Source of the DNA: Verrucomicrobiota bacterium
GTDB taxonomy: Bacteria > Verrucomicrobiota > Kiritimatiellia > CAIQIC01
Length of the DNA: 64,000 bases
Assembly (NCBI GenBank): GCA_004321905.1
Contig: SCQF01000053.1
Location: 1-64,000 of the forward strand
Reading direction: 5' to 3'
Translations under genes and position numbers: made by a program
Notes under the pieces: model-generated
Databases searched by the model: none
The model's input: the letters and a program-made list of their open reading frames with translations, nothing else
Told to the model about the DNA's origin: nothing
In this document: piece after piece, positions 1 to 64,000 of the stretch
How positions within the stretch are numbered: position 1 is the stretch's first letter
Layout: each line of letters starts with the position of its first letter

Positions 1-26
1 CACAGCCCGCAAGGGCCTTTCATCAA

Positions 27-94
27 GGGAGGCTGCCGCCTCCCCTGAACTCCTCCGCTAAGGAGCGCCTTCCTCCCCGTGGCAAGCCACGGGG
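27..94. repeat. cluster of three short hairpins in noncoding DNA
   Basis: gggaggc-tgcc-gcctccc (27-44), ctcct-n6-aggag (50-65), ccccgtggc-aa-gccacgggg (75-94); no credible ORF. Confidence 0.6.
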
Positions 95-100
95 AACCCG

Positions 101-151
101 GCGCTTCATTCTTGGAAAATCGTTACGATCAATTTTCCAAGGTTTGGAAAA
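101..151. repeat. 19-bp palindrome pair (degenerate 101-119, good 133-151; period 32)
   Basis: ttttccaaggtttggaaaa at 133-151; half-site cttggaaaa ending at 119. Confidence 0.7.
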
Positions 152-219
152 TGGCAGTTTTTTCAGCAAAAAAAGCACAAACAGCACAAGATGAAGTCTG
201 ATCTTGTGTTTCTTTGTGG

Positions 220-1296
220 CTACTTTTTCAGCAACAATGCGAGGTGCGTGCGCAGTTCGGATTCAAGATTGCGGTTTTCGTAACTGGCGAGTCGCTCGCG
301 CTGACGGGCGCGGACGGCGATGCGCAAGCGTTCGTCGTGCACCAAGCGTCCGAGCATCTCGGCGATGAGGTCGAAGCGCTTCTCTTTGACCAGCACGCCC
401 GCCCCGGCGAGCGTCTCCGGCACGGCACCGGCGGCGTAGGCGAGCACCGGGACGTCGTTGACCAGCGCTTCGATCAGCGGGATGCAGAAGCCTTCGTGCT
501 CGCTCATGCAGAGGAAGGCGTGCGCGCTCCGGTAGCAACCGTTGAGTTCCGCCTGGGGCAGGGAACCGGTCAGTTCGACGTGCGCCAGTTGCAGTTCCCG
601 GGTACGCGTAAAAACCAGCGCCTCGTAGCGCTCCAGTCCGGCGTAGGAACCGACGTGGATCAGGCGCGAGTTTGGTTCCACATAGCGTTGGAAGTAATAG
701 AACGTGGCGAGCAAATCTTCGATGCGCTTGTTCGGTACGCCGCGTCCGACAAAGAGGATGTTGACGCGGCCATCGTCATATTTTGCCAGCGTTGCGGCGC
801 TGGCCGCGCCGCGCAACTGCGCGAAGTCCAGCATCAGCGGCAACACGCCGACCGCGCCATAGCCGGCGGCGCGCAATTCGGCAGCGTTGAATTCGCTGAC
901 GGCCAAGTTGACTTCCGCCGCGCCGGCGAGCGTTCGGAGTTGCTCGCGGCCCGTGCGTAATTGTCGGGCGACCGGCTCGAAAAAATCCTCAAAGAATTCC
1001 GGCGGAGTGATGTTGTGGTAACGGAGCGCCTTGCGGCAGTTCAGTTGGCGGAAGATTTCGTTGATTGGCGAACCGATGGATAGGTGGAGCAGGGCGATAT
1101 CGCCGGGTTGAACGACCTGCGCCGCCGTTGTGACATCGCGCGCCTCGCGGCGTAGCTCCGGCAGGATACGCTGACGTTCGCAGAAAATCTCCGAGGCAAA
1201 ACCCCAACTTTGAAAAAGGCGGCGTAACTTGCGGGCCTCGTTGCTGATGGCGTCGCCTTGGCTGAAACCGGCCACAAGTTGGTGAATGGCAGCCAC
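220..1296 (-). CDS. GT4-type glycosyltransferase
   Basis: 358 aa ORF; EHEGFCIPLIEALVNDVPVLAY..GAVPETLAGAGVL GT4 C-terminal signature; opposite-strand ORFs lack family features. Confidence 0.85.
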   Translation of the reverse strand: MAAIHQLVAGFSQGDAISNEARKLRRLFQSWGFASEIFCERQRILPELRREARDVTTAAQVVQPGDIALLHLSIGSPINEIFRQLNCRKALRYHNITPPEFFEDFFEPVARQLRTGREQLRTLAGAAEVNLAVSEFNAAELRAAGYGAVGVLPLMLDFAQLRGAASAATLAKYDDGRVNILFVGRGVPNKRIEDLLATFYYFQRYVEPNSRLIHVGSYAGLERYEALVFTRTRELQLAHVELTGSLPQAELNGCYRSAHAFLCMSEHEGFCIPLIEALVNDVPVLAYAAGAVPETLAGAGVLVKEKRFDLIAEMLGRLVHDERLRIAVRARQRERLASYENRNLESELRTHLALLLKK

Positions 1297-1299
1297 GTT

Positions 1300-2382
1300 T
1301 TAGCCTTCGGCATGCAAGAGCGGGGCGAGGTGCGCGCGCAGCTCGGCTGCGAGATCGCGGTTTTCATAACTGGCGAGCCGCTCGCGCTGGCGGGCAAGTA
1401 CGGCGGCACGCAGCGGAGCATCGTGAACGAGTCGGCCCAGCATTTCGGCGACGAGGTCGAAGCGCTTCTCACGGAATAGCACACCCGCGCCGGCGAGCGT
1501 CTCCGGCACGGCGCCGGCGGCGTAGGCGAGCACCGGCACATCGTTGACCAGCGCTTCGATCAGCGGAATGCAGAAGCCCTCGTGCTCGCTCATGCTCAGG
1601 AATACATGCGCGCTTCGATAGCAGGCGTTGAGTTGGGCTTGTGGCAGGTTTCCGGTCAGTTCAACATTCACCAAGGCCAATTCGTGGATGCGGGTGCGGA
1701 TGATGCCTGCGTAGGTTTCCAAGCCGGTATAGGCGCCAACGTGGATCAAACGCGAATCCGGCACGATATAGCGCTGAAAATAATGGAATGCGGCCAGCAC
1801 ATCATCAAGGCACTTGTTGGGCGCGCCGCGACCAACGAAGAGTACATTGGTCAGTCCATCGGCAAACTTGTTCAGGTGTGTGCGGCTGATCTCGCCGCGC
1901 AAGCGCGCGAAATCCAGCACCAGCGGAAAGAGAGCAACTTTTGGATAGCCCGCCTGCTCAAGCTCGGCTGCGTTAAAGGCGCTATCGGCAAGGTTGACCT
2001 CCGCCACGCCGGCGAGCGCACGCGTCTGTTCGCGGCCCAGCGCGAGCTGCTGTGCGATCTGTTCCTGTACACCACGAAAATACTCCGGCGGTGTGATGTT
2101 GTGATACAGCAACGCTTTGCGGCAACGCAACTGCCGGAACAACTCGTTGGCCGTGGAGCCGATGGAAAGATGCAGCAGCGCGATGTCATCGGGCCGGAGA
2201 GCCGCGGGCAATGTGGCGAGGTCGCGCGCGTCGCGCCGCAACTCGGGCAGAATCCGCTTCGTTTCGCAGAATATCTCCGACGCAAAACCCCAACCGCGAA
2301 AAATTTTTCGCAACACGCGTGCTTCGTTGCTAATGGCATCGCCATTGGCAAACCCGGCCACAAGCTGGTGGATGGCGCTCAT
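1300..2382 (-). CDS. GT4-type glycosyltransferase, tandem paralogue of 220-1296
   Basis: 360 aa ORF colinear and highly similar to the preceding gene. Confidence 0.85.
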   Translation of the reverse strand: MSAIHQLVAGFANGDAISNEARVLRKIFRGWGFASEIFCETKRILPELRRDARDLATLPAALRPDDIALLHLSIGSTANELFRQLRCRKALLYHNITPPEYFRGVQEQIAQQLALGREQTRALAGVAEVNLADSAFNAAELEQAGYPKVALFPLVLDFARLRGEISRTHLNKFADGLTNVLFVGRGAPNKCLDDVLAAFHYFQRYIVPDSRLIHVGAYTGLETYAGIIRTRIHELALVNVELTGNLPQAQLNACYRSAHVFLSMSEHEGFCIPLIEALVNDVPVLAYAAGAVPETLAGAGVLFREKRFDLVAEMLGRLVHDAPLRAAVLARQRERLASYENRDLAAELRAHLAPLLHAEG

Positions 2383-2424
2383 ATTCTAACCCGTGTCGCG
2401 TGACAACGTGGTGTTTGACTAAAA

Positions 2425-2478
2425 GGTAGGGCGCGCACGCCGTGCGCGCCGCGGCGCTCGCGGCGCGAGCGCCCTACC
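2425..2478. repeat. double-hairpin intergenic element bounded by GGTAGGGC/GCCCTACC
   Basis: terminal stem 2425-2432/2471-2478; hairpins gcgcgcac-gcc-gtgcgcgc and ggcgctcg-cggcg-cgagcgcc. Confidence 0.7.
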
Positions 2479-2494
2479 CATGACCCGTGCTTAT

Positions 2495-3697
2495 TCACCC
2501 GAGGTTTTCCAAGGCTTGAAAAAGGCGCTGTTCGACGGCGGGCCAGGCGTAGGCGCGCAGCACGTAGTTGCGGCCATTTTCGCCGAGCGCGCGACGCAAC
2601 GGTGGATCGTCGAGCAAGCGCAGCAGCGCCTCCTCGAAATCGGGATAGTGACGGAACCAAAGGCCACCGTTCGACTGCGCACACTGCCACCGGAGCACCG
2701 CGCTTTTCGCATGGACGAGGCCCGGCGTACGCGCGAGCCACGCCTCCAGCAGCACGATGCCAAAACTTTCGTTGACCGAGGGATGCACGAAGGCAACCGC
2801 GCCGGCCATCGCCTCGTGTTTTTCATGCTCACTGACAAAACCGAGGTCGAGAATGTGCTCTTGCAAAGCGGGCGGCGCTTCGATGGGGCCGCTGCCGGTG
2901 CAGACCAGCTTCACGTCGCGTCCGGTGCGTTCGCGGAAGGCATTGAGATAGTCGCAGAGCAACGGCGTGCCCTTGAGTGTCTCGCGGCGTCCGGAATAAA
3001 TCACATAGGACGCGGTCAGTCCGCGCCGTTTGGCGAACGCGGTGGCAGCAACCTCAAAGGAATCCAAGCCCATGCCAACCACCGCACTTTTGGCGTCAGG
3101 AAAATCATAGAGGCGTCGCGCCAGTTCGCGTTCCGGCGCGGAGTTGAAGAGACAGCCGGCGGCGCGGTCGAACATGCCGCGCATCAGGCCGAGGTAGGCG
3201 AAGGCTTCATCGTGCAGGCACGGCACGAGAAATGTTTTCTTTGGCCAAATCCGGCTGGCGTTATAGGTGACACCGAACAGATAAGGCCCGGCGAGGATGC
3301 GGTCGAATTCATCGCCGTGCGCGCGCAGAAAGTCGCAAAGTGCGCGGCTGTTGACGCTGTTCTGTATCCAGATTTCTTCTTCGTGCGCGGTGACCGGTGC
3401 GCCGCGATCAATCTGTCCTTGCACGCGCAAAAATGCGCCGACGTCGCGTTCGGCATCCACCGGAAAAAAATGCACATCGAGGTTGCCCATTTTGCGCTGA
3501 CCGGGCGGCAGGGTGTTTTCCCACGAGAAATGGTTTTGCGCGCAGGTGGTCAAGAAGGTGACGTGGTGACCGGCAGCGGCAGCGTGTTCCGCGAGCTTCT
3601 TGAGCAACGTCTCAGCGCCACCGACGGTGCCGTGTTCGGCAAAGCGCGGCGCGATGAAGGCGATGCGGTCGGCGCACGACATCAGGCACCTTTCCAA
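2495..3697 (-). CDS. GT4-type glycosyltransferase
   Basis: 400 aa; GGAETLLKKLAEHAAAAGHHVTFLTT N-domain and HPSVNESFGIVLLEAWLARTP C-domain; C-terminus FQALENLG encoded by the palindrome at 2505-2523. Confidence 0.85.
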   Translation of the reverse strand: MERCLMSCADRIAFIAPRFAEHGTVGGAETLLKKLAEHAAAAGHHVTFLTTCAQNHFSWENTLPPGQRKMGNLDVHFFPVDAERDVGAFLRVQGQIDRGAPVTAHEEEIWIQNSVNSRALCDFLRAHGDEFDRILAGPYLFGVTYNASRIWPKKTFLVPCLHDEAFAYLGLMRGMFDRAAGCLFNSAPERELARRLYDFPDAKSAVVGMGLDSFEVAATAFAKRRGLTASYVIYSGRRETLKGTPLLCDYLNAFRERTGRDVKLVCTGSGPIEAPPALQEHILDLGFVSEHEKHEAMAGAVAFVHPSVNESFGIVLLEAWLARTPGLVHAKSAVLRWQCAQSNGGLWFRHYPDFEEALLRLLDDPPLRRALGENGRNYVLRAYAWPAVEQRLFQALENLG

Positions 3698-4191
3698 TCC
3701 TTGGTCGCCTCTGGCGCCGCCGGAGGCGGGTAAACCTTGGAAACCGTGCCGGTCTGTTTTTCCAAGGTTTGGACGCGGCGTTCGAGTTCCTGAATTTTCG
3801 CGGCGTATTTTTGATCCACGCCCTCAATCGCGGTGACGAGTAGACCGTTGACCTGATTCTGTTGCGACCAGAGGCGGTAGGTGTAAAACTTGAGCAGGCC
3901 CCAGATCACTTTTTTGAGCGCGACCAGCGCCGGGCCCCAAAAACGGCGGCGTTCACGGATCGGGAAATCGGAAATATCAACAAAAACGGCATCGCGGAGG
4001 CACTTGAGATAGAAGTTCAGAAATTCGTCGGCGTCGCGCAGATGAGCGAGGTTCATCCTCTCGGCATGCGCGATACGCGCGTCGGCATAGACGCCTTCGC
4101 CGGTTTTCTTTTCCACCGCGGCGCGAATTTCCGCGACGAGTTTTTCCGCGTCCACGCCCGGCGTGTTGATCTCGAATAAGGTTTGGCTCAT
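3682..4191 (-). CDS. hypothetical protein of the glycosyltransferase cluster
   Basis: 169 aa, overlaps the GT start; C-terminal third overlaps palindrome copies. Confidence 0.65.
   Translation of the reverse strand: MSQTLFEINTPGVDAEKLVAEIRAAVEKKTGEGVYADARIAHAERMNLAHLRDADEFLNFYLKCLRDAVFVDISDFPIRERRRFWGPALVALKKVIWGLLKFYTYRLWSQQNQVNGLLVTAIEGVDQKYAAKIQELERRVQTLEKQTGTVSKVYPPPAAPEATKDWKGA
3690..3776. repeat. three degenerate 19-bp palindromes (3690-3708, 3726-3744, 3758-3776), inside coding sequence
   Basis: ctttccaatccttggtcgc, gcgggtaaaccttggaaac, ttttccaaggtttggacgc; last two are 32 bp apart. Confidence 0.6.
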
Positions 4192-4263
4192 GCATCATCT
4201 CCGCTGCGGGGGAGATTAGGCAGGGCCGCAGGCCGTGTCAATCACGCCGGGGCTGGACGCCGC

Positions 4264-4695
4264 TCACTTGTTCATGGAGAATGTGCCGGAGCTGGCGTCG
4301 GTGATATTCGTCCAAGTGCCACTGGCGCCGTTGCGGTCGCCATTCACGGTGCCGCTCCACTGGGAAACCACATGGCCCGGCTCGCGTACCGTGGTGAGGC
4401 TGAGCGTATTGCCGCTAAGCTGGCCGGTGGCCGAACCGGAGCCGGAGCCATCGTCGCGGGAATAGGTGCCGCTCAAGACGTTATCGGCCTGCGTCAGGCT
4501 CAAAGAAAAAGTTTGACCGGTGCTGAACGAGCCATGCCAGACACCCGTCATGGTGGCGGCGGTCGGTGTTGCGTTAGTGGTGAGCGGTGCGGACGTGGTA
4601 TCGTCACTGCCACCGCCGCAGCCGGTCAGTGCCGCGGGCAACGCGAGCAGCACGGTTGTCAGCGCTAGGATGATCAGACCTTGTAGTGTTTTCAT
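4264..4695 (-). CDS. putative lipoprotein
   Basis: MKTLQGLIILALTTVLLALPAALTGCGGG signal/lipobox from the ATG at 4695. Confidence 0.7.
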   Translation of the reverse strand: MKTLQGLIILALTTVLLALPAALTGCGGGSDDTTSAPLTTNATPTAATMTGVWHGSFSTGQTFSLSLTQADNVLSGTYSRDDGSGSGSATGQLSGNTLSLTTVREPGHVVSQWSGTVNGDRNGASGTWTNITDASSGTFSMNK

Positions 4696-4804
4696 ATGGT
4701 TTTTCCTCCACCGCACAGTATCGCGTTCTTCCGCCAGCTTGTCTATCGTGAATTTTATCGTTGCCGGAAAGTGGCGGCTCGACGAAACTCTCGCCCGATT
4801 CATT

Positions 4805-6277
4805 ATGTATCGTTTATTTTTCCAAAGCGGTGAGCACCAGGGTCGCCGCGTAGCCATCCGGCAGGGGCCGGTGCTGCTCGGACGGCATCCCGATTGCACG
4901 ATTCGGCTGCCCGACCCCGGCGTGGCGTTGCAGCATGCGATGCTGGAGGATCAGCCCAACGGCGGCGTGCGTTTGCGGCGGCTGGCGACCGACGTCGTGT
5001 TGCGGGTGAACCAACGCGACGTGACGGAAGCCGAGTTGCAACATGGCGACGCGATTGAAATCGGCCCGCATCACTTTGAATTCCAGCACGGCAGCGTCAC
5101 GACCATCGCAGGACCGACGAAGCGCCGGTTGGGCCTGCTACAGCAACTAACGCTGATGGCGGTGGGCGTGTTATTGCTGGGGCAAATGGCTTTTCTATTC
5201 ACCATTTCGATTTGGCGACGAGGCCAACCACCCGCGGCGACCAATAGCAGCGGTGTGACCACGAACATCACGCGTATCGCCGCTGCGCCGACCAAGCTTC
5301 CGTCGCCGCCCATCAAAACGCAGTTGCCGCCGCCGGTGGCGCGGGTCTCGAACGCGCCCGTGGAATCCGCCGCGTTATCGAATGAAATTCAGCAGATGCA
5401 AAAAGAGATCGTCCAGCTGCACCAGGACGTCGCCGCCTTGCCCGCGCCTACGCCGGTGGTGGCCTTGCCGGCCCTTCCGACGACAAACGTGGTCAATGCG
5501 ACCGACGAGACCGACGACTTGGTGCTGGCACAAGCCCAGCGCATGTTCAAGAAAACGATGAGCCATGCGGCACAACTGGAAGCGGAAACCCTCGATAGCG
5601 AGTTGGAGACCATTGAGAACATGGCCCCGGATTTTCTGCCACCTTATGTCGAGCGCGCCCAAGCTCTGGAACGGCGCGGTTTGAGCAAGGACGCTTTGAC
5701 GCAATGGCAGCGGGTACAGAAGCTGGCGAAAAACAGCGATCTACGGTTGCGCGCGGAGGAAGAAATCGCACGGCTTGAAACACGCCCAAGCACGCCGCGC
5801 ACCCCAGAACTGGTGGTCGTTCCTCCGGTCACGCCCAAGCCCGCGCCACGCGTTTCAGCGACTCGTCCGGTGGTGTGCCTGGCACAGGTCGAGCGACAAA
5901 AGCTGATGGCGACCGAGAAATATGACGAACTGCGGTTGCTGCGCATCACCATCGCACCGGTGACGGGCGTAGCGTTGTTCAATCCATCCGAGGTGGAAGT
6001 GGTGGTGAACTTTTTTGACCGCGATGAGAAATCTGGCCGCGTAGCGCTTTCGCGCGCCATCGTACCCGGCGCGGCCTTGCGCGCCGCGGCTACGGCACTG
6101 ATGGGCGCACCGGTGGAATTCACCGCCAGCTATCAAGTGCCGCGCGGGCTTCGTCAACAAGAGGAACGCCAATCAGGCGGTGCGTGGCGCTATTACGGTT
6201 ATCGTGTTGAATTGCTTTATCAGGGTAAACTCCACGATCAGCGCGAACATCCCGCCGGCCTGCCGTCTGCCGACTAA
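4805..6277 (+). CDS. FHA-domain membrane protein
   Basis: MYRLFFQSGEHQGRRVAIRQGPVLLGRHPDCTIRLPDPGVALQHAML (FHA), TM segment, repeat-like C-terminus; internal ATG preferred over the 4520 ORF start. Confidence 0.75.
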   Translation: MYRLFFQSGEHQGRRVAIRQGPVLLGRHPDCTIRLPDPGVALQHAMLEDQPNGGVRLRRLATDVVLRVNQRDVTEAELQHGDAIEIGPHHFEFQHGSVTTIAGPTKRRLGLLQQLTLMAVGVLLLGQMAFLFTISIWRRGQPPAATNSSGVTTNITRIAAAPTKLPSPPIKTQLPPPVARVSNAPVESAALSNEIQQMQKEIVQLHQDVAALPAPTPVVALPALPTTNVVNATDETDDLVLAQAQRMFKKTMSHAAQLEAETLDSELETIENMAPDFLPPYVERAQALERRGLSKDALTQWQRVQKLAKNSDLRLRAEEEIARLETRPSTPRTPELVVVPPVTPKPAPRVSATRPVVCLAQVERQKLMATEKYDELRLLRITIAPVTGVALFNPSEVEVVVNFFDRDEKSGRVALSRAIVPGAALRAAATALMGAPVEFTASYQVPRGLRQQEERQSGGAWRYYGYRVELLYQGKLHDQREHPAGLPSAD

Positions 6278-6296
6278 AGTTCCAAGCCTTGGAAAA
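6278..6296. repeat. 19-bp palindrome, single copy between convergent genes
   Basis: agttccaagccttggaaaa. Confidence 0.8.
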
Positions 6297-6309
6297 AAAC
6301 GCTATGCGG

Positions 6310-6371
6310 GGTAGGGCGAGGCATCCCAGCGAGCCGCGTTATAACGGCTCCGCCGAAGGCGTCGCTCCACC
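6310..6371. repeat. 26-bp-arm inverted repeat, GGTAGGGCG family
   Basis: ggtagggcgaggcatcccagcgagcc...ggctccgccgaaggcgtcgctccacc. Confidence 0.75.
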
Positions 6372-6376
6372 AAAAA

Positions 6377-7780
6377 TCAGCAGCGATGACGTTGTCCAAA
6401 ATGCCGCTGGCCGCCTTGGCGTCCGCCACCACCGCCGCGTGGCGGGGGACGAGCGGCGGCGCCAGTCGCGTGGCGCGCAGCTTCGGAGTGGAATTGATGC
6501 TGCTCCACCGGGATCGGCTTGCGAATCAGACGCTCAATGGCGCGTAGAAAATCGCGTTCTTCAGATGAGCAGAAGGAAATCGCGTCACCCTCCGCCCCGG
6601 CCCGCGCGGTGCGGCCGATGCGATGGACGTAGGTCTCCGGTTCGATGGGCAAGTGGTAGTTGATGACGTGTGTGATGTTGTCCACATCAATGCCGCGCGC
6701 GGCGATGTCGGTGGCAACGAGTACGCGGACGCGGCCCGTTTTGAAGCCCGCCAGCGCCGCCGTACGCGCGCTTTGGCTCTTGTTGCCGTGAATCGCCGCC
6801 GCCGTGATGCCGGCCTTGGCGAGTTTTTCGCACACCTTGTTTGCGGCGTGTTTCATCTGCGCGAAGACGATCACACGGTCCATGCCGGTGTCGTTCAAGA
6901 GTTGCACCAGCAGCGCATCCTTGTGCTGCCGATCCACGAACAGCACCTTCTGCGCGATCTTTTCGACCGTCGGCTGTTCGGGGGTGATGGTGACGTGTAC
7001 CGGGTTATGCACCAGCGTTCTCGCCAGCGAGACCACTTCCGGCTGTAGCGTCGCCGAGAAAAAGAGCGACTGGCGTTTGGGCGGCAGCGCGGCGATGACT
7101 TTACGGATGTCGCGGATGAAACCCATGTCGAGCATCCGGTCGGCTTCGTCGAGTACGAAAATTTCGATGCCATCAAGTTTGCAAAAACCTTGTCCCATCA
7201 AGTCCAGCAAGCGGCCGGGCGTGGCGACGACGATATCCATGCCGCGGCTCAACGCGGCTTCTTGTGGCCGCTGACCGACGCCGCCAAAGATCACCGTATG
7301 CGAAATGTGCAGGTGCCGTCCGTAGGCGTGGATGCTGTCGCCGATTTGCGCCGCGAGTTCGCGCGTTGGCGCCAAAATCAGTACACGCGGGCGGTTGCGG
7401 ATTGGCTGCCGCTTGTGCAAGGTCAGGTGTTGCAAAATCGGCAGGACAAAGGCGGCGGTCTTGCCGGTGCCGGTCTGTGCGCAGCCGAGGATGTCGCGGC
7501 CCGCGAGCAGGTGCGGGATGGATTGCATTTGGATGGGCGTCGGCGTGACGTACCCTTCTTCGCTGACTGCGCGCTGGATTTGCGGCAGTAGCGAGGCGAA
7601 TACAGGATGGACGGGTCGCGGCGTTTCCAGCAGGCCGTTGATCGAGGCCGGGTGAGGTAACGGCGGTGGTGTCACGCCATGGTGGTGAGGTGTGTGGGCG
7701 GCAGTGGTTGCTGCCGGTTTCGTGTGGGTGACATGCTGCACAGGGTGCGCATGCAGCCCATGAGGGTGCTTGTTCTGCAT
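6377..7780 (-). CDS. DEAD-box RNA helicase, RhlE-like
   Basis: [48 protein letters not shown] motifs; start at MQNKHPHG or slightly upstream (7801). Confidence 0.9.
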
Positions 7781-7946
7781 TTCGGGATCTCCGTCCGGCA
7801 TTACACATCTCTGCCCGCCGGACGCGTGGAAAAGAAGGAGCCGCGACTGTCGCGGCGATGCAGCCACCGGGCTGCTTGAGGCGTGAAACAATACCCGCTG
7901 GCCGCCCAAAGTCAAGCCTGTCGCAGTTTGGATAGCATTTCTGTCC

Positions 7947-8069
7947 GGGGAGCGCACGCGCCCTCGCGTGCGACAGACCGCGCCCACGCGGTTTGCACGA
8001 GGAACCGGATTACCCCCGAAGCGTGAGGCGAGGCGCCTCACGTCGCACGCGAGGGCGCGTGTGCTCCCC
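7947..8069. repeat. long inverted repeat with 28-bp arms (27/28 match)
   Basis: ggggagcgcacgcgccctcgcgtgcgac (7947-7974) vs gtcgcacgcgagggcgcgtgtgctcccc (8042-8069); inner gtgaggcg/cgcctcac. Confidence 0.85.
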
Positions 8070-8150
8070 AACCAAAGCTCTGGAAAATATCTGCATCCGC
8101 TGAATTTTTCTCTGTGTTTTTGCGGGCGCTGCGCTACAGTCCGCGGCTCC

Positions 8151-10121
8151 ATGATTGAATTTCGTCAAGTCAGCAAGCGGTATGGCGGCCAGATTGTGCT
8201 GGATGCCGTGAACTTTCGCGTCAATGCAGGTGAGCGCGCGGGGTTTGTCGGCCCGAACGGGGCGGGCAAGAGTACGGTCTTTGCCTTGGTCGCCGGCGAG
8301 ATGGAGGCCGATGGCGGCAAGGTCGAGTTGGCCAAGGACATCCGCTTGGGCTATTTGCGGCAGCAAATCCTGAATGATGATTCGGCGACGCCGCTCCGCG
8401 CCTACGTTGAACGCGCCGCGCCGGATTTGCAAACAATCCATGCGGAAATTCATCTGCTGGAAGAAGAGTTGCGGCAGGAACCGGACTCGGCGGCGCGAGA
8501 ACGGACCCTTCGCCGGGTCGGCGAGTTGCAGACGATTTTCGAGCATCGCGGCGGCTATGATATTCACGCGCGCGCTGCGGCGGCGTTGTGTGGGCTGGGT
8601 TTTCCTGCCGACGGCCTTGATCGTCCGATGGGCGAATTTAGCGGTGGCTGGCAAATGCGCGCGGAACTGGCGCGTGCGTTGGTCGCCGATCCTGATTTGC
8701 TCCTGCTCGACGAACCTTCAAACTATCTCGATCTGCCCGCGGTCGAATGGTTGCGCGGTTTTCTCGCGGAATACCGCGGCACGTTGGCGTTGATTTCGCA
8801 CGACCGCTATTTGCTCAACGCGCTCACCGAGGTCATCTATGAAGTCGCCGGCGGCGCGGTGACGCGGTACGCGGGCAACTTCGCGTGGTATCAGCAGGAG
8901 CGCGTGCGCCGTCGCGATCAGGTGCAGGCGATCCAACGGAACCAGCAGGTGAAACGTGAAAAAATCGAGCGCTTCATCGAACGTTTCCATGCCAAGAACA
9001 CCAAGGCCACGCAGGTGCAGAGTCGCGTCAAAATGCTCGAGCGCATGGAAGAAAAGGCCGTCAAATTGCCGGAAATTGCGCGCGGCATGGGCCAAATCCG
9101 GCTGGCCCAGCCACCGCCCTGCGGCGCGGAAGTCTTGCGGCTGGAGCGCATAAGTTTTCGGTATGACGATAACGCACCGTGGGTTTTGCGTGATTTGGAT
9201 TTGACGATCAATCAAGGCGAGAAGCTGGCGATTGTCGGCTCGAACGGTATGGGCAAAACCACGCTTTTGCGCCTGTTGGCCGGACAACTCCAACCGGTCG
9301 CAGGCAAACGCGTGGTCGGCTACAAGGTCGTCGCGGGCTATCAATCGCAAGAATTTGCCGAAACGATGGAATTGGATCTCACCGCCATCGAAACGCTCCG
9401 CTCGGTTGCGCCGGATGCGGGCGAGCGGGAAATCCGCACTTTGCTGGGCGGATTCGGTTTTTCGGGTGAGGCCGCCGAAAAAATGGTCAGGGTACTCAGC
9501 GGTGGCGAAAAAATTCGCTTGGCGTTCGCGCGCCTGCTCATTCGTCCGCCGAATCTACTGCTGCTCGACGAACCGACGACACATCTGGACATCGAATCGC
9601 GCGAGGCCTTGCAGGACGCGTTACGTGAATATCCCGGTACCGTGCTGTTGGTAAGTCACGATGTCGAGTTCGTCCGGGCCGTCGCCGGCGGCGTGATCGC
9701 CATGACGCCGCAGGACGTCACCCGCTATGTGGGTGGCTATGATTATTACAAAGAGAAAATCGCGCAACAAACCAAGGCCGCGCAGTTTTCGTCGTCGCCG
9801 ACGGAGGACGTAAAATCAGTCAGCGATTCCAAGGCCGCGCGTCGTGAGCGCGCCCAACAGCGCCAGGCGCGGCGCGAACTGACCAAGGAACTCGACCGAA
9901 AAATCAACAAGGCCGAGAAAAAAATCGCCGAAATGGAAATCGAACGCGCCGCGCTCTTTGCCAAACTTGCCGCCACGGAAACTTCGGCGGATGACCGCGC
10001 TGCTGCGGGGCGTCGGCTCAAAAACGTTGAGTTTGAACTGGGGCAGGTGATGCACGCGTGGGAAGAGGATTCCCTCCGCCGCGAAGAATTGTTACAAACG
10101 GCGGCGCAACCCAATGAATGA
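8151..10121 (+). CDS. ABC-F family ATPase (duplicated ABC domains)
   Basis: [31 protein letters not shown] and GSNGMGKTT Walker A; two ABC signature motifs; coiled C-terminus. Confidence 0.92.
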
Positions 10122-11073
10122 GCAACCCACCATGCAAGGCGCTTTTCGGCTCTTCCGCGTCGCCGGCATCACGGTGTTTCTGCACTGGTCGTGGTTCGTG
10201 GTGGCGATCATCGAATTCCAGCAGCGCGCCCAGCGTTACACCTCGCCGCTATGGAATGCGCTGGAATATCTCGCGCTTTTTGGCCTCGTGCTGCTGCACG
10301 AATTCGGTCATGCGCTGGCCTGTCGGCAGGTGGGCGGACAAGCCGAACGTATTTTGCTATGGCCGTTGGGTGGCGTGGCCTTCGTCAGTCCGCCGCAGCG
10401 TCCGGGCGCGATGCTCTGGAGTATCGCCGCCGGCCCGCTGGTGAACGTGATTTTGGTGCCGGTATTCTTGGCGCTGGGTCTGGCTTTGCACACGGTAGGT
10501 GCTGGAACCAACGTGCTTAGATTGATCCATGATCTTGCGATCATCAACATTGTCCTGCTGGTTTTTAATCTGCTACCCATCTATCCACTCGACGGTGGCC
10601 AGATTGTCCGGTCGCTGCTGTGGTTTGTGTTTGGCCGGGCCACTAGCCTGCTCGTCGCCTCGATTATCGGCTTCGTCGGGGTGGGGGCGATTGTACTGCT
10701 GGCGGTACTCGCACACTCGATTTGGTTTGGAGTGCTGGCTGTTTTCATTCTGCTGAGCTGTTGGCGTGGTCTGCGCCAAGCGTTGGCGTTGGCGCGCCTC
10801 GACAAAATTCCGCGGCGGCCCGGTTTTACCTGTGCCAACTGCGGAGCCGCACCGTTCATCGGCAATTATTGGCTATGCAACCACTGCCAAACGCCGTTCG
10901 ATACCTTTGCCACGCAAGCGGTTTGCCCGAAGTGTCAGGCCGCGTTCGACACCACCCGTTGCCCGGAGTGCGGTGTCGCGCATCCCTTGAGTGACTGGTT
11001 TCGCGCGCCGCCGCCACTGCCCACCATGCCGCCCGTTCACACTGCACCATCCGCGGCTCCCAAAGAAAGTTGA
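10114..11073 (+). CDS. M50 site-2-protease-like metalloprotease with C-terminal zinc ribbons
   Basis: LLHEFGHALACR (HExxH) and NLLPIYPLDGGQI; CANCGAAP, CNHC, CPKCQ, CPECG; 8-nt overlap with the ABC-F gene. Confidence 0.85.
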   Translation: MNEQPTMQGAFRLFRVAGITVFLHWSWFVVAIIEFQQRAQRYTSPLWNALEYLALFGLVLLHEFGHALACRQVGGQAERILLWPLGGVAFVSPPQRPGAMLWSIAAGPLVNVILVPVFLALGLALHTVGAGTNVLRLIHDLAIINIVLLVFNLLPIYPLDGGQIVRSLLWFVFGRATSLLVASIIGFVGVGAIVLLAVLAHSIWFGVLAVFILLSCWRGLRQALALARLDKIPRRPGFTCANCGAAPFIGNYWLCNHCQTPFDTFATQAVCPKCQAAFDTTRCPECGVAHPLSDWFRAPPPLPTMPPVHTAPSAAPKES

Positions 11074-11246
11074 TAATAAAGTTTGCTATCGGGGCCCGAT
11101 GGCGTAGAGTCCGCGCGCTAGCCAAGAAGATCAGCGCAGTTGGTATGGTAGATTGTCGACGATCCTAGTGCTCGGTGACGATCCGAAACCTGAACGAGTC
11201 GGGAACGGCCACTGGGTAGTCCTCCCTCTAGCGGAAAGTAAAACAA

Positions 11247-11546
11247 ATGGGTACGAAACTATACGTCGGCAACCTGTCGTTCAACACGTCGGACACCGAC
11301 ATCAAAAACCTGTTCGCACAGGCCGGCACAGTGGTTAGCTGTGACGTGATCCTCGACAAGTTCACCAGCAAGTCCCGTGGTTTCGGGTTTGTGGAAATGT
11401 CCACAAACGAAGAAGCGGCCAAGGCGATTGCTGACTTCAACGGCAAGGACCTTGATGGTCGCGCCTTGACGGTCAACGAAGCCAAGCCCCGCGAAGAACA
11501 CCCTCGTGGCAACTTCGGTGGTGGCGATCGCGGCGGCCGGTACTAA
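11247..11546 (+). CDS. RRM-domain RNA-binding protein
   Basis: KLYVGNLSFN (RNP2) and SRGFGFVEM (RNP1), Gly-rich tail. Confidence 0.93.
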   Translation: MGTKLYVGNLSFNTSDTDIKNLFAQAGTVVSCDVILDKFTSKSRGFGFVEMSTNEEAAKAIADFNGKDLDGRALTVNEAKPREEHPRGNFGGGDRGGRY

Positions 11547-11572
11547 GCCGGCTGGTCCAGATCGTATTAAAG

Positions 11573-11607
11573 ACGAGCGTTCCCGCAAGGGGGCGCTCGT
11601 TTTTTTA
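11573..11607 (+). terminator. Rho-independent terminator after the RRM gene
   Basis: acgagcgttcccgcaagggggcgctcgt followed by T7. Confidence 0.85.
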
Positions 11608-11619
11608 TGCGCGGATGCG

Positions 11620-11670
11620 AGTTTCGTACATTGGAAAAATCGTGCGGGTGAGTTTCCAAAGCTTGGAAGT
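11620..11670. repeat. 19-bp palindrome pair, degenerate (period 32)
   Basis: agtttcgtacattggaaaa and gtttccaaagcttggaagt. Confidence 0.6.
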
Positions 11671-11741
11671 GTCGCATCGCTGCTTGCTTTTCCGCCGGCA
11701 ATTTCTACACTTCCCCGGCATTTTTGAAAGCGAGCACTGTC

Positions 11742-14402
11742 ATGGCGGAATTGCCCAAACATTACGACCCGAAGGCGATCGAAGAGAAGTGGTACACCTG
11801 GTGGCTGGAACACAACTCGTTCCACAGCGACGCGAGCCGCGGCGGCGCGCCCTATTGCATCGTCATCCCGCCGCCGAACGTCACCGGCATTTTGCACATG
11901 GGCCATGCGCTCAACAACACAATTCAGGATGTGCTGACGCGCTGGCAGCGGATGTGCGGGCGCAACGCGGTCTGGGTGCCGGGCACGGATCACGCGGGCA
12001 TCGCGACGCAAAACGTGGTCGAGCGCGCGCTGAAAAAAGAGGGCCAAGGCCGGCGCGATCTCGGACGCGAAAAATTTGTCGAGCGCGTGTGGCAGTGGCG
12101 GCAGGAATATGGCGGTACGATCATCCGTCAGCTCAAGAAGCTCGGTTCGTCGTGCGACTGGCAGCGCGAACATTTCACGATGGATGCGGACTTAAGCGAC
12201 GCCGTGGCCGAGGTGTTCGTCCGGCTCTATAACAAAGGGCTGATCTATCGCGGCAAGTACATCATCAACTGGTGCCCGCGCTGCCAGACCGCGCTTTCCG
12301 ACGAGGAGAGCGAGCACAAGGACACCGCCGGCAAGCTCTATCACCTGCGCTATCCGGTCAGCGGTGTGCCGGGCCGCACGCACGTGGTCGTGGCGACGAC
12401 GCGGCCGGAGACGATGCTGGGCGATACGGCGGTGGCGGTGCATCCCAACGACGACCGCTATCGCGATTTGCGCGCCGGCGGCAAAGTGACGCTGCCGCTC
12501 TTGAACCGCGAACTGAAGGTGATCGCCGACGATTACGTGGATCCGAAATTCGGTACCGGCGTTGTCAAAGTCACGCCCGCGCACGATCCGAACGACTTCG
12601 CGATGGGTCAGCGGCACAGCCTGCCTTCGATTGACGTGATGACCGACGACGGGCAGATGGGGTCAGAGGCCGGGCCCTATGCCGGGATGGATCGTTTCGC
12701 CTGCCGCAAAAAGATTCTCGCGGACTTGGCGGCGGCAGGGTTGATCGAGAAGATCGAAGATCACCAGCACGCGGTGGGCCACTGCTATCGTTGCCACACG
12801 GTGGTCGAGCCGCGTCTTTCGCCGCAGTGGTTCGTGCGGATGAAGCCGCTCGCCGCGCCCGCGCTCACTGCGGTCGTGGAAGGCCGCATCAAGTTCACAC
12901 CCGACCGCTGGACGAAAGTTTATACCGAGTGGATGGAGAACATCCGCGACTGGTGTATCTCGCGCCAGATATGGTGGGGCCATCGCATCCCGGTTTTTTA
13001 TTGCGACGCCTGCGGTCATCAGTGGGCGGCGAAGGGGCAACCGAAAACGTGCGCCAAGTGTGACGCAGCGAACATCCGGCAGGACGAGGACGTGCTCGAC
13101 ACCTGGTTCTCATCGTGGCTCTGGCCGTTTAGCGTCTTCGGCTGGCCACAGCAAAATGCCGACCTGAAATTCTATTACCCGACGCACACACTCGTCACCG
13201 CGTCGGAGATTTTGTTCTTCTGGGTCGCACGCATGGTCATGGCCGGCTGCGAGTTCATGGGCGGTATCCCGTTCCGCGAGGTCTATATCCACGGCACCGT
13301 CCGCGACGATGTGGGGCGCAAAATGTCCAAGAGCCTCGGGAACTCGATTGACCCGGTGCAGATCATCGAAAAGTACAGCGCCGATGCGCTCCGCTTCAGC
13401 CTGATCATGCTCACGGCGACGGGTCAGGACGTCTATGTCAACGAAGAGAAATTCGAGATTGGCCGCAACTTCGGCACGAAAATCTGGAACGCCGCGCGCT
13501 TCATGCAGATGCAGGCAGCCGGCAGCACCGGCGAACTCTGGACGCCAGCGAGTGCTGCGCCGCTGAGCTCCGACGACCAGCACATTCTCGCCAAGCTCAA
13601 CGAGTGCATTGCCGCGTGCGACGACAACCTTGCGAAGTTCCGCTTCAACGACTACGCGAAGACCATCTACGAATTCATGTGGCACCAGTTCTGCGACTGG
13701 TACGTGGAATATTCCAAGCAGGTTTTCTACAGCGACGATGCAGCGCGCAAGGCGACCGTGCTCGGCGTGATGCACCACTGCCTTTCCAGCGCGTTGAGGC
13801 TGCTCCATCCGCTGATGCCGTTCCTGACCGAGGAACTCTGGCGTGGCATGGGCTACAACACCGCGAGCGAAACCATTCTCACCGCGCCGTGGCCCAAGGC
13901 GGCAACGACGGCGTTGTGGGATGCGGCGGTCGTCGCGCACGTCGAGGCGCGGCACGAGTTGATCGGTCTCGGCCGCACGCTGCGTGCCGATAACGGCATC
14001 GCGCCGGGCCAGAAGGTGGACTTTGTCATCAAACCGGTCAGCGCAGCTGTGGTGCCGCGACTCGAAGCCGACCGTGTCAATGTGATGACGCTGCTCAAGG
14101 CGGGCAACCTGACGGTGGATGCGGCCTTTGCGCCCACACAGGCGATGCCGAGCACGCTCACGCCGCTGGGGACGCTTTATATGTCGCTTGGTGTAGTGGA
14201 TGTGGCGGCAGAACATGAGAAATTGACCAAGCAACTCGCCGAGGTGGATCGCAACCTCGCCGGCGTACAGGCCAAGCTCAGCAACGAGAACTTCGTCGGC
14301 CGCGCGCCGGCGGCGGTGGTCGAGACCCAGCGCAAACTACTGGCTGAGTTGACTGAAAAACGCACCAAACTGGCGCATTTGATGGAGCTGCTGCAGGGGT
14401 AG
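11742..14402 (+). CDS. valS: valyl-tRNA synthetase
   Basis: PPPNVTGILHMGHAL (HIGH), GRKMSKSLGN (KMSKS), C-terminal coiled coil. Confidence 0.97.
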   Translation: MAELPKHYDPKAIEEKWYTWWLEHNSFHSDASRGGAPYCIVIPPPNVTGILHMGHALNNTIQDVLTRWQRMCGRNAVWVPGTDHAGIATQNVVERALKKEGQGRRDLGREKFVERVWQWRQEYGGTIIRQLKKLGSSCDWQREHFTMDADLSDAVAEVFVRLYNKGLIYRGKYIINWCPRCQTALSDEESEHKDTAGKLYHLRYPVSGVPGRTHVVVATTRPETMLGDTAVAVHPNDDRYRDLRAGGKVTLPLLNRELKVIADDYVDPKFGTGVVKVTPAHDPNDFAMGQRHSLPSIDVMTDDGQMGSEAGPYAGMDRFACRKKILADLAAAGLIEKIEDHQHAVGHCYRCHTVVEPRLSPQWFVRMKPLAAPALTAVVEGRIKFTPDRWTKVYTEWMENIRDWCISRQIWWGHRIPVFYCDACGHQWAAKGQPKTCAKCDAANIRQDEDVLDTWFSSWLWPFSVFGWPQQNADLKFYYPTHTLVTASEILFFWVARMVMAGCEFMGGIPFREVYIHGTVRDDVGRKMSKSLGNSIDPVQIIEKYSADALRFSLIMLTATGQDVYVNEEKFEIGRNFGTKIWNAARFMQMQAAGSTGELWTPASAAPLSSDDQHILAKLNECIAACDDNLAKFRFNDYAKTIYEFMWHQFCDWYVEYSKQVFYSDDAARKATVLGVMHHCLSSALRLLHPLMPFLTEELWRGMGYNTASETILTAPWPKAATTALWDAAVVAHVEARHELIGLGRTLRADNGIAPGQKVDFVIKPVSAAVVPRLEADRVNVMTLLKAGNLTVDAAFAPTQAMPSTLTPLGTLYMSLGVVDVAAEHEKLTKQLAEVDRNLAGVQAKLSNENFVGRAPAAVVETQRKLLAELTEKRTKLAHLMELLQG

Positions 14403-14403
14403 A

Positions 14404-14422
14404 GTTTCCAAGGCTTGGAAAA
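14404..14422. repeat. 19-bp palindrome between convergent genes
   Basis: gtttccaaggcttggaaaa, 1 nt after the valS stop. Confidence 0.85.
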
Positions 14423-14430
14423 CAAGACGA

Positions 14431-15942
14431 TCAGAGACCGATGTGTCCGAACCAGAGCAGTCGTACGCTGGCATTAGTGCCGGAGCGCTCGTAGCCCAGC
14501 ACGCCTTTGAGCAGATTCCATTCGCTCGCACCATGATGATCGTGGCTCCAGTCCACCAGCGGGAAAAGGGAGAAACGACTGCTTTCCGTGCCACGGCGCT
14601 GACGCCGCACGAGCCCCCAGAGCAGTTCATCGTCGCTGTTCGTGCCGGCGGTGGTGTGCGTGTAAAGCGTCCAGAACGGCGCGTATTCGCGTTCGATCGG
14701 TGCGGAGTGGCGCATCGGCCAGAGCATCAGCGTGCGGAAACGCGATTGGTCGCCGAAGCGTTCGTAGGCGCAGAGCGGCCAGAGGTGCCAGTAGCGGGCG
14801 ACGCAGTTGGTGGCGGGCGCCGTACTGGCGGTGGGTTGCTGCGTCGGCGGTTGCGCGGCCTTCCGCCAGGCGCTCTCGCTGAACCATAGCGGTGCGAAGG
14901 TGTAGCGATCCACGGTTTCGCCGGTGCGGTCGAGATGCCGCCACCAACCCAGCGGCCAGAGATAAAAGCCGCCGTGAATGTGACCGTAATTTTTATAGCC
15001 CCAGAGCGGCCAGACATAGAACTTCTCGATATCGCCGGACGCCCATTGGATGACCGGCCACGGCGTGTAACCCATCTTTTTCTTGGCACTCGTGCCGTAT
15101 TTGAAAAACGGCGGCAACAGCATCCACGATTCCTGATTCTCAAGTTTCATGTGACCCCACAGGGGCAGCACGAGATAACCATAGCCGCTGGAGCCGGGAT
15201 GTTGATAGCTGGCCCAGGTGACGAAGGGCCACAAGCAGAAACGCTTGTCGAATTGGTCGTGCCGGATATTCCAACCGTAGAGCGGCCAGACGCGGAACCG
15301 GTCATTCTTCGCGTTGTTCTCACGACAGAAAACCGGCCAGAGCACGTGATAGCTGTTTTCATCATTCAGGCGACTGTGGATGTACAGCGGCCAGAGCACA
15401 AAATTGGCTTCGTCCTGAAACAGAAATTCGTGAAGCGAACCGCCCAGCGGGAAAAAGGCCGCGTAGTTTGTGCCGTGGGCGTCACGGCCTTGGAACCAAA
15501 ACGGGAAACACCACCAGTGCCAGCGCGAGTTGGAATTTGTCTTGTCAAAATCGGTATAGAAGGAGGTCAGGACGCGCCGGCCATGATTGTTTTGGAAGTC
15601 CCATGAAAATTCGATGGGCCAGAGCAATTCGCTGGCGCTTTTTTCATCGGTCTCGGCGGCGGTGCTGTAAAACGGGCGCACCGCCCAGAGGTTGAGCTTG
15701 TTCGTATCGGCGGCGTGTTCATAAATCGGCCCCAGCACCTTGAGGTGCGTACTACCCGCCGGATCGCGCAACCGACTGGCGACCGGACCCCAATCGAAAT
15801 CTGTTTTGATCGGCGTGGCGCAGCCGGCAAAAAGCGTCAAAAAAGCCAGCGCCAGGGTGGGGCGCACAGACTTTTCCAAGTCTTGGAAAAGCGCTGCGCT
15901 GCTTTTTCCAGGCCTTGGAAAACGAAAGATCAGGCGATGCAT
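14431..15942 (-). CDS. lipoprotein with repeated W-P-L/aromatic motifs
   Basis: [16 protein letters not shown] lipobox; about ten LWPL/VWPLYG/LWPF/PWPV repeats; true start probably downstream of the palindromes at 15872-15922. Confidence 0.7.
15872..15922. repeat. 19-bp palindrome pair (period 32)
   Basis: ttttccaagtcttggaaaa (15872) and ttttccaggccttggaaaa (15904). Confidence 0.9.
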
Positions 15943-17288
15943 TTTTTCACCACATCAGCCAGCATTTGCGTCAGACGGTTGGTCATTTCCGCGGTCGGGC
16001 CTTCGACCATTACGCGGCACATGGCTTGCGTGCCGGAATAGCGGATCAGGACGCGACCGTTTTCGCCCAACTCGGCCTCGGCGGCTTGAATCGCCTTTTG
16101 CAAGGCCGGCAATTCTTCCAGCGGCGGTTTTTGCTTCACCGTGACGTTGATAATTTTTTGCGGCGCGAGCGCCATGATTCCGGCCAGTTCCGAAAGCGGC
16201 TTTTGTGCGGCGCATTTCGCGGCAAGTAATTGCAAGGCGGAAATGATGCCATCGCCCGTGGTGTGGTGGTCGAGGAAGATCATATGGCCGGACGCCTCGC
16301 CGCCGAGCACCGCGCCGCGCGCTTTCATCATTTCCAGGACATAGCGGTCGCCGACCGGCGCTACGCCGACCCCGATCTGACGCTCGCGCATCGCTTTATG
16401 GAAACCGAAATTGCTCATCACCGTGCCGATCACGAGATTGTTTTTCAGCAGTCCGCGCTGCTTTAGTTCCTGCGCGCAGATGGCCAGAATATGATCGCCG
16501 CTAAGCTCCTGGCCCTTCTCATCCAAAGCAATCAACCGATCACCATCGCCATCAAACGCGAGGCCCAAGTCGGCTTTTTCGGCCAAGACGCGAGCACGCA
16601 AATCCTCGGTATGCTGGGAACCACAGTGGTCATTGATGTTCATGCCGTTGGGTTCGTTGTGGATGGGGATAATATCCGCGCCCAGCTCCGACAAGATGAT
16701 CGGCGCGACCTTGTAGGTGGCGCCGTTGGCGCAGTCGAGGACGATCTTCAGGCCGTTGAGCGTCAACTCTTCCGGGAAGGTGTTTTTGCAAAAAACGATG
16801 TAACGGCCGAGCGCATCATCAATGCGCATCGCCTTGCCAATTTCATGGGCGGTGGGCCGAATATCGCGGATGTGGCCGGAGGTGATCAGTTCTTCGATTT
16901 CGTCTTCTTCGGCATCCGGCAGTTTGTAGCCCGTGCGCGAAAAAATTTTGATGCCGTTGTCCTGATAAGGATTGTGCGAAGCGCTGATGACCAGCCCGGC
17001 GTCGGCGCGCATGGAGTGAGTGATGAACGCGATACCCGGCGTCGGCATCGGACCGACGAGGAAGACGTTGACGCCCATCGAACAGATACCGGCGGTCAGT
17101 GCGCTCTCAATCATGTAGCCGCTCAGGCGCGTGTCTTTGCCGATGACGATGCGGTGCTTGTATTTCCCGCGGTCATGTCGCTTGCAGACATAGGCCGTCG
17201 CACGCCCGATTTGCAGGGCCATCTCCGCAGTCATCGGTTCGATGTTCGCTACGCCACGTACGCCATCGGTTCCAAATAATCTCGCCAT
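15930..17288 (-). CDS. glmM: phosphoglucosamine mutase
   Basis: [58 protein letters not shown]. Confidence 0.96.
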
Positions 17289-17306
17289 GCTTGGCCCTTT
17301 CTTCCG

Positions 17307-18512
17307 TCACCACAGGTTCATGGTTGCCTGTACGATTTTTTGCAGCCACGCGGTCCCGGCCTTTTTTGCCGCCGGACTCAGCGCGCGCACGGTTTCAAGG
17401 TAGGAACCGGCGTTGATCGCGCCCACATCCATCAAGAGCACATCGCGCTCGACCGCGCCTAAATTTTCCGGCACCGCCTGTTTGAGCACGGCTTCCATCG
17501 TTGGCCAGGCGTGCCGTAGTTTTTCCTGTTCGGCAAGCCACGGTGCGTCGGCCGATTCATTCTGCCGCGCCAGTTCGATTGAACGCGGCATTCGTCCGGC
17601 CAACTCCTTGAGCCGCTTGATCCGCTCTTCCAGCGCCATCCGCAATTGTTCTTGCGCGCCGGCATAGCACGCCGCGTCCCAGGTATCTTCGCTCATGACC
17701 GGCTGCCGTACATATTGATACCATTGATGCAAGGCCCGGAGATTGCCGAGATATTGCAGGTTGTTCCGTACGATCCGTTCCACGCTCCGAAACGCACCCG
17801 CCGTAAACGGCTTGGAAGTACCGGTCGGACGCGGGGTGGGTTGCAGCAACAAGCCATCGCCCGGCGCATCTTCGCGCCAGATCAAACCTGCCGGTACGAC
17901 GCAGCCGAAGCCGATGTGACACGGCCCGACCAAACCGCCTTGCCCGCCGAGAAAAATCGCCGGCTGATCCAGCATCACGCCGCGCGGCACATCGCCGAGC
18001 AGCGAGGCCGTCGCCTTGTCCTGATGCGGTGTGTAGTTGAAGTGAATGTATGACGAACCGACTTCGCTGTGGTTCTTGCGATCCGTGCCGCCCGCCATCA
18101 GCACATCGCAAAAATTGATTAAACTGCCCAGCGTGACGAATGGGAGCAAAATGGTTTGCTTGAGGCCAACCGCGTGGGCGCCGTTCGCTTCTTCCTCCAG
18201 CAGCGTACCGGGCCGAATATGCGCGCCGCTGCCCATGTTCGCGCCATCCAAAAAAGTCGCCCCGGAAAAACAACCGCCTTTGAGCGCCACGTTGTGACCG
18301 AGCTGGCAGTTCTCCACCGTCACCGGCGCCTCCGCGCCCAGGACGCACCCCGGCCCGATGGAGGTGCTCGCGCCGAGCACTTGGCAGCCGGTATGCACGA
18401 TCACACCCGGCGCGATGCGCTCAGGCCGTACCTCGGCGGCGATCTCGACGGTTTCCGGTCGTGGGATCACCACGCCCCGTTCCAGCAACGCGTGAACTTG
18501 TTTGGTGTCCAT
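17307..18512 (-). CDS. left-handed beta-helix (hexapeptide-repeat) protein, nucleotidyltransferase-like
   Basis: IAPGVIVHTGCQVLGASTSIGPGCVLG...; start from MDTKQVHALL. Confidence 0.7.
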   Translation of the reverse strand: MDTKQVHALLERGVVIPRPETVEIAAEVRPERIAPGVIVHTGCQVLGASTSIGPGCVLGAEAPVTVENCQLGHNVALKGGCFSGATFLDGANMGSGAHIRPGTLLEEEANGAHAVGLKQTILLPFVTLGSLINFCDVLMAGGTDRKNHSEVGSSYIHFNYTPHQDKATASLLGDVPRGVMLDQPAIFLGGQGGLVGPCHIGFGCVVPAGLIWREDAPGDGLLLQPTPRPTGTSKPFTAGAFRSVERIVRNNLQYLGNLRALHQWYQYVRQPVMSEDTWDAACYAGAQEQLRMALEERIKRLKELAGRMPRSIELARQNESADAPWLAEQEKLRHAWPTMEAVLKQAVPENLGAVERDVLLMDVGAINAGSYLETVRALSPAAKKAGTAWLQKIVQATMNLW

Positions 18513-18597
18513 AGCATTTCTCCGCGACGCCGTGATGCTGCCAGAAGCTGGAGAAAAATTCACGCCCGAAATAGCTACAGCCGCCGGCGGGGGGACT

Positions 18598-18647
18598 TTT
18601 TCCAAGGCTTGGAAAACGGGGCGTCTGTTTTTCCAAACCCTGGAAAA
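18598..18647. repeat. 19-bp palindrome pair (period 31)
   Basis: ttttccaaggcttggaaaa (18598) and ttttccaaaccctggaaaa (18629). Confidence 0.9.
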
Positions 18648-18845
18648 TCATTTATGCAGCAGCACGCCGATGACGACGCCGATGGAGAGAAACAGCAAAA
18701 AGGCCAGCGATTTGAGCATCTTGACTGTGGTCACCAGCAGCTCAATGGAAATGTTGCGGTCAATGATGGTATCGCGGGTGTTGTAGACCAGCACCAAGGC
18801 ACACAAACCAATGAGAACCAACGCAAAGGTCAATTTTTTGCTCAT
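18648..18845 (-). CDS. small two-TM membrane protein (LapA-like)
   Basis: 65 aa, two hydrophobic helices. Confidence 0.65.
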   Translation of the reverse strand: MSKKLTFALVLIGLCALVLVYNTRDTIIDRNISIELLVTTVKMLKSLAFLLFLSIGVVIGVLLHK

Positions 18846-18901
18846 AGGTGACTCCGTAGGAAGAGATGAAACTGCTTTATCGCGGGCGTGTCAAGCTGCC
18901 A

Positions 18902-20497
18902 TCAGGTTTTGAGTTGTAGGCGTGTGTCGCGGGGCGGGTGGGCCTCGTCAGCCAGCGGGTAATCCCGTGTGTAGTGCAGGCCGCGGCTTTCCTGCCGTTG
19001 CAAGGCGGAGCGGATGACAAGCGCGGCGACGTCGGCGATATTGCGCAATTCCAGCAAATCGCTATAGATTCGGTAACTGCGGAAATATTGCTCGACCTCT
19101 TTGCGCATCAACTCGACGCGCGCCAAGGCACGTTCGAGGCGCGAGGTTGTGCGAACAATGCCGACATAATCCCACATCGTGGCGCGAATATCGTCCCAAT
19201 TGTGCGAGACCACGACGCCTTCATCACTGGTGGCCGTGCCGCCCGCGCGCCATGTCGGCAGGGCCGGACGCGCGTTGTTGTCCGCCAATGCATCCTGGGC
19301 TAAAATTGCCTCGCCAGTGGCATGGCCGCAGACCAGCGCCTCGAGCAGCGAATTGCTGGCCAGCCGGTTAGCGCCGTGCAAACCGGTGCAGGCGACTTCG
19401 CCGCACGCGTAAAGGCCGGACAGATCGGTGCGGCCATCCACGCCGGCGGCGACACCACCACAGAAAAAATGAACGGCGGGTACGACGGGCAAGGGCTCGC
19501 GTGCCATGTTGAACCCGAATTCGAGACAGCGTTGATAAATATTAGGAAAGCGTTGACGCAGAAACTTCGCGGAGCGCTGGGTAATATCCAGCAGCACACA
19601 ATCATCGCCACGCGTTTTCATTTCGCGGTCAATGGCGCGCGCGACAATATCACGCGGTGCGAGCGAGCCGCGCGGATCATAGCGTTCCATGAACGACGCG
19701 CCGTCGCGGGTTTTGAGCACACCACCTTCGCCGCGTACGGCCTCGCTGATGAGAAAACTTTTGGCCGCCGGATGATAGAGACAGGTCGGATGGAACTGAA
19801 CAAACTCCATGTTCAGGATCGGCAGTCCGGCGCGCCAGGCCATGGCGACGCCATCACCGGTGGCGATATCCGGGTTGCTCGTGTAGAGATAGACCTTGCC
19901 CGCGCCGCCGGTGGCGAGCACGGTGGCCTTGGCGCGCACGCCGAGCAATTCGCCGGTGGCGCGATCGAGAAACCATGCGCCGGGACAACGACGATCGGCA
20001 CCTGTACCGATGACGGCCAAATCCACGGCCATGAGATCAGACCGCAGCGCGATCCGGGGTTGTTCGGCACAGCGCTGCAGCAGGACGCGAATCACTTCCT
20101 GTCCGGTGAAGTCGCCGGCATGCAACACGCGGCGATGAGTGTGGCCGCCTTCCTGGCCGAGGTCATATTCGTCCCACTGGCCTTCACGCCGCTCAAAAGC
20201 CAGGCCAAGTTTTTCGAGTTCACGAATGAGGGGCGGCCCGGCCGTAACGATGGCTGCGACCACATCACGATGACACAAGCCCGCGCCGGCTACGAGGGTG
20301 TCTTGGATGTGACGCGCAAAAGTGTCTTCCGGATCCATGACGCAGGCAATACCGCCTTGCGCGTAACTGGTATTGCTCTCGGTCATTTCCTTCTTCATGG
20401 CGACCAGCACCCGTCCACGGGTGCTGAGTTTGAGCGCCGCCGTCAAGCCGGCGAGGCCACCGCCAATGACGAGAAAATCTGTATCCAGAATTTGCAT
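18902..20497 (-). CDS. nadB: L-aspartate oxidase
   Basis: DFLVIGGGLAGLTAAL FAD motif, SYAQGGIACV, GEVACTGLHGANRLASNSLLEALV. Confidence 0.95.
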   Translation of the reverse strand: MQILDTDFLVIGGGLAGLTAALKLSTRGRVLVAMKKEMTESNTSYAQGGIACVMDPEDTFARHIQDTLVAGAGLCHRDVVAAIVTAGPPLIRELEKLGLAFERREGQWDEYDLGQEGGHTHRRVLHAGDFTGQEVIRVLLQRCAEQPRIALRSDLMAVDLAVIGTGADRRCPGAWFLDRATGELLGVRAKATVLATGGAGKVYLYTSNPDIATGDGVAMAWRAGLPILNMEFVQFHPTCLYHPAAKSFLISEAVRGEGGVLKTRDGASFMERYDPRGSLAPRDIVARAIDREMKTRGDDCVLLDITQRSAKFLRQRFPNIYQRCLEFGFNMAREPLPVVPAVHFFCGGVAAGVDGRTDLSGLYACGEVACTGLHGANRLASNSLLEALVCGHATGEAILAQDALADNNARPALPTWRAGGTATSDEGVVVSHNWDDIRATMWDYVGIVRTTSRLERALARVELMRKEVEQYFRSYRIYSDLLELRNIADVAALVIRSALQRQESRGLHYTRDYPLADEAHPPRDTRLQLKT

Positions 20498-20529
20498 GGG
20501 GGAAGCTTTGGGCTGTCAGCAGTCAGCTT

Positions 20530-22443
20530 TCAGCGTTCAAAGTAGGTGTAGCCGCGCAGGCCATTTTCGTAGGCATCCACGATCTGGCGGCGTTCTTCCG
20601 GCGTGATGCGACCGGCGCGCACCGCCTGCTCAGCCATCTGGCGTACGCGATCGAGCATGTTTTGCGGCTTGTGCTCAACATAACTGAGCACGTCGGCCAC
20701 GGTGTCGCCATCAATTTCCTGCGCGAACTCGAGCACGCCGTGCTCACCGAGGCGCAAAGTGACGACATTGGTGTCGCCGAAAAGGTTGTGTAAATCACCG
20801 AGCGTCTCTTGATAGGCGCCGACGAGGAAAACGCCCATGTAATATTCCTCACCATTGAGTTCATGGACCGGCAGCATTTCCTTTACATCGTGCAGGTCGG
20901 TGAACTTGTCAATTTTACCGTCGGAGTCGCACGTGATGTCGGAAATGGTTGCCTGGCGGGTTGGCGGCTCGTTGAGGCGGTGCACCGGCATGACGGGGAA
21001 CAATTGCTCGATGGCCCAGACGTCCGGTAGCGACTGAAATACGCTGAAGTTGCCATAATACACATCGGCCAACGCCGCCGGCAGGGTGGCGAGTTCGTCA
21101 GGAATATATTTGCGTTCGCGGATTTCCTGCGCCACGCGGCAGACGATGTACCAGAAGATACGTTCGGCGAGTGCCCGCTGGCGCAGATTGATTTCACCAA
21201 CTTCAAACATCTTGCGTGCTTCATCGCGGTAGAAAACGGCGTCGTGGTAAGCTTCCTGCGCGTTCTTCGCATTGATGTCCGAACTTACGTCCATCAAGCG
21301 CCGCAACGCTTCCGGTGCGTCTTCGGGCAATTTCTCCGGCAGGCCGTGGCTTTCGAAGCGCTGGGCGTCAAGCACGTTGAAGAGCAGCACCGAATGGTGC
21401 GCCACCGTCGCGCGCCCCGACTCGCTCACGATGATCGGATGCTGGACGCCGGCTTCGTTGCACATCTTCATCACGGTTTCGACGATGTCGGCGGCGTATT
21501 CATCCATCGTGTAATTGCTGCTGCTCGGGAAATTCGTGTGCGAGCCGTCGTAGTCCACCGCCAAGCCGCCACCGAGATTGAGGATGCCCATCGTCGCGCC
21601 TTCTTTGACGAGGTCCACATAGAAGCGGCATACTTCCTGCACCGCCGCACGTACGCTGCGGATGTTCGGGATTTGCGAGCCGACGTGATAGTGCAACATC
21701 CGCAGACAGTCGAGCGTACCGCGGGCGCGCAACTGGTCAATCACATCAATGATCTGGGCCGCGTTCAGGCCAAACATACTGCGGTCGCCGCCGCTTTCCG
21801 ACCAGTGCCCGCCGGCGCGCGCCGCGAGTTTGGCGCGGACACCGAGCAGCGGCTTGACCTTGATCCGCTCCGCACGCTCCAGCACGAGCTGCAATTCCGA
21901 CGCGCGTTCGATCACGATGAAGGTCTGCAAACCCATCTTCATCGCTTGCAGCGCCAAGTCCACGAACTCTTCATCCTTGTAGCCGTTGCAAACGATGTAG
22001 GCTTCTGAATCCTGCATATAAGCCAGCGCGGCGATCAACTCCGCTTTGCTGCCCGCCTCCAGCCCGTGGTGGAACGGACGGCCATAGGCAACCATGTCCT
22101 CGATCACCTGCTGCTGCTGGTTGACTTTGATCGGATAAACGCCGCGATAACTTCCTTGATAGTTGGCTTCGGCAATGGCCTTGGCAAACGCCTGGTTGAT
22201 CTGCGCTACGCGTGCCGCGAGCACGTCGCTAAAGCGCAACAGCACCGGCATGGCGACCCCCCGCGCCTGTAAATCAGTGATGATGTCTTTGAGACTTGCG
22301 CTGGCCTCGCCGCACTTGCCCTGCGGACGAACAATGACTTCGCCTTTTTCGTTGATATCGAAATAGCCCAAACCCCAATTACGGATACCATAGAGGTCGG
22401 CTGCATCATTTATGGTCCACCGCGTCAGCGTCTCAACTTTCAT
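20530..22443 (-). CDS. speA: biosynthetic arginine decarboxylase
   Basis: YPIKVNQQQQVIEDMV, CNGYKDEEFVDLAL, SGRATVAHHSVLL. Confidence 0.95.
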   Translation of the reverse strand: MKVETLTRWTINDAADLYGIRNWGLGYFDINEKGEVIVRPQGKCGEASASLKDIITDLQARGVAMPVLLRFSDVLAARVAQINQAFAKAIAEANYQGSYRGVYPIKVNQQQQVIEDMVAYGRPFHHGLEAGSKAELIAALAYMQDSEAYIVCNGYKDEEFVDLALQAMKMGLQTFIVIERASELQLVLERAERIKVKPLLGVRAKLAARAGGHWSESGGDRSMFGLNAAQIIDVIDQLRARGTLDCLRMLHYHVGSQIPNIRSVRAAVQEVCRFYVDLVKEGATMGILNLGGGLAVDYDGSHTNFPSSSNYTMDEYAADIVETVMKMCNEAGVQHPIIVSESGRATVAHHSVLLFNVLDAQRFESHGLPEKLPEDAPEALRRLMDVSSDINAKNAQEAYHDAVFYRDEARKMFEVGEINLRQRALAERIFWYIVCRVAQEIRERKYIPDELATLPAALADVYYGNFSVFQSLPDVWAIEQLFPVMPVHRLNEPPTRQATISDITCDSDGKIDKFTDLHDVKEMLPVHELNGEEYYMGVFLVGAYQETLGDLHNLFGDTNVVTLRLGEHGVLEFAQEIDGDTVADVLSYVEHKPQNMLDRVRQMAEQAVRAGRITPEERRQIVDAYENGLRGYTYFER

Positions 22444-22537
22444 CAGCGTCTCCACCGCGCGCGGTTTAGCGCAGCGGCCAGCGTCATGCTACAAACTTTT
22501 CGGCGGCGTGCAAGCCGCATTGAAGCCGGCGTGGGAT

Positions 22538-22588
22538 TTTTCCAAGGCTTGGAAAAACCGCGCGTTGTGTTTTCCAAGCCTTGGAAAC
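22538..22588. repeat. 19-bp palindrome pair (period 32) between divergent speA and lnt
   Basis: ttttccaaggcttggaaaa (22538) and ttttccaagccttggaaac (22570). Confidence 0.92.
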
Positions 22589-22620
22589 TGTTGGCGCGCG
22601 GCGGCGGTTTGTGTAGGGTA

Positions 22621-24225
22621 ATGCCCCACATGCTCACGCGTTTTCAAATTTGGTCGCGCCGCGGCGCTGCGATTTTGTCCGGCGCGCTATTGGCGACAGC
22701 TTTTCCGCCGCTGGACTGGAGCGGCGTGGTGTTCTTTGCGCTCGTACCGCTGTTGTTGGTGTTGCGTGGCGAATCGGCGGGCGGCGCGTTCCGGCTCGGC
22801 TGGCTCGCTGGCGCAACGCAGTGGCTGGTGACGGTCTTCTGGTTGCACCACGTTTCGTGGGGTGGCTGGGTCGGCTTGGCGTTTTATTGCGCGCTCTATC
22901 CCGGTTTCTTCGCGCTGATCGCCGCCGCATTGTGGCGTGGGTGCGGCGAAAATCGGCTGGGCCGTTTTTTTCTGCCGCCGGTGCTGGCGGTGGCGTGGGC
23001 GGGGCTGGAATGGATTCGCGGTACGTTCGGCACCGGCTTTGCCTGGTTGCCGTTGGCGGCGAGTCAGCACCTGAATCTGCCGCTGTTGCAACTGGCCGGG
23101 TGGGGCGGCGCCTATCTTGTTTCTGCGCTGATCGTCTGGCTGAACGTTGCGTTGGCGGTAACGGTGTGTGCGTACAGCGTGGCTCCGCCGGAGGCGTCGC
23201 CCGACCTTGCAACGCATCGGACTTTTCGGTGGGGCGAGGCGTCCCGCCGAGCCGTGCACACCGAGTTACTGTTCGCCTTGGTGGTGCTGGCCGTGGCGTT
23301 GGCCTATGGCTGGCGCGTGTTGCGTACGCCGCAGGACAACAGCACGCTACTCAAGGTGGCGCTCGTTCAGCCGGCCATCCCACAAATGGATAAGTGGACG
23401 CCGGAAATGGTGGAGACGATTTACAATCGGCTCCGTGAGCTGACGAAGCGCGCGCGCGTCGAAAGCAAATCCGACTTGGTCATCTGGCCGGAGACCGCCG
23501 TGCCCGATGATATTCGCAGTAGTCAGGCGAGCTACGACGTGGTCTTTGGTCTCGTCACCAACGGCACGCCGATTTTACTGGGTTCCACCGACACGCTCTA
23601 TCTCGACAGCGGCAAGGCGCGCTACTTCAACAGCACGTTTTTGTTCAGCACCAACGGCGTGATTGCGGGCACCTATGACAAACAGCATCTCGTGGCGTTT
23701 GGCGAATACATTCCGCCGCTGCTGGGCTGGCTGACGCCGATTGAGGATAGCTTCACTCCGGGCACAACGAGTTTTGTCTTTCGGCTGGCGCGGCCCGCGG
23801 TGGACTTTTCCACGTTGATCTGTTTTGAAGACACGGTGGCGGAGGTCGCCCGCGGTTTCGTGCTGGCGGGCGCGCGACTACTCGTGAACATGAGCAACGA
23901 CGCGTGGTTCGATCCTTCGGCAGCGTCGCATCAACACATGTTGCACAGCGTTTTGCGTGCAGTGGAAAACCGCGTGCCGGTCGTACGCTGTTGCAATACC
24001 GGTGTCTCCTGTTGCATAGACCGGTTCGGTCGTGTATATGACGCGGTCGCCGCGGCACAGGCCGTGTCGGGTTTTCAGAATACCGTGGTCGCCGTCCCCG
24101 ATCGCACCGCGCCGTTGACGTTTTTTGCGCAGCATGGTGATTGGTTCGGTCCCGGTGCGGCGAGCGTCGCCGGATTATTGACACTCGGCGCGCTCTGGCG
24201 GCGGCGCAAAGAAGGAAACAACTAA
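22621..24225 (+). CDS. lnt: apolipoprotein N-acyltransferase
   Basis: N-terminal TM helices, WPETAVPDD, CFEDTVAEVAR, MSNDAWFDPSAASHQHM. Confidence 0.93.
   Translation: MPHMLTRFQIWSRRGAAILSGALLATAFPPLDWSGVVFFALVPLLLVLRGESAGGAFRLGWLAGATQWLVTVFWLHHVSWGGWVGLAFYCALYPGFFALIAAALWRGCGENRLGRFFLPPVLAVAWAGLEWIRGTFGTGFAWLPLAASQHLNLPLLQLAGWGGAYLVSALIVWLNVALAVTVCAYSVAPPEASPDLATHRTFRWGEASRRAVHTELLFALVVLAVALAYGWRVLRTPQDNSTLLKVALVQPAIPQMDKWTPEMVETIYNRLRELTKRARVESKSDLVIWPETAVPDDIRSSQASYDVVFGLVTNGTPILLGSTDTLYLDSGKARYFNSTFLFSTNGVIAGTYDKQHLVAFGEYIPPLLGWLTPIEDSFTPGTTSFVFRLARPAVDFSTLICFEDTVAEVARGFVLAGARLLVNMSNDAWFDPSAASHQHMLHSVLRAVENRVPVVRCCNTGVSCCIDRFGRVYDAVAAAQAVSGFQNTVVAVPDRTAPLTFFAQHGDWFGPGAASVAGLLTLGALWRRRKEGNN
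23181..23253. repeat. 26-bp-arm GGTAGGGCG-family inverted repeat inside lnt
   Basis: ggctccgccggaggcgtcgcccgacc...ggtggggcgaggcgtcccgccgagcc, 21/26 complementary. Confidence 0.75.
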
Positions 24226-24228
24226 ATC

Positions 24229-25348
24229 ATGTTGGACGATATCAAAGAACGTTTGCTCAAGCTGAAAGGTGCCCTCGCAGAAATGCGCGGGTATCTTTGA
24301 CGTCGAAAAACGCCAAGCACAAATGGCCGAATTGGAAGCGCGGGCGGCGGCTCCAGAATTCTGGAACGACCAAACCAAGGCACGCGAAACGATTGACCAG
24401 ACGAACGCCTTGCGCGCCGTCGTCGAGCCGTTTCTAAACCTCGCCAGGCAGGCCGATGATCTTGGCGTCCTGATCGAAATGGCCGAGGGTGAGCAGGACG
24501 CCACCCAACGCGCTCAATTTTTGCAAGAAGTGGCCGCTGAGTTGGAGCGCGCCGAAAAATCTTTCCGTCAATTCGAGTTGCAAGCACTGCTGGGCGGGAA
24601 GCTCGACCGCAACAACGCCTACGTGAGTTTGAACGCCGGCGCCGGCGGCACCGAAGCGTGCGACTGGGCCTCCATGTTGCTCCGCATGTATGTCCGTTAC
24701 GCCGAAAGTCACGGCTTTCGGGTGGACTTCATGGAATACACCGCTGGCGAGGAAGCGGGCGTCAAAAGTTGTACCTTGCTCATCAGCGGCCCGTTCGCCT
24801 TCGGTTATTTCAAGGCCGAGCGCGGCGTCCACCGGCTCGTGCGCATCAGCCCGTTCGATTCCAACAAGCGTCGGCATACGTCCTTCGCCGCGCTTGATAT
24901 CGTGGCCGAAGTGGATGACAACATTGAAATCGAAGTGCTCGACAAAGATTTGCGCGTGGATACCTATCGCGCCGGCGGCGCGGGCGGACAGAAGGTCAAC
25001 AAAACCGACTCCGCCGTCCGCTTGACGCACATCCCGAGCGGTGTCGTCGTGGCGTGTCAGGCCGAGCGCTCGCAGCACGCCAACCGTAACAAGGCGATGA
25101 AGCTGCTCAAGGCCAAACTCTACGAAATCGAGATGGATAAAAAGCGTAAGGAACAAGAAAAGCACTACAGCGAAAAAGGCGATATCGCGTGGGGCCATCA
25201 GATTCGCTCCTACGTTTTGCAGCCCTATCAAATGGTCAAAGATTTGCGCACCGATGTCGAAACCAGCCAGACGCAAGCCGTGCTCGATGGCGATCTTGAC
25301 GCCTTTATTGAGGCCTATCTCAAGATGCGCCGCGGCCAGGAAGATTAA
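24229..25348 (+). CDS. prfB: peptide chain release factor 2, programmed +1 frameshift
   Basis: ORF MLDDIKERLLKLKGALAEMRGYL ends at TGA 24298-24300 in CTTTGAC; +1 frame gives DVEKRQ...; AGGAGGQKVNKTDSAVRL. Confidence 0.96.
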
Positions 25349-25411
25349 GCCGCGCGCGGTTTTGCCTTGCGAAAGCTCTGGCAGGCGCTATGAATATACG
25401 GTGAGTGAAAT

Positions 25412-25702
25412 ATGACGCTTTTGGATTCCATCAAAATTCGGCGTGGTGAAATCACACAAATCGCGGCGCGTCACGGTGCGTGCTGTATTCGGGTGGTCGG
25501 TTCCGTCGCGCGTGGCGAGGAACGGCCCGACAGCGATGTTGATTTGCTGGTTAGTATGGAACACGGGCGTGATCTCCTGGACTTGGTGGCGTTGGAACAG
25601 GACTTGGGCGCGGCTTTGCATCGCGAAGTGGATGTGCTGACCGATGAAGGCTTGAGCCCCTATTTAAAAGATCAAATCCAAGCCGAGGCCGTTACCGTAT
25701 GA
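25412..25702 (+). CDS. MNT-type nucleotidyltransferase (MntA-like antitoxin)
   Basis: VVGSVARGEERPDSDVDLLV (GSxxRGxxxxxSDxD). Confidence 0.88.
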   Translation: MTLLDSIKIRRGEITQIAARHGACCIRVVGSVARGEERPDSDVDLLVSMEHGRDLLDLVALEQDLGAALHREVDVLTDEGLSPYLKDQIQAEAVTV

Positions 25703-25941
25703 AAACCGATGTAGTTTATTTGCGGCATATCTTGGACGCGATCCAACAAATCCATAGTTATACGCAAGATGGCAAGGTCGTGTTTCTGGGCGACCGCAAA
25801 ACACAGGATGCCGTCTTGCGTAACATCGAAATCATCGGTGCAGCCGCCAAGCGGGTGTCACCAGCGTTCAAGGCGCACACCGCCGATCTGCCGTGGAAAC
25901 AAATCGCCGGTATGCGCGATAAAGTGATCCACGATTATTAA
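25699..25941 (+). CDS. HEPN-domain protein (HepT-like), C-terminally short
   Basis: 4-nt overlap with the MNT gene; GMRDKVIHDY RX4HxY motif then immediate stop. Confidence 0.85.
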   Translation: MKTDVVYLRHILDAIQQIHSYTQDGKVVFLGDRKTQDAVLRNIEIIGAAAKRVSPAFKAHTADLPWKQIAGMRDKVIHDY

Positions 25942-25945
25942 TGAT

Positions 25946-25964
25946 TTTTCCAAGGCTTGGAAAT
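25946..25964. repeat. 19-bp palindrome after the HEPN stop
   Basis: ttttccaaggcttggaaat. Confidence 0.85.
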
Positions 25965-26070
25965 CTCGACCTCTGCTGGGGCCTTGCCTATGCTTCCATC
26001 ATGCCAAGGAAAATAAAGTCCCGAGAAACAGCGGCGAGCGGTTCCACCGCCATAGCCACGCCACGCGAGG

Positions 26071-26124
26071 GCATGCGGCCTACAACAGATGTAGGCCCGG
26101 TCCCCGACCGGGCGGGAAGCATGC
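26071..26124. repeat. double-hairpin intergenic element bounded by GCATGC
   Basis: ggcctaca-acaga-tgtaggcc and cccggtc-ccc-gaccggg between gcatgc repeats. Confidence 0.6.
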
Positions 26125-26253
26125 ATGAGAAAAAGAGATGCCTTTAATTACGCGCTGTTGGCGACTGGCCTACTGGCCATGCTCCTCTCGTTTCCCGACC
26201 TGCGCGGCATCGGCTACTTTCTGCTGGCCATCATAGCCGTGTTGTTGCGTTGA
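26125..26253 (+). CDS. putative 42-aa membrane protein
   Basis: MRKRDAFNYALLATGLLAMLLSFPDLRGIGYFLLAIIAVLLR; below the ORF-track length cutoff. Confidence 0.45.
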   Translation: MRKRDAFNYALLATGLLAMLLSFPDLRGIGYFLLAIIAVLLR

Positions 26254-26261
26254 ATTCGCGT

Positions 26262-26322
26262 GGTAGGGCGACGCCTCTGGCGGAGCCGCGAAGGACGGCT
26301 CACCGGGACGGTTCGCCCTACC
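26262..26322. repeat. 26-bp-arm GGTAGGGCG-family inverted repeat
   Basis: ggtagggcgacgcctctggcggagcc...ggctcaccgggacggttcgccctacc. Confidence 0.8.
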
Positions 26323-26370
26323 CAACAGGGGGAGTGCTGTCGTTAGATGGTTATGCGCATCGGGGCAATT

Positions 26371-26389
26371 TTTTCCAAGCCTTGGAAAC
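26371..26389. repeat. 19-bp palindrome upstream of uvrB
   Basis: ttttccaagccttggaaac. Confidence 0.88.
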
Positions 26390-26451
26390 CGGCGGACTTT
26401 TCTTTCGCGGCCAGTCTGCTATGGTGTGCGGCGGACAAGGCACTACAGATT

Positions 26452-28599
26452 ATGGCGGCAAATTTTCAATTGGTTGCGGACTATCAGCCGACCGGCGATC
26501 AGCCGGAGGCGATTGAGTCACTCGTTTATGGGTTGGAACACGACCGGCGTTTCCAGACCTTGGAAGGCGTCACTGGCTCCGGCAAGACGTTCGCGGTGGC
26601 GAACGTCATCCAGCGCTGGGGCCGGCCAACGCTGGTGGTCTCACATAACAAGACGCTCGCGGCGCAGCTCTATGCAGAACTGAAGGGTTTCTTCCCGCAC
26701 AACGCGGTCGAATATTTTGTCAGCTACTATGACTACTACCAGCCGGAAGCCTACATCCCGGCGACCGACACGTTCATCGAGAAAGATTCCGCGATCAACG
26801 ACGAAATCGAGCGCTTGCGGCTCGCGGCGACCGATGCGCTGATGAACCGGGAGGACGTCATCATCGTGGCCTCGGTCTCCTGTATCTATGGTTTGGGATC
26901 GCCAGAGGACTACCGCGACATGCTCGTGCGGGTGGAGCGCGGGCAGTCCATTGACCGCGACAGTGTGATGATGAAGCTGGTGGAAATCCAGTATGCGCGC
27001 AACGACTATGAGCCGGTGCCCGGCACGTTCCGCGTACGCGGCGACACGCTCGATATTTTCCCGGCCTATCGTAAGGATGGGCTGCGGATTGATTTTTTCG
27101 GGCCGCAGGTCGAAGGCATCCACACGATTGACGCCACGACGGCCAAAAACACCGGCAACTTGGAGCGCGTGGTGATCTCGCCGGCGTCGCATTTCGTGAT
27201 GCCGGCGGACAAAATCGAACGGTCACTCGGCGCGATCCGCGCCGAGATGGAGGCGCGCGTCAAGGAGTTCACCGAGCAGAACAAACTACTGGAAGCGCAG
27301 CGTTTGAAAATGCGCACGACCTATGACCTTGAGATGCTCAAGGAGATGGGCTATTGCGGCGGGATTGAGAATTACTCGCGACACTTGACTGGTCGCCCCG
27401 CGGGTGCGCGACCGGCGACACTCTTCGATTTCTTTCCGGAAAAATTTCTGACCGTACTCGACGAAAGCCATGTGACGGTGCCACAACTGCGGGCGATGTT
27501 CAACGGCGACAAGGCGCGTAAAACCGTGCTGGTGGAGCACGGCTTTCGGTTGCCCTCGGCGCTCGACAACCGCCCGATGAATTTCGACGAGTTTCTGGCC
27601 GTCAGCGGCCCGATCCTTTTCACCTCGGCGACGCCCGGCCCATTTGAGTATCAGGTCGGCGGTACACCGGTGCCGCAGGTCATCCGTCCCACCGGCCTGC
27701 TCGATCCGCCGGTCGAGGTACGCCCGCTGGGCACGCAAGTGGACGACCTGACCGAGGAAATCCGCACGCGCGCCGAGAAGAATGAGCGTACGCTGGTCAC
27801 TACGCTGACGAAAAAAACGGCCGAGGACCTTTCGACGTACTTGTTGAACCTTGGGCTGCGCGTGAAGTATCTGCACTCCGACATCGATACCATGGAGCGC
27901 GTCCAGATTTTGCGCGGCCTGCGCGCCGCAGAGTTCGATTGCCTGATCGGCATCAACCTGCTGCGCGAGGGTCTCGACCTGCCGGAGGTCACGCTCGTCG
28001 CCGTGCTCGATGCCGACAAGGAAGGCTTCCTGCGCTCCGAGACCGCGCTGATCCAGACCGCGGGGCGCGCCGCACGTAACGTCAACGGCTTGGTCATCCT
28101 GTACGCTGATAAAATCACCGACTCGATGCGCGGGATGATGGAGAAGTGCCGGGCGCGCCGCGAAAAACAGGCGGCTTATAACAAGGAACACGGCATCACA
28201 CCGCGCACGATTCAAAAAAATATTTTGGAAAGCATCCAGCAACAGAAGAAGGAAGCGCAGGAGATCGAAGAAGGCGTTATTACCGGAACAGGTGCGGACT
28301 ATAACGCCGTCGAGTTGATTGCCGAGTTGGAAAAGGAAATGATCGAAGCGGCGGAAGCGTTGGAATTCGAGCGCGCGGCCTTGCTGCGCGACCAAATTCA
28401 CGAACTCCAGGCGGCGCAGAAGTCCGAGAACGAGAAGGGTGGGGCGGGTGCGAAAAAAGAGAAGGGCCAGCGTGGACGCAAACCACGTGTTGCCGGAATC
28501 GAAAACGCGGCGGTGGAATCTACTGGCGCACAGACGAAAACTGCGGTAGAAAAACCTGTCAAGCGCGGACGTAAACCGACCGCCGGGAAACGTAAATGA
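26452..28599 (+). CDS. uvrB: excinuclease ABC subunit B
   Basis: LEGVTGSGKTFAVANVI, YYDYYQPEAYIP, GINLLREGLDLPEV, C-terminal UVR motif. Confidence 0.97.
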   Translation: MAANFQLVADYQPTGDQPEAIESLVYGLEHDRRFQTLEGVTGSGKTFAVANVIQRWGRPTLVVSHNKTLAAQLYAELKGFFPHNAVEYFVSYYDYYQPEAYIPATDTFIEKDSAINDEIERLRLAATDALMNREDVIIVASVSCIYGLGSPEDYRDMLVRVERGQSIDRDSVMMKLVEIQYARNDYEPVPGTFRVRGDTLDIFPAYRKDGLRIDFFGPQVEGIHTIDATTAKNTGNLERVVISPASHFVMPADKIERSLGAIRAEMEARVKEFTEQNKLLEAQRLKMRTTYDLEMLKEMGYCGGIENYSRHLTGRPAGARPATLFDFFPEKFLTVLDESHVTVPQLRAMFNGDKARKTVLVEHGFRLPSALDNRPMNFDEFLAVSGPILFTSATPGPFEYQVGGTPVPQVIRPTGLLDPPVEVRPLGTQVDDLTEEIRTRAEKNERTLVTTLTKKTAEDLSTYLLNLGLRVKYLHSDIDTMERVQILRGLRAAEFDCLIGINLLREGLDLPEVTLVAVLDADKEGFLRSETALIQTAGRAARNVNGLVILYADKITDSMRGMMEKCRARREKQAAYNKEHGITPRTIQKNILESIQQQKKEAQEIEEGVITGTGADYNAVELIAELEKEMIEAAEALEFERAALLRDQIHELQAAQKSENEKGGAGAKKEKGQRGRKPRVAGIENAAVESTGAQTKTAVEKPVKRGRKPTAGKRK

Positions 28600-29459
28600 A
28601 TCTGCCCCAATTTTTGGAACAACAAGAGGTCCGCGAACTGATTTCGCGTGCACTGATCGAAGATCTTGGGCCGGGCGATCATACGAGCGAGGCGCTCGTC
28701 GGCGAGGACGATCTGGCGCATGCTGCCATCGTTTCGCGCGGCCACTATATCGTCGCCGGTGGGCCGGTCGCGGAGTTAGTTTTTCAAATCGTGGATCCGC
28801 ACGTCAGAACACGCCTGTTGATCCCTGATGGGCAGGCGGTGGGCCCCGGCGAGACGATCTTGCAGATCGAAGGCCGGGCGCGTGATCTACTGACCGCCGA
28901 ACGCACCGCGCTCAACTTCATCCAACAAATGACCGGTGTCGCGACGCTGACCCATCAATTCGTCGAGCGCGTGCAGCAATATGGCGTGCAAATTCTCGAC
29001 ACACGCAAGACCGTGCCAACATTACGGCGCTTACAGAAATATGCGGTCGCGTGTGGCGGCGGCATCAACCACCGCCTTGCGCTCTACGACCGGATTTTGA
29101 TCAAGGACAATCACCTCGCGTTCTGGCGGCGGCACGGCACCGGCAATCCCGCCGACGCCGTCCGCATCGCGCGCCAAAAATTCCCCGGTCTCGAAGTCGA
29201 GATCGAGGTTGAGAACGAGGACGAACTGCGGCAGGTGCTCGAAGCCAAACCTGACTGGATCATGCTCGACAACATGCCGCCGGCGACCATCCGCCGGTGC
29301 GTCGAGATCAATGCCAACCGTTGCAAGTTGGAAGCGTCGGGCGGCATCACGCTCGGCAACGTTTCCGCCTACGCGGTCACCGGCATCCAGGCGGTTTCCG
29401 TGGGTAGTCTGACCCATTCCGCGCAGGCCGCCGATCTTTCGCTGGATTTCGAAGCCTGA
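28596..29459 (+). CDS. nadC: nicotinate-nucleotide pyrophosphorylase
   Basis: ALNFIQQMTGVATLT, DTRKTVPTLRRLQKYAVACGGG, LEASGGI; ATGA overlap with uvrB. Confidence 0.96.
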   Translation: MNLPQFLEQQEVRELISRALIEDLGPGDHTSEALVGEDDLAHAAIVSRGHYIVAGGPVAELVFQIVDPHVRTRLLIPDGQAVGPGETILQIEGRARDLLTAERTALNFIQQMTGVATLTHQFVERVQQYGVQILDTRKTVPTLRRLQKYAVACGGGINHRLALYDRILIKDNHLAFWRRHGTGNPADAVRIARQKFPGLEVEIEVENEDELRQVLEAKPDWIMLDNMPPATIRRCVEINANRCKLEASGGITLGNVSAYAVTGIQAVSVGSLTHSAQAADLSLDFEA

Positions 29460-29509
29460 TTTCCAAGAAGTGGAAAATCGCGCCTTTTACTTTTCCAAGC
29501 CTTGGAAAC
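29459..29509. repeat. 19-bp palindrome pair (period 32) between convergent genes
   Basis: atttccaagaagtggaaaa and ttttccaagccttggaaac. Confidence 0.88.
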
Positions 29510-29511
29510 CT

Positions 29512-30258
29512 TCAATTGGGTGCGCTACAAACTGCGACGCAATTGCTTTGCGGCAGCCAACCGGCCCGCGCGCCTTGCTGGATGTGCCACCACGCGCCGT
29601 CGCGTGATTCGATATGGACGATGGAACCGGCGGGCAGCGCAAAGAGTTTGATGGTGTTGACGAGTGGCGCCGATAGCGCGCTGGCGGGTTGAATGACCAC
29701 GGCTTCCGGCTGACGAATTTGTAGATCAAACCAATATCCGACGCCCCCCAGCGCTAGCAGCAACACAACCAATAGAAAGATTACGACAACGCGAAATAGT
29801 GCGCGGCGGGCCGACCACAGCAAAGCCAGACACGCCGCGCCGGCCAAGATCCAAAAATCAACGAGCGCCGCCAGCCGCCACTCAGCCGCGTTCAAAGATT
29901 GGAAAAAATGTTCCCACGATGCGGGCGTGGGTGGCGTGGCGCCGGTTTGCTCTTGAGCAAATTGCAAGTTGGCAATGATGTCCGCATCGCGCGGCGCGAG
30001 GTGCCACGCCCGGCGATAGGCCAGTACTGCCGCGCCGCCGCGTCCCGCTCGAAATTCTGCGTTGCCCAGGTTGAAATAAACTTCTGGCGTGCGCTGGCCT
30101 TGGGCGACGAGCGCAAGATAGTTCGTGGCGGCTTCTGCAAATTGGCCGGCATCATAAGCTCGTCCAGCCTTTTGAAACAGCTCGCTCGGAGTTAGAGTGC
30201 CCCAAGCGGAGCCAGTTGCCAGCGTCACCGAGAGCAAGAGGTGTCTCCAGTTTTTCAT
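29512..30258 (-). CDS. BatE-like TPR/SH3 protein
   Basis: TPR region (YFNLGNAEFRAGRGGAAVLAYRRAWHLAPRD), two TM helices, SH3-like end; 4-nt overlap with batD. Confidence 0.8.
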   Translation of the reverse strand: MKNWRHLLLSVTLATGSAWGTLTPSELFQKAGRAYDAGQFAEAATNYLALVAQGQRTPEVYFNLGNAEFRAGRGGAAVLAYRRAWHLAPRDADIIANLQFAQEQTGATPPTPASWEHFFQSLNAAEWRLAALVDFWILAGAACLALLWSARRALFRVVVIFLLVVLLLALGGVGYWFDLQIRQPEAVVIQPASALSAPLVNTIKLFALPAGSIVHIESRDGAWWHIQQGARAGWLPQSNCVAVCSAPN

Positions 30259-32087
30259 AGGCGCACCTTCTCGAAATTTCGCAGCAGGTTGGCGATCTCT
30301 TGCAGCGTGCGGCGGCCAGCTTCACGATCCAAGGCGGCAGAACCCATTTGGCCAAAACGCGCGTGGTCGCAGAGTTCCAGCAAAGCGCGTACGCGTTCCG
30401 TGAGGGCCGCCGCGACCTGCGCGGTTTGCAGAACGTGGAGCAGACCATCCGGTGTGACGTCGCCCGGCGGCAGGTTGAGACGATTACCGAAGTAACTGCG
30501 GAGCGCATTGGCCAGCGCCTCGTAAAATTCCTCCCATTGGGACATCGCTAGCGCTTGTTCAGCGGTGCGCAAGGCGCGGCGCGCGCTACGCGGGGCCTGC
30601 TCGCGCCGTGCCCAGCGGACATCGCCGCTGCGCAACTGCCGTCGGCGGGCCAAAATAAACGCAACCACAACAGCCAGCGGTGGGATGGCTTGTAGCGACC
30701 AGAACCGGGGAGCAGACCATTCGGCCTCGTCATGAATGCGCCAATGGGTTGGGGCCGATTTCAAATAGGCAATATCGCGGCCGGTGGGTGTGGCGGCGGC
30801 CTGGGTGGGAGCCGTCAGCGGCGCGGCGCCGGCTGCGGCGGGGCGTAATTTCACGTCGAACGGGCCGGCGCTGAGCACCACATACTGTTCTTTTTCGGGG
30901 TCAAAGTAATTGAACCCAACGGCAGGGATTTGTTGGGCGTCAAGACTTCGCGGAATAAGCACTTGTTCGTAGGTTTTGCTGCCGCGCGTCTGGGTCTCGT
31001 CGAGTTCTTTGGCGGTCAACTTGGCGTCGTAGGTTTTCAGCAGCTCGCTGTTTCCAAGCATTGGAAAAGCGATCGAATCAAAGTTCCCATGTCCGGAAAT
31101 CCGCGCCGCCAACGTGACTGGATCGCCAACAGCGGCGCTGTCCGGCTTGACCTGCGCCGTCAGCGCGAACTGCCCGACGGCGCCATTAAAGTCCTTGGGC
31201 CGACCGTTTTCAGGCAGCGCACGTACGCTGAATTCCAACGGTTGGGTGGGGATATCAACCGGACGCGTCTCTGCCCGATTGAAAAGCGAATCCTGAAAAA
31301 AACGGTCGAAAAAAGGATCGTTGAATGGCCCGCCACGCTGTTGCCGTTCGCGTTGTACCACCAGCGCGCCACGGACCGTCGGGGCCAAATGCACAGGACC
31401 GGCAGATAGCGCGCGTGCCTGGCAACGGAATTGACGGGCCTCAAAAACCTGGCCGTTGAGCATGACGCGTTGGGCCGGTAATTCGCGGAACGCGGAAATG
31501 CTCAAGCCCGCCGGTTGCCAGTTGAGCAACGAAAAGCTGCTATCCAGCCGGATTTCCCGATGGAAAATGGAAAGTTGCAATTCGAACAACTGATTTTGAA
31601 AAAGATTGGTGGGCATGATATCCAACCGTGCAAAAAACAAATCGGATAATGCCGTATCCTTTTTCTCGCCGCTGGTGCCGGTGGCCGTGGGTGCGCCCAC
31701 GGTCAGTTCCAGCGCCCGTAATTGCAAAGTCTGGTTGCCAATTTTGTAATTGATCGGACCAATTTTAAGGGCGCCGGTGCGACGCGGGACGAGTTGATAG
31801 ACGAACGTCACCGACTGATCCATGCGGCCATTGATGATGCTGACTTGGGAATTCACGGACGGACCGGAGACATCGCAGTCCGGTAAACCGCCCAGCGGCG
31901 GCGGCGGCGGATTGCGCTCGCCGTGTACGGTGACGGTGGCTTGCGCTGCTTCGCCAAGCTGCAAGACGCGTGGTTGCACATCCAAATCCACGGAAACGGC
32001 GGCGGCAAACGTTTGCCGAACGAGCAGCAGCGCTGCAACCAGCAGTAACCCCGTCCAAAGTTTGGAAAATTGTTTCAACATGGTCAT
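30255..32087 (-). CDS. batD: BatD-like protein
   Basis: signal peptide, VDLDVQPRVLQLGEAAQATVTV and repeated Ig-like domains; operon context. Confidence 0.85.
   Translation of the reverse strand: MTMLKQFSKLWTGLLLVAALLLVRQTFAAAVSVDLDVQPRVLQLGEAAQATVTVHGERNPPPPPLGGLPDCDVSGPSVNSQVSIINGRMDQSVTFVYQLVPRRTGALKIGPINYKIGNQTLQLRALELTVGAPTATGTSGEKKDTALSDLFFARLDIMPTNLFQNQLFELQLSIFHREIRLDSSFSLLNWQPAGLSISAFRELPAQRVMLNGQVFEARQFRCQARALSAGPVHLAPTVRGALVVQRERQQRGGPFNDPFFDRFFQDSLFNRAETRPVDIPTQPLEFSVRALPENGRPKDFNGAVGQFALTAQVKPDSAAVGDPVTLAARISGHGNFDSIAFPMLGNSELLKTYDAKLTAKELDETQTRGSKTYEQVLIPRSLDAQQIPAVGFNYFDPEKEQYVVLSAGPFDVKLRPAAAGAAPLTAPTQAAATPTGRDIAYLKSAPTHWRIHDEAEWSAPRFWSLQAIPPLAVVVAFILARRRQLRSGDVRWARREQAPRSARRALRTAEQALAMSQWEEFYEALANALRSYFGNRLNLPPGDVTPDGLLHVLQTAQVAAALTERVRALLELCDHARFGQMGSAALDREAGRRTLQEIANLLRNFEKVRL
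31050..31068. repeat. palindrome-like sequence inside batD
   Basis: gtttccaagcattggaaaa. Confidence 0.45.
32051..32069. repeat. degenerate palindrome in the batD signal-peptide region
   Basis: ccgtccaaagtttggaaaa. Confidence 0.45.
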
Positions 32088-32108
32088 CGTGGTTTGATGA
32101 TAGCAACG

Positions 32109-32921
32109 TCACCAATCTTTTTCGACTGGTTCTGGCTGGCCGATGTTCACCCGTAATTTTTCGCGGTTCGCCTGCTCCTCTTGACGCATCGCGTTCAACA
32201 ACATCGCGGCTTCTTCCGGCGTCATCTCGTCTTTCTGCTCCTTGCCTTGTGCGGCCTTTTGCGTCTGTTGCTGATCCGACGTGGATGGCGGCTGTTGCGC
32301 AGATTGCTGTTGTTGCTTTTGATCTTGCTTGGAGTCCTGGTTTTGTTGATCGGACTTTTTATCCTGCGGCTTATCCGGCTGCTGCTCTTGCTTTTGCTGA
32401 TCCTGCTTTTGGTCTTTCTGTTGCGCTTGTTTCTGTTTTTCCAATTCTTGCTGGAGCCGCAGGCTCAATTCATAGTTCACCTTGGCATCCGCATCGGCAG
32501 GATCCAGCATGATGGCCTGCTCAAAATGTGTGGCGGCTTCGCCAAGTGTTTTTTGGGCATCATCAAGCTTGCCCTGCTGTCGTTGCGCCGCCCCTTTTCC
32601 CAACAACGCGTTGCCGCGGTTATACCAGGCTTTTTCTTGAAGGTGCAGGTCACCGCTACGCAAGGCTTGGGCCCAATGATCCGCCGCGATTTCCATGTGC
32701 CCCAGCCGGTAATCGGTGGCCGCCTCGTTGTAGCGTGCGACAGCGGGATCGAGCTTTTTGGCGGGCGCATTCGTCGCGGCATCCGCAAACGCCTGCCGCG
32801 CCAGATCATATTGTTTGGCCCCATACGCGCGCGCGCCAACCTCGAGCGCTTGGCGCGGGTCGGTCGCCTGTGCGCACAACGCCAGCAGAGTGGGCGTCAG
32901 CAATAGGAGCCGCCGCTTCAT
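32109..32921 (-). CDS. BatC-like TPR protein with Q/K-rich low-complexity C-terminus
   Basis: TPR segments and long QQ/KQ-rich stretch; 4-nt overlap with batB. Confidence 0.8.
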   Translation of the reverse strand: MKRRLLLLTPTLLALCAQATDPRQALEVGARAYGAKQYDLARQAFADAATNAPAKKLDPAVARYNEAATDYRLGHMEIAADHWAQALRSGDLHLQEKAWYNRGNALLGKGAAQRQQGKLDDAQKTLGEAATHFEQAIMLDPADADAKVNYELSLRLQQELEKQKQAQQKDQKQDQQKQEQQPDKPQDKKSDQQNQDSKQDQKQQQQSAQQPPSTSDQQQTQKAAQGKEQKDEMTPEEAAMLLNAMRQEEQANREKLRVNIGQPEPVEKDW

Positions 32922-33931
32922 GTTGCCACCTCCCGGGTGCGCTTGCGTGGCGCGATCAAAGCTTCACCCAGCAACAGCAGCAAGGCCCCACCGACAAACC
33001 AAGGGTAACGCTCCTCGAAAATTTTTGAAAGTCGTCCGGCTTGTTCGGCGCGTTTGAGCTGCGCGATGCCTAAATCATAAATACGCTCCAAACCAAAATC
33101 ACCCGGCGTGGCGCGCACATATGCGCCGCCGGTGTCCACCGCGAGTCGTCGCAAAACATCCTCGTGTAGTGCGGTCTTGACCACGTTGCCTTGCCGGTCT
33201 TTGAAAAAGCCTGCGCGGCCCTCGGCTTCGTCCGGGATCAGCTCGCCTTCGGGACTGCCGATCCCTACGGCATAGACGCGGATGTTTTTTTCTTTCAGTT
33301 CCGGAATGAGCGCCAGCGGATCGCCCTCCAGATCATCACCATCGGTGACCAACACAATGGCGCGGTCAGCGCTGCCGCCGGCCTCGAAACTCCGTACAGC
33401 AGTTTCGAGCGCTTGCGCAATCGCAGTGCCACCGCGCGGCACAAATCCAACGTACACATCTTCCAGCATCGCGGCGAAGGCCGGATAGTCAATCGTCAGC
33501 GGACACGCCGCATAACTGCTGCCGGCGAAAGCGATCAGCCCGATGCGGTCACCGTGTAATTTGCCGACGAGATCGCGCACGCCCCACTTCGCACGCTGCA
33601 ACCGGTTCGGCTTGAGATCCTGTGCCGACATGCTGCGCGAGGTGTCCAACACGACGAGGATATCCAAGCCGCGCCGCTTGACGTCTTCCCAGCGGAAGCC
33701 CCATTGCGGTCGTGCCAGCGCGACCATCAGCAGTGCGGTGGCGGCCAGCCACAAAACCAGTCGCCAGCGCTGGCGTTGCGGGCTACGCTCCGGCGTCATG
33801 ACCGGCCAAAGATTTTGTGCCACGAGTCGGGTCAGTTGGCGTTCGCGGCGGCGCAGCAACGCCAAGAGTAACCAAGCCAGCAGGGGAACACCCCAAAGTG
33901 CGTGCAGCCATTCTGGATGTCCGAATTGCAT
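32918..33931 (-). CDS. batB: BatB-like VWA-domain protein
   Basis: DILVVLDTSRSMSAQD (MIDAS DxSxS); start MQFGHPEWLHALW. Confidence 0.88.
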   Translation of the reverse strand: MQFGHPEWLHALWGVPLLAWLLLALLRRRERQLTRLVAQNLWPVMTPERSPQRQRWRLVLWLAATALLMVALARPQWGFRWEDVKRRGLDILVVLDTSRSMSAQDLKPNRLQRAKWGVRDLVGKLHGDRIGLIAFAGSSYAACPLTIDYPAFAAMLEDVYVGFVPRGGTAIAQALETAVRSFEAGGSADRAIVLVTDGDDLEGDPLALIPELKEKNIRVYAVGIGSPEGELIPDEAEGRAGFFKDRQGNVVKTALHEDVLRRLAVDTGGAYVRATPGDFGLERIYDLGIAQLKRAEQAGRLSKIFEERYPWFVGGALLLLLGEALIAPRKRTREVAT

Positions 33932-33933
33932 GG

Positions 33934-34893
33934 CTACGGGAGCCTCCCGAGGCGCGTCAGCGCCAGCCACTTTTCCAAGCCCAGGAAAATCAGCGCCCAA
34001 ATTATCCAAGGCTTGGAAAGTTCGCGGTAGCGCGTGAAATGTTCGACTTGAATGTCGGTTTTTTCCATGCGGTCAATTTGTTCATAGACGCGCTGCAGAC
34101 CGCTCAGACTGGCGGCACAGAAATAGGTGGCGCCGGTGCTTTCGGCGATGCGTTTGAGCGCGGCTTCATCCACGCCTTCGCCGGCAGAGGCATACTGGGC
34201 TTCGCGACCGCTCGCGCCGACCGTATAAATTTTGATGCCCAGGGCCTTGGCGGCCTGTGCGGCATTTTCCGGCGCGAGCGTGCCAAAGTTGTTCATACCG
34301 TCGGTCAGCAGCACGACCACCTTGCTCTTGGCCTGACTATCGCGCAGGCGGTTGATGGCGGAAGCCATGCCGTCGCCGATTGCGGTGCTGTCGCCCAGCA
34401 TACCGGGCCGGAGATTGCGCATGCGTTCCAGCAGCCAGCCGTGGTCGAGCGTCAGCGGGCAGAGCGTGTACGGAAAGGCCGAGAAGCCGATCATGCCCAA
34501 CCGGTCGTGCGGGCGATTTTGGATGAATTTATCCAGCACCAATTTGACGGCGTCGAGTCGGTTGAGCGTGCGGGTCGGCGTGGAAAAGTCCGGCGTCATC
34601 ATCGAGGGCGAGACGTCCACCAGCAATACGATGTCCACGACTTCGGTGCGCACGCGGCTTTCTTCGAGGCCTTTCTGCGGACGGGCCAAGGCCACCACCA
34701 GGCAGAGCAGCCCGATCCCGAACAACGTCGGGAGCGCCGGTTGCAAGCGCACCGCCCAACTGCGCGGTAATTTGGCCAATGCGGCACCGTCGCTGAAATT
34801 CAGGGTGGGCATGCGCGGCCGGGCATGGCGCAACCAGAGCGCCGCCGGAATCAGCAGCGCGAGCAACAGCAACCATGGATAGGCGAAGGTCAT
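33934..34893 (-). CDS. batA: BatA-like VWA-domain protein
   Basis: DIVLLVDVSPSMMTPDF; LLTDGMNNFGTLAP. Confidence 0.88.
   Translation of the reverse strand: MTFAYPWLLLLALLIPAALWLRHARPRMPTLNFSDGAALAKLPRSWAVRLQPALPTLFGIGLLCLVVALARPQKGLEESRVRTEVVDIVLLVDVSPSMMTPDFSTPTRTLNRLDAVKLVLDKFIQNRPHDRLGMIGFSAFPYTLCPLTLDHGWLLERMRNLRPGMLGDSTAIGDGMASAINRLRDSQAKSKVVVLLTDGMNNFGTLAPENAAQAAKALGIKIYTVGASGREAQYASAGEGVDEAALKRIAESTGATYFCAASLSGLQRVYEQIDRMEKTDIQVEHFTRYRELSKPWIIWALIFLGLEKWLALTRLGRLP
33971..34020. repeat. 19-bp palindrome pair (period 31) inside the batA C-terminal coding region
   Basis: ttttccaagcccaggaaaa (33971) and ttatccaaggcttggaaag (34002). Confidence 0.75.
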
Positions 34894-35852
34894 GCGGATG
34901 TCTTGGCGGTTAGTAAAGCAGGGATCGTCTCCCGTACCAGTCGCTCGGCGGCGGCATGGGCGGCACGCATGTCATTCGCGCCGGGTTGGTGTCGCGCGAA
35001 TTTTACCAGATCGCTTTGCTCCAGAAACCGGGCCACCAAGCGCTGGTGATCCGGCGAAAGCGCGCCGGAGTTGGCGGCCTCACGCAAAAACTCCTCCGTC
35101 GTTTCCTCGGGTGCGTGCAACGCAAAACGCGCTTCCAGATACCGTCGGGCAATGGTCGAAAGTTCAATAAAAAAAACTTCAACCTGATGCTGTTCGATCC
35201 AACCGCGAGCCAGCAACGCCCGCAAGGCGGCCAGCGCGACTTCATGCGGTGGTGGCGGCAGTGTTTGTTCGGCCAAGGCGCGGGCGCGCGCCAAATAACG
35301 GCGCAGCAACCAAGCGCCCAGGCCGATGATGATGGCGGAGAAGGCCAAGGCGAGTAGCCAGCGCGGGATGCGGTCGGGCCAGCGCACCAGATCGTGGATG
35401 TCGTGCAATTGCCGTAGGTCGGCGTTGGTGCTCGTAAGCATACTTTGCACCTTGAAAGCAACAAACGGGAAAGGGGCCTGTGTCGTTGTGCCATCCGGCC
35501 GCGTCCAGACGATACCGGGACTGGTGACGATGACGTGGTTGCCGGTCACGAGCGAGGTGATGGTGTAGTTCACCGTCTCGCGAACCCGGCCATCGGGCAT
35601 TTTTTCGCCGAACTCCTGCCGATTGCGAACAATGATTTCCTTGCCGTGCGACAAATCAGGCGGATTCAGGTGCAGGTTGGTCGGATGCACCGAGGTCAGT
35701 TGCAAATGGATCAAATCGCCGATACGGATATTGTTCGTGCTGATGGCCACGCTGAGTGGTGACTTGGCGGGCGTGATCGGCGGCTGCCGATGGCACCCGA
35801 TGACCGAGGCCAGCAACAGCCAGCAAATTACCTGGAGGGCATGACGCTTCAT
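34890..35852 (-). CDS. lipoprotein with TM segment, Bat-operon hypothetical (DUF4381-like)
   Basis: LLLASVIGCHRQP lipobox; 4-nt overlaps with both neighbours. Confidence 0.65.
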   Translation of the reverse strand: MKRHALQVICWLLLASVIGCHRQPPITPAKSPLSVAISTNNIRIGDLIHLQLTSVHPTNLHLNPPDLSHGKEIIVRNRQEFGEKMPDGRVRETVNYTITSLVTGNHVIVTSPGIVWTRPDGTTTQAPFPFVAFKVQSMLTSTNADLRQLHDIHDLVRWPDRIPRWLLALAFSAIIIGLGAWLLRRYLARARALAEQTLPPPPHEVALAALRALLARGWIEQHQVEVFFIELSTIARRYLEARFALHAPEETTEEFLREAANSGALSPDHQRLVARFLEQSDLVKFARHQPGANDMRAAHAAAERLVRETIPALLTAKTSA

Positions 35853-36733
35853 GTCCTGAGCCGCCGTTCCCGTGCCTTGAAAAAACGTACCAGTTCCCGG
35901 TCATAGGCTTCACCGGCCCAGACTTCGATCATATCAAGACCCGTGCGCGCCAGTCGTTGTTTTAAGTCGGCGCGCTGCTGTGTCTGTAGGCTGGTGAGCA
36001 TGCGCCGCACACGGGCATCGGAAGTATCCACAACCTGTCGCGCGCCGGTTTCGGGGTCACGCCATTCCACCAGTCCGGCGGCGGGCCAGTCACGTTCGCG
36101 CCGATCAGCGGCAATAACGGCGACGAGATCGTGGCGTGTCGCACTCACGCGAAGCGTAGCCTTCAAATCTTCACGCGTCAGAAAATCGCTGATAAGGAAG
36201 GTCACCGTCTTGCGCGCGGTGATGTGGTTCAAAAAATCAAGCGCCGGCATCAGGGCGGTGCCGCGGCGGCGGGCGCGAAACCCCAGCACATCCCGCACGA
36301 CGCGCAATACATGGCTGCTGCCTTTCTTCGGCGGCAGAAAATGTTCCACTTCGTCGCTGAACAGAATCAAGCCGACGCGGTCGTTGTTGCGAATTGCCGC
36401 AAACGCCAGCACGGCGGCGATTTCGGCGGCGAGGTCTTTTTTCAACTGCGCCTGTGACCCGAACAAATGCGAAGCACTGATGTCCACCACCAACATCACC
36501 GTCAATTCACGTTCTTCACTGAATTTTTTGATAAACGGATGGCCCATGCGCGCGGTGACGTTCCAATCAATCGAGCGAATGTCGTCACCCGGCTCATATT
36601 CGCGCACCTCCTGAAACTCCATGCCGCGGCCTTTGAAGACACTGTGATACTCGCCCGCGAACACGTCGTTGACGAGATGCCGTGTCCGGATTTCGATCTG
36701 CCGGACCTTCTTGATGATCTCTTTCGCCAACAT
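35849..36733 (-). CDS. DUF58 family protein
   Basis: GRGMEFQEVREYEPGDDIRSIDWNVTARMGHPFIKKFSEERELTVMLVVDIS. Confidence 0.93.
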   Translation of the reverse strand: MLAKEIIKKVRQIEIRTRHLVNDVFAGEYHSVFKGRGMEFQEVREYEPGDDIRSIDWNVTARMGHPFIKKFSEERELTVMLVVDISASHLFGSQAQLKKDLAAEIAAVLAFAAIRNNDRVGLILFSDEVEHFLPPKKGSSHVLRVVRDVLGFRARRRGTALMPALDFLNHITARKTVTFLISDFLTREDLKATLRVSATRHDLVAVIAADRRERDWPAAGLVEWRDPETGARQVVDTSDARVRRMLTSLQTQQRADLKQRLARTGLDMIEVWAGEAYDRELVRFFKARERRLRT

Positions 36734-36740
36734 GGGGTGT

Positions 36741-37730
36741 TTAGGGGACGGGCAGTTCGCTAAGGATTCGAGTGATCAAATCGTCGGAGGTCAGCTCTTC
36801 AGCCTCCGCTTCGTAGGAGGTGATAATGCGATGACGCAGCACATCAGGCGCGATGGTTTTCACATCCTGTGGTGTAACATAACCGCGCCCTTGCAGAAAC
36901 GCTTGGGCACGCGCGGCCACCGCGAGATAAATCGTGGCACGTGGCGAGGCGCCATAGCGCAGGTAATCTTTGAGCGCCAGTTTGTATTTCTCCGGCTCGC
37001 GTGTGGCGAACACGATGCTAAGAATGTAGTCCTTGATCTTGTCGTCCATGTAGATTTCGTCCACGACTTTCTGGGCACGGAAGATCGCGTCCGGTTCGAC
37101 CACGGGTTGGACGGTGAGGACTTTCCCGGTGACCGCCATCGCATCGAGAATTTGTTTCTCTTCCTCCAAGACCGGATAGGTAATGCGGAGTTTGAGCATG
37201 AAGCGATCCACCTGCGCCTCGGGTAGGGGATAGGTGCCTTCCTGCTCAATCGGATTTTCCGTGGCGAGCACGAGAAAGGGTTGCGGCAATTTATGGGTCT
37301 CGCCGCCAATCGTCACTTGCCGTTCCTGCATCGCCTCCAGCAAGGCGCTCTGCACCTTGGCGGGCGCACGGTTGATTTCGTCGGCCAGCAGCACATTGGT
37401 GAAAATCGGGCCGCGCTTGGTCGAAAAGGTACCGTCCTTGGGACTATAAATCTGCGTGCCGAGCAAATCAGCAGGGAGCAGGTCAGGTGTAAATTGAATG
37501 CGCCGGAAGCCTGTGTGAACCGCCGCCGCCAATGTTTTGACCGAGAGCGTCTTGGCCAGACCCGGTACGCCCTCCAGCAGAATATGGCCGTTGCTGAGCA
37601 ACCCCACCAGCAAGCGATCAATCAAATATTTCTGGCCAATAATGACCTTGCCCATTTCGGCGCGCAGTGCCGCCACCCACGCACTCTCCGCCTTCACCTG
37701 TTCATTAATGATCCCAATTCCATTGCTCAT
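36741..37730 (-). CDS. moxR: MoxR-family AAA+ ATPase
   Basis: LLEGVPGLAKT, RIQFTPDLLPADLLGT, ATENPIEQEGTYPLPEAQVDRFMLK. Confidence 0.95.
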   Translation of the reverse strand: MSNGIGIINEQVKAESAWVAALRAEMGKVIIGQKYLIDRLLVGLLSNGHILLEGVPGLAKTLSVKTLAAAVHTGFRRIQFTPDLLPADLLGTQIYSPKDGTFSTKRGPIFTNVLLADEINRAPAKVQSALLEAMQERQVTIGGETHKLPQPFLVLATENPIEQEGTYPLPEAQVDRFMLKLRITYPVLEEEKQILDAMAVTGKVLTVQPVVEPDAIFRAQKVVDEIYMDDKIKDYILSIVFATREPEKYKLALKDYLRYGASPRATIYLAVAARAQAFLQGRGYVTPQDVKTIAPDVLRHRIITSYEAEAEELTSDDLITRILSELPVP

Positions 37731-37781
37731 AATTCCGCTCCTTTGCAAACTGTAGGTGATTGGACTATGCCACACGCCAAA

Positions 37782-37801
37782 ACGTTCAAGTATTTGAACG
37801 T
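37782..37801. promoter_or_regulatory. palindrome upstream of moxR, candidate operator
   Basis: ACGTTCAA-gtat-TTGAACGT, 51 bp upstream of the moxR start. Confidence 0.5.
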
Positions 37802-37866
37802 ATCGTTATATCAGTGCTTTCACCTTCGCCCCTAGGGGTGCGCGCAGAGTAAGCATAATCGCTTTG

Positions 37867-37897
37867 ATGTTCAATGCTGGCGGTGAGCATTGAACAT
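37867..37897. repeat. perfect 12-bp inverted repeat, 7-nt loop
   Basis: ATGTTCAATGCT-ggcggtg-AGCATTGAACAT. Confidence 0.7.
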
Positions 37898-37967
37898 TGC
37901 CGAAAATGTGACACTGTCGCCGGCTTGACTTGAAGCGGCGGGCCGCTATCATGCGCCTCGCTTTTTT

Positions 37968-38043
37968 GCCAACGTAGCTCAGCTGGCAGAGCATCGCATT
38001 CGTAATGCGATGGTCGTCGGTTCGAATCCGACCGTTGGCTCCA
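37968..38043 (+). tRNA. tRNA-Thr (anticodon CGT)
   Basis: acceptor GCCAACG/CGTTGGC, anticodon loop TTCGTAA, TTCGAAT T-loop, encoded CCA. Confidence 0.97.
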
Positions 38044-38110
38044 TCATTTCCCGCGCACCACGTGAGAAGGAAGCAGAAATGGGCCGCCGCAGCCGTGCCG
38101 GGCATCGTTC

Positions 38111-38239
38111 GGCAATTTGGCCATGCGTGCGGGCGCGGGCCGCAAAGTGGAATGGGACGGCCCGAACATGCGGTACACGAACATTCCGGAACTCAATCAG
38201 TATCTGAAACGCCCGTATTGGGCCGGTTGGGGAATTTAG
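38111..38239 (+). pseudogene. C-terminal remnant of a Gfo/Idh/MocA-like oxidoreductase
   Basis: GNLAMRAGAGRKVEWDGPNMRYTNIPELNQYLKRPYWAGWGI*; no N-terminal domains in the window. Confidence 0.65.
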
Positions 38240-38248
38240 TTCGCGCGG

Positions 38249-38299
38249 TTTTCCAAGCCTTGGAAAACGCGGCAGAACTCTTTTCCAACCCTTGGAAAC
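38249..38299. repeat. 19-bp palindrome pair (period 32) upstream of nfi
   Basis: ttttccaagccttggaaaa (38249) and ttttccaacccttggaaac (38281). Confidence 0.92.
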
Positions 38300-38300
38300 T

Positions 38301-38981
38301 ATGCGTATCGCGCATCAACAACGCTGGAACTTGACGCCACGCGCCGCCATCGCGCAGCAACAACGGCTGCGCAAGAAAGTGATTCCGCGCTTGCCGCAGC
38401 CTTTACCGTCAAATCCATTGGTGGCGGGCACAGATGTTTCCTATGACCAAGGTAGTGACCAGTTGTTTGCCGCCGTCGTGGTACTGCAACTTCCTGAATT
38501 GAAAATCGTCGCGCAGGCCACGACGATTGATCGCGCACGGTTTCCCTATGTGCCGGGCTTGCTCTCGTTCCGCGAAGCGCCAGCATTGCTGCGCTGCTTT
38601 CGTAAGCTTGCCTGTGTGCCAGATGTGGTGATGGTGGATGGGCAAGGATTGGCGCATCCGCGCCGGTTCGGTCTCGCCTGTCATCTCGGCTGGCTGCTGG
38701 AATTACCGACGTTCGGTTGCGCCAAAAGTATTTTGTGCGGCAGCTACGGCCCACTGGCATCACGGCGCGGAGCCACGGCACCGCTAGTGCATAACCAAGA
38801 AACCATTGGCGTGGCGTTACGGACACGAGCCGGTGTGCAGCCGGTTTACGTGAGTATCGGTCACCGGATTGATCTGCCCAGCGCGGTGGATTTGGCTTTG
38901 CGCTGTGCACCGCGTTGGCGCATCCCGGAGCCGACCCGCCAAGCGCACATCTTGGTCAATCAATTACGCCTTGCGGGGTAA
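38301..38981 (+). CDS. nfi: endonuclease V
   Basis: AGTDVSYD, ATTIDRARFPYVPGLLSFREAPALL, DGQGLAHPRRFGLACHLG. Confidence 0.93.
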   Translation: MRIAHQQRWNLTPRAAIAQQQRLRKKVIPRLPQPLPSNPLVAGTDVSYDQGSDQLFAAVVVLQLPELKIVAQATTIDRARFPYVPGLLSFREAPALLRCFRKLACVPDVVMVDGQGLAHPRRFGLACHLGWLLELPTFGCAKSILCGSYGPLASRRGATAPLVHNQETIGVALRTRAGVQPVYVSIGHRIDLPSAVDLALRCAPRWRIPEPTRQAHILVNQLRLAG

Positions 38982-40244
38982 CTCGATCTTCTGCACGCCG
39001 CCCATGTAGGGAACAATCGCTTCCGGTAGCACGATGGAGCCGTCGGGTTGCTGGCCGTTTTCGATGATCGCCACGACGAGGCGCGCGAGTGCGACGCCGG
39101 AGCCGTTGAGCGTATGGACCAGGCGGGTCTTGCCTTTGGCGTCGCGATAACGGATGCCGGCACGGCGCGCTTGAAAATCCTCAAAATTGCTGCACGACGA
39201 AACTTCCAGCCAGCCGTTCTGGCCCGGCGCCCAAAGTTCTATGTCGTAGCACTTGGCGGCGGCAAAGCTCATGTCGCCTTTGCACAGCAGCAGCACGCGA
39301 TAGCAGAGGCCGAGGCGCTGCAACACGGTCTCGGCATTGACCACAAGCTTCTCCAGTTCGTCATAGGAAGTTTCTGGCGTGACGAACTTGACCATCTCCA
39401 CCTTGTCGAACTGATGTACGCGGATCAGGCCGCGCGTGCCCGCCCCGGCGGCCCCGGCCTCGCGACGGAAGCACGGTGAGTAGGCGGTCAGGTAAACCGG
39501 CAGCGGCTTGGCGATGATCTCTTCGCGGTAGATGTTCGTGATCGGCACCTCCGCGGTCGGGATCAGCCAGAGATCGTCGGCGGTGACGTGATACATGTCC
39601 TCGGCCATCTTCGGGAGCTGGCCCGTGCCGGTCATCGAAGCGCGGTTGACGACGAACGGCGTGGAGACCTCGGTATAGCCGTGTTCGCGCGTGTGCAGAT
39701 CGAGCATGAACTGGATCAGCGCGCGTTCCAACCGCGCGCCAAGGCCCACATAGAGCGGGAAGCCCGCGCCGGTCAGACGCGTCGCGCGCTCGAAATCGAG
39801 GATGCCGAGACTCTCGCTCAACTCGACGTGCGTCTTGGGTTTGAAGGCGAACGTCTTTGGCGTGCCGTGCTGGCGCGCCACGACGTTGCCGCTGGCATCG
39901 GTGCCATCGGGCGCGGAAGAGTGGGGGATGTTCGGAATGCGGAGCAGGAGGTCTTGTAACTGCGCATCAATTTCGCCGCCACGTTTATCCATCTCGGTGA
40001 TACGGTCGCCGAGTTCGCGCATCGTGACCTGCTGCGCGCTGATATCGCCGCCGGCCTTCTTGATCTCGCCAAGCTTTTTGGATTCTACGTTACGCTGGTT
40101 TTTGAGCGTCTCGACCTCGGTCAGCAGGCCGCGGCGTTCCTTGTCGAGCGCGATGATCGCATCCAGATTCACATCGCTACGCTTGAACTGCAGCGTCGCC
40201 CGCACATCCGCTTCCCGTTCCCGAATCGTTTTGATGTCCAACAT
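38964..40244 (-). CDS. serS: seryl-tRNA synthetase
   Basis: MLDIKTIREREADV, class II motifs, ALARLVVAIIENGQQPDGSIVLPEAI. Confidence 0.97.
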   Translation of the reverse strand: MLDIKTIREREADVRATLQFKRSDVNLDAIIALDKERRGLLTEVETLKNQRNVESKKLGEIKKAGGDISAQQVTMRELGDRITEMDKRGGEIDAQLQDLLLRIPNIPHSSAPDGTDASGNVVARQHGTPKTFAFKPKTHVELSESLGILDFERATRLTGAGFPLYVGLGARLERALIQFMLDLHTREHGYTEVSTPFVVNRASMTGTGQLPKMAEDMYHVTADDLWLIPTAEVPITNIYREEIIAKPLPVYLTAYSPCFRREAGAAGAGTRGLIRVHQFDKVEMVKFVTPETSYDELEKLVVNAETVLQRLGLCYRVLLLCKGDMSFAAAKCYDIELWAPGQNGWLEVSSCSNFEDFQARRAGIRYRDAKGKTRLVHTLNGSGVALARLVVAIIENGQQPDGSIVLPEAIVPYMGGVQKIELPRKA

Positions 40245-40314
40245 GGTGATTCCTTTTAGCTAGGCGTATTTTTAGGCCAGCCTGCCACCAAAAGCAAGGC
40301 GCGGCGGAGAGGTT

Positions 40315-40765
40315 TCACCAGCGCAGTTCAAGCTGTTGAGCGGGATAATCTACCAGCGGACGAAAACAGTGCAGAAAATCTCCGACGACAATCAGGGTCG
40401 GCGGGTTGCTGTCGAGGCCGTCGAACTCACGTGGCCCGGTTGACCAAAGCGTACGTTTTATATAGGGGCTGCGCTGGTGACTCCCGAAGGGCACGGATAT
40501 CGGGATCGTAAGCGATGTCCGTCTCCATCAAATCATGCAGGTCCTCAACGACCGCCCGCGTAAGCAACTCGGTTGACGCACGCCGGCGGAAAAAATGACG
40601 GACAATATCGTAAAATGAAATCGTGTGGCCAACAACCCACCCGACCGCCCGCGCGGTGCACTTGGTCCTTGCATCTGCCGCCTTGGAAAACTGCGCCGGG
40701 CCTTGACGCCGGGGGCCGGCATCGGCTAGGGTCTGCGCGCTTTTTCGGAAGACGCTCAATGCCAA
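40315..40765 (-). pseudogene. decayed coding remnant between serS and rpe
   Basis: ORF 40427-40765 plus, in another frame, GPREFDGLDSNPPTLIVVGDFLHCFRPLVDYPAQQLELRW* (weak resemblance to a uroporphyrinogen methyltransferase C-terminus). Confidence 0.3.
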
Positions 40766-41427
40766 AAATTGTCATCATGCCGTCAATTCTCGCCGCCGAC
40801 ATGGGCCGGTTGGCGGAGGAGTGTCAGCGCGCGGAAGCGGCGGGCGCGGATGCCTTGCACCTGGACATCATGGATGGCCATTTTGTGCCGAATTTGAGCA
40901 TGGGGCCGGATGTGGTGAAGATGGCGCGCGCGGCAGTGAAGATTCCGCTCGATACGCACCTGATGGTGACGCATCCGCAAAATATGACCGCGGCGTTCAT
41001 CAAGGCCGGTGCAAATCCGTTGCTGATTCATGTGGAAGCACAGTGCGATGTGCGCGCGGTGTTGCACGACATTCGGAAGCATAAACTCCGCGCGGGGCTG
41101 ACGTTGAACCCAGAGACGCCGGTTGAGGCGCTGTTCCCGTATCTTGCGGACGTGGATGAGGTGCTGTTCATGTCGGTGCATCCGGGCTATGGCGGGCAGG
41201 CGTTCATTCCGCAGGTGCTGCCGAAGGTGGCCGAACTGCGGCGACGCGCGCCGGAACTGGATATCTCGATTGATGGCGGGATCAACCGCGCGACGACCAT
41301 CCAAGCAGCGGAACACGGCGCGAATCTCTTTGTGGCCGGCACGTATCTTTTCGGCGCGGCGGATATGCAAGCCGAGATCGCCCACATGCGCGCCGCCATT
41401 CAAAACGCCTACGGCAAGAAAGTTTGA
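40759..41427 (+). CDS. rpe: ribulose-phosphate 3-epimerase
   Basis: MPSILAADMGRL, LDIMDGHFVPNLSMGP, MSVHPGYGGQAFIP, IDGGIN. Confidence 0.96.
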   Translation: MPKIVIMPSILAADMGRLAEECQRAEAAGADALHLDIMDGHFVPNLSMGPDVVKMARAAVKIPLDTHLMVTHPQNMTAAFIKAGANPLLIHVEAQCDVRAVLHDIRKHKLRAGLTLNPETPVEALFPYLADVDEVLFMSVHPGYGGQAFIPQVLPKVAELRRRAPELDISIDGGINRATTIQAAEHGANLFVAGTYLFGAADMQAEIAHMRAAIQNAYGKKV

Positions 41428-41437
41428 TCACCACACC

Positions 41438-43240
<1,803 letters not shown>

Positions 43241-43267
43241 GGTGGGGCGGCCCCAAGGTTTGGAGTT

Positions 43268-43318
43268 TTTTCCAAGCCTTGGAAAAACCGACACCCGACT
43301 TTTCCAAGGCTTGGAAAA
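43268..43318. repeat. 19-bp palindrome pair (period 32) abutting the lepB start
   Basis: ttttccaagccttggaaaa (43268) and ttttccaaggcttggaaaa (43300), two perfect copies. Confidence 0.95.
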
Positions 43319-43319
43319 T

Positions 43320-44420
43320 ATGAACTTCTGGGAACGTCGAAAATACAAGAAACTGGTTGAAGCGCTTTTGCACGACGCGCAACACACGCGCGGGATGCGC
43401 GAAGACGTCGCCGATCCCGCCGACCTCGACCGGATGGAAGGCCTCGAACAGAAATTACGCGACGCCTTGAAGGCCCGGGACGCCAAAGGTGTAGACGCCT
43501 GCGCCGAAGAGCTTGGCCAGATGCGCATGAAGATTGCGCCGCCGCGCAAATATCCGGGTTGGCGCGAGAATATCGAGATGTTTATCGTCGTGCTGGCCGT
43601 CGCCACGGGCATCCGCGCCTATTTCATCTCGCCGTTCAAGATTCCCACCGGCTCGATGCAGCCGACGCTCAACGGCATCACCGCTGTGGCGCAAACAGAG
43701 CGCGGCTTGATGGATTACTTTCCGCTCAACATCGCCAGTTTTCTGCTGTTCGGCGAACGCTATGTTGAAGTGCGCGCACCGGAGTCCGGAGAAATCAACT
43801 ACGTGCAGGGCGGCGAGGAATTTTATACGTTTGCCAACCAAGGACGCACCGTCCAAATTCCGAAAGCGTTTTTCGATGAAAGCAACCGCAGTACCTGTGT
43901 CTTTTTCCGTTATTTTGGAAGCGACGTGGTCGAGAAAGGGCAACTGCTGGCCGCCGGGCGCGTGCGCACCGGGGACATGATCATGGTGGATCGTGTCCGG
44001 TACAATTTCCTGCCGCCAAAACGTGGCGATGTGATTGTGTTTCGAACGAAGAATGTCCATCATGCAGGTGTGCGTACGACCGATCATTATATCAAGCGTC
44101 TGGTCGGCTTGCCGGGTGAAACCATCCGGATTGATCCGCCATATCTGGTCGTCAACGACAAGAAAGTTGAACAACCGTTTCCTTTCCACCGACTGCTGAC
44201 CGATCCGCGCTATGTTGGGTATACCTTGCCAGTCGGTTCAATGCTCGACACGCCCGCAGATTCGATTAAGGTCGGCTCCAACGAATTTCTGCCGTTTGGC
44301 GACAATACGCGATCGAGCCTTGACGGTCGCTACTTCGGGCCTGTGACCCGGAACGACTTACTCGGTCCAGCCTTTATGGTCTTCTGGCCATTCACGGGAC
44401 GCTGGGGCTTGGTTCGCTAG
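43320..44420 (+). CDS. lepB: signal peptidase I
   Basis: PFKIPTGSMQPTL (Ser box), MVDRVRYNFLPPKRGDVIVF, KRLVGLPGE, GDNTRSSLDGRYFGPV. Confidence 0.93.
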   Translation: MNFWERRKYKKLVEALLHDAQHTRGMREDVADPADLDRMEGLEQKLRDALKARDAKGVDACAEELGQMRMKIAPPRKYPGWRENIEMFIVVLAVATGIRAYFISPFKIPTGSMQPTLNGITAVAQTERGLMDYFPLNIASFLLFGERYVEVRAPESGEINYVQGGEEFYTFANQGRTVQIPKAFFDESNRSTCVFFRYFGSDVVEKGQLLAAGRVRTGDMIMVDRVRYNFLPPKRGDVIVFRTKNVHHAGVRTTDHYIKRLVGLPGETIRIDPPYLVVNDKKVEQPFPFHRLLTDPRYVGYTLPVGSMLDTPADSIKVGSNEFLPFGDNTRSSLDGRYFGPVTRNDLLGPAFMVFWPFTGRWGLVR

Positions 44421-44510
44421 TTCATTCTCCAGCTTGCCTTGGAAGAGCAATCTACCGGAGAGCGCGCATCCTCACGCACTAAAACCATACGTGATGTTGG
44501 CCACGCGCCA

Positions 44511-44564
44511 CGTAGAAGCGACCTCCGGTCGCTTTTCCTGATGCGGACGGAGTCCGCATCTACG
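44511..44564. repeat. double-hairpin intergenic element bounded by CGTAGA/TCTACG
   Basis: aagcgacc-tcc-ggtcgctt and gatgcggac-gga-gtccgcatc inside the terminal stem. Confidence 0.75.
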
Positions 44565-44751
44565 CCGGGGCTTCAGCCGGCCACATCATTTATGGAAACG
44601 CTCTAAAGGTGACCTGCCACAGTTTCATCTATATAACGTCGCATAATATATCTTATGTCTAGCATATGATAGGTCGAACCGCAAGTAATTCGACTTTGGG
44701 TGGTTTCTGGGTTGCTTGGCTACTAGCGCGGGCCTGTTCGTAATTCTGCGA

Positions 44752-46218
44752 CTAAGTCTGCGGTAAGGCCTTCTTGGGCGCGATCTGATTATAGATGTTG
44801 AGATATTCGCGTGCCGACTTGGTCCACGAGACATCTTGCTGCATGGCCCGAAGCATAAGGCTCTGCCACATCCCCGCCTTACAAAACCAACCTAAGGCTT
44901 GATCGAGACTGGCCAACATAGCGGCGGGTTTATAGACGCTGAATTTGAACCCTGTCCCCTTGGTGCCGTCCGAACTGACCTGTTCGATGGTGTCATCCAG
45001 CCCCCCAACCGCCGTCACAAGCGGTATAGTGCCGTAGCGCATCGCATAGAGCTGGCTCAACCCGGACGGCTCGAACTTGGACGGCATCAGGAGCATGTCG
45101 GAGCCCGCGATGATCTTCCGGGCCAACGGCGTGTCGTAGTCCAGTTTAACGGCAAACCGATCGGGCCATTTCTGCGCCCATTGTCGGCATAGATCGTGAT
45201 ACTTCTGCATCCCCAAGCCCAAAATAACCAGCGACACATCGCGTTTCATGATCTCCGGCATGGCTTCCGCCAGCAAATCCATGCCTTTTTGGTCGGTCAG
45301 CCGTGTAATCATGCCGAGGATCGGTCGTTCCGCCTTCAGCGGCAGCCCCATCAGGTGTGCGAGGTTCAGACGGCAAGCCTGTTTACCTTCGAGTTTGCTC
45401 GGCTCGAAGCGCGCCGTGATCTGCTGGTCGGTACCAGGATCCCAATCGGCATAGTCCACGCCATTTTGGATGCCGACCAACTTCGGGCCGAGCCGGGAGA
45501 GCAACCCATGCAAGCCGCAGCCAAAAGCCTCGGTTTGGATTTCGCGCGCGTATGCGCGGCTGACGGTCGTCACGCAATCCGCCGACGTGATCCCGGCCTT
45601 CATGCAACTCACGTTGCCGTAGAACTCAAAACCGTCCATATGAAAATAAAGAAACGGCAGATTGGTGATGCTATAGGCAGAGCCTGGGAAAATGCCCTGA
45701 AAGGCCAGATTATGAATCGTGAACACCGTCCGTTCACGGGCCTCGCGCCCCATGCCACGCACGCCGTGACGTAGAAACAGCGGCAGCAAACCGGTCTGCC
45801 AGTCATTACAATGCACCACGTCCGCCTTCAACTCCAGCGCATCAATCAACGCCACGACGGCTTTCTGAAAAAACACGAAGCGCTCAAAATTGTCGTCGTA
45901 ATCCTTTTCCGGTGCGCCATACAGATGTGAGCGGTCAAAAAATTCGTCGCGGCGGATGAAGTACGTCGTGGGCGCCGGATCATCGGCGACCCAGATTTCC
46001 GCCGCGTAAGTCCGAAAGCCCACCGGCACTTCGATGCGCACGCCGGTGTCGCGCGGATGAAAACCGCGCTCGGCCACCAAATGGTACAGCGGCATGACGC
46101 GCCAGACTTCCACGCCCGGCTCGTGGGCCAGCGCCCGCGGCAGCGACCCGGCCACATCGGCCAGGCCGCCGGTGGAGGCGAAGGGATTGATTTCACTGGC
46201 CGCGTACACGATTTTCAT
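44752..46218 (-). CDS. glgA: glycogen synthase
   Basis: MKIVYAASEINPFASTGGLADVAGSLPRAL, NDWQTGLLPL, KFEPSGLSQLYAMRYGTIPLV. Confidence 0.95.
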   Translation of the reverse strand: MKIVYAASEINPFASTGGLADVAGSLPRALAHEPGVEVWRVMPLYHLVAERGFHPRDTGVRIEVPVGFRTYAAEIWVADDPAPTTYFIRRDEFFDRSHLYGAPEKDYDDNFERFVFFQKAVVALIDALELKADVVHCNDWQTGLLPLFLRHGVRGMGREARERTVFTIHNLAFQGIFPGSAYSITNLPFLYFHMDGFEFYGNVSCMKAGITSADCVTTVSRAYAREIQTEAFGCGLHGLLSRLGPKLVGIQNGVDYADWDPGTDQQITARFEPSKLEGKQACRLNLAHLMGLPLKAERPILGMITRLTDQKGMDLLAEAMPEIMKRDVSLVILGLGMQKYHDLCRQWAQKWPDRFAVKLDYDTPLARKIIAGSDMLLMPSKFEPSGLSQLYAMRYGTIPLVTAVGGLDDTIEQVSSDGTKGTGFKFSVYKPAAMLASLDQALGWFCKAGMWQSLMLRAMQQDVSWTKSAREYLNIYNQIAPKKALPQT

Positions 46219-46222
46219 AGTG

Positions 46223-46273
46223 TTTTCCAATCCTTGGAAATCGGCGGGCGCACTTTTTCCAAGCCTTGGAAAA
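46223..46273. repeat. 19-bp palindrome pair (period 32) between divergent glgA and rnr
   Basis: ttttccaatccttggaaat (46223) and ttttccaagccttggaaaa (46255). Confidence 0.93.
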
Positions 46274-46330
46274 CCCGCCGCGATTCCTATTCGTCAAACC
46301 ATCGGCTTTGATTTATAATCCTTGAAACGC

Positions 46331-48277
46331 ATGAAGGCAAAGACTTTTGAGCAGCAAATTCTGGCGTGGCTGGCGCGACCGGGTTATCGCCCGCTCAAGC
46401 AGCACGAATTGGCGCGCGCGCTCGGCGTCACCGAGCGTGTGATTTTCCGCCGCACACTCTACGCGTTGGAACGCGCGGGTCGGATCGTCTGCCTTCGTAA
46501 AAACCGTTACGCGCTGCCGCCACCCGCCAAGGAGAAACTCCGTGGTGCCGCCGCCGAGGCTCCGCGCAGTGCGATCATCGTCGGACGGCTCATGCGAAAT
46601 CCGTATTACTGGTACGTGATGCCCGACCAAGCGCGGCGCAGGGCGCACAATGTCCGCGTCCGCGAATTCGCCGCCACGATCAAGCCGGTGGATGGACACA
46701 TCGTCGTATTGCGACTCGACGAAGCGCCGCACGCCGAGGAGCAGCCTGTCGGTGTGGTCATCGAAGACCTTGGACGCGCCGAAACACCGGGCGTGGATAT
46801 GCTCCGCATCATCCGCCGGCGCGAGTTTGCCACGGACTTTCCGCTGGCCGCGCGTAGCCAGGCGGCGCACACCACCGTGCCCCCTGCCCCGGCCCTGCGC
46901 GCCGATGGCCGGCGTGATTTGCGCGACTGGACGACGTTCACGATTGATCCCGATGACGCCAAGGATTTTGATGACGCGCTGTCGCTGACCGCGCTGCCGG
47001 ATGGCCGCTGGCAACTGGGCGTACACATCGCCGATGTCTCGCACTATGTGACGCCGGATTCGCCGATTGACCGCGAGGCGCGCGAACGCGGCAACACCAT
47101 CTATCTCGTGGATCGCGCCATCACCATGTTGCCGCCCAATCTGACCGCCGACATATGCAGCCTTTTGCCACAGCAGGATCGGTTGACGCATAGTGCGATG
47201 TTGACCTTTGACCGCCATCACCGCGTCGAGTCCGTGGAGACTTTTCCCGCGGTGATTCATTCTGCCGCCCGTCTGACCTACGGGCAGGTGGAGCTGTTGT
47301 TTGAGGGACATCACATTGACAAAATTCCGTCGGTGGTTCGGGAGCCACTGTTGCAACTGCGCCCCTTGGCACGTGAATGGCGGAAACGACGACTGCAACA
47401 TGGCGCGCTCGATCTGGCGGTGCCGGAGGTCAAGTGCATCATGGATGCGCACGGATACATCACCGCGATCAAGCAACGCGGCGACGCCGAAGCCTATCAA
47501 ATGATCGAAGAATGTATGTTGCTCGCCAACGTCGCGGTCGCCGAACGGCTGCGCGCGGGTGGTGGCCCGGCACTCTATCGCATTCATGACGAGCCGGACG
47601 CCGAGCAATGGGACGAAATGCGCGAAGCGTTACGCGCCCTCGGCGCGCCCATGATTCCCGCGACACCCGATGATCTGAATAAATTATTACATCGCGTCGC
47701 GGGCACGCCGCTCGCGGCAACATTGAACCTGATCGTCGTGCGCTGTCTCAAGCGGGCCATGTATTCCGCCGAGTTGCGTCCACACTTCGGGTTGGCGTTT
47801 CCGCGCTACACGCACTTCACCTCGCCGATCCGCCGCTATCCCGATCTCGTGGTGCATCGCTTGCTCAAAGCCGTGGAGCAAAGCGCTCCCCCACCCTACA
47901 CCAAATCCGCACTCGCCCGTCTGGCCACGCATTGTTCCACCGCCGAAAAGGCTGCTGATGAGGCCGAAAATGAGAGTGTTGAGGTCAAACGCGTCGCTTA
48001 CTACGAAGAGAAGCTGCGGCGTGGCGATATCGGTCCGTTCGCCGGCGTCGTGACCGGCCTGCTCGGTAAAGGTTTGATGGTGGAACTCCGCGACTCATTG
48101 CAACGCGGCCTGCTGCCGTTCGCCGCGCTCAAAAACGATTACTACGAGATGAATGCCGCGCGCACACACGTCAAAGGCAAGCGCCGTGGCGGCGGCTGGA
48201 AAATCGGCCAGCCGCTGGAGGTCGTGCTCACCCGCGTGGATACGGCCAACCGCTGGATGGATTTTGCGCTGCCCTGA
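46331..48277 (+). CDS. rnr: ribonuclease R / RNB-family exoribonuclease
   Basis: FTIDPDDAKDFDDALSL, HIADVSHYV, HFTSPIRRYPDLVVHRLL, S1-like C-terminus. Confidence 0.94.
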   Translation: MKAKTFEQQILAWLARPGYRPLKQHELARALGVTERVIFRRTLYALERAGRIVCLRKNRYALPPPAKEKLRGAAAEAPRSAIIVGRLMRNPYYWYVMPDQARRRAHNVRVREFAATIKPVDGHIVVLRLDEAPHAEEQPVGVVIEDLGRAETPGVDMLRIIRRREFATDFPLAARSQAAHTTVPPAPALRADGRRDLRDWTTFTIDPDDAKDFDDALSLTALPDGRWQLGVHIADVSHYVTPDSPIDREARERGNTIYLVDRAITMLPPNLTADICSLLPQQDRLTHSAMLTFDRHHRVESVETFPAVIHSAARLTYGQVELLFEGHHIDKIPSVVREPLLQLRPLAREWRKRRLQHGALDLAVPEVKCIMDAHGYITAIKQRGDAEAYQMIEECMLLANVAVAERLRAGGGPALYRIHDEPDAEQWDEMREALRALGAPMIPATPDDLNKLLHRVAGTPLAATLNLIVVRCLKRAMYSAELRPHFGLAFPRYTHFTSPIRRYPDLVVHRLLKAVEQSAPPPYTKSALARLATHCSTAEKAADEAENESVEVKRVAYYEEKLRRGDIGPFAGVVTGLLGKGLMVELRDSLQRGLLPFAALKNDYYEMNAARTHVKGKRRGGGWKIGQPLEVVLTRVDTANRWMDFALP

Positions 48278-48288
48278 ACGCCGGGCAC

Positions 48289-49197
48289 TCAGCGGACGAA
48301 GTAAATCAGTTTCTGTGGTTTATTCCCGCGCTCGATATCGAACACCAGGGCGCTCAGGCGGTTCTGGAGAAATTCACCGATCAGGTATTCCGCGCGCTTC
48401 TGACTGGTCATGTTGATCGAATTGACCTGCCGCACGACGTCGCCATCCTGCATGCCCATGGCTTGGAAAAATTCCTTTTCACCTTCCATCCCCAGATGAT
48501 AGCCGGTGATCTGTTGCTGTTGATTGTAGGAAGGTTTCAGCGAGTCGAACAACTGCAACACCCGCTCCGGGTCTTTGCGGAGGTCGTCGTAATACTGCAT
48601 CAGCGCCTCGCGACTGATCACCCAGCGGTTCTCGGCGATGCGTTTGCCGAAGCGGCTGGTGGAAAGCACGACTTCGTTCGTAGCCACCGTCCCCGCGGGT
48701 GCGGCACCACTGGCCACGCTATCGGTAAAGCTCAGTCGGAGTTCTTCTTCCTTGCCATTGATTTGCGCCGTCACACGGTCATGAAAAATTTTCAGCAACG
48801 TCAGGCCTGCGACCGCCTCGCCTTCGCGTAGCAGATATTCGCTTTGCTTTTGTAGGTCATCAATGACAGCCCGGCGCTCACCTGCGCTCTGCGCGGCGGT
48901 GCCATCGAACACGGAAAAAGTTCCCGCCAGCCGAAACCGTTGGGCGATGCCATTGAGTACCGTGATGCCACCTTTGCCCTGCACCCGCCGCACCACCTCC
49001 AAGTCCGCTACTGGCGGCAGAACAGGCTTGGGCCAAGCCATGGTTCGGAGAGCCGTAGCAGACTTGATAGGTTGCGAACCAAGCGTCGGGCTGCGTAGTG
49101 CGAACAACACCCACGCCAACGCCAGAAGTGCCGCGCCCAGCCCAGCTGCTCCCGCCAAACCACGCACCCACCGCTCTTGAACTTCGGGCATCATCAC
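48289..49197 (-). CDS. GspC-like protein (N-terminal TM, PDZ-like C-terminus)
   Basis: LAWVLFALRSP TM; NGIAQRFRLAGTF; GMQDGDVVRQVNSINMTS. Confidence 0.6.
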   Translation of the reverse strand: MMMPEVQERWVRGLAGAAGLGAALLALAWVLFALRSPTLGSQPIKSATALRTMAWPKPVLPPVADLEVVRRVQGKGGITVLNGIAQRFRLAGTFSVFDGTAAQSAGERRAVIDDLQKQSEYLLREGEAVAGLTLLKIFHDRVTAQINGKEEELRLSFTDSVASGAAPAGTVATNEVVLSTSRFGKRIAENRWVISREALMQYYDDLRKDPERVLQLFDSLKPSYNQQQQITGYHLGMEGEKEFFQAMGMQDGDVVRQVNSINMTSQKRAEYLIGEFLQNRLSALVFDIERGNKPQKLIYFVR

Positions 49198-49236
49198 GGC
49201 ATTCCATTCCTCATCACAAAATCACGCGTTGCAAAA

Positions 49237-49612
49237 GGCCGTGGCTGCGGGCCGTAAGCCGGATTCTGTTTCGACGGTCATTTATCTACGCGATCAACCC
49301 GAAGCTTACTCCGCTTGCGCGGAAACGCGGCGGGCCGCCGCTCGCTTCCTATTTGATCTTGCTCCGGATGGGGCTTGCCCTGCCCCCGCCGTTGCCGGCG
49401 GAGCGGTGGTCTCTTACACCACCTTTTCACCCTTATCCCACAACCGCTCGCGCGGCGTGGGACGGTATATTTTCTGTGGCGCTATCCGTACCCTTCGATC
49501 TGGCAAAGGGCCTCCCGGGTTATCCCCGAGACATCCCGCCCTGCGGAGTCCGGACTTTCCTCCCTCCCCGACTCACGTCGGGGACAGCGACCGTCCGCCC
49601 GCAACCACGGCG
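49237..49612 (-). ncRNA. rnpB: RNase P RNA, bacterial type A
   Basis: complement carries aagccggattctgt and gttatccccgag...cagcgaccgtccgccc; P1 arms ccgtggctgcgggc/gcccgcaaccacgg pair. Confidence 0.95.
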
Positions 49613-49628
49613 CGGGGAGTATAGCCGC

Positions 49629-50333
49629 TCACACGATGGCGTACAACATGCGCCCGCAATAATTGCAGGTCGTGATGGTTTGCCCACGGCGCGCGTCATG
49701 AATCACGCTGGGCGGCAGGGTCATGTGGCAACCGCCACAGCAACTTTTTTCCACCGGCACCATCGCAAAGTTGCCGGTCTTCTGCAAAATACGCTCATAA
49801 CGCGCGAGCCACGTCGCGTCCACACCCGCGGTCAATGCGGTGCGCTCGGCGCGCAACTGATCAAGTTCCTGCTGAATATTTTTGACCCGCGTTTCCAGGG
49901 TTTGGAACTCGGCCAGCACCTGTTTTTCCTCGGCTTGGAAATCCTGCTGGTGTTCGCCTTGCGTTTTTTGCAACGCTTCCATCCGCTCCATCGCCACGAT
50001 TTCCTGGTCTTCCAGCCCGCGGATCACCTTCTGTACATTGGCGATTTCGTGTTCGAGGGCTTTATACTCCTCGTTTTTCTTGGCCTGCAACTGCTGATCG
50101 CGGTACTTCTTGATCTGCTCTTTTTTGCCCTCAATCTCGACTTCGAGGTTCTTGAGCGTGGCGGTATGTTTTTTGATTTCTTCCTGCGAGGCCTTGAGCG
50201 ATTCGTGGTGCGCTTGCAGGCGCGACTCGATCAATTGCTTGCGGGCGGGGACATCCTTCTGCTCGCGCAGCAACTGTAGCATTTTCCGGTCGCGGTCCTG
50301 GAGCGTCAGCATTTTTTCGATGAGCGGTGACAC
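49629..50333 (-). CDS. coiled-coil C4-type zinc ribbon protein
   Basis: coiled coil; CCGGCHMTLPPSVIHDARRGQTITTCNYCGRMLY. Confidence 0.85.
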   Translation of the reverse strand: MSPLIEKMLTLQDRDRKMLQLLREQKDVPARKQLIESRLQAHHESLKASQEEIKKHTATLKNLEVEIEGKKEQIKKYRDQQLQAKKNEEYKALEHEIANVQKVIRGLEDQEIVAMERMEALQKTQGEHQQDFQAEEKQVLAEFQTLETRVKNIQQELDQLRAERTALTAGVDATWLARYERILQKTGNFAMVPVEKSCCGGCHMTLPPSVIHDARRGQTITTCNYCGRMLYAIV

Positions 50334-50818
50334 GTGATATTCCTTTCAAAAAGAGCGCGGCGCACTCTATTCCTTGTCGGCGGATTCGTCAACGCTGTAG
50401 CCGTGGTTGCCGACCCACGGCCACCGAAAGGCTTGAGCGCAGCGGGCCAACCGGCTATGTTGCCCCGACAAGAGGCATCGCGCATTTCAGCACCGGCGTC
50501 GTGGCGGCAATACAGCGTGACGTTCGATATCGCGGAAAAGTTATTGCGTGTCCACATCGGCCCAATCGTTTCCACCGGCCAAGTCCCCATGCCCGCCACT
50601 GAACCGGCCCCGTCTGCATGACCTACGACGCCGCGACCAAGATCAATATCTTCGATGGTCCCACGATGGCGCTTGATCCCGATGGCGCGGGCGGCGTCAT
50701 CCAGTATTTCCCGCCGTGGCACCGCGACTGGCGCACAGCCTCGTCATGGGCGGACTTTAAGCTGCACTCGGCGCGCTCACTTGGAACTGGCGCATGCTCG
50801 CTTCGTGATTTCATGTAG
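50334..50818 (+). pseudogene. probable decayed gene fragments
   Basis: short ORFs with protein-like segments in several frames (SVTFDIAEKLLRVHIGPIVSTG; INIFDGPTMALDPDGAGGVIQYFPPWHRDW). Confidence 0.3.
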
Positions 50819-50847
50819 GGGCGCAAGCGGCGCCTCTACCAAACAGC

Positions 50848-50866
50848 TTTTCCAGGCCTTGGAAAA
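50848..50866. repeat. 19-bp palindrome next to the PHP gene stop
   Basis: ttttccaggccttggaaaa. Confidence 0.85.
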
Positions 50867-50867
50867 A

Positions 50868-51707
50868 TTACGCTGGCCGGCGCGCTTCCAGCACCGGCAA
50901 GAGGTCATCAGGAACACGCAAGCTGCCAAAACCACGTCCCAGTTTGATGTCCGGCATCAGCGCGCCGTGAAAATCCGAACCACCAGTCACCGCGAGGCCG
51001 AGGTCCACGGCGAGCCGATGAAAAAGTTTCGCCTGCGACGAATTATGTTCGCTGTGATAGACCTCGACGCCTTCGAGTCCGGCATCGCGCAATTCCAGCA
51101 GTAGCGCACGCAACATTTTTTGCCCCAGCTTGAGCGAGCACGGATGCGCCAGCACCGGCACACCCCCCGCTTCGCGGATCATCTGAATCGAGTCCGCTGG
51201 GGAGAGCCGAAAACGTTCGGCATAGGCGGGCTTGCCGCGCGCGAGAAATTTGGCGAAGGCCTCATCCTTGTCCTTCACATGGCCGCGGGCAATCATCGCT
51301 CGCGCAAAATGCGGACGTCCGACCACCTCGCCGCCGGCCAGCGCATGGACTTCGTCCCAGGTCAATTCCAAGCCGAGTTCGTGCAGATGATTCAGGATTT
51401 TTTGATTTCGCTCCGTACGCCCGGCGCGTAGTTGGGCGAGCTTTTCCTGCAAGCCGGCGTGGGCTGGATCGAAAAAATAACCAAGCATGTGCAGCGCGCC
51501 GGGATGATGTTCGGCGCTGATTTCGACGCCGGTAATGCCGCGCACACCGCTGGTTTTGGTGGCAGCGAAAAAGCGCGGCAAGCCTTCGGTGGTGTCGTGG
51601 TCGGTCAGCGCTACGACGGTGAGCTGGGCTTCCGCGGCGACGGCAACGAGTTCTTCCGGCGTCATCGAGCCGTCGGAAAAAACCGAATGGGTATGCAGAT
51701 CAATCAC
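50868..51707 (-). CDS. PHP-domain phosphoesterase
   Basis: MIDLHTHSVFSDGSMTPEELV, LTDHDTTEGL, VLAHPCSL, GSDFHG. Confidence 0.93.
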   Translation of the reverse strand: MIDLHTHSVFSDGSMTPEELVAVAAEAQLTVVALTDHDTTEGLPRFFAATKTSGVRGITGVEISAEHHPGALHMLGYFFDPAHAGLQEKLAQLRAGRTERNQKILNHLHELGLELTWDEVHALAGGEVVGRPHFARAMIARGHVKDKDEAFAKFLARGKPAYAERFRLSPADSIQMIREAGGVPVLAHPCSLKLGQKMLRALLLELRDAGLEGVEVYHSEHNSSQAKLFHRLAVDLGLAVTGGSDFHGALMPDIKLGRGFGSLRVPDDLLPVLEARRPA

Positions 51708-51780
51708 GTGGAGAAGAAACCACGAAATCCACGAAATGGCACGAAATCTTTTTACAATCAGTGCTCAGCTTCAGAAAAAT

Positions 51781-51844
51781 GGCAGGGCGAAGCCTCTGGC
51801 TGAGCCGACAACCACCGCAGCTCGGCGGGACGCCTCGCCCTACC
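51781..51844. repeat. 26-bp-arm GGTAGGGCG-family inverted repeat
   Basis: ggcagggcgaagcctctggctgagcc...gctcggcgggacgcctcgccctacc. Confidence 0.78.
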
Positions 51845-51862
51845 CTCCCCTGCTTGACCCGA

Positions 51863-53857
51863 TTATTTCCGCGCGAGGAGCTTCTTGGCGGTTTCGACGA
51901 TGTTCGCCGTCGTGAAGCCAAATTTCTCCGCCAGCACCTTGCCCGGTGCGGAGGCGCCGAAGTGGTCAATACCGACCACTTTACCGGTATTGCCGACGTA
52001 CTTCTCCCAGCCCATCGCACAACCAGCCTCCACCGCCACGCGACGTTTGCAACCCGGCGGCAGCACATCGTTGCGATATTTCTTGGTCTGTTGCTCAAAC
52101 AAATCCCACGAAGCCATGTTGACCACGCGAACGTTCGCACCTTCTGCCGCGAGTTGTTCGCCCGCCGCCAGGGTGATGGCCACTTCCGAGCCGCTGCCGA
52201 TCAGGATGAGGTCCGGCGTCCCCTGCCCGCTCTGCCACAACGTATAAGCACCGTTGCGGATGCTGGAGGCTGCCGGGAATTTGCTGCGGTCGAGCACCGG
52301 CAATGCTTGGCGCGTCAAGAGCAGTGCCGTCGGGCCGTCGGTGCGCTCCAATGCGAGTTGCCACGCGGCGGCGGTTTCGGTCGGATCGCCGGGACGAAGG
52401 ATCGAAACGTTCGGCATGCAGCGCAACGCCGCGATGTGCTCGATCGGCTCGTGCGTCGGGCCATCTTCGCCGACGAAAATGCTGTCGTGCGTCAGCACAT
52501 AGAGCGCCGGAATCTTCATCAGAGCCGCGAGCCGGATCGCCGGACGGCAATAGTCGGTAAAGACGAAGAACGTCGCGCCATAGACAATCCAGCCGCCGTG
52601 CAGAATCATGCCGTTGATGATGCCCAGCATACCGTGTTCGCGCACACCAAAGTGCAGGTTACGGCCCAAGAACTGGCGCTTGCCGATATCGGCGAAGCCT
52701 TTGAGGTGCGTGTTGTTGCTCGGTGCGAGGTCGGCGGAACCGCCAATGAGATTCGGCAACACCTTGGCCAGCGCGTTGAGCGTTTCGCCAGATGCTTGCC
52801 GCGTCGCCATCGGCTTGGTCGGATCGAACACCGGTAACGCCTTGGCGAGGTCCGCCGGCAATTTACGCTTCTGGTGGATGTCCCACTCTTGCGCCAGTTC
52901 CGGATTGACCTGCTTCCACGCGGCCAGTTTCTGCTTCCACGTGGCATTGGCCTGGGCCAGATCGGCGGCGCGGGCCACGAACATCGCGCGCACTTCGTCC
53001 GGCACAAAGAAATCCTTATCCACCGGCATACCGAGCGCGGCCTTGGTCGCCTTGACCTCGTCGGTGCCGAGCGGTTCGCCGTGCGCCTTGTGGGAGTCGC
53101 GTTTGTTCGGGCTACCCTGCCCGATGTGCGTGTGACCAATGATCAGCGTCGGCTTCTCCTGCGACGTACGCGCTTGGGCCAGCGCCTGCTCGCACGCTGC
53201 CGCATCGTGACCATCAATCTCCAGCACGTTCCAGCCATAGGCATCGAAGCGCTTGCGGACGTCGTCGCTGGTAGCGAGGCTGGTTTTGCCTTCGATGGTA
53301 ATCTCGTTGTAGTCGTAGAACGCGATCAGCTTGTTCAGCCCCAGATGCCCCGCCAGCGAGCACGCCTCGTGGCTGATGCCTTCCATCATGCAGCCATCCC
53401 CCATGATGGTGTAGGTGTAGTGATCCACGACGTTCTGGCCGTCCTTGTTGAACTTGGCCGCGAGCATCGCCTCGGCCAGCGCCATACCGACCGCGTTGCT
53501 GATGCCGGCGCCGAGCGGGCCGGTCGTCGTTTCCACACCCACCGTGTGACCGAACTCCGGGTGACCCGGCGTCTTGCTGTCCCACTGCCGGAATTGCTGG
53601 AGTTGCTCGATCGGTAGCGCGTAGCCCGAAAGATGCAACATGCTATAGAGCAACATCGAACCGTGACCGGCGGAAAGGACGAAGCGGTCGCGGTCGGGCC
53701 ACTGCGGGTCGGCGGGATCGTGCTTGAGATACTTCAGCCACAAAACACTGGCGAATTCGGCGCAACCCATCGGCATACCCGGATGCCCGGAGTTGGCTTT
53801 TTGTACGCCGTCCATGGCCAAGCCACGGATCGTATTGGCAGCGAGCGTGAGGTTCAT
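51863..53857 (-). CDS. tkt: transketolase
   Basis: ANSGHPGMPMGCAEFASVLW, MGDGCMMEGISHEACSLAGHLGLNKLIAFYD, THDSIFVGEDGPTHEPIEH. Confidence 0.97.
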   Translation of the reverse strand: MNLTLAANTIRGLAMDGVQKANSGHPGMPMGCAEFASVLWLKYLKHDPADPQWPDRDRFVLSAGHGSMLLYSMLHLSGYALPIEQLQQFRQWDSKTPGHPEFGHTVGVETTTGPLGAGISNAVGMALAEAMLAAKFNKDGQNVVDHYTYTIMGDGCMMEGISHEACSLAGHLGLNKLIAFYDYNEITIEGKTSLATSDDVRKRFDAYGWNVLEIDGHDAAACEQALAQARTSQEKPTLIIGHTHIGQGSPNKRDSHKAHGEPLGTDEVKATKAALGMPVDKDFFVPDEVRAMFVARAADLAQANATWKQKLAAWKQVNPELAQEWDIHQKRKLPADLAKALPVFDPTKPMATRQASGETLNALAKVLPNLIGGSADLAPSNNTHLKGFADIGKRQFLGRNLHFGVREHGMLGIINGMILHGGWIVYGATFFVFTDYCRPAIRLAALMKIPALYVLTHDSIFVGEDGPTHEPIEHIAALRCMPNVSILRPGDPTETAAAWQLALERTDGPTALLLTRQALPVLDRSKFPAASSIRNGAYTLWQSGQGTPDLILIGSGSEVAITLAAGEQLAAEGANVRVVNMASWDLFEQQTKKYRNDVLPPGCKRRVAVEAGCAMGWEKYVGNTGKVVGIDHFGASAPGKVLAEKFGFTTANIVETAKKLLARK

Positions 53858-53998
53858 TTCGATTTTCCTTTTCGTTGAATGCGACGCAAAAACGCGCTGT
53901 CGTTTAGCAGGCGACGCCCGCAAAGTCAAGGCAACGGCAACGCTTCACCGCCAAGTCGCCAAGGACGCCAAGATCGGACAAAACCTGCGCCGCCGAAC

Positions 53999-54081
53999 TT
54001 TTCCAAGGCCCGGAAATCGTGAAGCAAAGGTTTTCCAACCATTGGGAACCCCGCCAACTCTCTATTCCAATGATTGGGAAA
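53999..54081. repeat. triplet of 19-bp palindromes at exact 32-bp steps
   Basis: ttttccaaggcccggaaat (53999), ttttccaaccattgggaac (54031), tattccaatgattgggaaa (54063). Confidence 0.85.
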
Positions 54082-54150
54082 AGCGTGGTTTTAACATTCC
54101 GCGTCATGCGCGCGGGTGCCGCGTCGCATGAACGCGGTTGTTGGCATTCC

Positions 54151-55662
54151 TCATGATGACAGCGACTCCTCGATCTCTCTGAGAACGGCGACGACCTCGG
54201 CAGCGGATGATTCAAATTCAGCGCGAAGAGTATCTTCGTTCTTTCCGATTGCGCCCTCAACTTCCTCAAGGAGAGCACGCTTGGCCTCGCGTTTGGCCTT
54301 CTTGTCTGCAAGCGCCTTCACCTGAGCCACTCGATCCGCAAAGCGCACGGGATAGTAGTCCTCAAAGTTGTGATTTGCCAATTGCTTGAATTGTCTCCGA
54401 TTCCATCCAGTACGGCCATAAAACTCTGCTAGTTGATCCACAATGGTCTTTTCGGCATCACCCCCGTCAACCAAAACCCACGCCTTGTTCTTGTACGCAG
54501 GCTCCAGATGAAGAAATACAAGTAGTTCGTTGAAGTCACGGAACCGGGGGGCAACTTCGGAGAGAGAATGTGCAGAGTAAGTCCGGAGCCTTGGGCCGAG
54601 CGACGGAACGAACCACGGTATGAGGTATTCGCGAATCATCTTCTCTGCGGATGATTCCTCGAGGATGAGCCATGCCGCCCACATATCTACATCGTGAAGT
54701 TCGTAACCCAGCTCCGAGAGCACCTCCCGTCTACTATCAGGGGACGCGTCTATTTCTCTCACGCTTGACGTGGGCATCCTCTTGACTAGGGTTGAATCGA
54801 CTCGGAGAACCTTGCACTCCGGGTACGACCCAAGGCGTTTCAGAACGATGTTTGAATGGGTCGTAAGGATGAACTGGTTCTCGGCTGACTTCTCACCGAT
54901 GAGGTCGAGTAACGCCTTTAGAGCCTTTGGGTGGACATCATTCTCCGGTTCCTCGATAAGGAAAAGTTGGTTCTCGGCGATTGCCAAGTGAACGACAAGA
55001 CCAAGAATATTCATTACGCCCTCTCCCATTGCGAGCAAGGGGATTTGGTTCATATTGCGGACTGTGTACACGGCCCGCTTCCCTTGACCTGTATGGGCAG
55101 TTGTGACCCTGAACCCCAATATCTCGTCGCATGCACGCATGTACAAGGCATGCGCGGGAAGAAACTCGGGATTGGAGAGGCGGTCAATCTTGGCATTCAG
55201 ATTCGTGAACGTCGAAGGAACTGCTTCAACAACGCCGTCGCTGACTTGCTCACCCAGTTGGGTTACTTTACGTTTCGAGACGAATGGGTAGATGAAGTTC
55301 CCCGGCTCCTTTCCGGGAGGCTTGTGCACGTGTTCATGGTGGTTCGTTCCTTCAATAACCTCTAAAAGGGGGAAATCGTTATGATCCTTCCGGTATAGAT
55401 ACCGGGCTCGTGTGAGCTTCTTGTGAAAGTATTTCTGATCGCAGTCTCCGAACGTGATTTCAGCTCTCGCCTCGGTCTCCCCCAATCTCACATCCTCCGG
55501 CCTTGGATAGGGAAGACCATCCTGAAGACCGAGCAGAGGAAGAAGGATCGTGGACTTCCCTGCGTTGTTTGGCCCAACAAGGACGTTGATACGCTTGGAG
55601 AAATCGACCTTCGCTTCTACAAAGGAGCGGATGTTCTTCAATATCAGCGACTGAATCCACAT
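54151..55662 (-). CDS. OLD-family AAA ATPase with Toprim-like C-terminus
   Basis: NVLVGPNNAGKSTIL Walker A, LFLIEEPENDVHP Walker B, FILTTHSN; LILEESSAEKMI and WVLVDGGDAEK in the C-terminal half. Confidence 0.85.
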   Translation of the reverse strand: MWIQSLILKNIRSFVEAKVDFSKRINVLVGPNNAGKSTILLPLLGLQDGLPYPRPEDVRLGETEARAEITFGDCDQKYFHKKLTRARYLYRKDHNDFPLLEVIEGTNHHEHVHKPPGKEPGNFIYPFVSKRKVTQLGEQVSDGVVEAVPSTFTNLNAKIDRLSNPEFLPAHALYMRACDEILGFRVTTAHTGQGKRAVYTVRNMNQIPLLAMGEGVMNILGLVVHLAIAENQLFLIEEPENDVHPKALKALLDLIGEKSAENQFILTTHSNIVLKRLGSYPECKVLRVDSTLVKRMPTSSVREIDASPDSRREVLSELGYELHDVDMWAAWLILEESSAEKMIREYLIPWFVPSLGPRLRTYSAHSLSEVAPRFRDFNELLVFLHLEPAYKNKAWVLVDGGDAEKTIVDQLAEFYGRTGWNRRQFKQLANHNFEDYYPVRFADRVAQVKALADKKAKREAKRALLEEVEGAIGKNEDTLRAEFESSAAEVVAVLREIEESLSS

Positions 55663-55829
55663 AGCCGATCTTCCTCTTCTGTTCGTGTGGCAACAGTATT
55701 ATTGAGCGAACTAAAGGTTGTCTTTATACAGCCGTCCTTTCCGCGTCACGGTGGCAAGATAAGGCGGGCGACTTGTCTTGCCAAGCGGGAAAACATCTGT
55801 GCACAAAGAGAATCGAAAAGCAGTTCGTT

Positions 55830-55848
55830 GTTTCCACGCCTTGGAAAA
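55830..55848. repeat. 19-bp palindrome
   Basis: gtttccacgccttggaaaa. Confidence 0.7.
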
Positions 55849-55916
55849 GCGAAAGAAGCTTTGACGCTGCCGTTGGGTGGTGGTAATGCTCGCTGCGTTC
55901 TCAAAGGAGTTGAGTC

Positions 55917-56678
55917 ATGAGCAAGAATTTCAAACGGATTGCAATTGTGACGGGGGCGACGTCGGGGATTGGTGAAGCAACGGCGCGGAAATTTGTTGCC
56001 GCCGGATTCGGCGTGGTCGGCAACGGGCGTAACGCCACGAAACTCGCGACGCTCGAAAAGGAGTTGGGACGTGCCTTCTGCGGCGTCGCTGGCAATGCCG
56101 CCGATGGTGCTGTGCTGGAGCAACTCTTTGCCGCAGCCACCAAGCATTTCGGCAAGTCGGCGGACATCGTCGTGGCCAACGCCGGGCGCGGGTTGGGCGG
56201 TTCGGTCAAGGACGCCGATTTGGTGCAATTTGAGGAAGTGCTCAAAACCAACGTCGCCGGTACGCTCGCCTTACTCCAAAAAGCTGCCCAGAAAATGCTG
56301 GATGGGCAACAGCGTACCTTCCCGAAGTCGGCGGCGGACATCGTCATCGTCGGGTCGGTAGTGGGACGGAACATCTCTCCGTTCAGCGCGGTCTATGGCG
56401 CCACCAAGTTCGCCGTGCATGCGCTGGCCGAAGGTTTACGACGCGAAATCGGACCGAAAGGTGTACGCGTTTCGCTGGTTGAGCCGGGGATTCTGATCAG
56501 CGGATTCCAAGCCGTGGCCGGCTATAGCGATGCGATGGTGAACACCTTCAAAGAAAAATTCGGGCCGTTGGTCGAGACCACCGACGTAGCGAATGCCATC
56601 CACTATATCGTCACCCAACCGCCCCATGTGCATATCAGCGATATCACCATCCGCCCCACGCGGCAGGATTATCCCTGA
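55917..56678 (+). CDS. short-chain dehydrogenase/reductase
   Basis: IAIVTGATSGIGEATARKF; YGATKFAVHALAEGLRRE. Confidence 0.93.
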   Translation: MSKNFKRIAIVTGATSGIGEATARKFVAAGFGVVGNGRNATKLATLEKELGRAFCGVAGNAADGAVLEQLFAAATKHFGKSADIVVANAGRGLGGSVKDADLVQFEEVLKTNVAGTLALLQKAAQKMLDGQQRTFPKSAADIVIVGSVVGRNISPFSAVYGATKFAVHALAEGLRREIGPKGVRVSLVEPGILISGFQAVAGYSDAMVNTFKEKFGPLVETTDVANAIHYIVTQPPHVHISDITIRPTRQDYP

Positions 56679-56697
56679 TTTCTTACCCTCTGCGAGC

Positions 56698-56757
56698 TTT
56701 GCGCGCTCCGCGCGAACCATTCGGATTTTCGCGCAGAGAACGCGGAGCACGCAAAGT
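56698..56757. terminator. inverted repeat between convergent genes, possible bidirectional terminator/repeat
   Basis: ctttgcgcgctccgcg (56698-56713) vs cgcggagcacgcaaag (56742-56757), inner gcgcgaa/ttcgcgc. Confidence 0.5.
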
Positions 56758-57278
56758 TAGGAGGCGCTAAGTTCCCGTTGATAGGTCGCAAAGGCTTCGG
56801 GGCTGAAGGCAACGAAGGTGACTTGTTCCGGCAATTTCTTTTGAGCCAATTCCGCGCGGCAGGTTTCCACGGCGATGCGCGTGGCGCGGTCGAGCGGAAA
56901 GCGATAGACGCCGGTGCTGATGGCCGGAAACGCGATGGTACGGATGTTGTGTTCACGCGCGAGCTTCAGACTGCTGCGATAACACGAGGCCAGTAGTTCA
57001 TCCTCGCCTTTACCGCCGCCACTCCACACCGGGCCGACGGTGTGGATGACCCACTTGGCGCGCAGTTTGAAGCCCGGTGTGATTTTGGCGTTGCCGGTGG
57101 CGCAGCCGCCGAGTTTGGCGCACTTGAGGAAGAGCCGCGTTCCCGCCGCGCGATGAATCGCGCCATCCACCCCACCCCCGCCCAGTAGCGTCGAGTTGGC
57201 GGCATTGACGAGGGCATCCACCGCGAGCGTGGTGATATCGCCTTCTATCACACGCAAGCGTTCGCTGGCGGGGTTCAT
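56757..57278 (-). CDS. macro-domain protein (ADP-ribose/O-acetyl-ADP-ribose deacetylase type)
   Basis: [36 protein letters not shown]. Confidence 0.95.
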
Positions 57279-57664
57279 TTGGCAAGCTTCTTGAGCAGCA
57301 GCGCAAAGCGCGGGTCGGTGTGGAGTGTTTCAAGGTTGTCGTCCTTGAGCAGCCAATCGCGGTCGGCATAGCCGAGCCGGACGGCATGGTCGAGCGCGTC
57401 AAACGCGTCATCGGATTTGCCGGTCAGCGCGTAGCTACATGCGAGGTTATACCAAACGTAGGGATCGCCGGGATGCGTCTGCGAAAGCGTCAAATCCAAT
57501 TCCAATCCCTCTTCAAAACGCCCAATCTTGGTATAGAGGTCGCCGAGCACCTCGTTGACCGGACGGTAGGCGGGGCAACGTCGCCGCACCCGTTCCAGAA
57601 AATTCATTTCCACGCGCCGCGCGCGGCTGACGCCGGAGCTTGATTTTTTCGCAGGGCTTTTCAT
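57275..57664 (-). CDS. TPR-containing protein
   Basis: [32 protein letters not shown]; 4-nt overlap with the macro-domain gene. Confidence 0.75.
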
Positions 57665-57723
57665 GGCGCGGCAGAATATACACGGTTTGGATTTATCCGC
57701 CAAGGGAGCGCTGCGGCCTGCAA

Positions 57724-57778
57724 GGTGGAACGCGTCGCCCTCGACGCGTTCAAGCGCGTTCAGTGAACGCGCTCCACC
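57724..57778. repeat. double-hairpin intergenic element bounded by GGTGGA/TCCACC
   Basis: aacgcgtcg-ccct-cgacgcgtt and agcgcgttca-g-tgaacgcgct inside the terminal stem. Confidence 0.75.
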
Positions 57779-57793
57779 AAGCTTGTGCCTGAC

Positions 57794-57843
57794 TTTTCCA
57801 AGGTCTGGAAAATCAAGCGACGCATTTTCCCAAACCTTGGAAA
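57794..57843. repeat. 19-bp palindrome pair (period 31)
   Basis: ttttccaaggtctggaaaa (57794) and ttttcccaaaccttggaaa (57825). Confidence 0.82.
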
Positions 57844-57917
57844 CTCGATTCCAAAGGTGGCCCGCGACGTCCCCGGCGCGGGTTTTTCCGCCGTCCAGAG
57901 GCCGGCGGCCACTTGCT

Positions 57918-58562
57918 TCAGCTTTGCTGCGGTGTGACGGCGGAAAGCGCCTGCGCCATTGGCGTAGGCGTCGCCGCGGCCGCGGGACGCGGTGCGGCTG
58001 CCGGGCGTGCGGGCGCGGGATGCGCCGGAGCTTGGCTGCCTTTGCTCTTGGTACGCGGAATGAGCATCATCAGAATGTTGCGGCCCATCAAGCGCGGTAA
58101 TTGCTCGGCTTGGGCCACATCTTGTACATCACGGATAACGCGGTTCATCACCTCGAAGCCGATTTCCTGATGCGCGCTTTCGCGGCCCCGGAAGAAGAGA
58201 ATGACTTTGACGCGATGGCCTTCGCCGATAAAATCGCGCAGGTGGCGCACTTTGGTTTGATAGTCGTGATCGCCGACGTTCGGGTGGAATTGGATTTCTT
58301 TGATCTTGGTGGCGGAGGAGTGCTGGCGCGCCTGCTTATCGCGCTTCTCCTGCTCGTAGCGGAATTTGCCGTAGTCGGTGATGCGGCAGACCGGCGGCTG
58401 GGCGTTGGGCGAAATTTCGACCAAATCCAAGCCGGCTTGTTGGGCCCGTGAGAGGGCTTCGCGGGTCGGGACGACGCCAATCTGTTGGCCGTCCTCCCCG
58501 ATCAGACGGACCTCGGGAACCCGGATCCGCATATTGATACGCACGTTTGTTTGTATGGTCAT
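57918..58562 (-). CDS. infC: translation initiation factor IF-3 with Ala/Pro-rich C-terminal extension
   Basis: INMRIRVPEVRLIGEDGQQIGV; DYGKFRYEQEK; EIQFHPNVGDHDYQTKVRHLRDFI; start overlaps the thrS stop. Confidence 0.95.
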   Translation of the reverse strand: MTIQTNVRINMRIRVPEVRLIGEDGQQIGVVPTREALSRAQQAGLDLVEISPNAQPPVCRITDYGKFRYEQEKRDKQARQHSSATKIKEIQFHPNVGDHDYQTKVRHLRDFIGEGHRVKVILFFRGRESAHQEIGFEVMNRVIRDVQDVAQAEQLPRLMGRNILMMLIPRTKSKGSQAPAHPAPARPAAAPRPAAAATPTPMAQALSAVTPQQS

Positions 58563-60373
58563 TTCTCCGCTGCGGCGGCGCACGTGGGCACAGGCGCCGC
58601 CTGTTCTTGTTGCTTGTTCGCACCAGCGACGGGTTGCCCGCCGGGGCGGCCTTCCGCACGTAGCCGCTCCATGAACGCCGCCGGTGTCATCACCCCCTGA
58701 TCGCCAGCCGTACGGTGACGGACAGAGACCAAGCCCTGTTCCGCCTCCTTCGGACCGATGATCAGCATGTACGGAATCTTTTCCATCTGCGCGGCGCGGA
58801 TTTTCGCACCGACCTTCTCATTGCGCTCGTCTACGGTGACGCGGAAGTCTTCTGCGTCGAACTGCCCCGCCAGGCTGCGGGCCAGTTCGTGCTGCTTCTC
58901 GGTCAACGGCAGGAGGCGCACCTGTTCCGGCGCGAGCCACAACGGAAACGCGCCGGCATAATGTTCCACCAGAATTCCAAAAAAGCGCTCAATGCTGCCG
59001 AACAGCGCGCGATGCACCATATAGGGCTGATGCGGCTGGCCGTCGGCCCCGGTATAGGTCAGGTCGAACCGTTCCGGCAAATTGAAGTCGAACTGGAACG
59101 TGCTGACCTGCCATTCGCGACCAATCGCGTCGCGCACCTTCAGGTCAATCTTCGGGCCATAGAACGCGCCACCGCCGGCATCCACCTCGTAGGGCACGCT
59201 TGCGGTCTGGAGCGCGTGTTCCAGCGACTGGGTCGCCTGCTCCCAGCGCGACTCCTCGCCCACGGCCTTGGCGGGACGCGTCGCGAGGTAGGCCTTGATC
59301 TCGGTGAAGCCAAAGATGTTCCAGATGCGTTTGGCGAACTGCATCACGCGCAGGATTTCACTCTCGATTTGTTCCGGCGTGCAAATGATGTGCGCATCGT
59401 CTTGCGTGAAGCCGCGGACGCGGAACAGTCCGGCCAGCACGCCCGCTTTTTCGTAGCGATAGACCGTGCCCAGTTCCGCCCACCGTAGTGGCAGGTCACG
59501 GTAACTGCGTTTCTGCGCCTGATAAATCTTGATGTGGAACGGGCAGTTCATCGGCTTGACGAAGTATTCTTCCTCGTCAATTTTCATCGGCGCGTACATG
59601 CCCTCGCGGTAGAAGCCCAAGTGTCCGCTGGTTTCCCAGAGATTTGCGCGTCCGATATGCGGCGAGTAGACCAGCTCGTAGCCGTTCTTCAGGTGCTCGC
59701 GGCGCCAGAAATCTTCGATCAGCAGGCGGACGCGCGCACCCTTCGGATGCCACAACACGAGGCCGGGACCGATCGTCTCCTCCGTCGAGAACAGGTCAAG
59801 TTCGCGACCAATCTTGCGGTGGTCGCGCTTTTTCGCTTCCTCGATTTGCGTCAGATAAATGCGCAGGTCCTTCTCGGAGGGAAACGCCGTGCCATAGAGT
59901 CGCTGCAACATCGGATTGGTTTCCTTGCCGCGGTAGTAACTGCCGGCGACGCTCGTCAGCTTGAAAGCTTTGATCGCCGCCGTGCTTTTGACGTGCGGGC
60001 CACGGCAGAGGTCCATGAAATCGCCGCAGCGATAGAAGCTGATCGTTTCGCCTTCCGGGATATCTGCAAGTCGTTCGAGTTTGAACTTCTGTCCGCGTTC
60101 GCGCAGGATTTTTTCTGCTTCGGCGCGGGTGAGTTCGACGCGCTCGAACGGGAGATCGGCCTTGATAAGCGCCGCCATCTCCTCCTCGATACGCGCAAAA
60201 TCCTCCGTATTCAAACGGTGCGGGAGATCGAAGTCGTAGTAGAAGCCGTCGTCGGTAGCGGGACCAATGTCGAGCTGGACATTTTCAAAGACGCGGCAGA
60301 CCGCCGCTGCCATCACATGCGCCGCGCTATGGCGCATTCGTTCCAAATCCGAAACCTTGTCGTCGTTCATCAA
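58559..60373 (-). CDS. thrS: threonyl-tRNA synthetase
   Basis: RHSAAHVMAAAV, MNCPFHIKIYQ, RVRGFTQDDAHIIC, C-terminal anticodon domain; appears to lack the N-terminal TGS domain. Confidence 0.96.
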   Translation of the reverse strand: MMNDDKVSDLERMRHSAAHVMAAAVCRVFENVQLDIGPATDDGFYYDFDLPHRLNTEDFARIEEEMAALIKADLPFERVELTRAEAEKILRERGQKFKLERLADIPEGETISFYRCGDFMDLCRGPHVKSTAAIKAFKLTSVAGSYYRGKETNPMLQRLYGTAFPSEKDLRIYLTQIEEAKKRDHRKIGRELDLFSTEETIGPGLVLWHPKGARVRLLIEDFWRREHLKNGYELVYSPHIGRANLWETSGHLGFYREGMYAPMKIDEEEYFVKPMNCPFHIKIYQAQKRSYRDLPLRWAELGTVYRYEKAGVLAGLFRVRGFTQDDAHIICTPEQIESEILRVMQFAKRIWNIFGFTEIKAYLATRPAKAVGEESRWEQATQSLEHALQTASVPYEVDAGGGAFYGPKIDLKVRDAIGREWQVSTFQFDFNLPERFDLTYTGADGQPHQPYMVHRALFGSIERFFGILVEHYAGAFPLWLAPEQVRLLPLTEKQHELARSLAGQFDAEDFRVTVDERNEKVGAKIRAAQMEKIPYMLIIGPKEAEQGLVSVRHRTAGDQGVMTPAAFMERLRAEGRPGGQPVAGANKQQEQAAPVPTCAAAAEK

Positions 60374-60606
60374 AAGTGCTTATAAACCTTTCCTGCGCAC
60401 CGGTTACACGGTGCGGCAACGGGGCGGCAGTGTAATGCTTTCGCGCCCTGCGTCAAACGAAATCGGGCGATTTTACGCAGTTTTTCCAACCCGTGAAAAA
60501 GCCACCAGCGGTTCTGTCGAAATTATTGTTTACAGACTCGGGGGCATCCTGTATAAAACCGCGCGTTTTTTTCCCACGCAAACAGAAGAATGGAGCAAAG
60601 AAAAAC

Positions 60607-63117
60607 ATGAGCCTCACAACGAAAACAATGGGCTGGGCCTTGACACTTGCCGCGCTGTGCGCGACACCCGTCATGGCCAGCGAAGCGGACTTGGTGCTGC
60701 CCGATTTGGGCGTCAAGTTCTTCAACGGCGCGATTTCCGGTACCGCGTTGATGATGATCGGCATTTTGGTGTGCGCGGTCGGCTTGGTCTTCGGGTTGGT
60801 GCAATACACCAAAACGAAAAACCTGCCGGTGCACGCCTCGATGCGCGATGTTTCCAACATCATCTGGGAAACCTGCAAAAGCTACCTCGCCCAGCAAGGT
60901 AAGTTCCTCGCGATTCTCTGGGTGCTGATCGCCGCGTGCATGGTTTACTATTTCATGTTCCTGCAGAAGATGCCGACGACCAGCGTAGCCATTATCCTTG
61001 GCGCTTCGATCCTCGGTATCCTCGGCTCCTACGGCGTCGCCTGGTTCGGCATGCGCATCAACACCTTCGCCAACAGCCGTAGCGCCTTCGCGGCGTTGCG
61101 CGGCACCCCGTGGGAAGCGCTGGCCATCCCGATGCGTTCGGGCATGAGCGTCGGCACCCTGCTGGTCGCGGTCGAACTGTTCTTCATGATCTGCATCCTG
61201 ATTTTCCTCCCCAGCGAGCTGCGCGGCCCCTGCTTCATCGGCTTCGCGATCGGCGAATCGCTCGGCGCTTCGGCCCTGCGTATCTGCGGCGGTATCTTCA
61301 CCAAGATCGCCGACATCGGTTCCGACCTGATGAAGATCGTCTTCAAGCTCCCGGAGGATGATCCCAAGAACCCCGGTGTCGTCGCGGATTGCACCGGTGA
61401 CAACGCCGGCGACAGCGTCGGCCCGACCGCCGACGGCTTCGAGACTTACGGCGTGACCGGCGTCGCGCTGATCACCTTCCTCGCGCTCGTGCTCGGCGCG
61501 GGCGCGCTCTGCGCCCAGATGATCGTCTGGATCTTCGTCATGCGCATCCTGATGATCCTGACCTCGCTCGTTTCTTACTTCATCAACGACGTCTACTTCA
61601 GCGCAAAACTGAAAGACGCCAAGGCCTTCGACCCAGAAGAGCCCCTGACCGTGCTCGTGTGGCTGACCTCGATCGTCTCGATCATCGTCACCTACGCCGC
61701 CAGCTACTTCCTGCTCCCGGCCGGCCCCGGCATTGATAAGAACCTCTGGTGGGTGCTCTCCACGATCATCTCCTGCGGCACGCTCGCGGGCGCGCTGATC
61801 CCGGAATTCACCAAGGTCTTCACCAGCACCAACGCCAAACACGTCAAGGAGGTGGTCACCGCATCCAAACAGGGCGGTGCTTCGCTGAACATTCTCTCCG
61901 GTTTCGTGGCCGGTAACTTCAGCGCCTTCTGGGAAGGCCTGACGATGCTCGTACTGATGCTCGTCGCCGCCCTCTTGGCCATGAATCCCTCCGTAGCCAA
62001 CCTGATGCCGGCGGGTCTCGAGTTTGCCGCGCCAATCTTCGCGTTCGGCCTCGTCGCCTTCGGCTTCCTCGGCATGGGCCCGGTGACCATCGCCGTGGAT
62101 AGCTTTGGCCCGGTCTCCGACAACGCACAGAGTGTCTATGAACTCTCCCGAATTGAATCCATCCCGAACATCTCCAAGGAGATTGAGAAGGACTTCGGTT
62201 TCAAGCCCGACTTCGAGAACGCCAAGCTTAACCTTGAGCGCAATGATGGCGCGGGCAATACCTTCAAAGCCACCGCCAAGCCCGTGCTGATCGGCACCGC
62301 CGTAGTCGGCGCCACCACGATGATCTTCGGCATCATCCTGATGCTCGGCAAGGCCAAGGCGCTCGCGCTCGCGCAAGCGGCCGGCGTTTCCGTCGCGGAA
62401 CACGTTCCGCTGACTGCCGCGCAGGTCAAGGCTGGCATTGACTTCGTCATCTCCAGCTTGAGCCTCGTGCGCCCAGAGATCGTCCTCGGCCTGCTGATGG
62501 GCGGCGCGGTCATCTACTGGTTCACCGGCGCGGCCACGCAGGCGGTCGTCACGGGTTCCTATCGTGCGGTCGTCTACATCAAAGAGAACATGAACCTGAA
62601 CGCGGCGACGGCCTCGATCGAGGACAGCAAGGAAGTCGTGAAGATTTGCACGATCTATGCCCAGAAAGGCATGTTCAACATCTTCGTGGCCGTCTTCTGT
62701 TTCGCCCTGTCGCTGGCGTTCTTCAACCCGTTCTTTTTCATCGGTTACCTGATTTCCATCGCGTTCTTCGGCCTCTATCAGGCCATCTTCATGGCGAACG
62801 CCGGCGGTGCTTGGGACAACGCCAAGAAGATCGTCGAGGTTGACCTGCGCGCCAAGGGCACCGACCTGCACGCCGCGACCGTCGTCGGCGACACCGTGGG
62901 CGATCCATTCAAGGACACCTCCTCGGTCGCCATGAACCCGATCATCAAGTTCACGACGCTGTTCGGTTTGCTTGCGACGGAAATTGCCGTGGCCATGACC
63001 AACAGTACGATGAAATACACCATCGGCGGCGTGATTTTCTTGATCGCCCTCGTCTTCGTGTACCGCTCCTTCTACGGGATGCGGATTCCTGAAGACAAGG
63101 CGACGGCCAAGACCTAA
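60607..63117 (+). CDS. hppA: membrane-bound pyrophosphatase (K+-independent-type signature)
   Basis: VVADCTGDNAGDSVGPTADGFETYG; GNTFKATAK at the K+-dependence site; GGAWDNAKK; many TM helices. Confidence 0.95.
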   Translation: MSLTTKTMGWALTLAALCATPVMASEADLVLPDLGVKFFNGAISGTALMMIGILVCAVGLVFGLVQYTKTKNLPVHASMRDVSNIIWETCKSYLAQQGKFLAILWVLIAACMVYYFMFLQKMPTTSVAIILGASILGILGSYGVAWFGMRINTFANSRSAFAALRGTPWEALAIPMRSGMSVGTLLVAVELFFMICILIFLPSELRGPCFIGFAIGESLGASALRICGGIFTKIADIGSDLMKIVFKLPEDDPKNPGVVADCTGDNAGDSVGPTADGFETYGVTGVALITFLALVLGAGALCAQMIVWIFVMRILMILTSLVSYFINDVYFSAKLKDAKAFDPEEPLTVLVWLTSIVSIIVTYAASYFLLPAGPGIDKNLWWVLSTIISCGTLAGALIPEFTKVFTSTNAKHVKEVVTASKQGGASLNILSGFVAGNFSAFWEGLTMLVLMLVAALLAMNPSVANLMPAGLEFAAPIFAFGLVAFGFLGMGPVTIAVDSFGPVSDNAQSVYELSRIESIPNISKEIEKDFGFKPDFENAKLNLERNDGAGNTFKATAKPVLIGTAVVGATTMIFGIILMLGKAKALALAQAAGVSVAEHVPLTAAQVKAGIDFVISSLSLVRPEIVLGLLMGGAVIYWFTGAATQAVVTGSYRAVVYIKENMNLNAATASIEDSKEVVKICTIYAQKGMFNIFVAVFCFALSLAFFNPFFFIGYLISIAFFGLYQAIFMANAGGAWDNAKKIVEVDLRAKGTDLHAATVVGDTVGDPFKDTSSVAMNPIIKFTTLFGLLATEIAVAMTNSTMKYTIGGVIFLIALVFVYRSFYGMRIPEDKATAKT

Positions 63118-63146
63118 GTCGCTCATCCGGTTCATCCGGAGTATGA

Positions 63147-63186
63147 ACGGCCGCGCAGGATACTGCGCGGCCGTTTTGTTTTTTTT
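63147..63186 (+). terminator. Rho-independent terminator after hppA
   Basis: ACGGCCGCGCAG-gata-CTGCGCGGCCGT then T-rich tract. Confidence 0.9.
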
Positions 63187-63194
63187 GAAGCCAC

Positions 63195-63684
63195 GGCAGA
63201 CGAAGATTAAATATGAACTCGATAAGCTGACCGGTATCCTCTACATCAGCCGCATGTTGCACAGTGCGGTCTCCATTATCCAAACAACTACGGGTTTATT
63301 CCACAAACGCACTGCCGCGACCATGACCCGCTCGATATCCTCGTGCTCACGCAGGAGCCGGTGATTCCGGGATGCGTGATGAAAGCCAAGCCCATCGGCC
63401 TGCTGCCGATGCACGACACTGGGCAGGAGGACTTCAAGATCATTGCGGTCCATGCCGACGACCCGATCTATTCCGAATATAGCGACATCTCCCAACTCCC
63501 GCCGTACACGCTCCGCGAAATTCGCCATTTCTTCGAAATCTATAAAGAGCTGGAGAAGACCGGCAAGGTGCAGGTGGATGATTTCCGCGGACGCATTGAC
63601 GCGTTTAGTTGTATCCGTGAAGCAATGAAGGCCTACACCCGTTTCCGCGCGAAACTGCTTCAGTGTCAATATCCAGATTATTAG
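63195..63684 (+). pseudogene. ppa: soluble family I inorganic pyrophosphatase, 5'-truncated and frameshifted
   Basis: TKIKYELDKLTGILYISRMLHSAV then, in another frame from 63271, (L)HYPNNYGFIPQTHCRDHDPLDILVLTQEPVIPGCVMKAKPIGLLPMHD...; no N-terminus or start. Confidence 0.85.
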
Positions 63685-64000
63685 ATAAATTTTGTTGGCG
63701 CCGCGGCTTCGTCACGCACTGCGGGGTTCAAGGATATCGGAGGGGAGCAGCATGGTTCCATGCCGTTGCCTGCAAAGAAACAAGACTGACGCAAAATTGC
63801 ACTACGCTGACGTAAATTAGTCGCTAGGAATGCCGACCTGAAGCCAGTAAATATTACCTCAGTTTTTTCCGCCTGCGGAGCAATTGAGGCGATGTTTTTA
63901 CGGATCGGTAATGGAGAAAGACGGTGTGCTTTATGCCTTTTCTACCGGCCACCTGGCTGAAAACCGGCGGACTAGTTTTGATACTGACCGGCCTAGTCGG

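Follow-up and report, generated by a model that had tools for sequence, protein, structure and literature searches.

A GTAG-type REP dimer probably carried in frame by the lnt gene of a Verrucomicrobiota bacterium

Mobile palindromes inside genes

REP units of the GTAG superfamily consist of a GTAG tetranucleotide followed by an imperfect palindrome (PMC3733652; PMC8266576). Their dimers are named HH when GTAG lies outside and TT when it lies inside (PMC3733652). Di Nocera 2013 reports REPs inside open reading frames (ORFs) in several species, those of the GTAG kind being found mostly in Opitutus terrae, a member of the Verrucomicrobia. More than half of the intragenic GTAG units form dimers or groups, they code for 20-30 amino acids, and flexible linkers or loops were suggested as the sites that receive them (PMC3733652). 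The classical case of palindromic elements lodged in coding genes is that of Rickettsia (Ogata 2000, 2002; PMC10969869).

The locus considered here belongs to a stretch of 64,000 nt of contig SCQF01000053.1, which we call the window. There, lnt, the gene of apolipoprotein N-acyltransferase (Lnt), carries an insert. We consider it highly probable that this insert is a TT dimer of GTAG-type REPs, of the class mobilised by RAYT transposases, acquired after the split from the sister species and carried by the protein as a disordered loop. As with the GTAG REPs of Di Nocera 2013, its family associates a tag with an imperfect palindrome of about 20 nt, its stems covary, and HH dimers predominate with some TT ones; as in O. 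terrae, copies reside inside genes, and the tag has decayed to GTGG, a change reported for most GTAG-20 elements of that species (PMC3733652). Some features differ from the cases described there: the host is of the Lentisphaerae type, lnt is not one of the targets that the text of that article names, and, consensus figures apart, the exact sequence family of the lnt units is absent from it too (PMC3733652). REPINs mobilised by RAYTs (PMC3116915; PMC8266576) are also inverted pairs of REPs, and a RAYT gene of a sister species lies between such pairs; by contrast, the lnt copy has its tags inside, both of them mutated, and the RAYTs of this genome are only distant ones. The outward tags and single long hairpin of a strict REPIN, which the lnt copy lacks, are present in most of the sister copies. 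Palindromic elements of Rickettsia resemble the present family in being mobile DNA tolerated in frame within unrelated conserved genes (PMC10969869). The lnt element acts like them, but we reject its membership of their family: they are about 100-150 bp long and encode a conserved peptide, RPE-4 and RPE-6 being of CGTC type (PMC10969869), whereas here we have 73 nt, a GTAG type and more than one reading frame.

Intragenic REPs and TT dimers are already known, then; what is new is the host group, the target gene and the empty-site evidence. The lnt case sets the making of protein sequence from non-coding mobile palindromes in a phylogenetic frame, outside Rickettsia and Opitutus. The step of lipoprotein maturation that depends on lnt is essential in E. 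coli-type bacteria.

The lnt gene and its extra loop

The gene and its insert are laid out as follows in the window.

22630..24225, + strand: lnt, apolipoprotein N-acyltransferase, 531 aa (TIGR00546, PF20154, PF00795, same-genus orthologues)
23110..23178, + strand: codons of the TM6 helix, before the insert, residues 161-183 (AlphaFold helix H161-183; hydropathy)
23181..23206, - strand: REP unit A', the reverse complement of GGTCGGGCGACGCCTCCGGCGGAGCC, with the degenerate tag GTCG (26-nt family consensus)
23207..23227, + strand: spacer TTGCAACGCATCGGACTTTTC, 21 nt (unmatched by other genome copies)
23228..23253, + strand: REP unit B, GGTGGGGCGAGGCGTCCCGCCGAGCC, with the tag GTGG (0 mismatches to the pooled pattern)
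23260..23322, + strand: codons of the TM7 helix, after the insert, residues 211-231 (AlphaFold helix H211-231; hydropathy)

On the + strand the reading frame begins upstream of 22486 and stays open as far as 24225. Position 22630 is the likely start codon: the alignment with the same-genus orthologues starts near residue 8 of the protein that begins there, while an N-terminus from 22486 would only translate a TTTTCCAAGGCTTGGAAA-type intergenic repeat. Palindromes of the form TTTTCCAAGGCTTGGAAAA are scattered over many places of the window (for example 22538-22587, 43268-43322 and 46223-46277), often in pairs whose members are about 32 nt from each other; one such pair directly precedes lnt, and can be mis-translated as an N-terminal FFQGLEKP extension. 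Downstream of lnt comes prfB, coding for release factor 2, with its classical programmed frameshift site GGGTAT CTT TGA C (window 24295-24300).

The product has the make-up of a genuine Lnt, namely an eight-TM membrane domain followed by a nitrilase-like domain with a Glu/Lys/Cys triad. Its match to TIGR00546 reaches 276 bits for a cut-off of 133, and a single frame contains both LNT_N (PF20154) and CN_hydrolase (PF00795). The earlier note, made from the letters alone, had described an open frame with catalytic motifs after the insert; the frame is indeed uninterrupted, and E288, K351 and C398 (numbered from the 22630 start) are invariant across a 29-sequence alignment and aligned with the triad motifs of the E. 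coli enzyme in a comparison with PDB entries. Built from an alignment of 29 sequences, an AlphaFold2 model has a mean pLDDT of 89 and a pTM of 0.90, and Foldseek retrieves the Lnt of P. aeruginosa and that of E. coli as its top matches (E 3e-25). We reject the view that this lnt is a pseudogene, and its product, insert included, would still be a working enzyme.

Within this well-predicted fold, residues 181-210, between helices 161-183 and 211-231, are of low confidence and mostly coil, with a mean pLDDT of about 50-62 over residues 185-209, framed by confident helices. The earlier note had asked for a prediction of topology, and the insert is placed between TM6 and TM7; the encoded peptide and the hydrophobic segment which that note had read after the insert are both correct. 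Of the eight TM helices of E. coli Lnt, H7 and H8 are bridged by a periplasmic domain, and both ends of that protein lie in the cytoplasm (PMC5500888). In the present protein, the same topology makes the H6-H7 loop cytoplasmic, so that insert and active site would be on opposite sides of the membrane. The REP-derived residues are thus predicted to form a cytoplasmic coil between TM6 and TM7, across the membrane from the active site.

Comparison with orthologues shows what is extra in this loop. We aligned 29 of them, the four nearest being three from the same genus and one (G004) from the same family. The same-genus genes are found on Lentisphaerae MAG contigs CAISWQ010000016, CAIWHP010000045 and CAITZM010000093, and their products are 72-73% identical to this Lnt over the matched stretch. 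Where the sister proteins read ...HEYRLAGAERRRPANTALL..., ours reads ...CAYSVAPPEASPDLATHRTFRWGEASRRAVHTELL..., and the sister loop is exactly 16 aa shorter, as it also is in G004. Both the extra residues and the REP are absent from all 29 aligned orthologues, none of which carries the same residues without the nucleotide repeat, the observation by which the earlier note proposed that its reading could be refuted. That note had anticipated a lineage-specific insertion of about 25 aa: the lineage specificity stands, and the size has to be brought down to a net 16 aa. A search of genome contigs for a nearer lnt returned the same three close sister species only, with no closer empty or filled site.

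As to the element itself, it is indeed present in frame at 23181-23253, where the earlier note had placed a repeat copy. It is a TT dimer of two 26-nt units with their tags inward. The earlier note had called the copy inside-out with respect to the others, and rightly so, since paired copies measured in this genome comprise 15 HH and 2 TT; it had further given both inward ends as GGTGGGG, which suits one of them only, the other reading GGTCGGG. Unit A' has two mismatches to the pooled pattern and one to the A consensus, with none expected by chance; the variant of unit B is found again at C36:137104. Each half-site has three matches in the window (three mismatches allowed at most), against none in 100 dinucleotide shuffles, and the pooled consensus has seven against none in 20 shuffles. 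Searching Rfam at this place retrieved no RNA family. The 21-nt spacer TTGCAACGCATCGGACTTTTC, found in no other copy in this genome, may be a remnant of lnt codons.

The coding properties of the element are worth spelling out. The forward unit is read CGG TGG GGC, while the consensus tag would give CGG TAG, a stop; the GTGG variant is needed in this frame for that reason. GTGG is common among the B units of this genome, however, so that the change of tag need not stem from the avoidance of a stop. The inverted unit is free of stops in all three frames. We propose that a TT dimer of GTAG-type REPs, of the RAYT/TnpA-REP HUH transposase class, came to lie in the TM6-TM7 loop, and that this would have happened after the split from the three sequenced sister species. 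Translation would then run through the insert, carried as a disordered loop, owing to the 48-nt net change, the stop-free inverted unit and GTGG in place of GTAG. That the element is tolerated as a protein insertion, as the earlier note suggested, finds indirect support in the open frame, the triad and the Lnt fold with its low-confidence coil. The insert is probably neutral, and this copy would be immobile, both its tags being degenerate.

The repeat family and its transposases

The family obeys the framework GGTAGGGCGA-nnnn-TCy-n'n'n'n'-GAGCC, with stem variants CGCC/GGCG, GGCG/CGCC, ACCC/GGGT, AGCC/GGCT, GCTC/GAGC and others. Stem positions covary, 559 of 840 being paired when shuffling gives a mean of 330 and a maximum of 370, in a set whose signal is weakened by spurious loose matches. 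In agreement with the GTAG superfamily, we find GTAG 5' of the palindrome (the lnt units having GTCG and GTGG), an imperfect palindrome with compensatory changes in its stem, and a multicopy, mostly intergenic distribution with HH and TT dimers. Three HH dimers are located in the window.

6310..6371, no strand assigned: HH dimer, tags outward (half-site matches)
26262..26322, no strand assigned: HH dimer, tags outward, downstream of prfB (half-site and pooled-pattern matches)
51781..51844, no strand assigned: HH dimer, tags outward (half-site and pooled-pattern matches)

Twelve further HH dimers are present in this genome. The second TT copy, at C18:79098-79149, has its B' and A units abutting, with a spacer of zero. 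The genome contains 17 exact occurrences of GGTAGGGCGNNGC, and pattern searches, on which all genome-wide counts rest, yield 34 consensus units against one for a reversed control pattern. Relatives have from 0 to 194 units (0-1 for the reversed-pattern controls), and the pattern is present in 24 of 36 genomes, our own included; judged by these matches, the family is widespread in the class of the host. A different inverted pair, of GTAGGGC type, GGTAGGGCGCGCACGCCGTGCGCGCC..., is found at 2425-2478 of the window, and an identical unit adjoins a RAYT in G002 (L193).

The link with RAYT genes, of the Y1/HUH type, comes from relatives. In G003, of the same genus, a RAYT ORF (C5:17822-18301, motif MPDHVHLI) is flanked on both sides by HH dimers of the family, and RAYT relatives are also found among such REP units in G033 and G008. 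Across the 36 genomes, the REP copy number rises with the similarity of the best RAYT (Spearman 0.69, p 4e-6, uncorrected for relatedness). We infer that the family of the lnt units is mobilised by a RAYT. The association is absent from the genome under study. Its RAYTs are all remote (best E 2e-14), and no REP of the family lies within 1.5 kb of any of the six Y1 transposase genes that Pfam PF01797 finds there. With distant RAYTs, and with no such REP near the Y1 loci examined, this genome may carry relic copies, or else the cognate RAYT may lie in the few percent missing from the draft.

Origin of the insert and recurrence in other genes

How the dimer came into lnt is a question distinct from what it is: the two alternatives that we discuss at once bear on the mode of origin only, and leave the identity of the units unchanged. 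The element is 72-73 nt long for a net gain of 48 nt (16 aa), so that either about 24 nt of the host loop were lost or replaced, or the units came separately. Two single REPs might have been inserted independently around original lnt codons, now the 21-nt spacer, the TT appearance being fortuitous. The net gain of 48 nt is about twice 24 nt, no other copy in the genome has this spacer, and the loop of L036 is slightly better aligned with two 8-aa gaps than with one (33 against 27); yet L033 prefers the single gap (32 against 29), L034 and L035 score nearly equally both ways, and the inward A'-B pairing recurs at C18:79098-79149 without a spacer, which makes of the dimer a recurring unit. We regard this double event as possible, if on the doubtful side. 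Somewhat easier to entertain, though still short of an even chance, is the insertion, as one unit, of the B'-A junction that arises when an HH dimer is circularised or repeated in tandem. The C18 copy is an exact B'|A abutment with zero spacer, as expected from a joined HH element, and Di Nocera 2013 connects HH and TT dimers with circular intermediates that are processed in alternative ways (PMC3733652). Against this, the tags of the lnt copy are 21 nt apart rather than 0-3, and this spacer is absent from the other copies.

Two further readings would change the nature of the insert altogether. In other bacteria the stability of mRNA is influenced by REP hairpins, and the insert has been retained in frame; one might thus imagine that it was selected for a useful effect of the peptide, or of an mRNA hairpin, on Lnt. 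This appears very improbable, as the insert is known from one species only among those sampled, is disordered in the model, and has similar counterparts in unrelated proteins. Finally, the assembly is a draft of 85 contigs and the host loop is GC-rich, which might evoke a fortuitous GC-rich similarity or an assembly artefact. Chance similarity is ruled out by the lack of any match in shuffled sequences, and unit B fits the pooled family pattern without mismatch; lnt continues to either side of the insert within a single contig, is 73% identical to its same-genus counterparts, and has Pfam domains before and after the insert. We give this last explanation hardly any weight. A RAYT-class REP dimer, probably neutral, is the reading that we retain.

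The lnt copy has companions. At least four further in-frame copies were found in Pfam-recognised genes of this genome, under a criterion (an ORF open across the REP, with Pfam support) which frame-breaking insertions escape, so that the count does not gauge a preference for frame.

C81:80026-80088: in-frame REP copy in a PMT/TMEM260-like membrane protein (Pfam support)
C82:43152-43212: in-frame REP copy in a U32 peptidase (Pfam support)
C81:5560 region: in-frame REP copy in an ABC transporter ATPase (Pfam support)
C53:6868: in-frame short REP unit in a GH20 hexosaminidase (Pfam support)

A B12-radical SAM protein of G002 has an in-frame copy, as have, in G003, a type ISP restriction-modification protein and a PDDEXK nuclease-domain protein; long ORFs of G003 that run over REPs without Pfam support were left out of the count. 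The PMT-like gene is the most telling: in this genome it has a dimer of exactly 63 nt (21 aa) where the loop of G001 is empty (PLLR|LRPF), G003 has a related dimer there, and G002 an unrelated inverted pair of the GTAGCGGCGACC type. This inter-helix loop (L003 766-2352 G000:C81; L094, L095, L096), filled in three same-genus species and empty in a fourth, appears from these sequences to be an insertion hot spot for two REP families. It is conceivable, and we put it forward tentatively, that REP dimers of this genus repeatedly colonise tolerant loops and so keep supplying conserved proteins with loops of varied length, lnt offering one snapshot of the process. Because empty and filled sites coexist within one group of genomes, one can test directly how REPs insert into coding DNA and at what cost.

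Entire transposase genes are also found within or next to coding sequences of this contig. In alaS (L010/L218, G000:C53:24536-27694), a whole RAYT-like Y1 transposase ORF of about 200 aa, with the motif CVMPDHVHLLF, sits in frame between FNRTLDRGIE... and FAFKLYDTYGFPLDLT. Two genomes from another genus of this family (L219 in G004, L220 in G005) have such an ORF in alaS too; at this site the same-genus G002 has a short linker only, and G001 and G003 have other inserts. The 3' end of an apparent RdgB/HAM1-type NTPase gene runs on in frame into a second Y1 transposase, which is bordered by palindromes of the GTGGGCGGGGCTTCCAGCCCCGCG type (L011, G000:C53:13993-17295). The window also contains, at 7947-8069, a 28-nt inverted repeat, GGGGAGCGCACGCGCCCTCGCGTGCGAC, 96% complementary, which nearly matches the borders of the alaS-internal transposase and is, by this likeness, a putative MITE-like relative. 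Lastly, positions 239-2391 of the window display direct duplications spaced by 1086 nt and 74-84% identical, which correspond to a gene segment duplicated either internally or in tandem.
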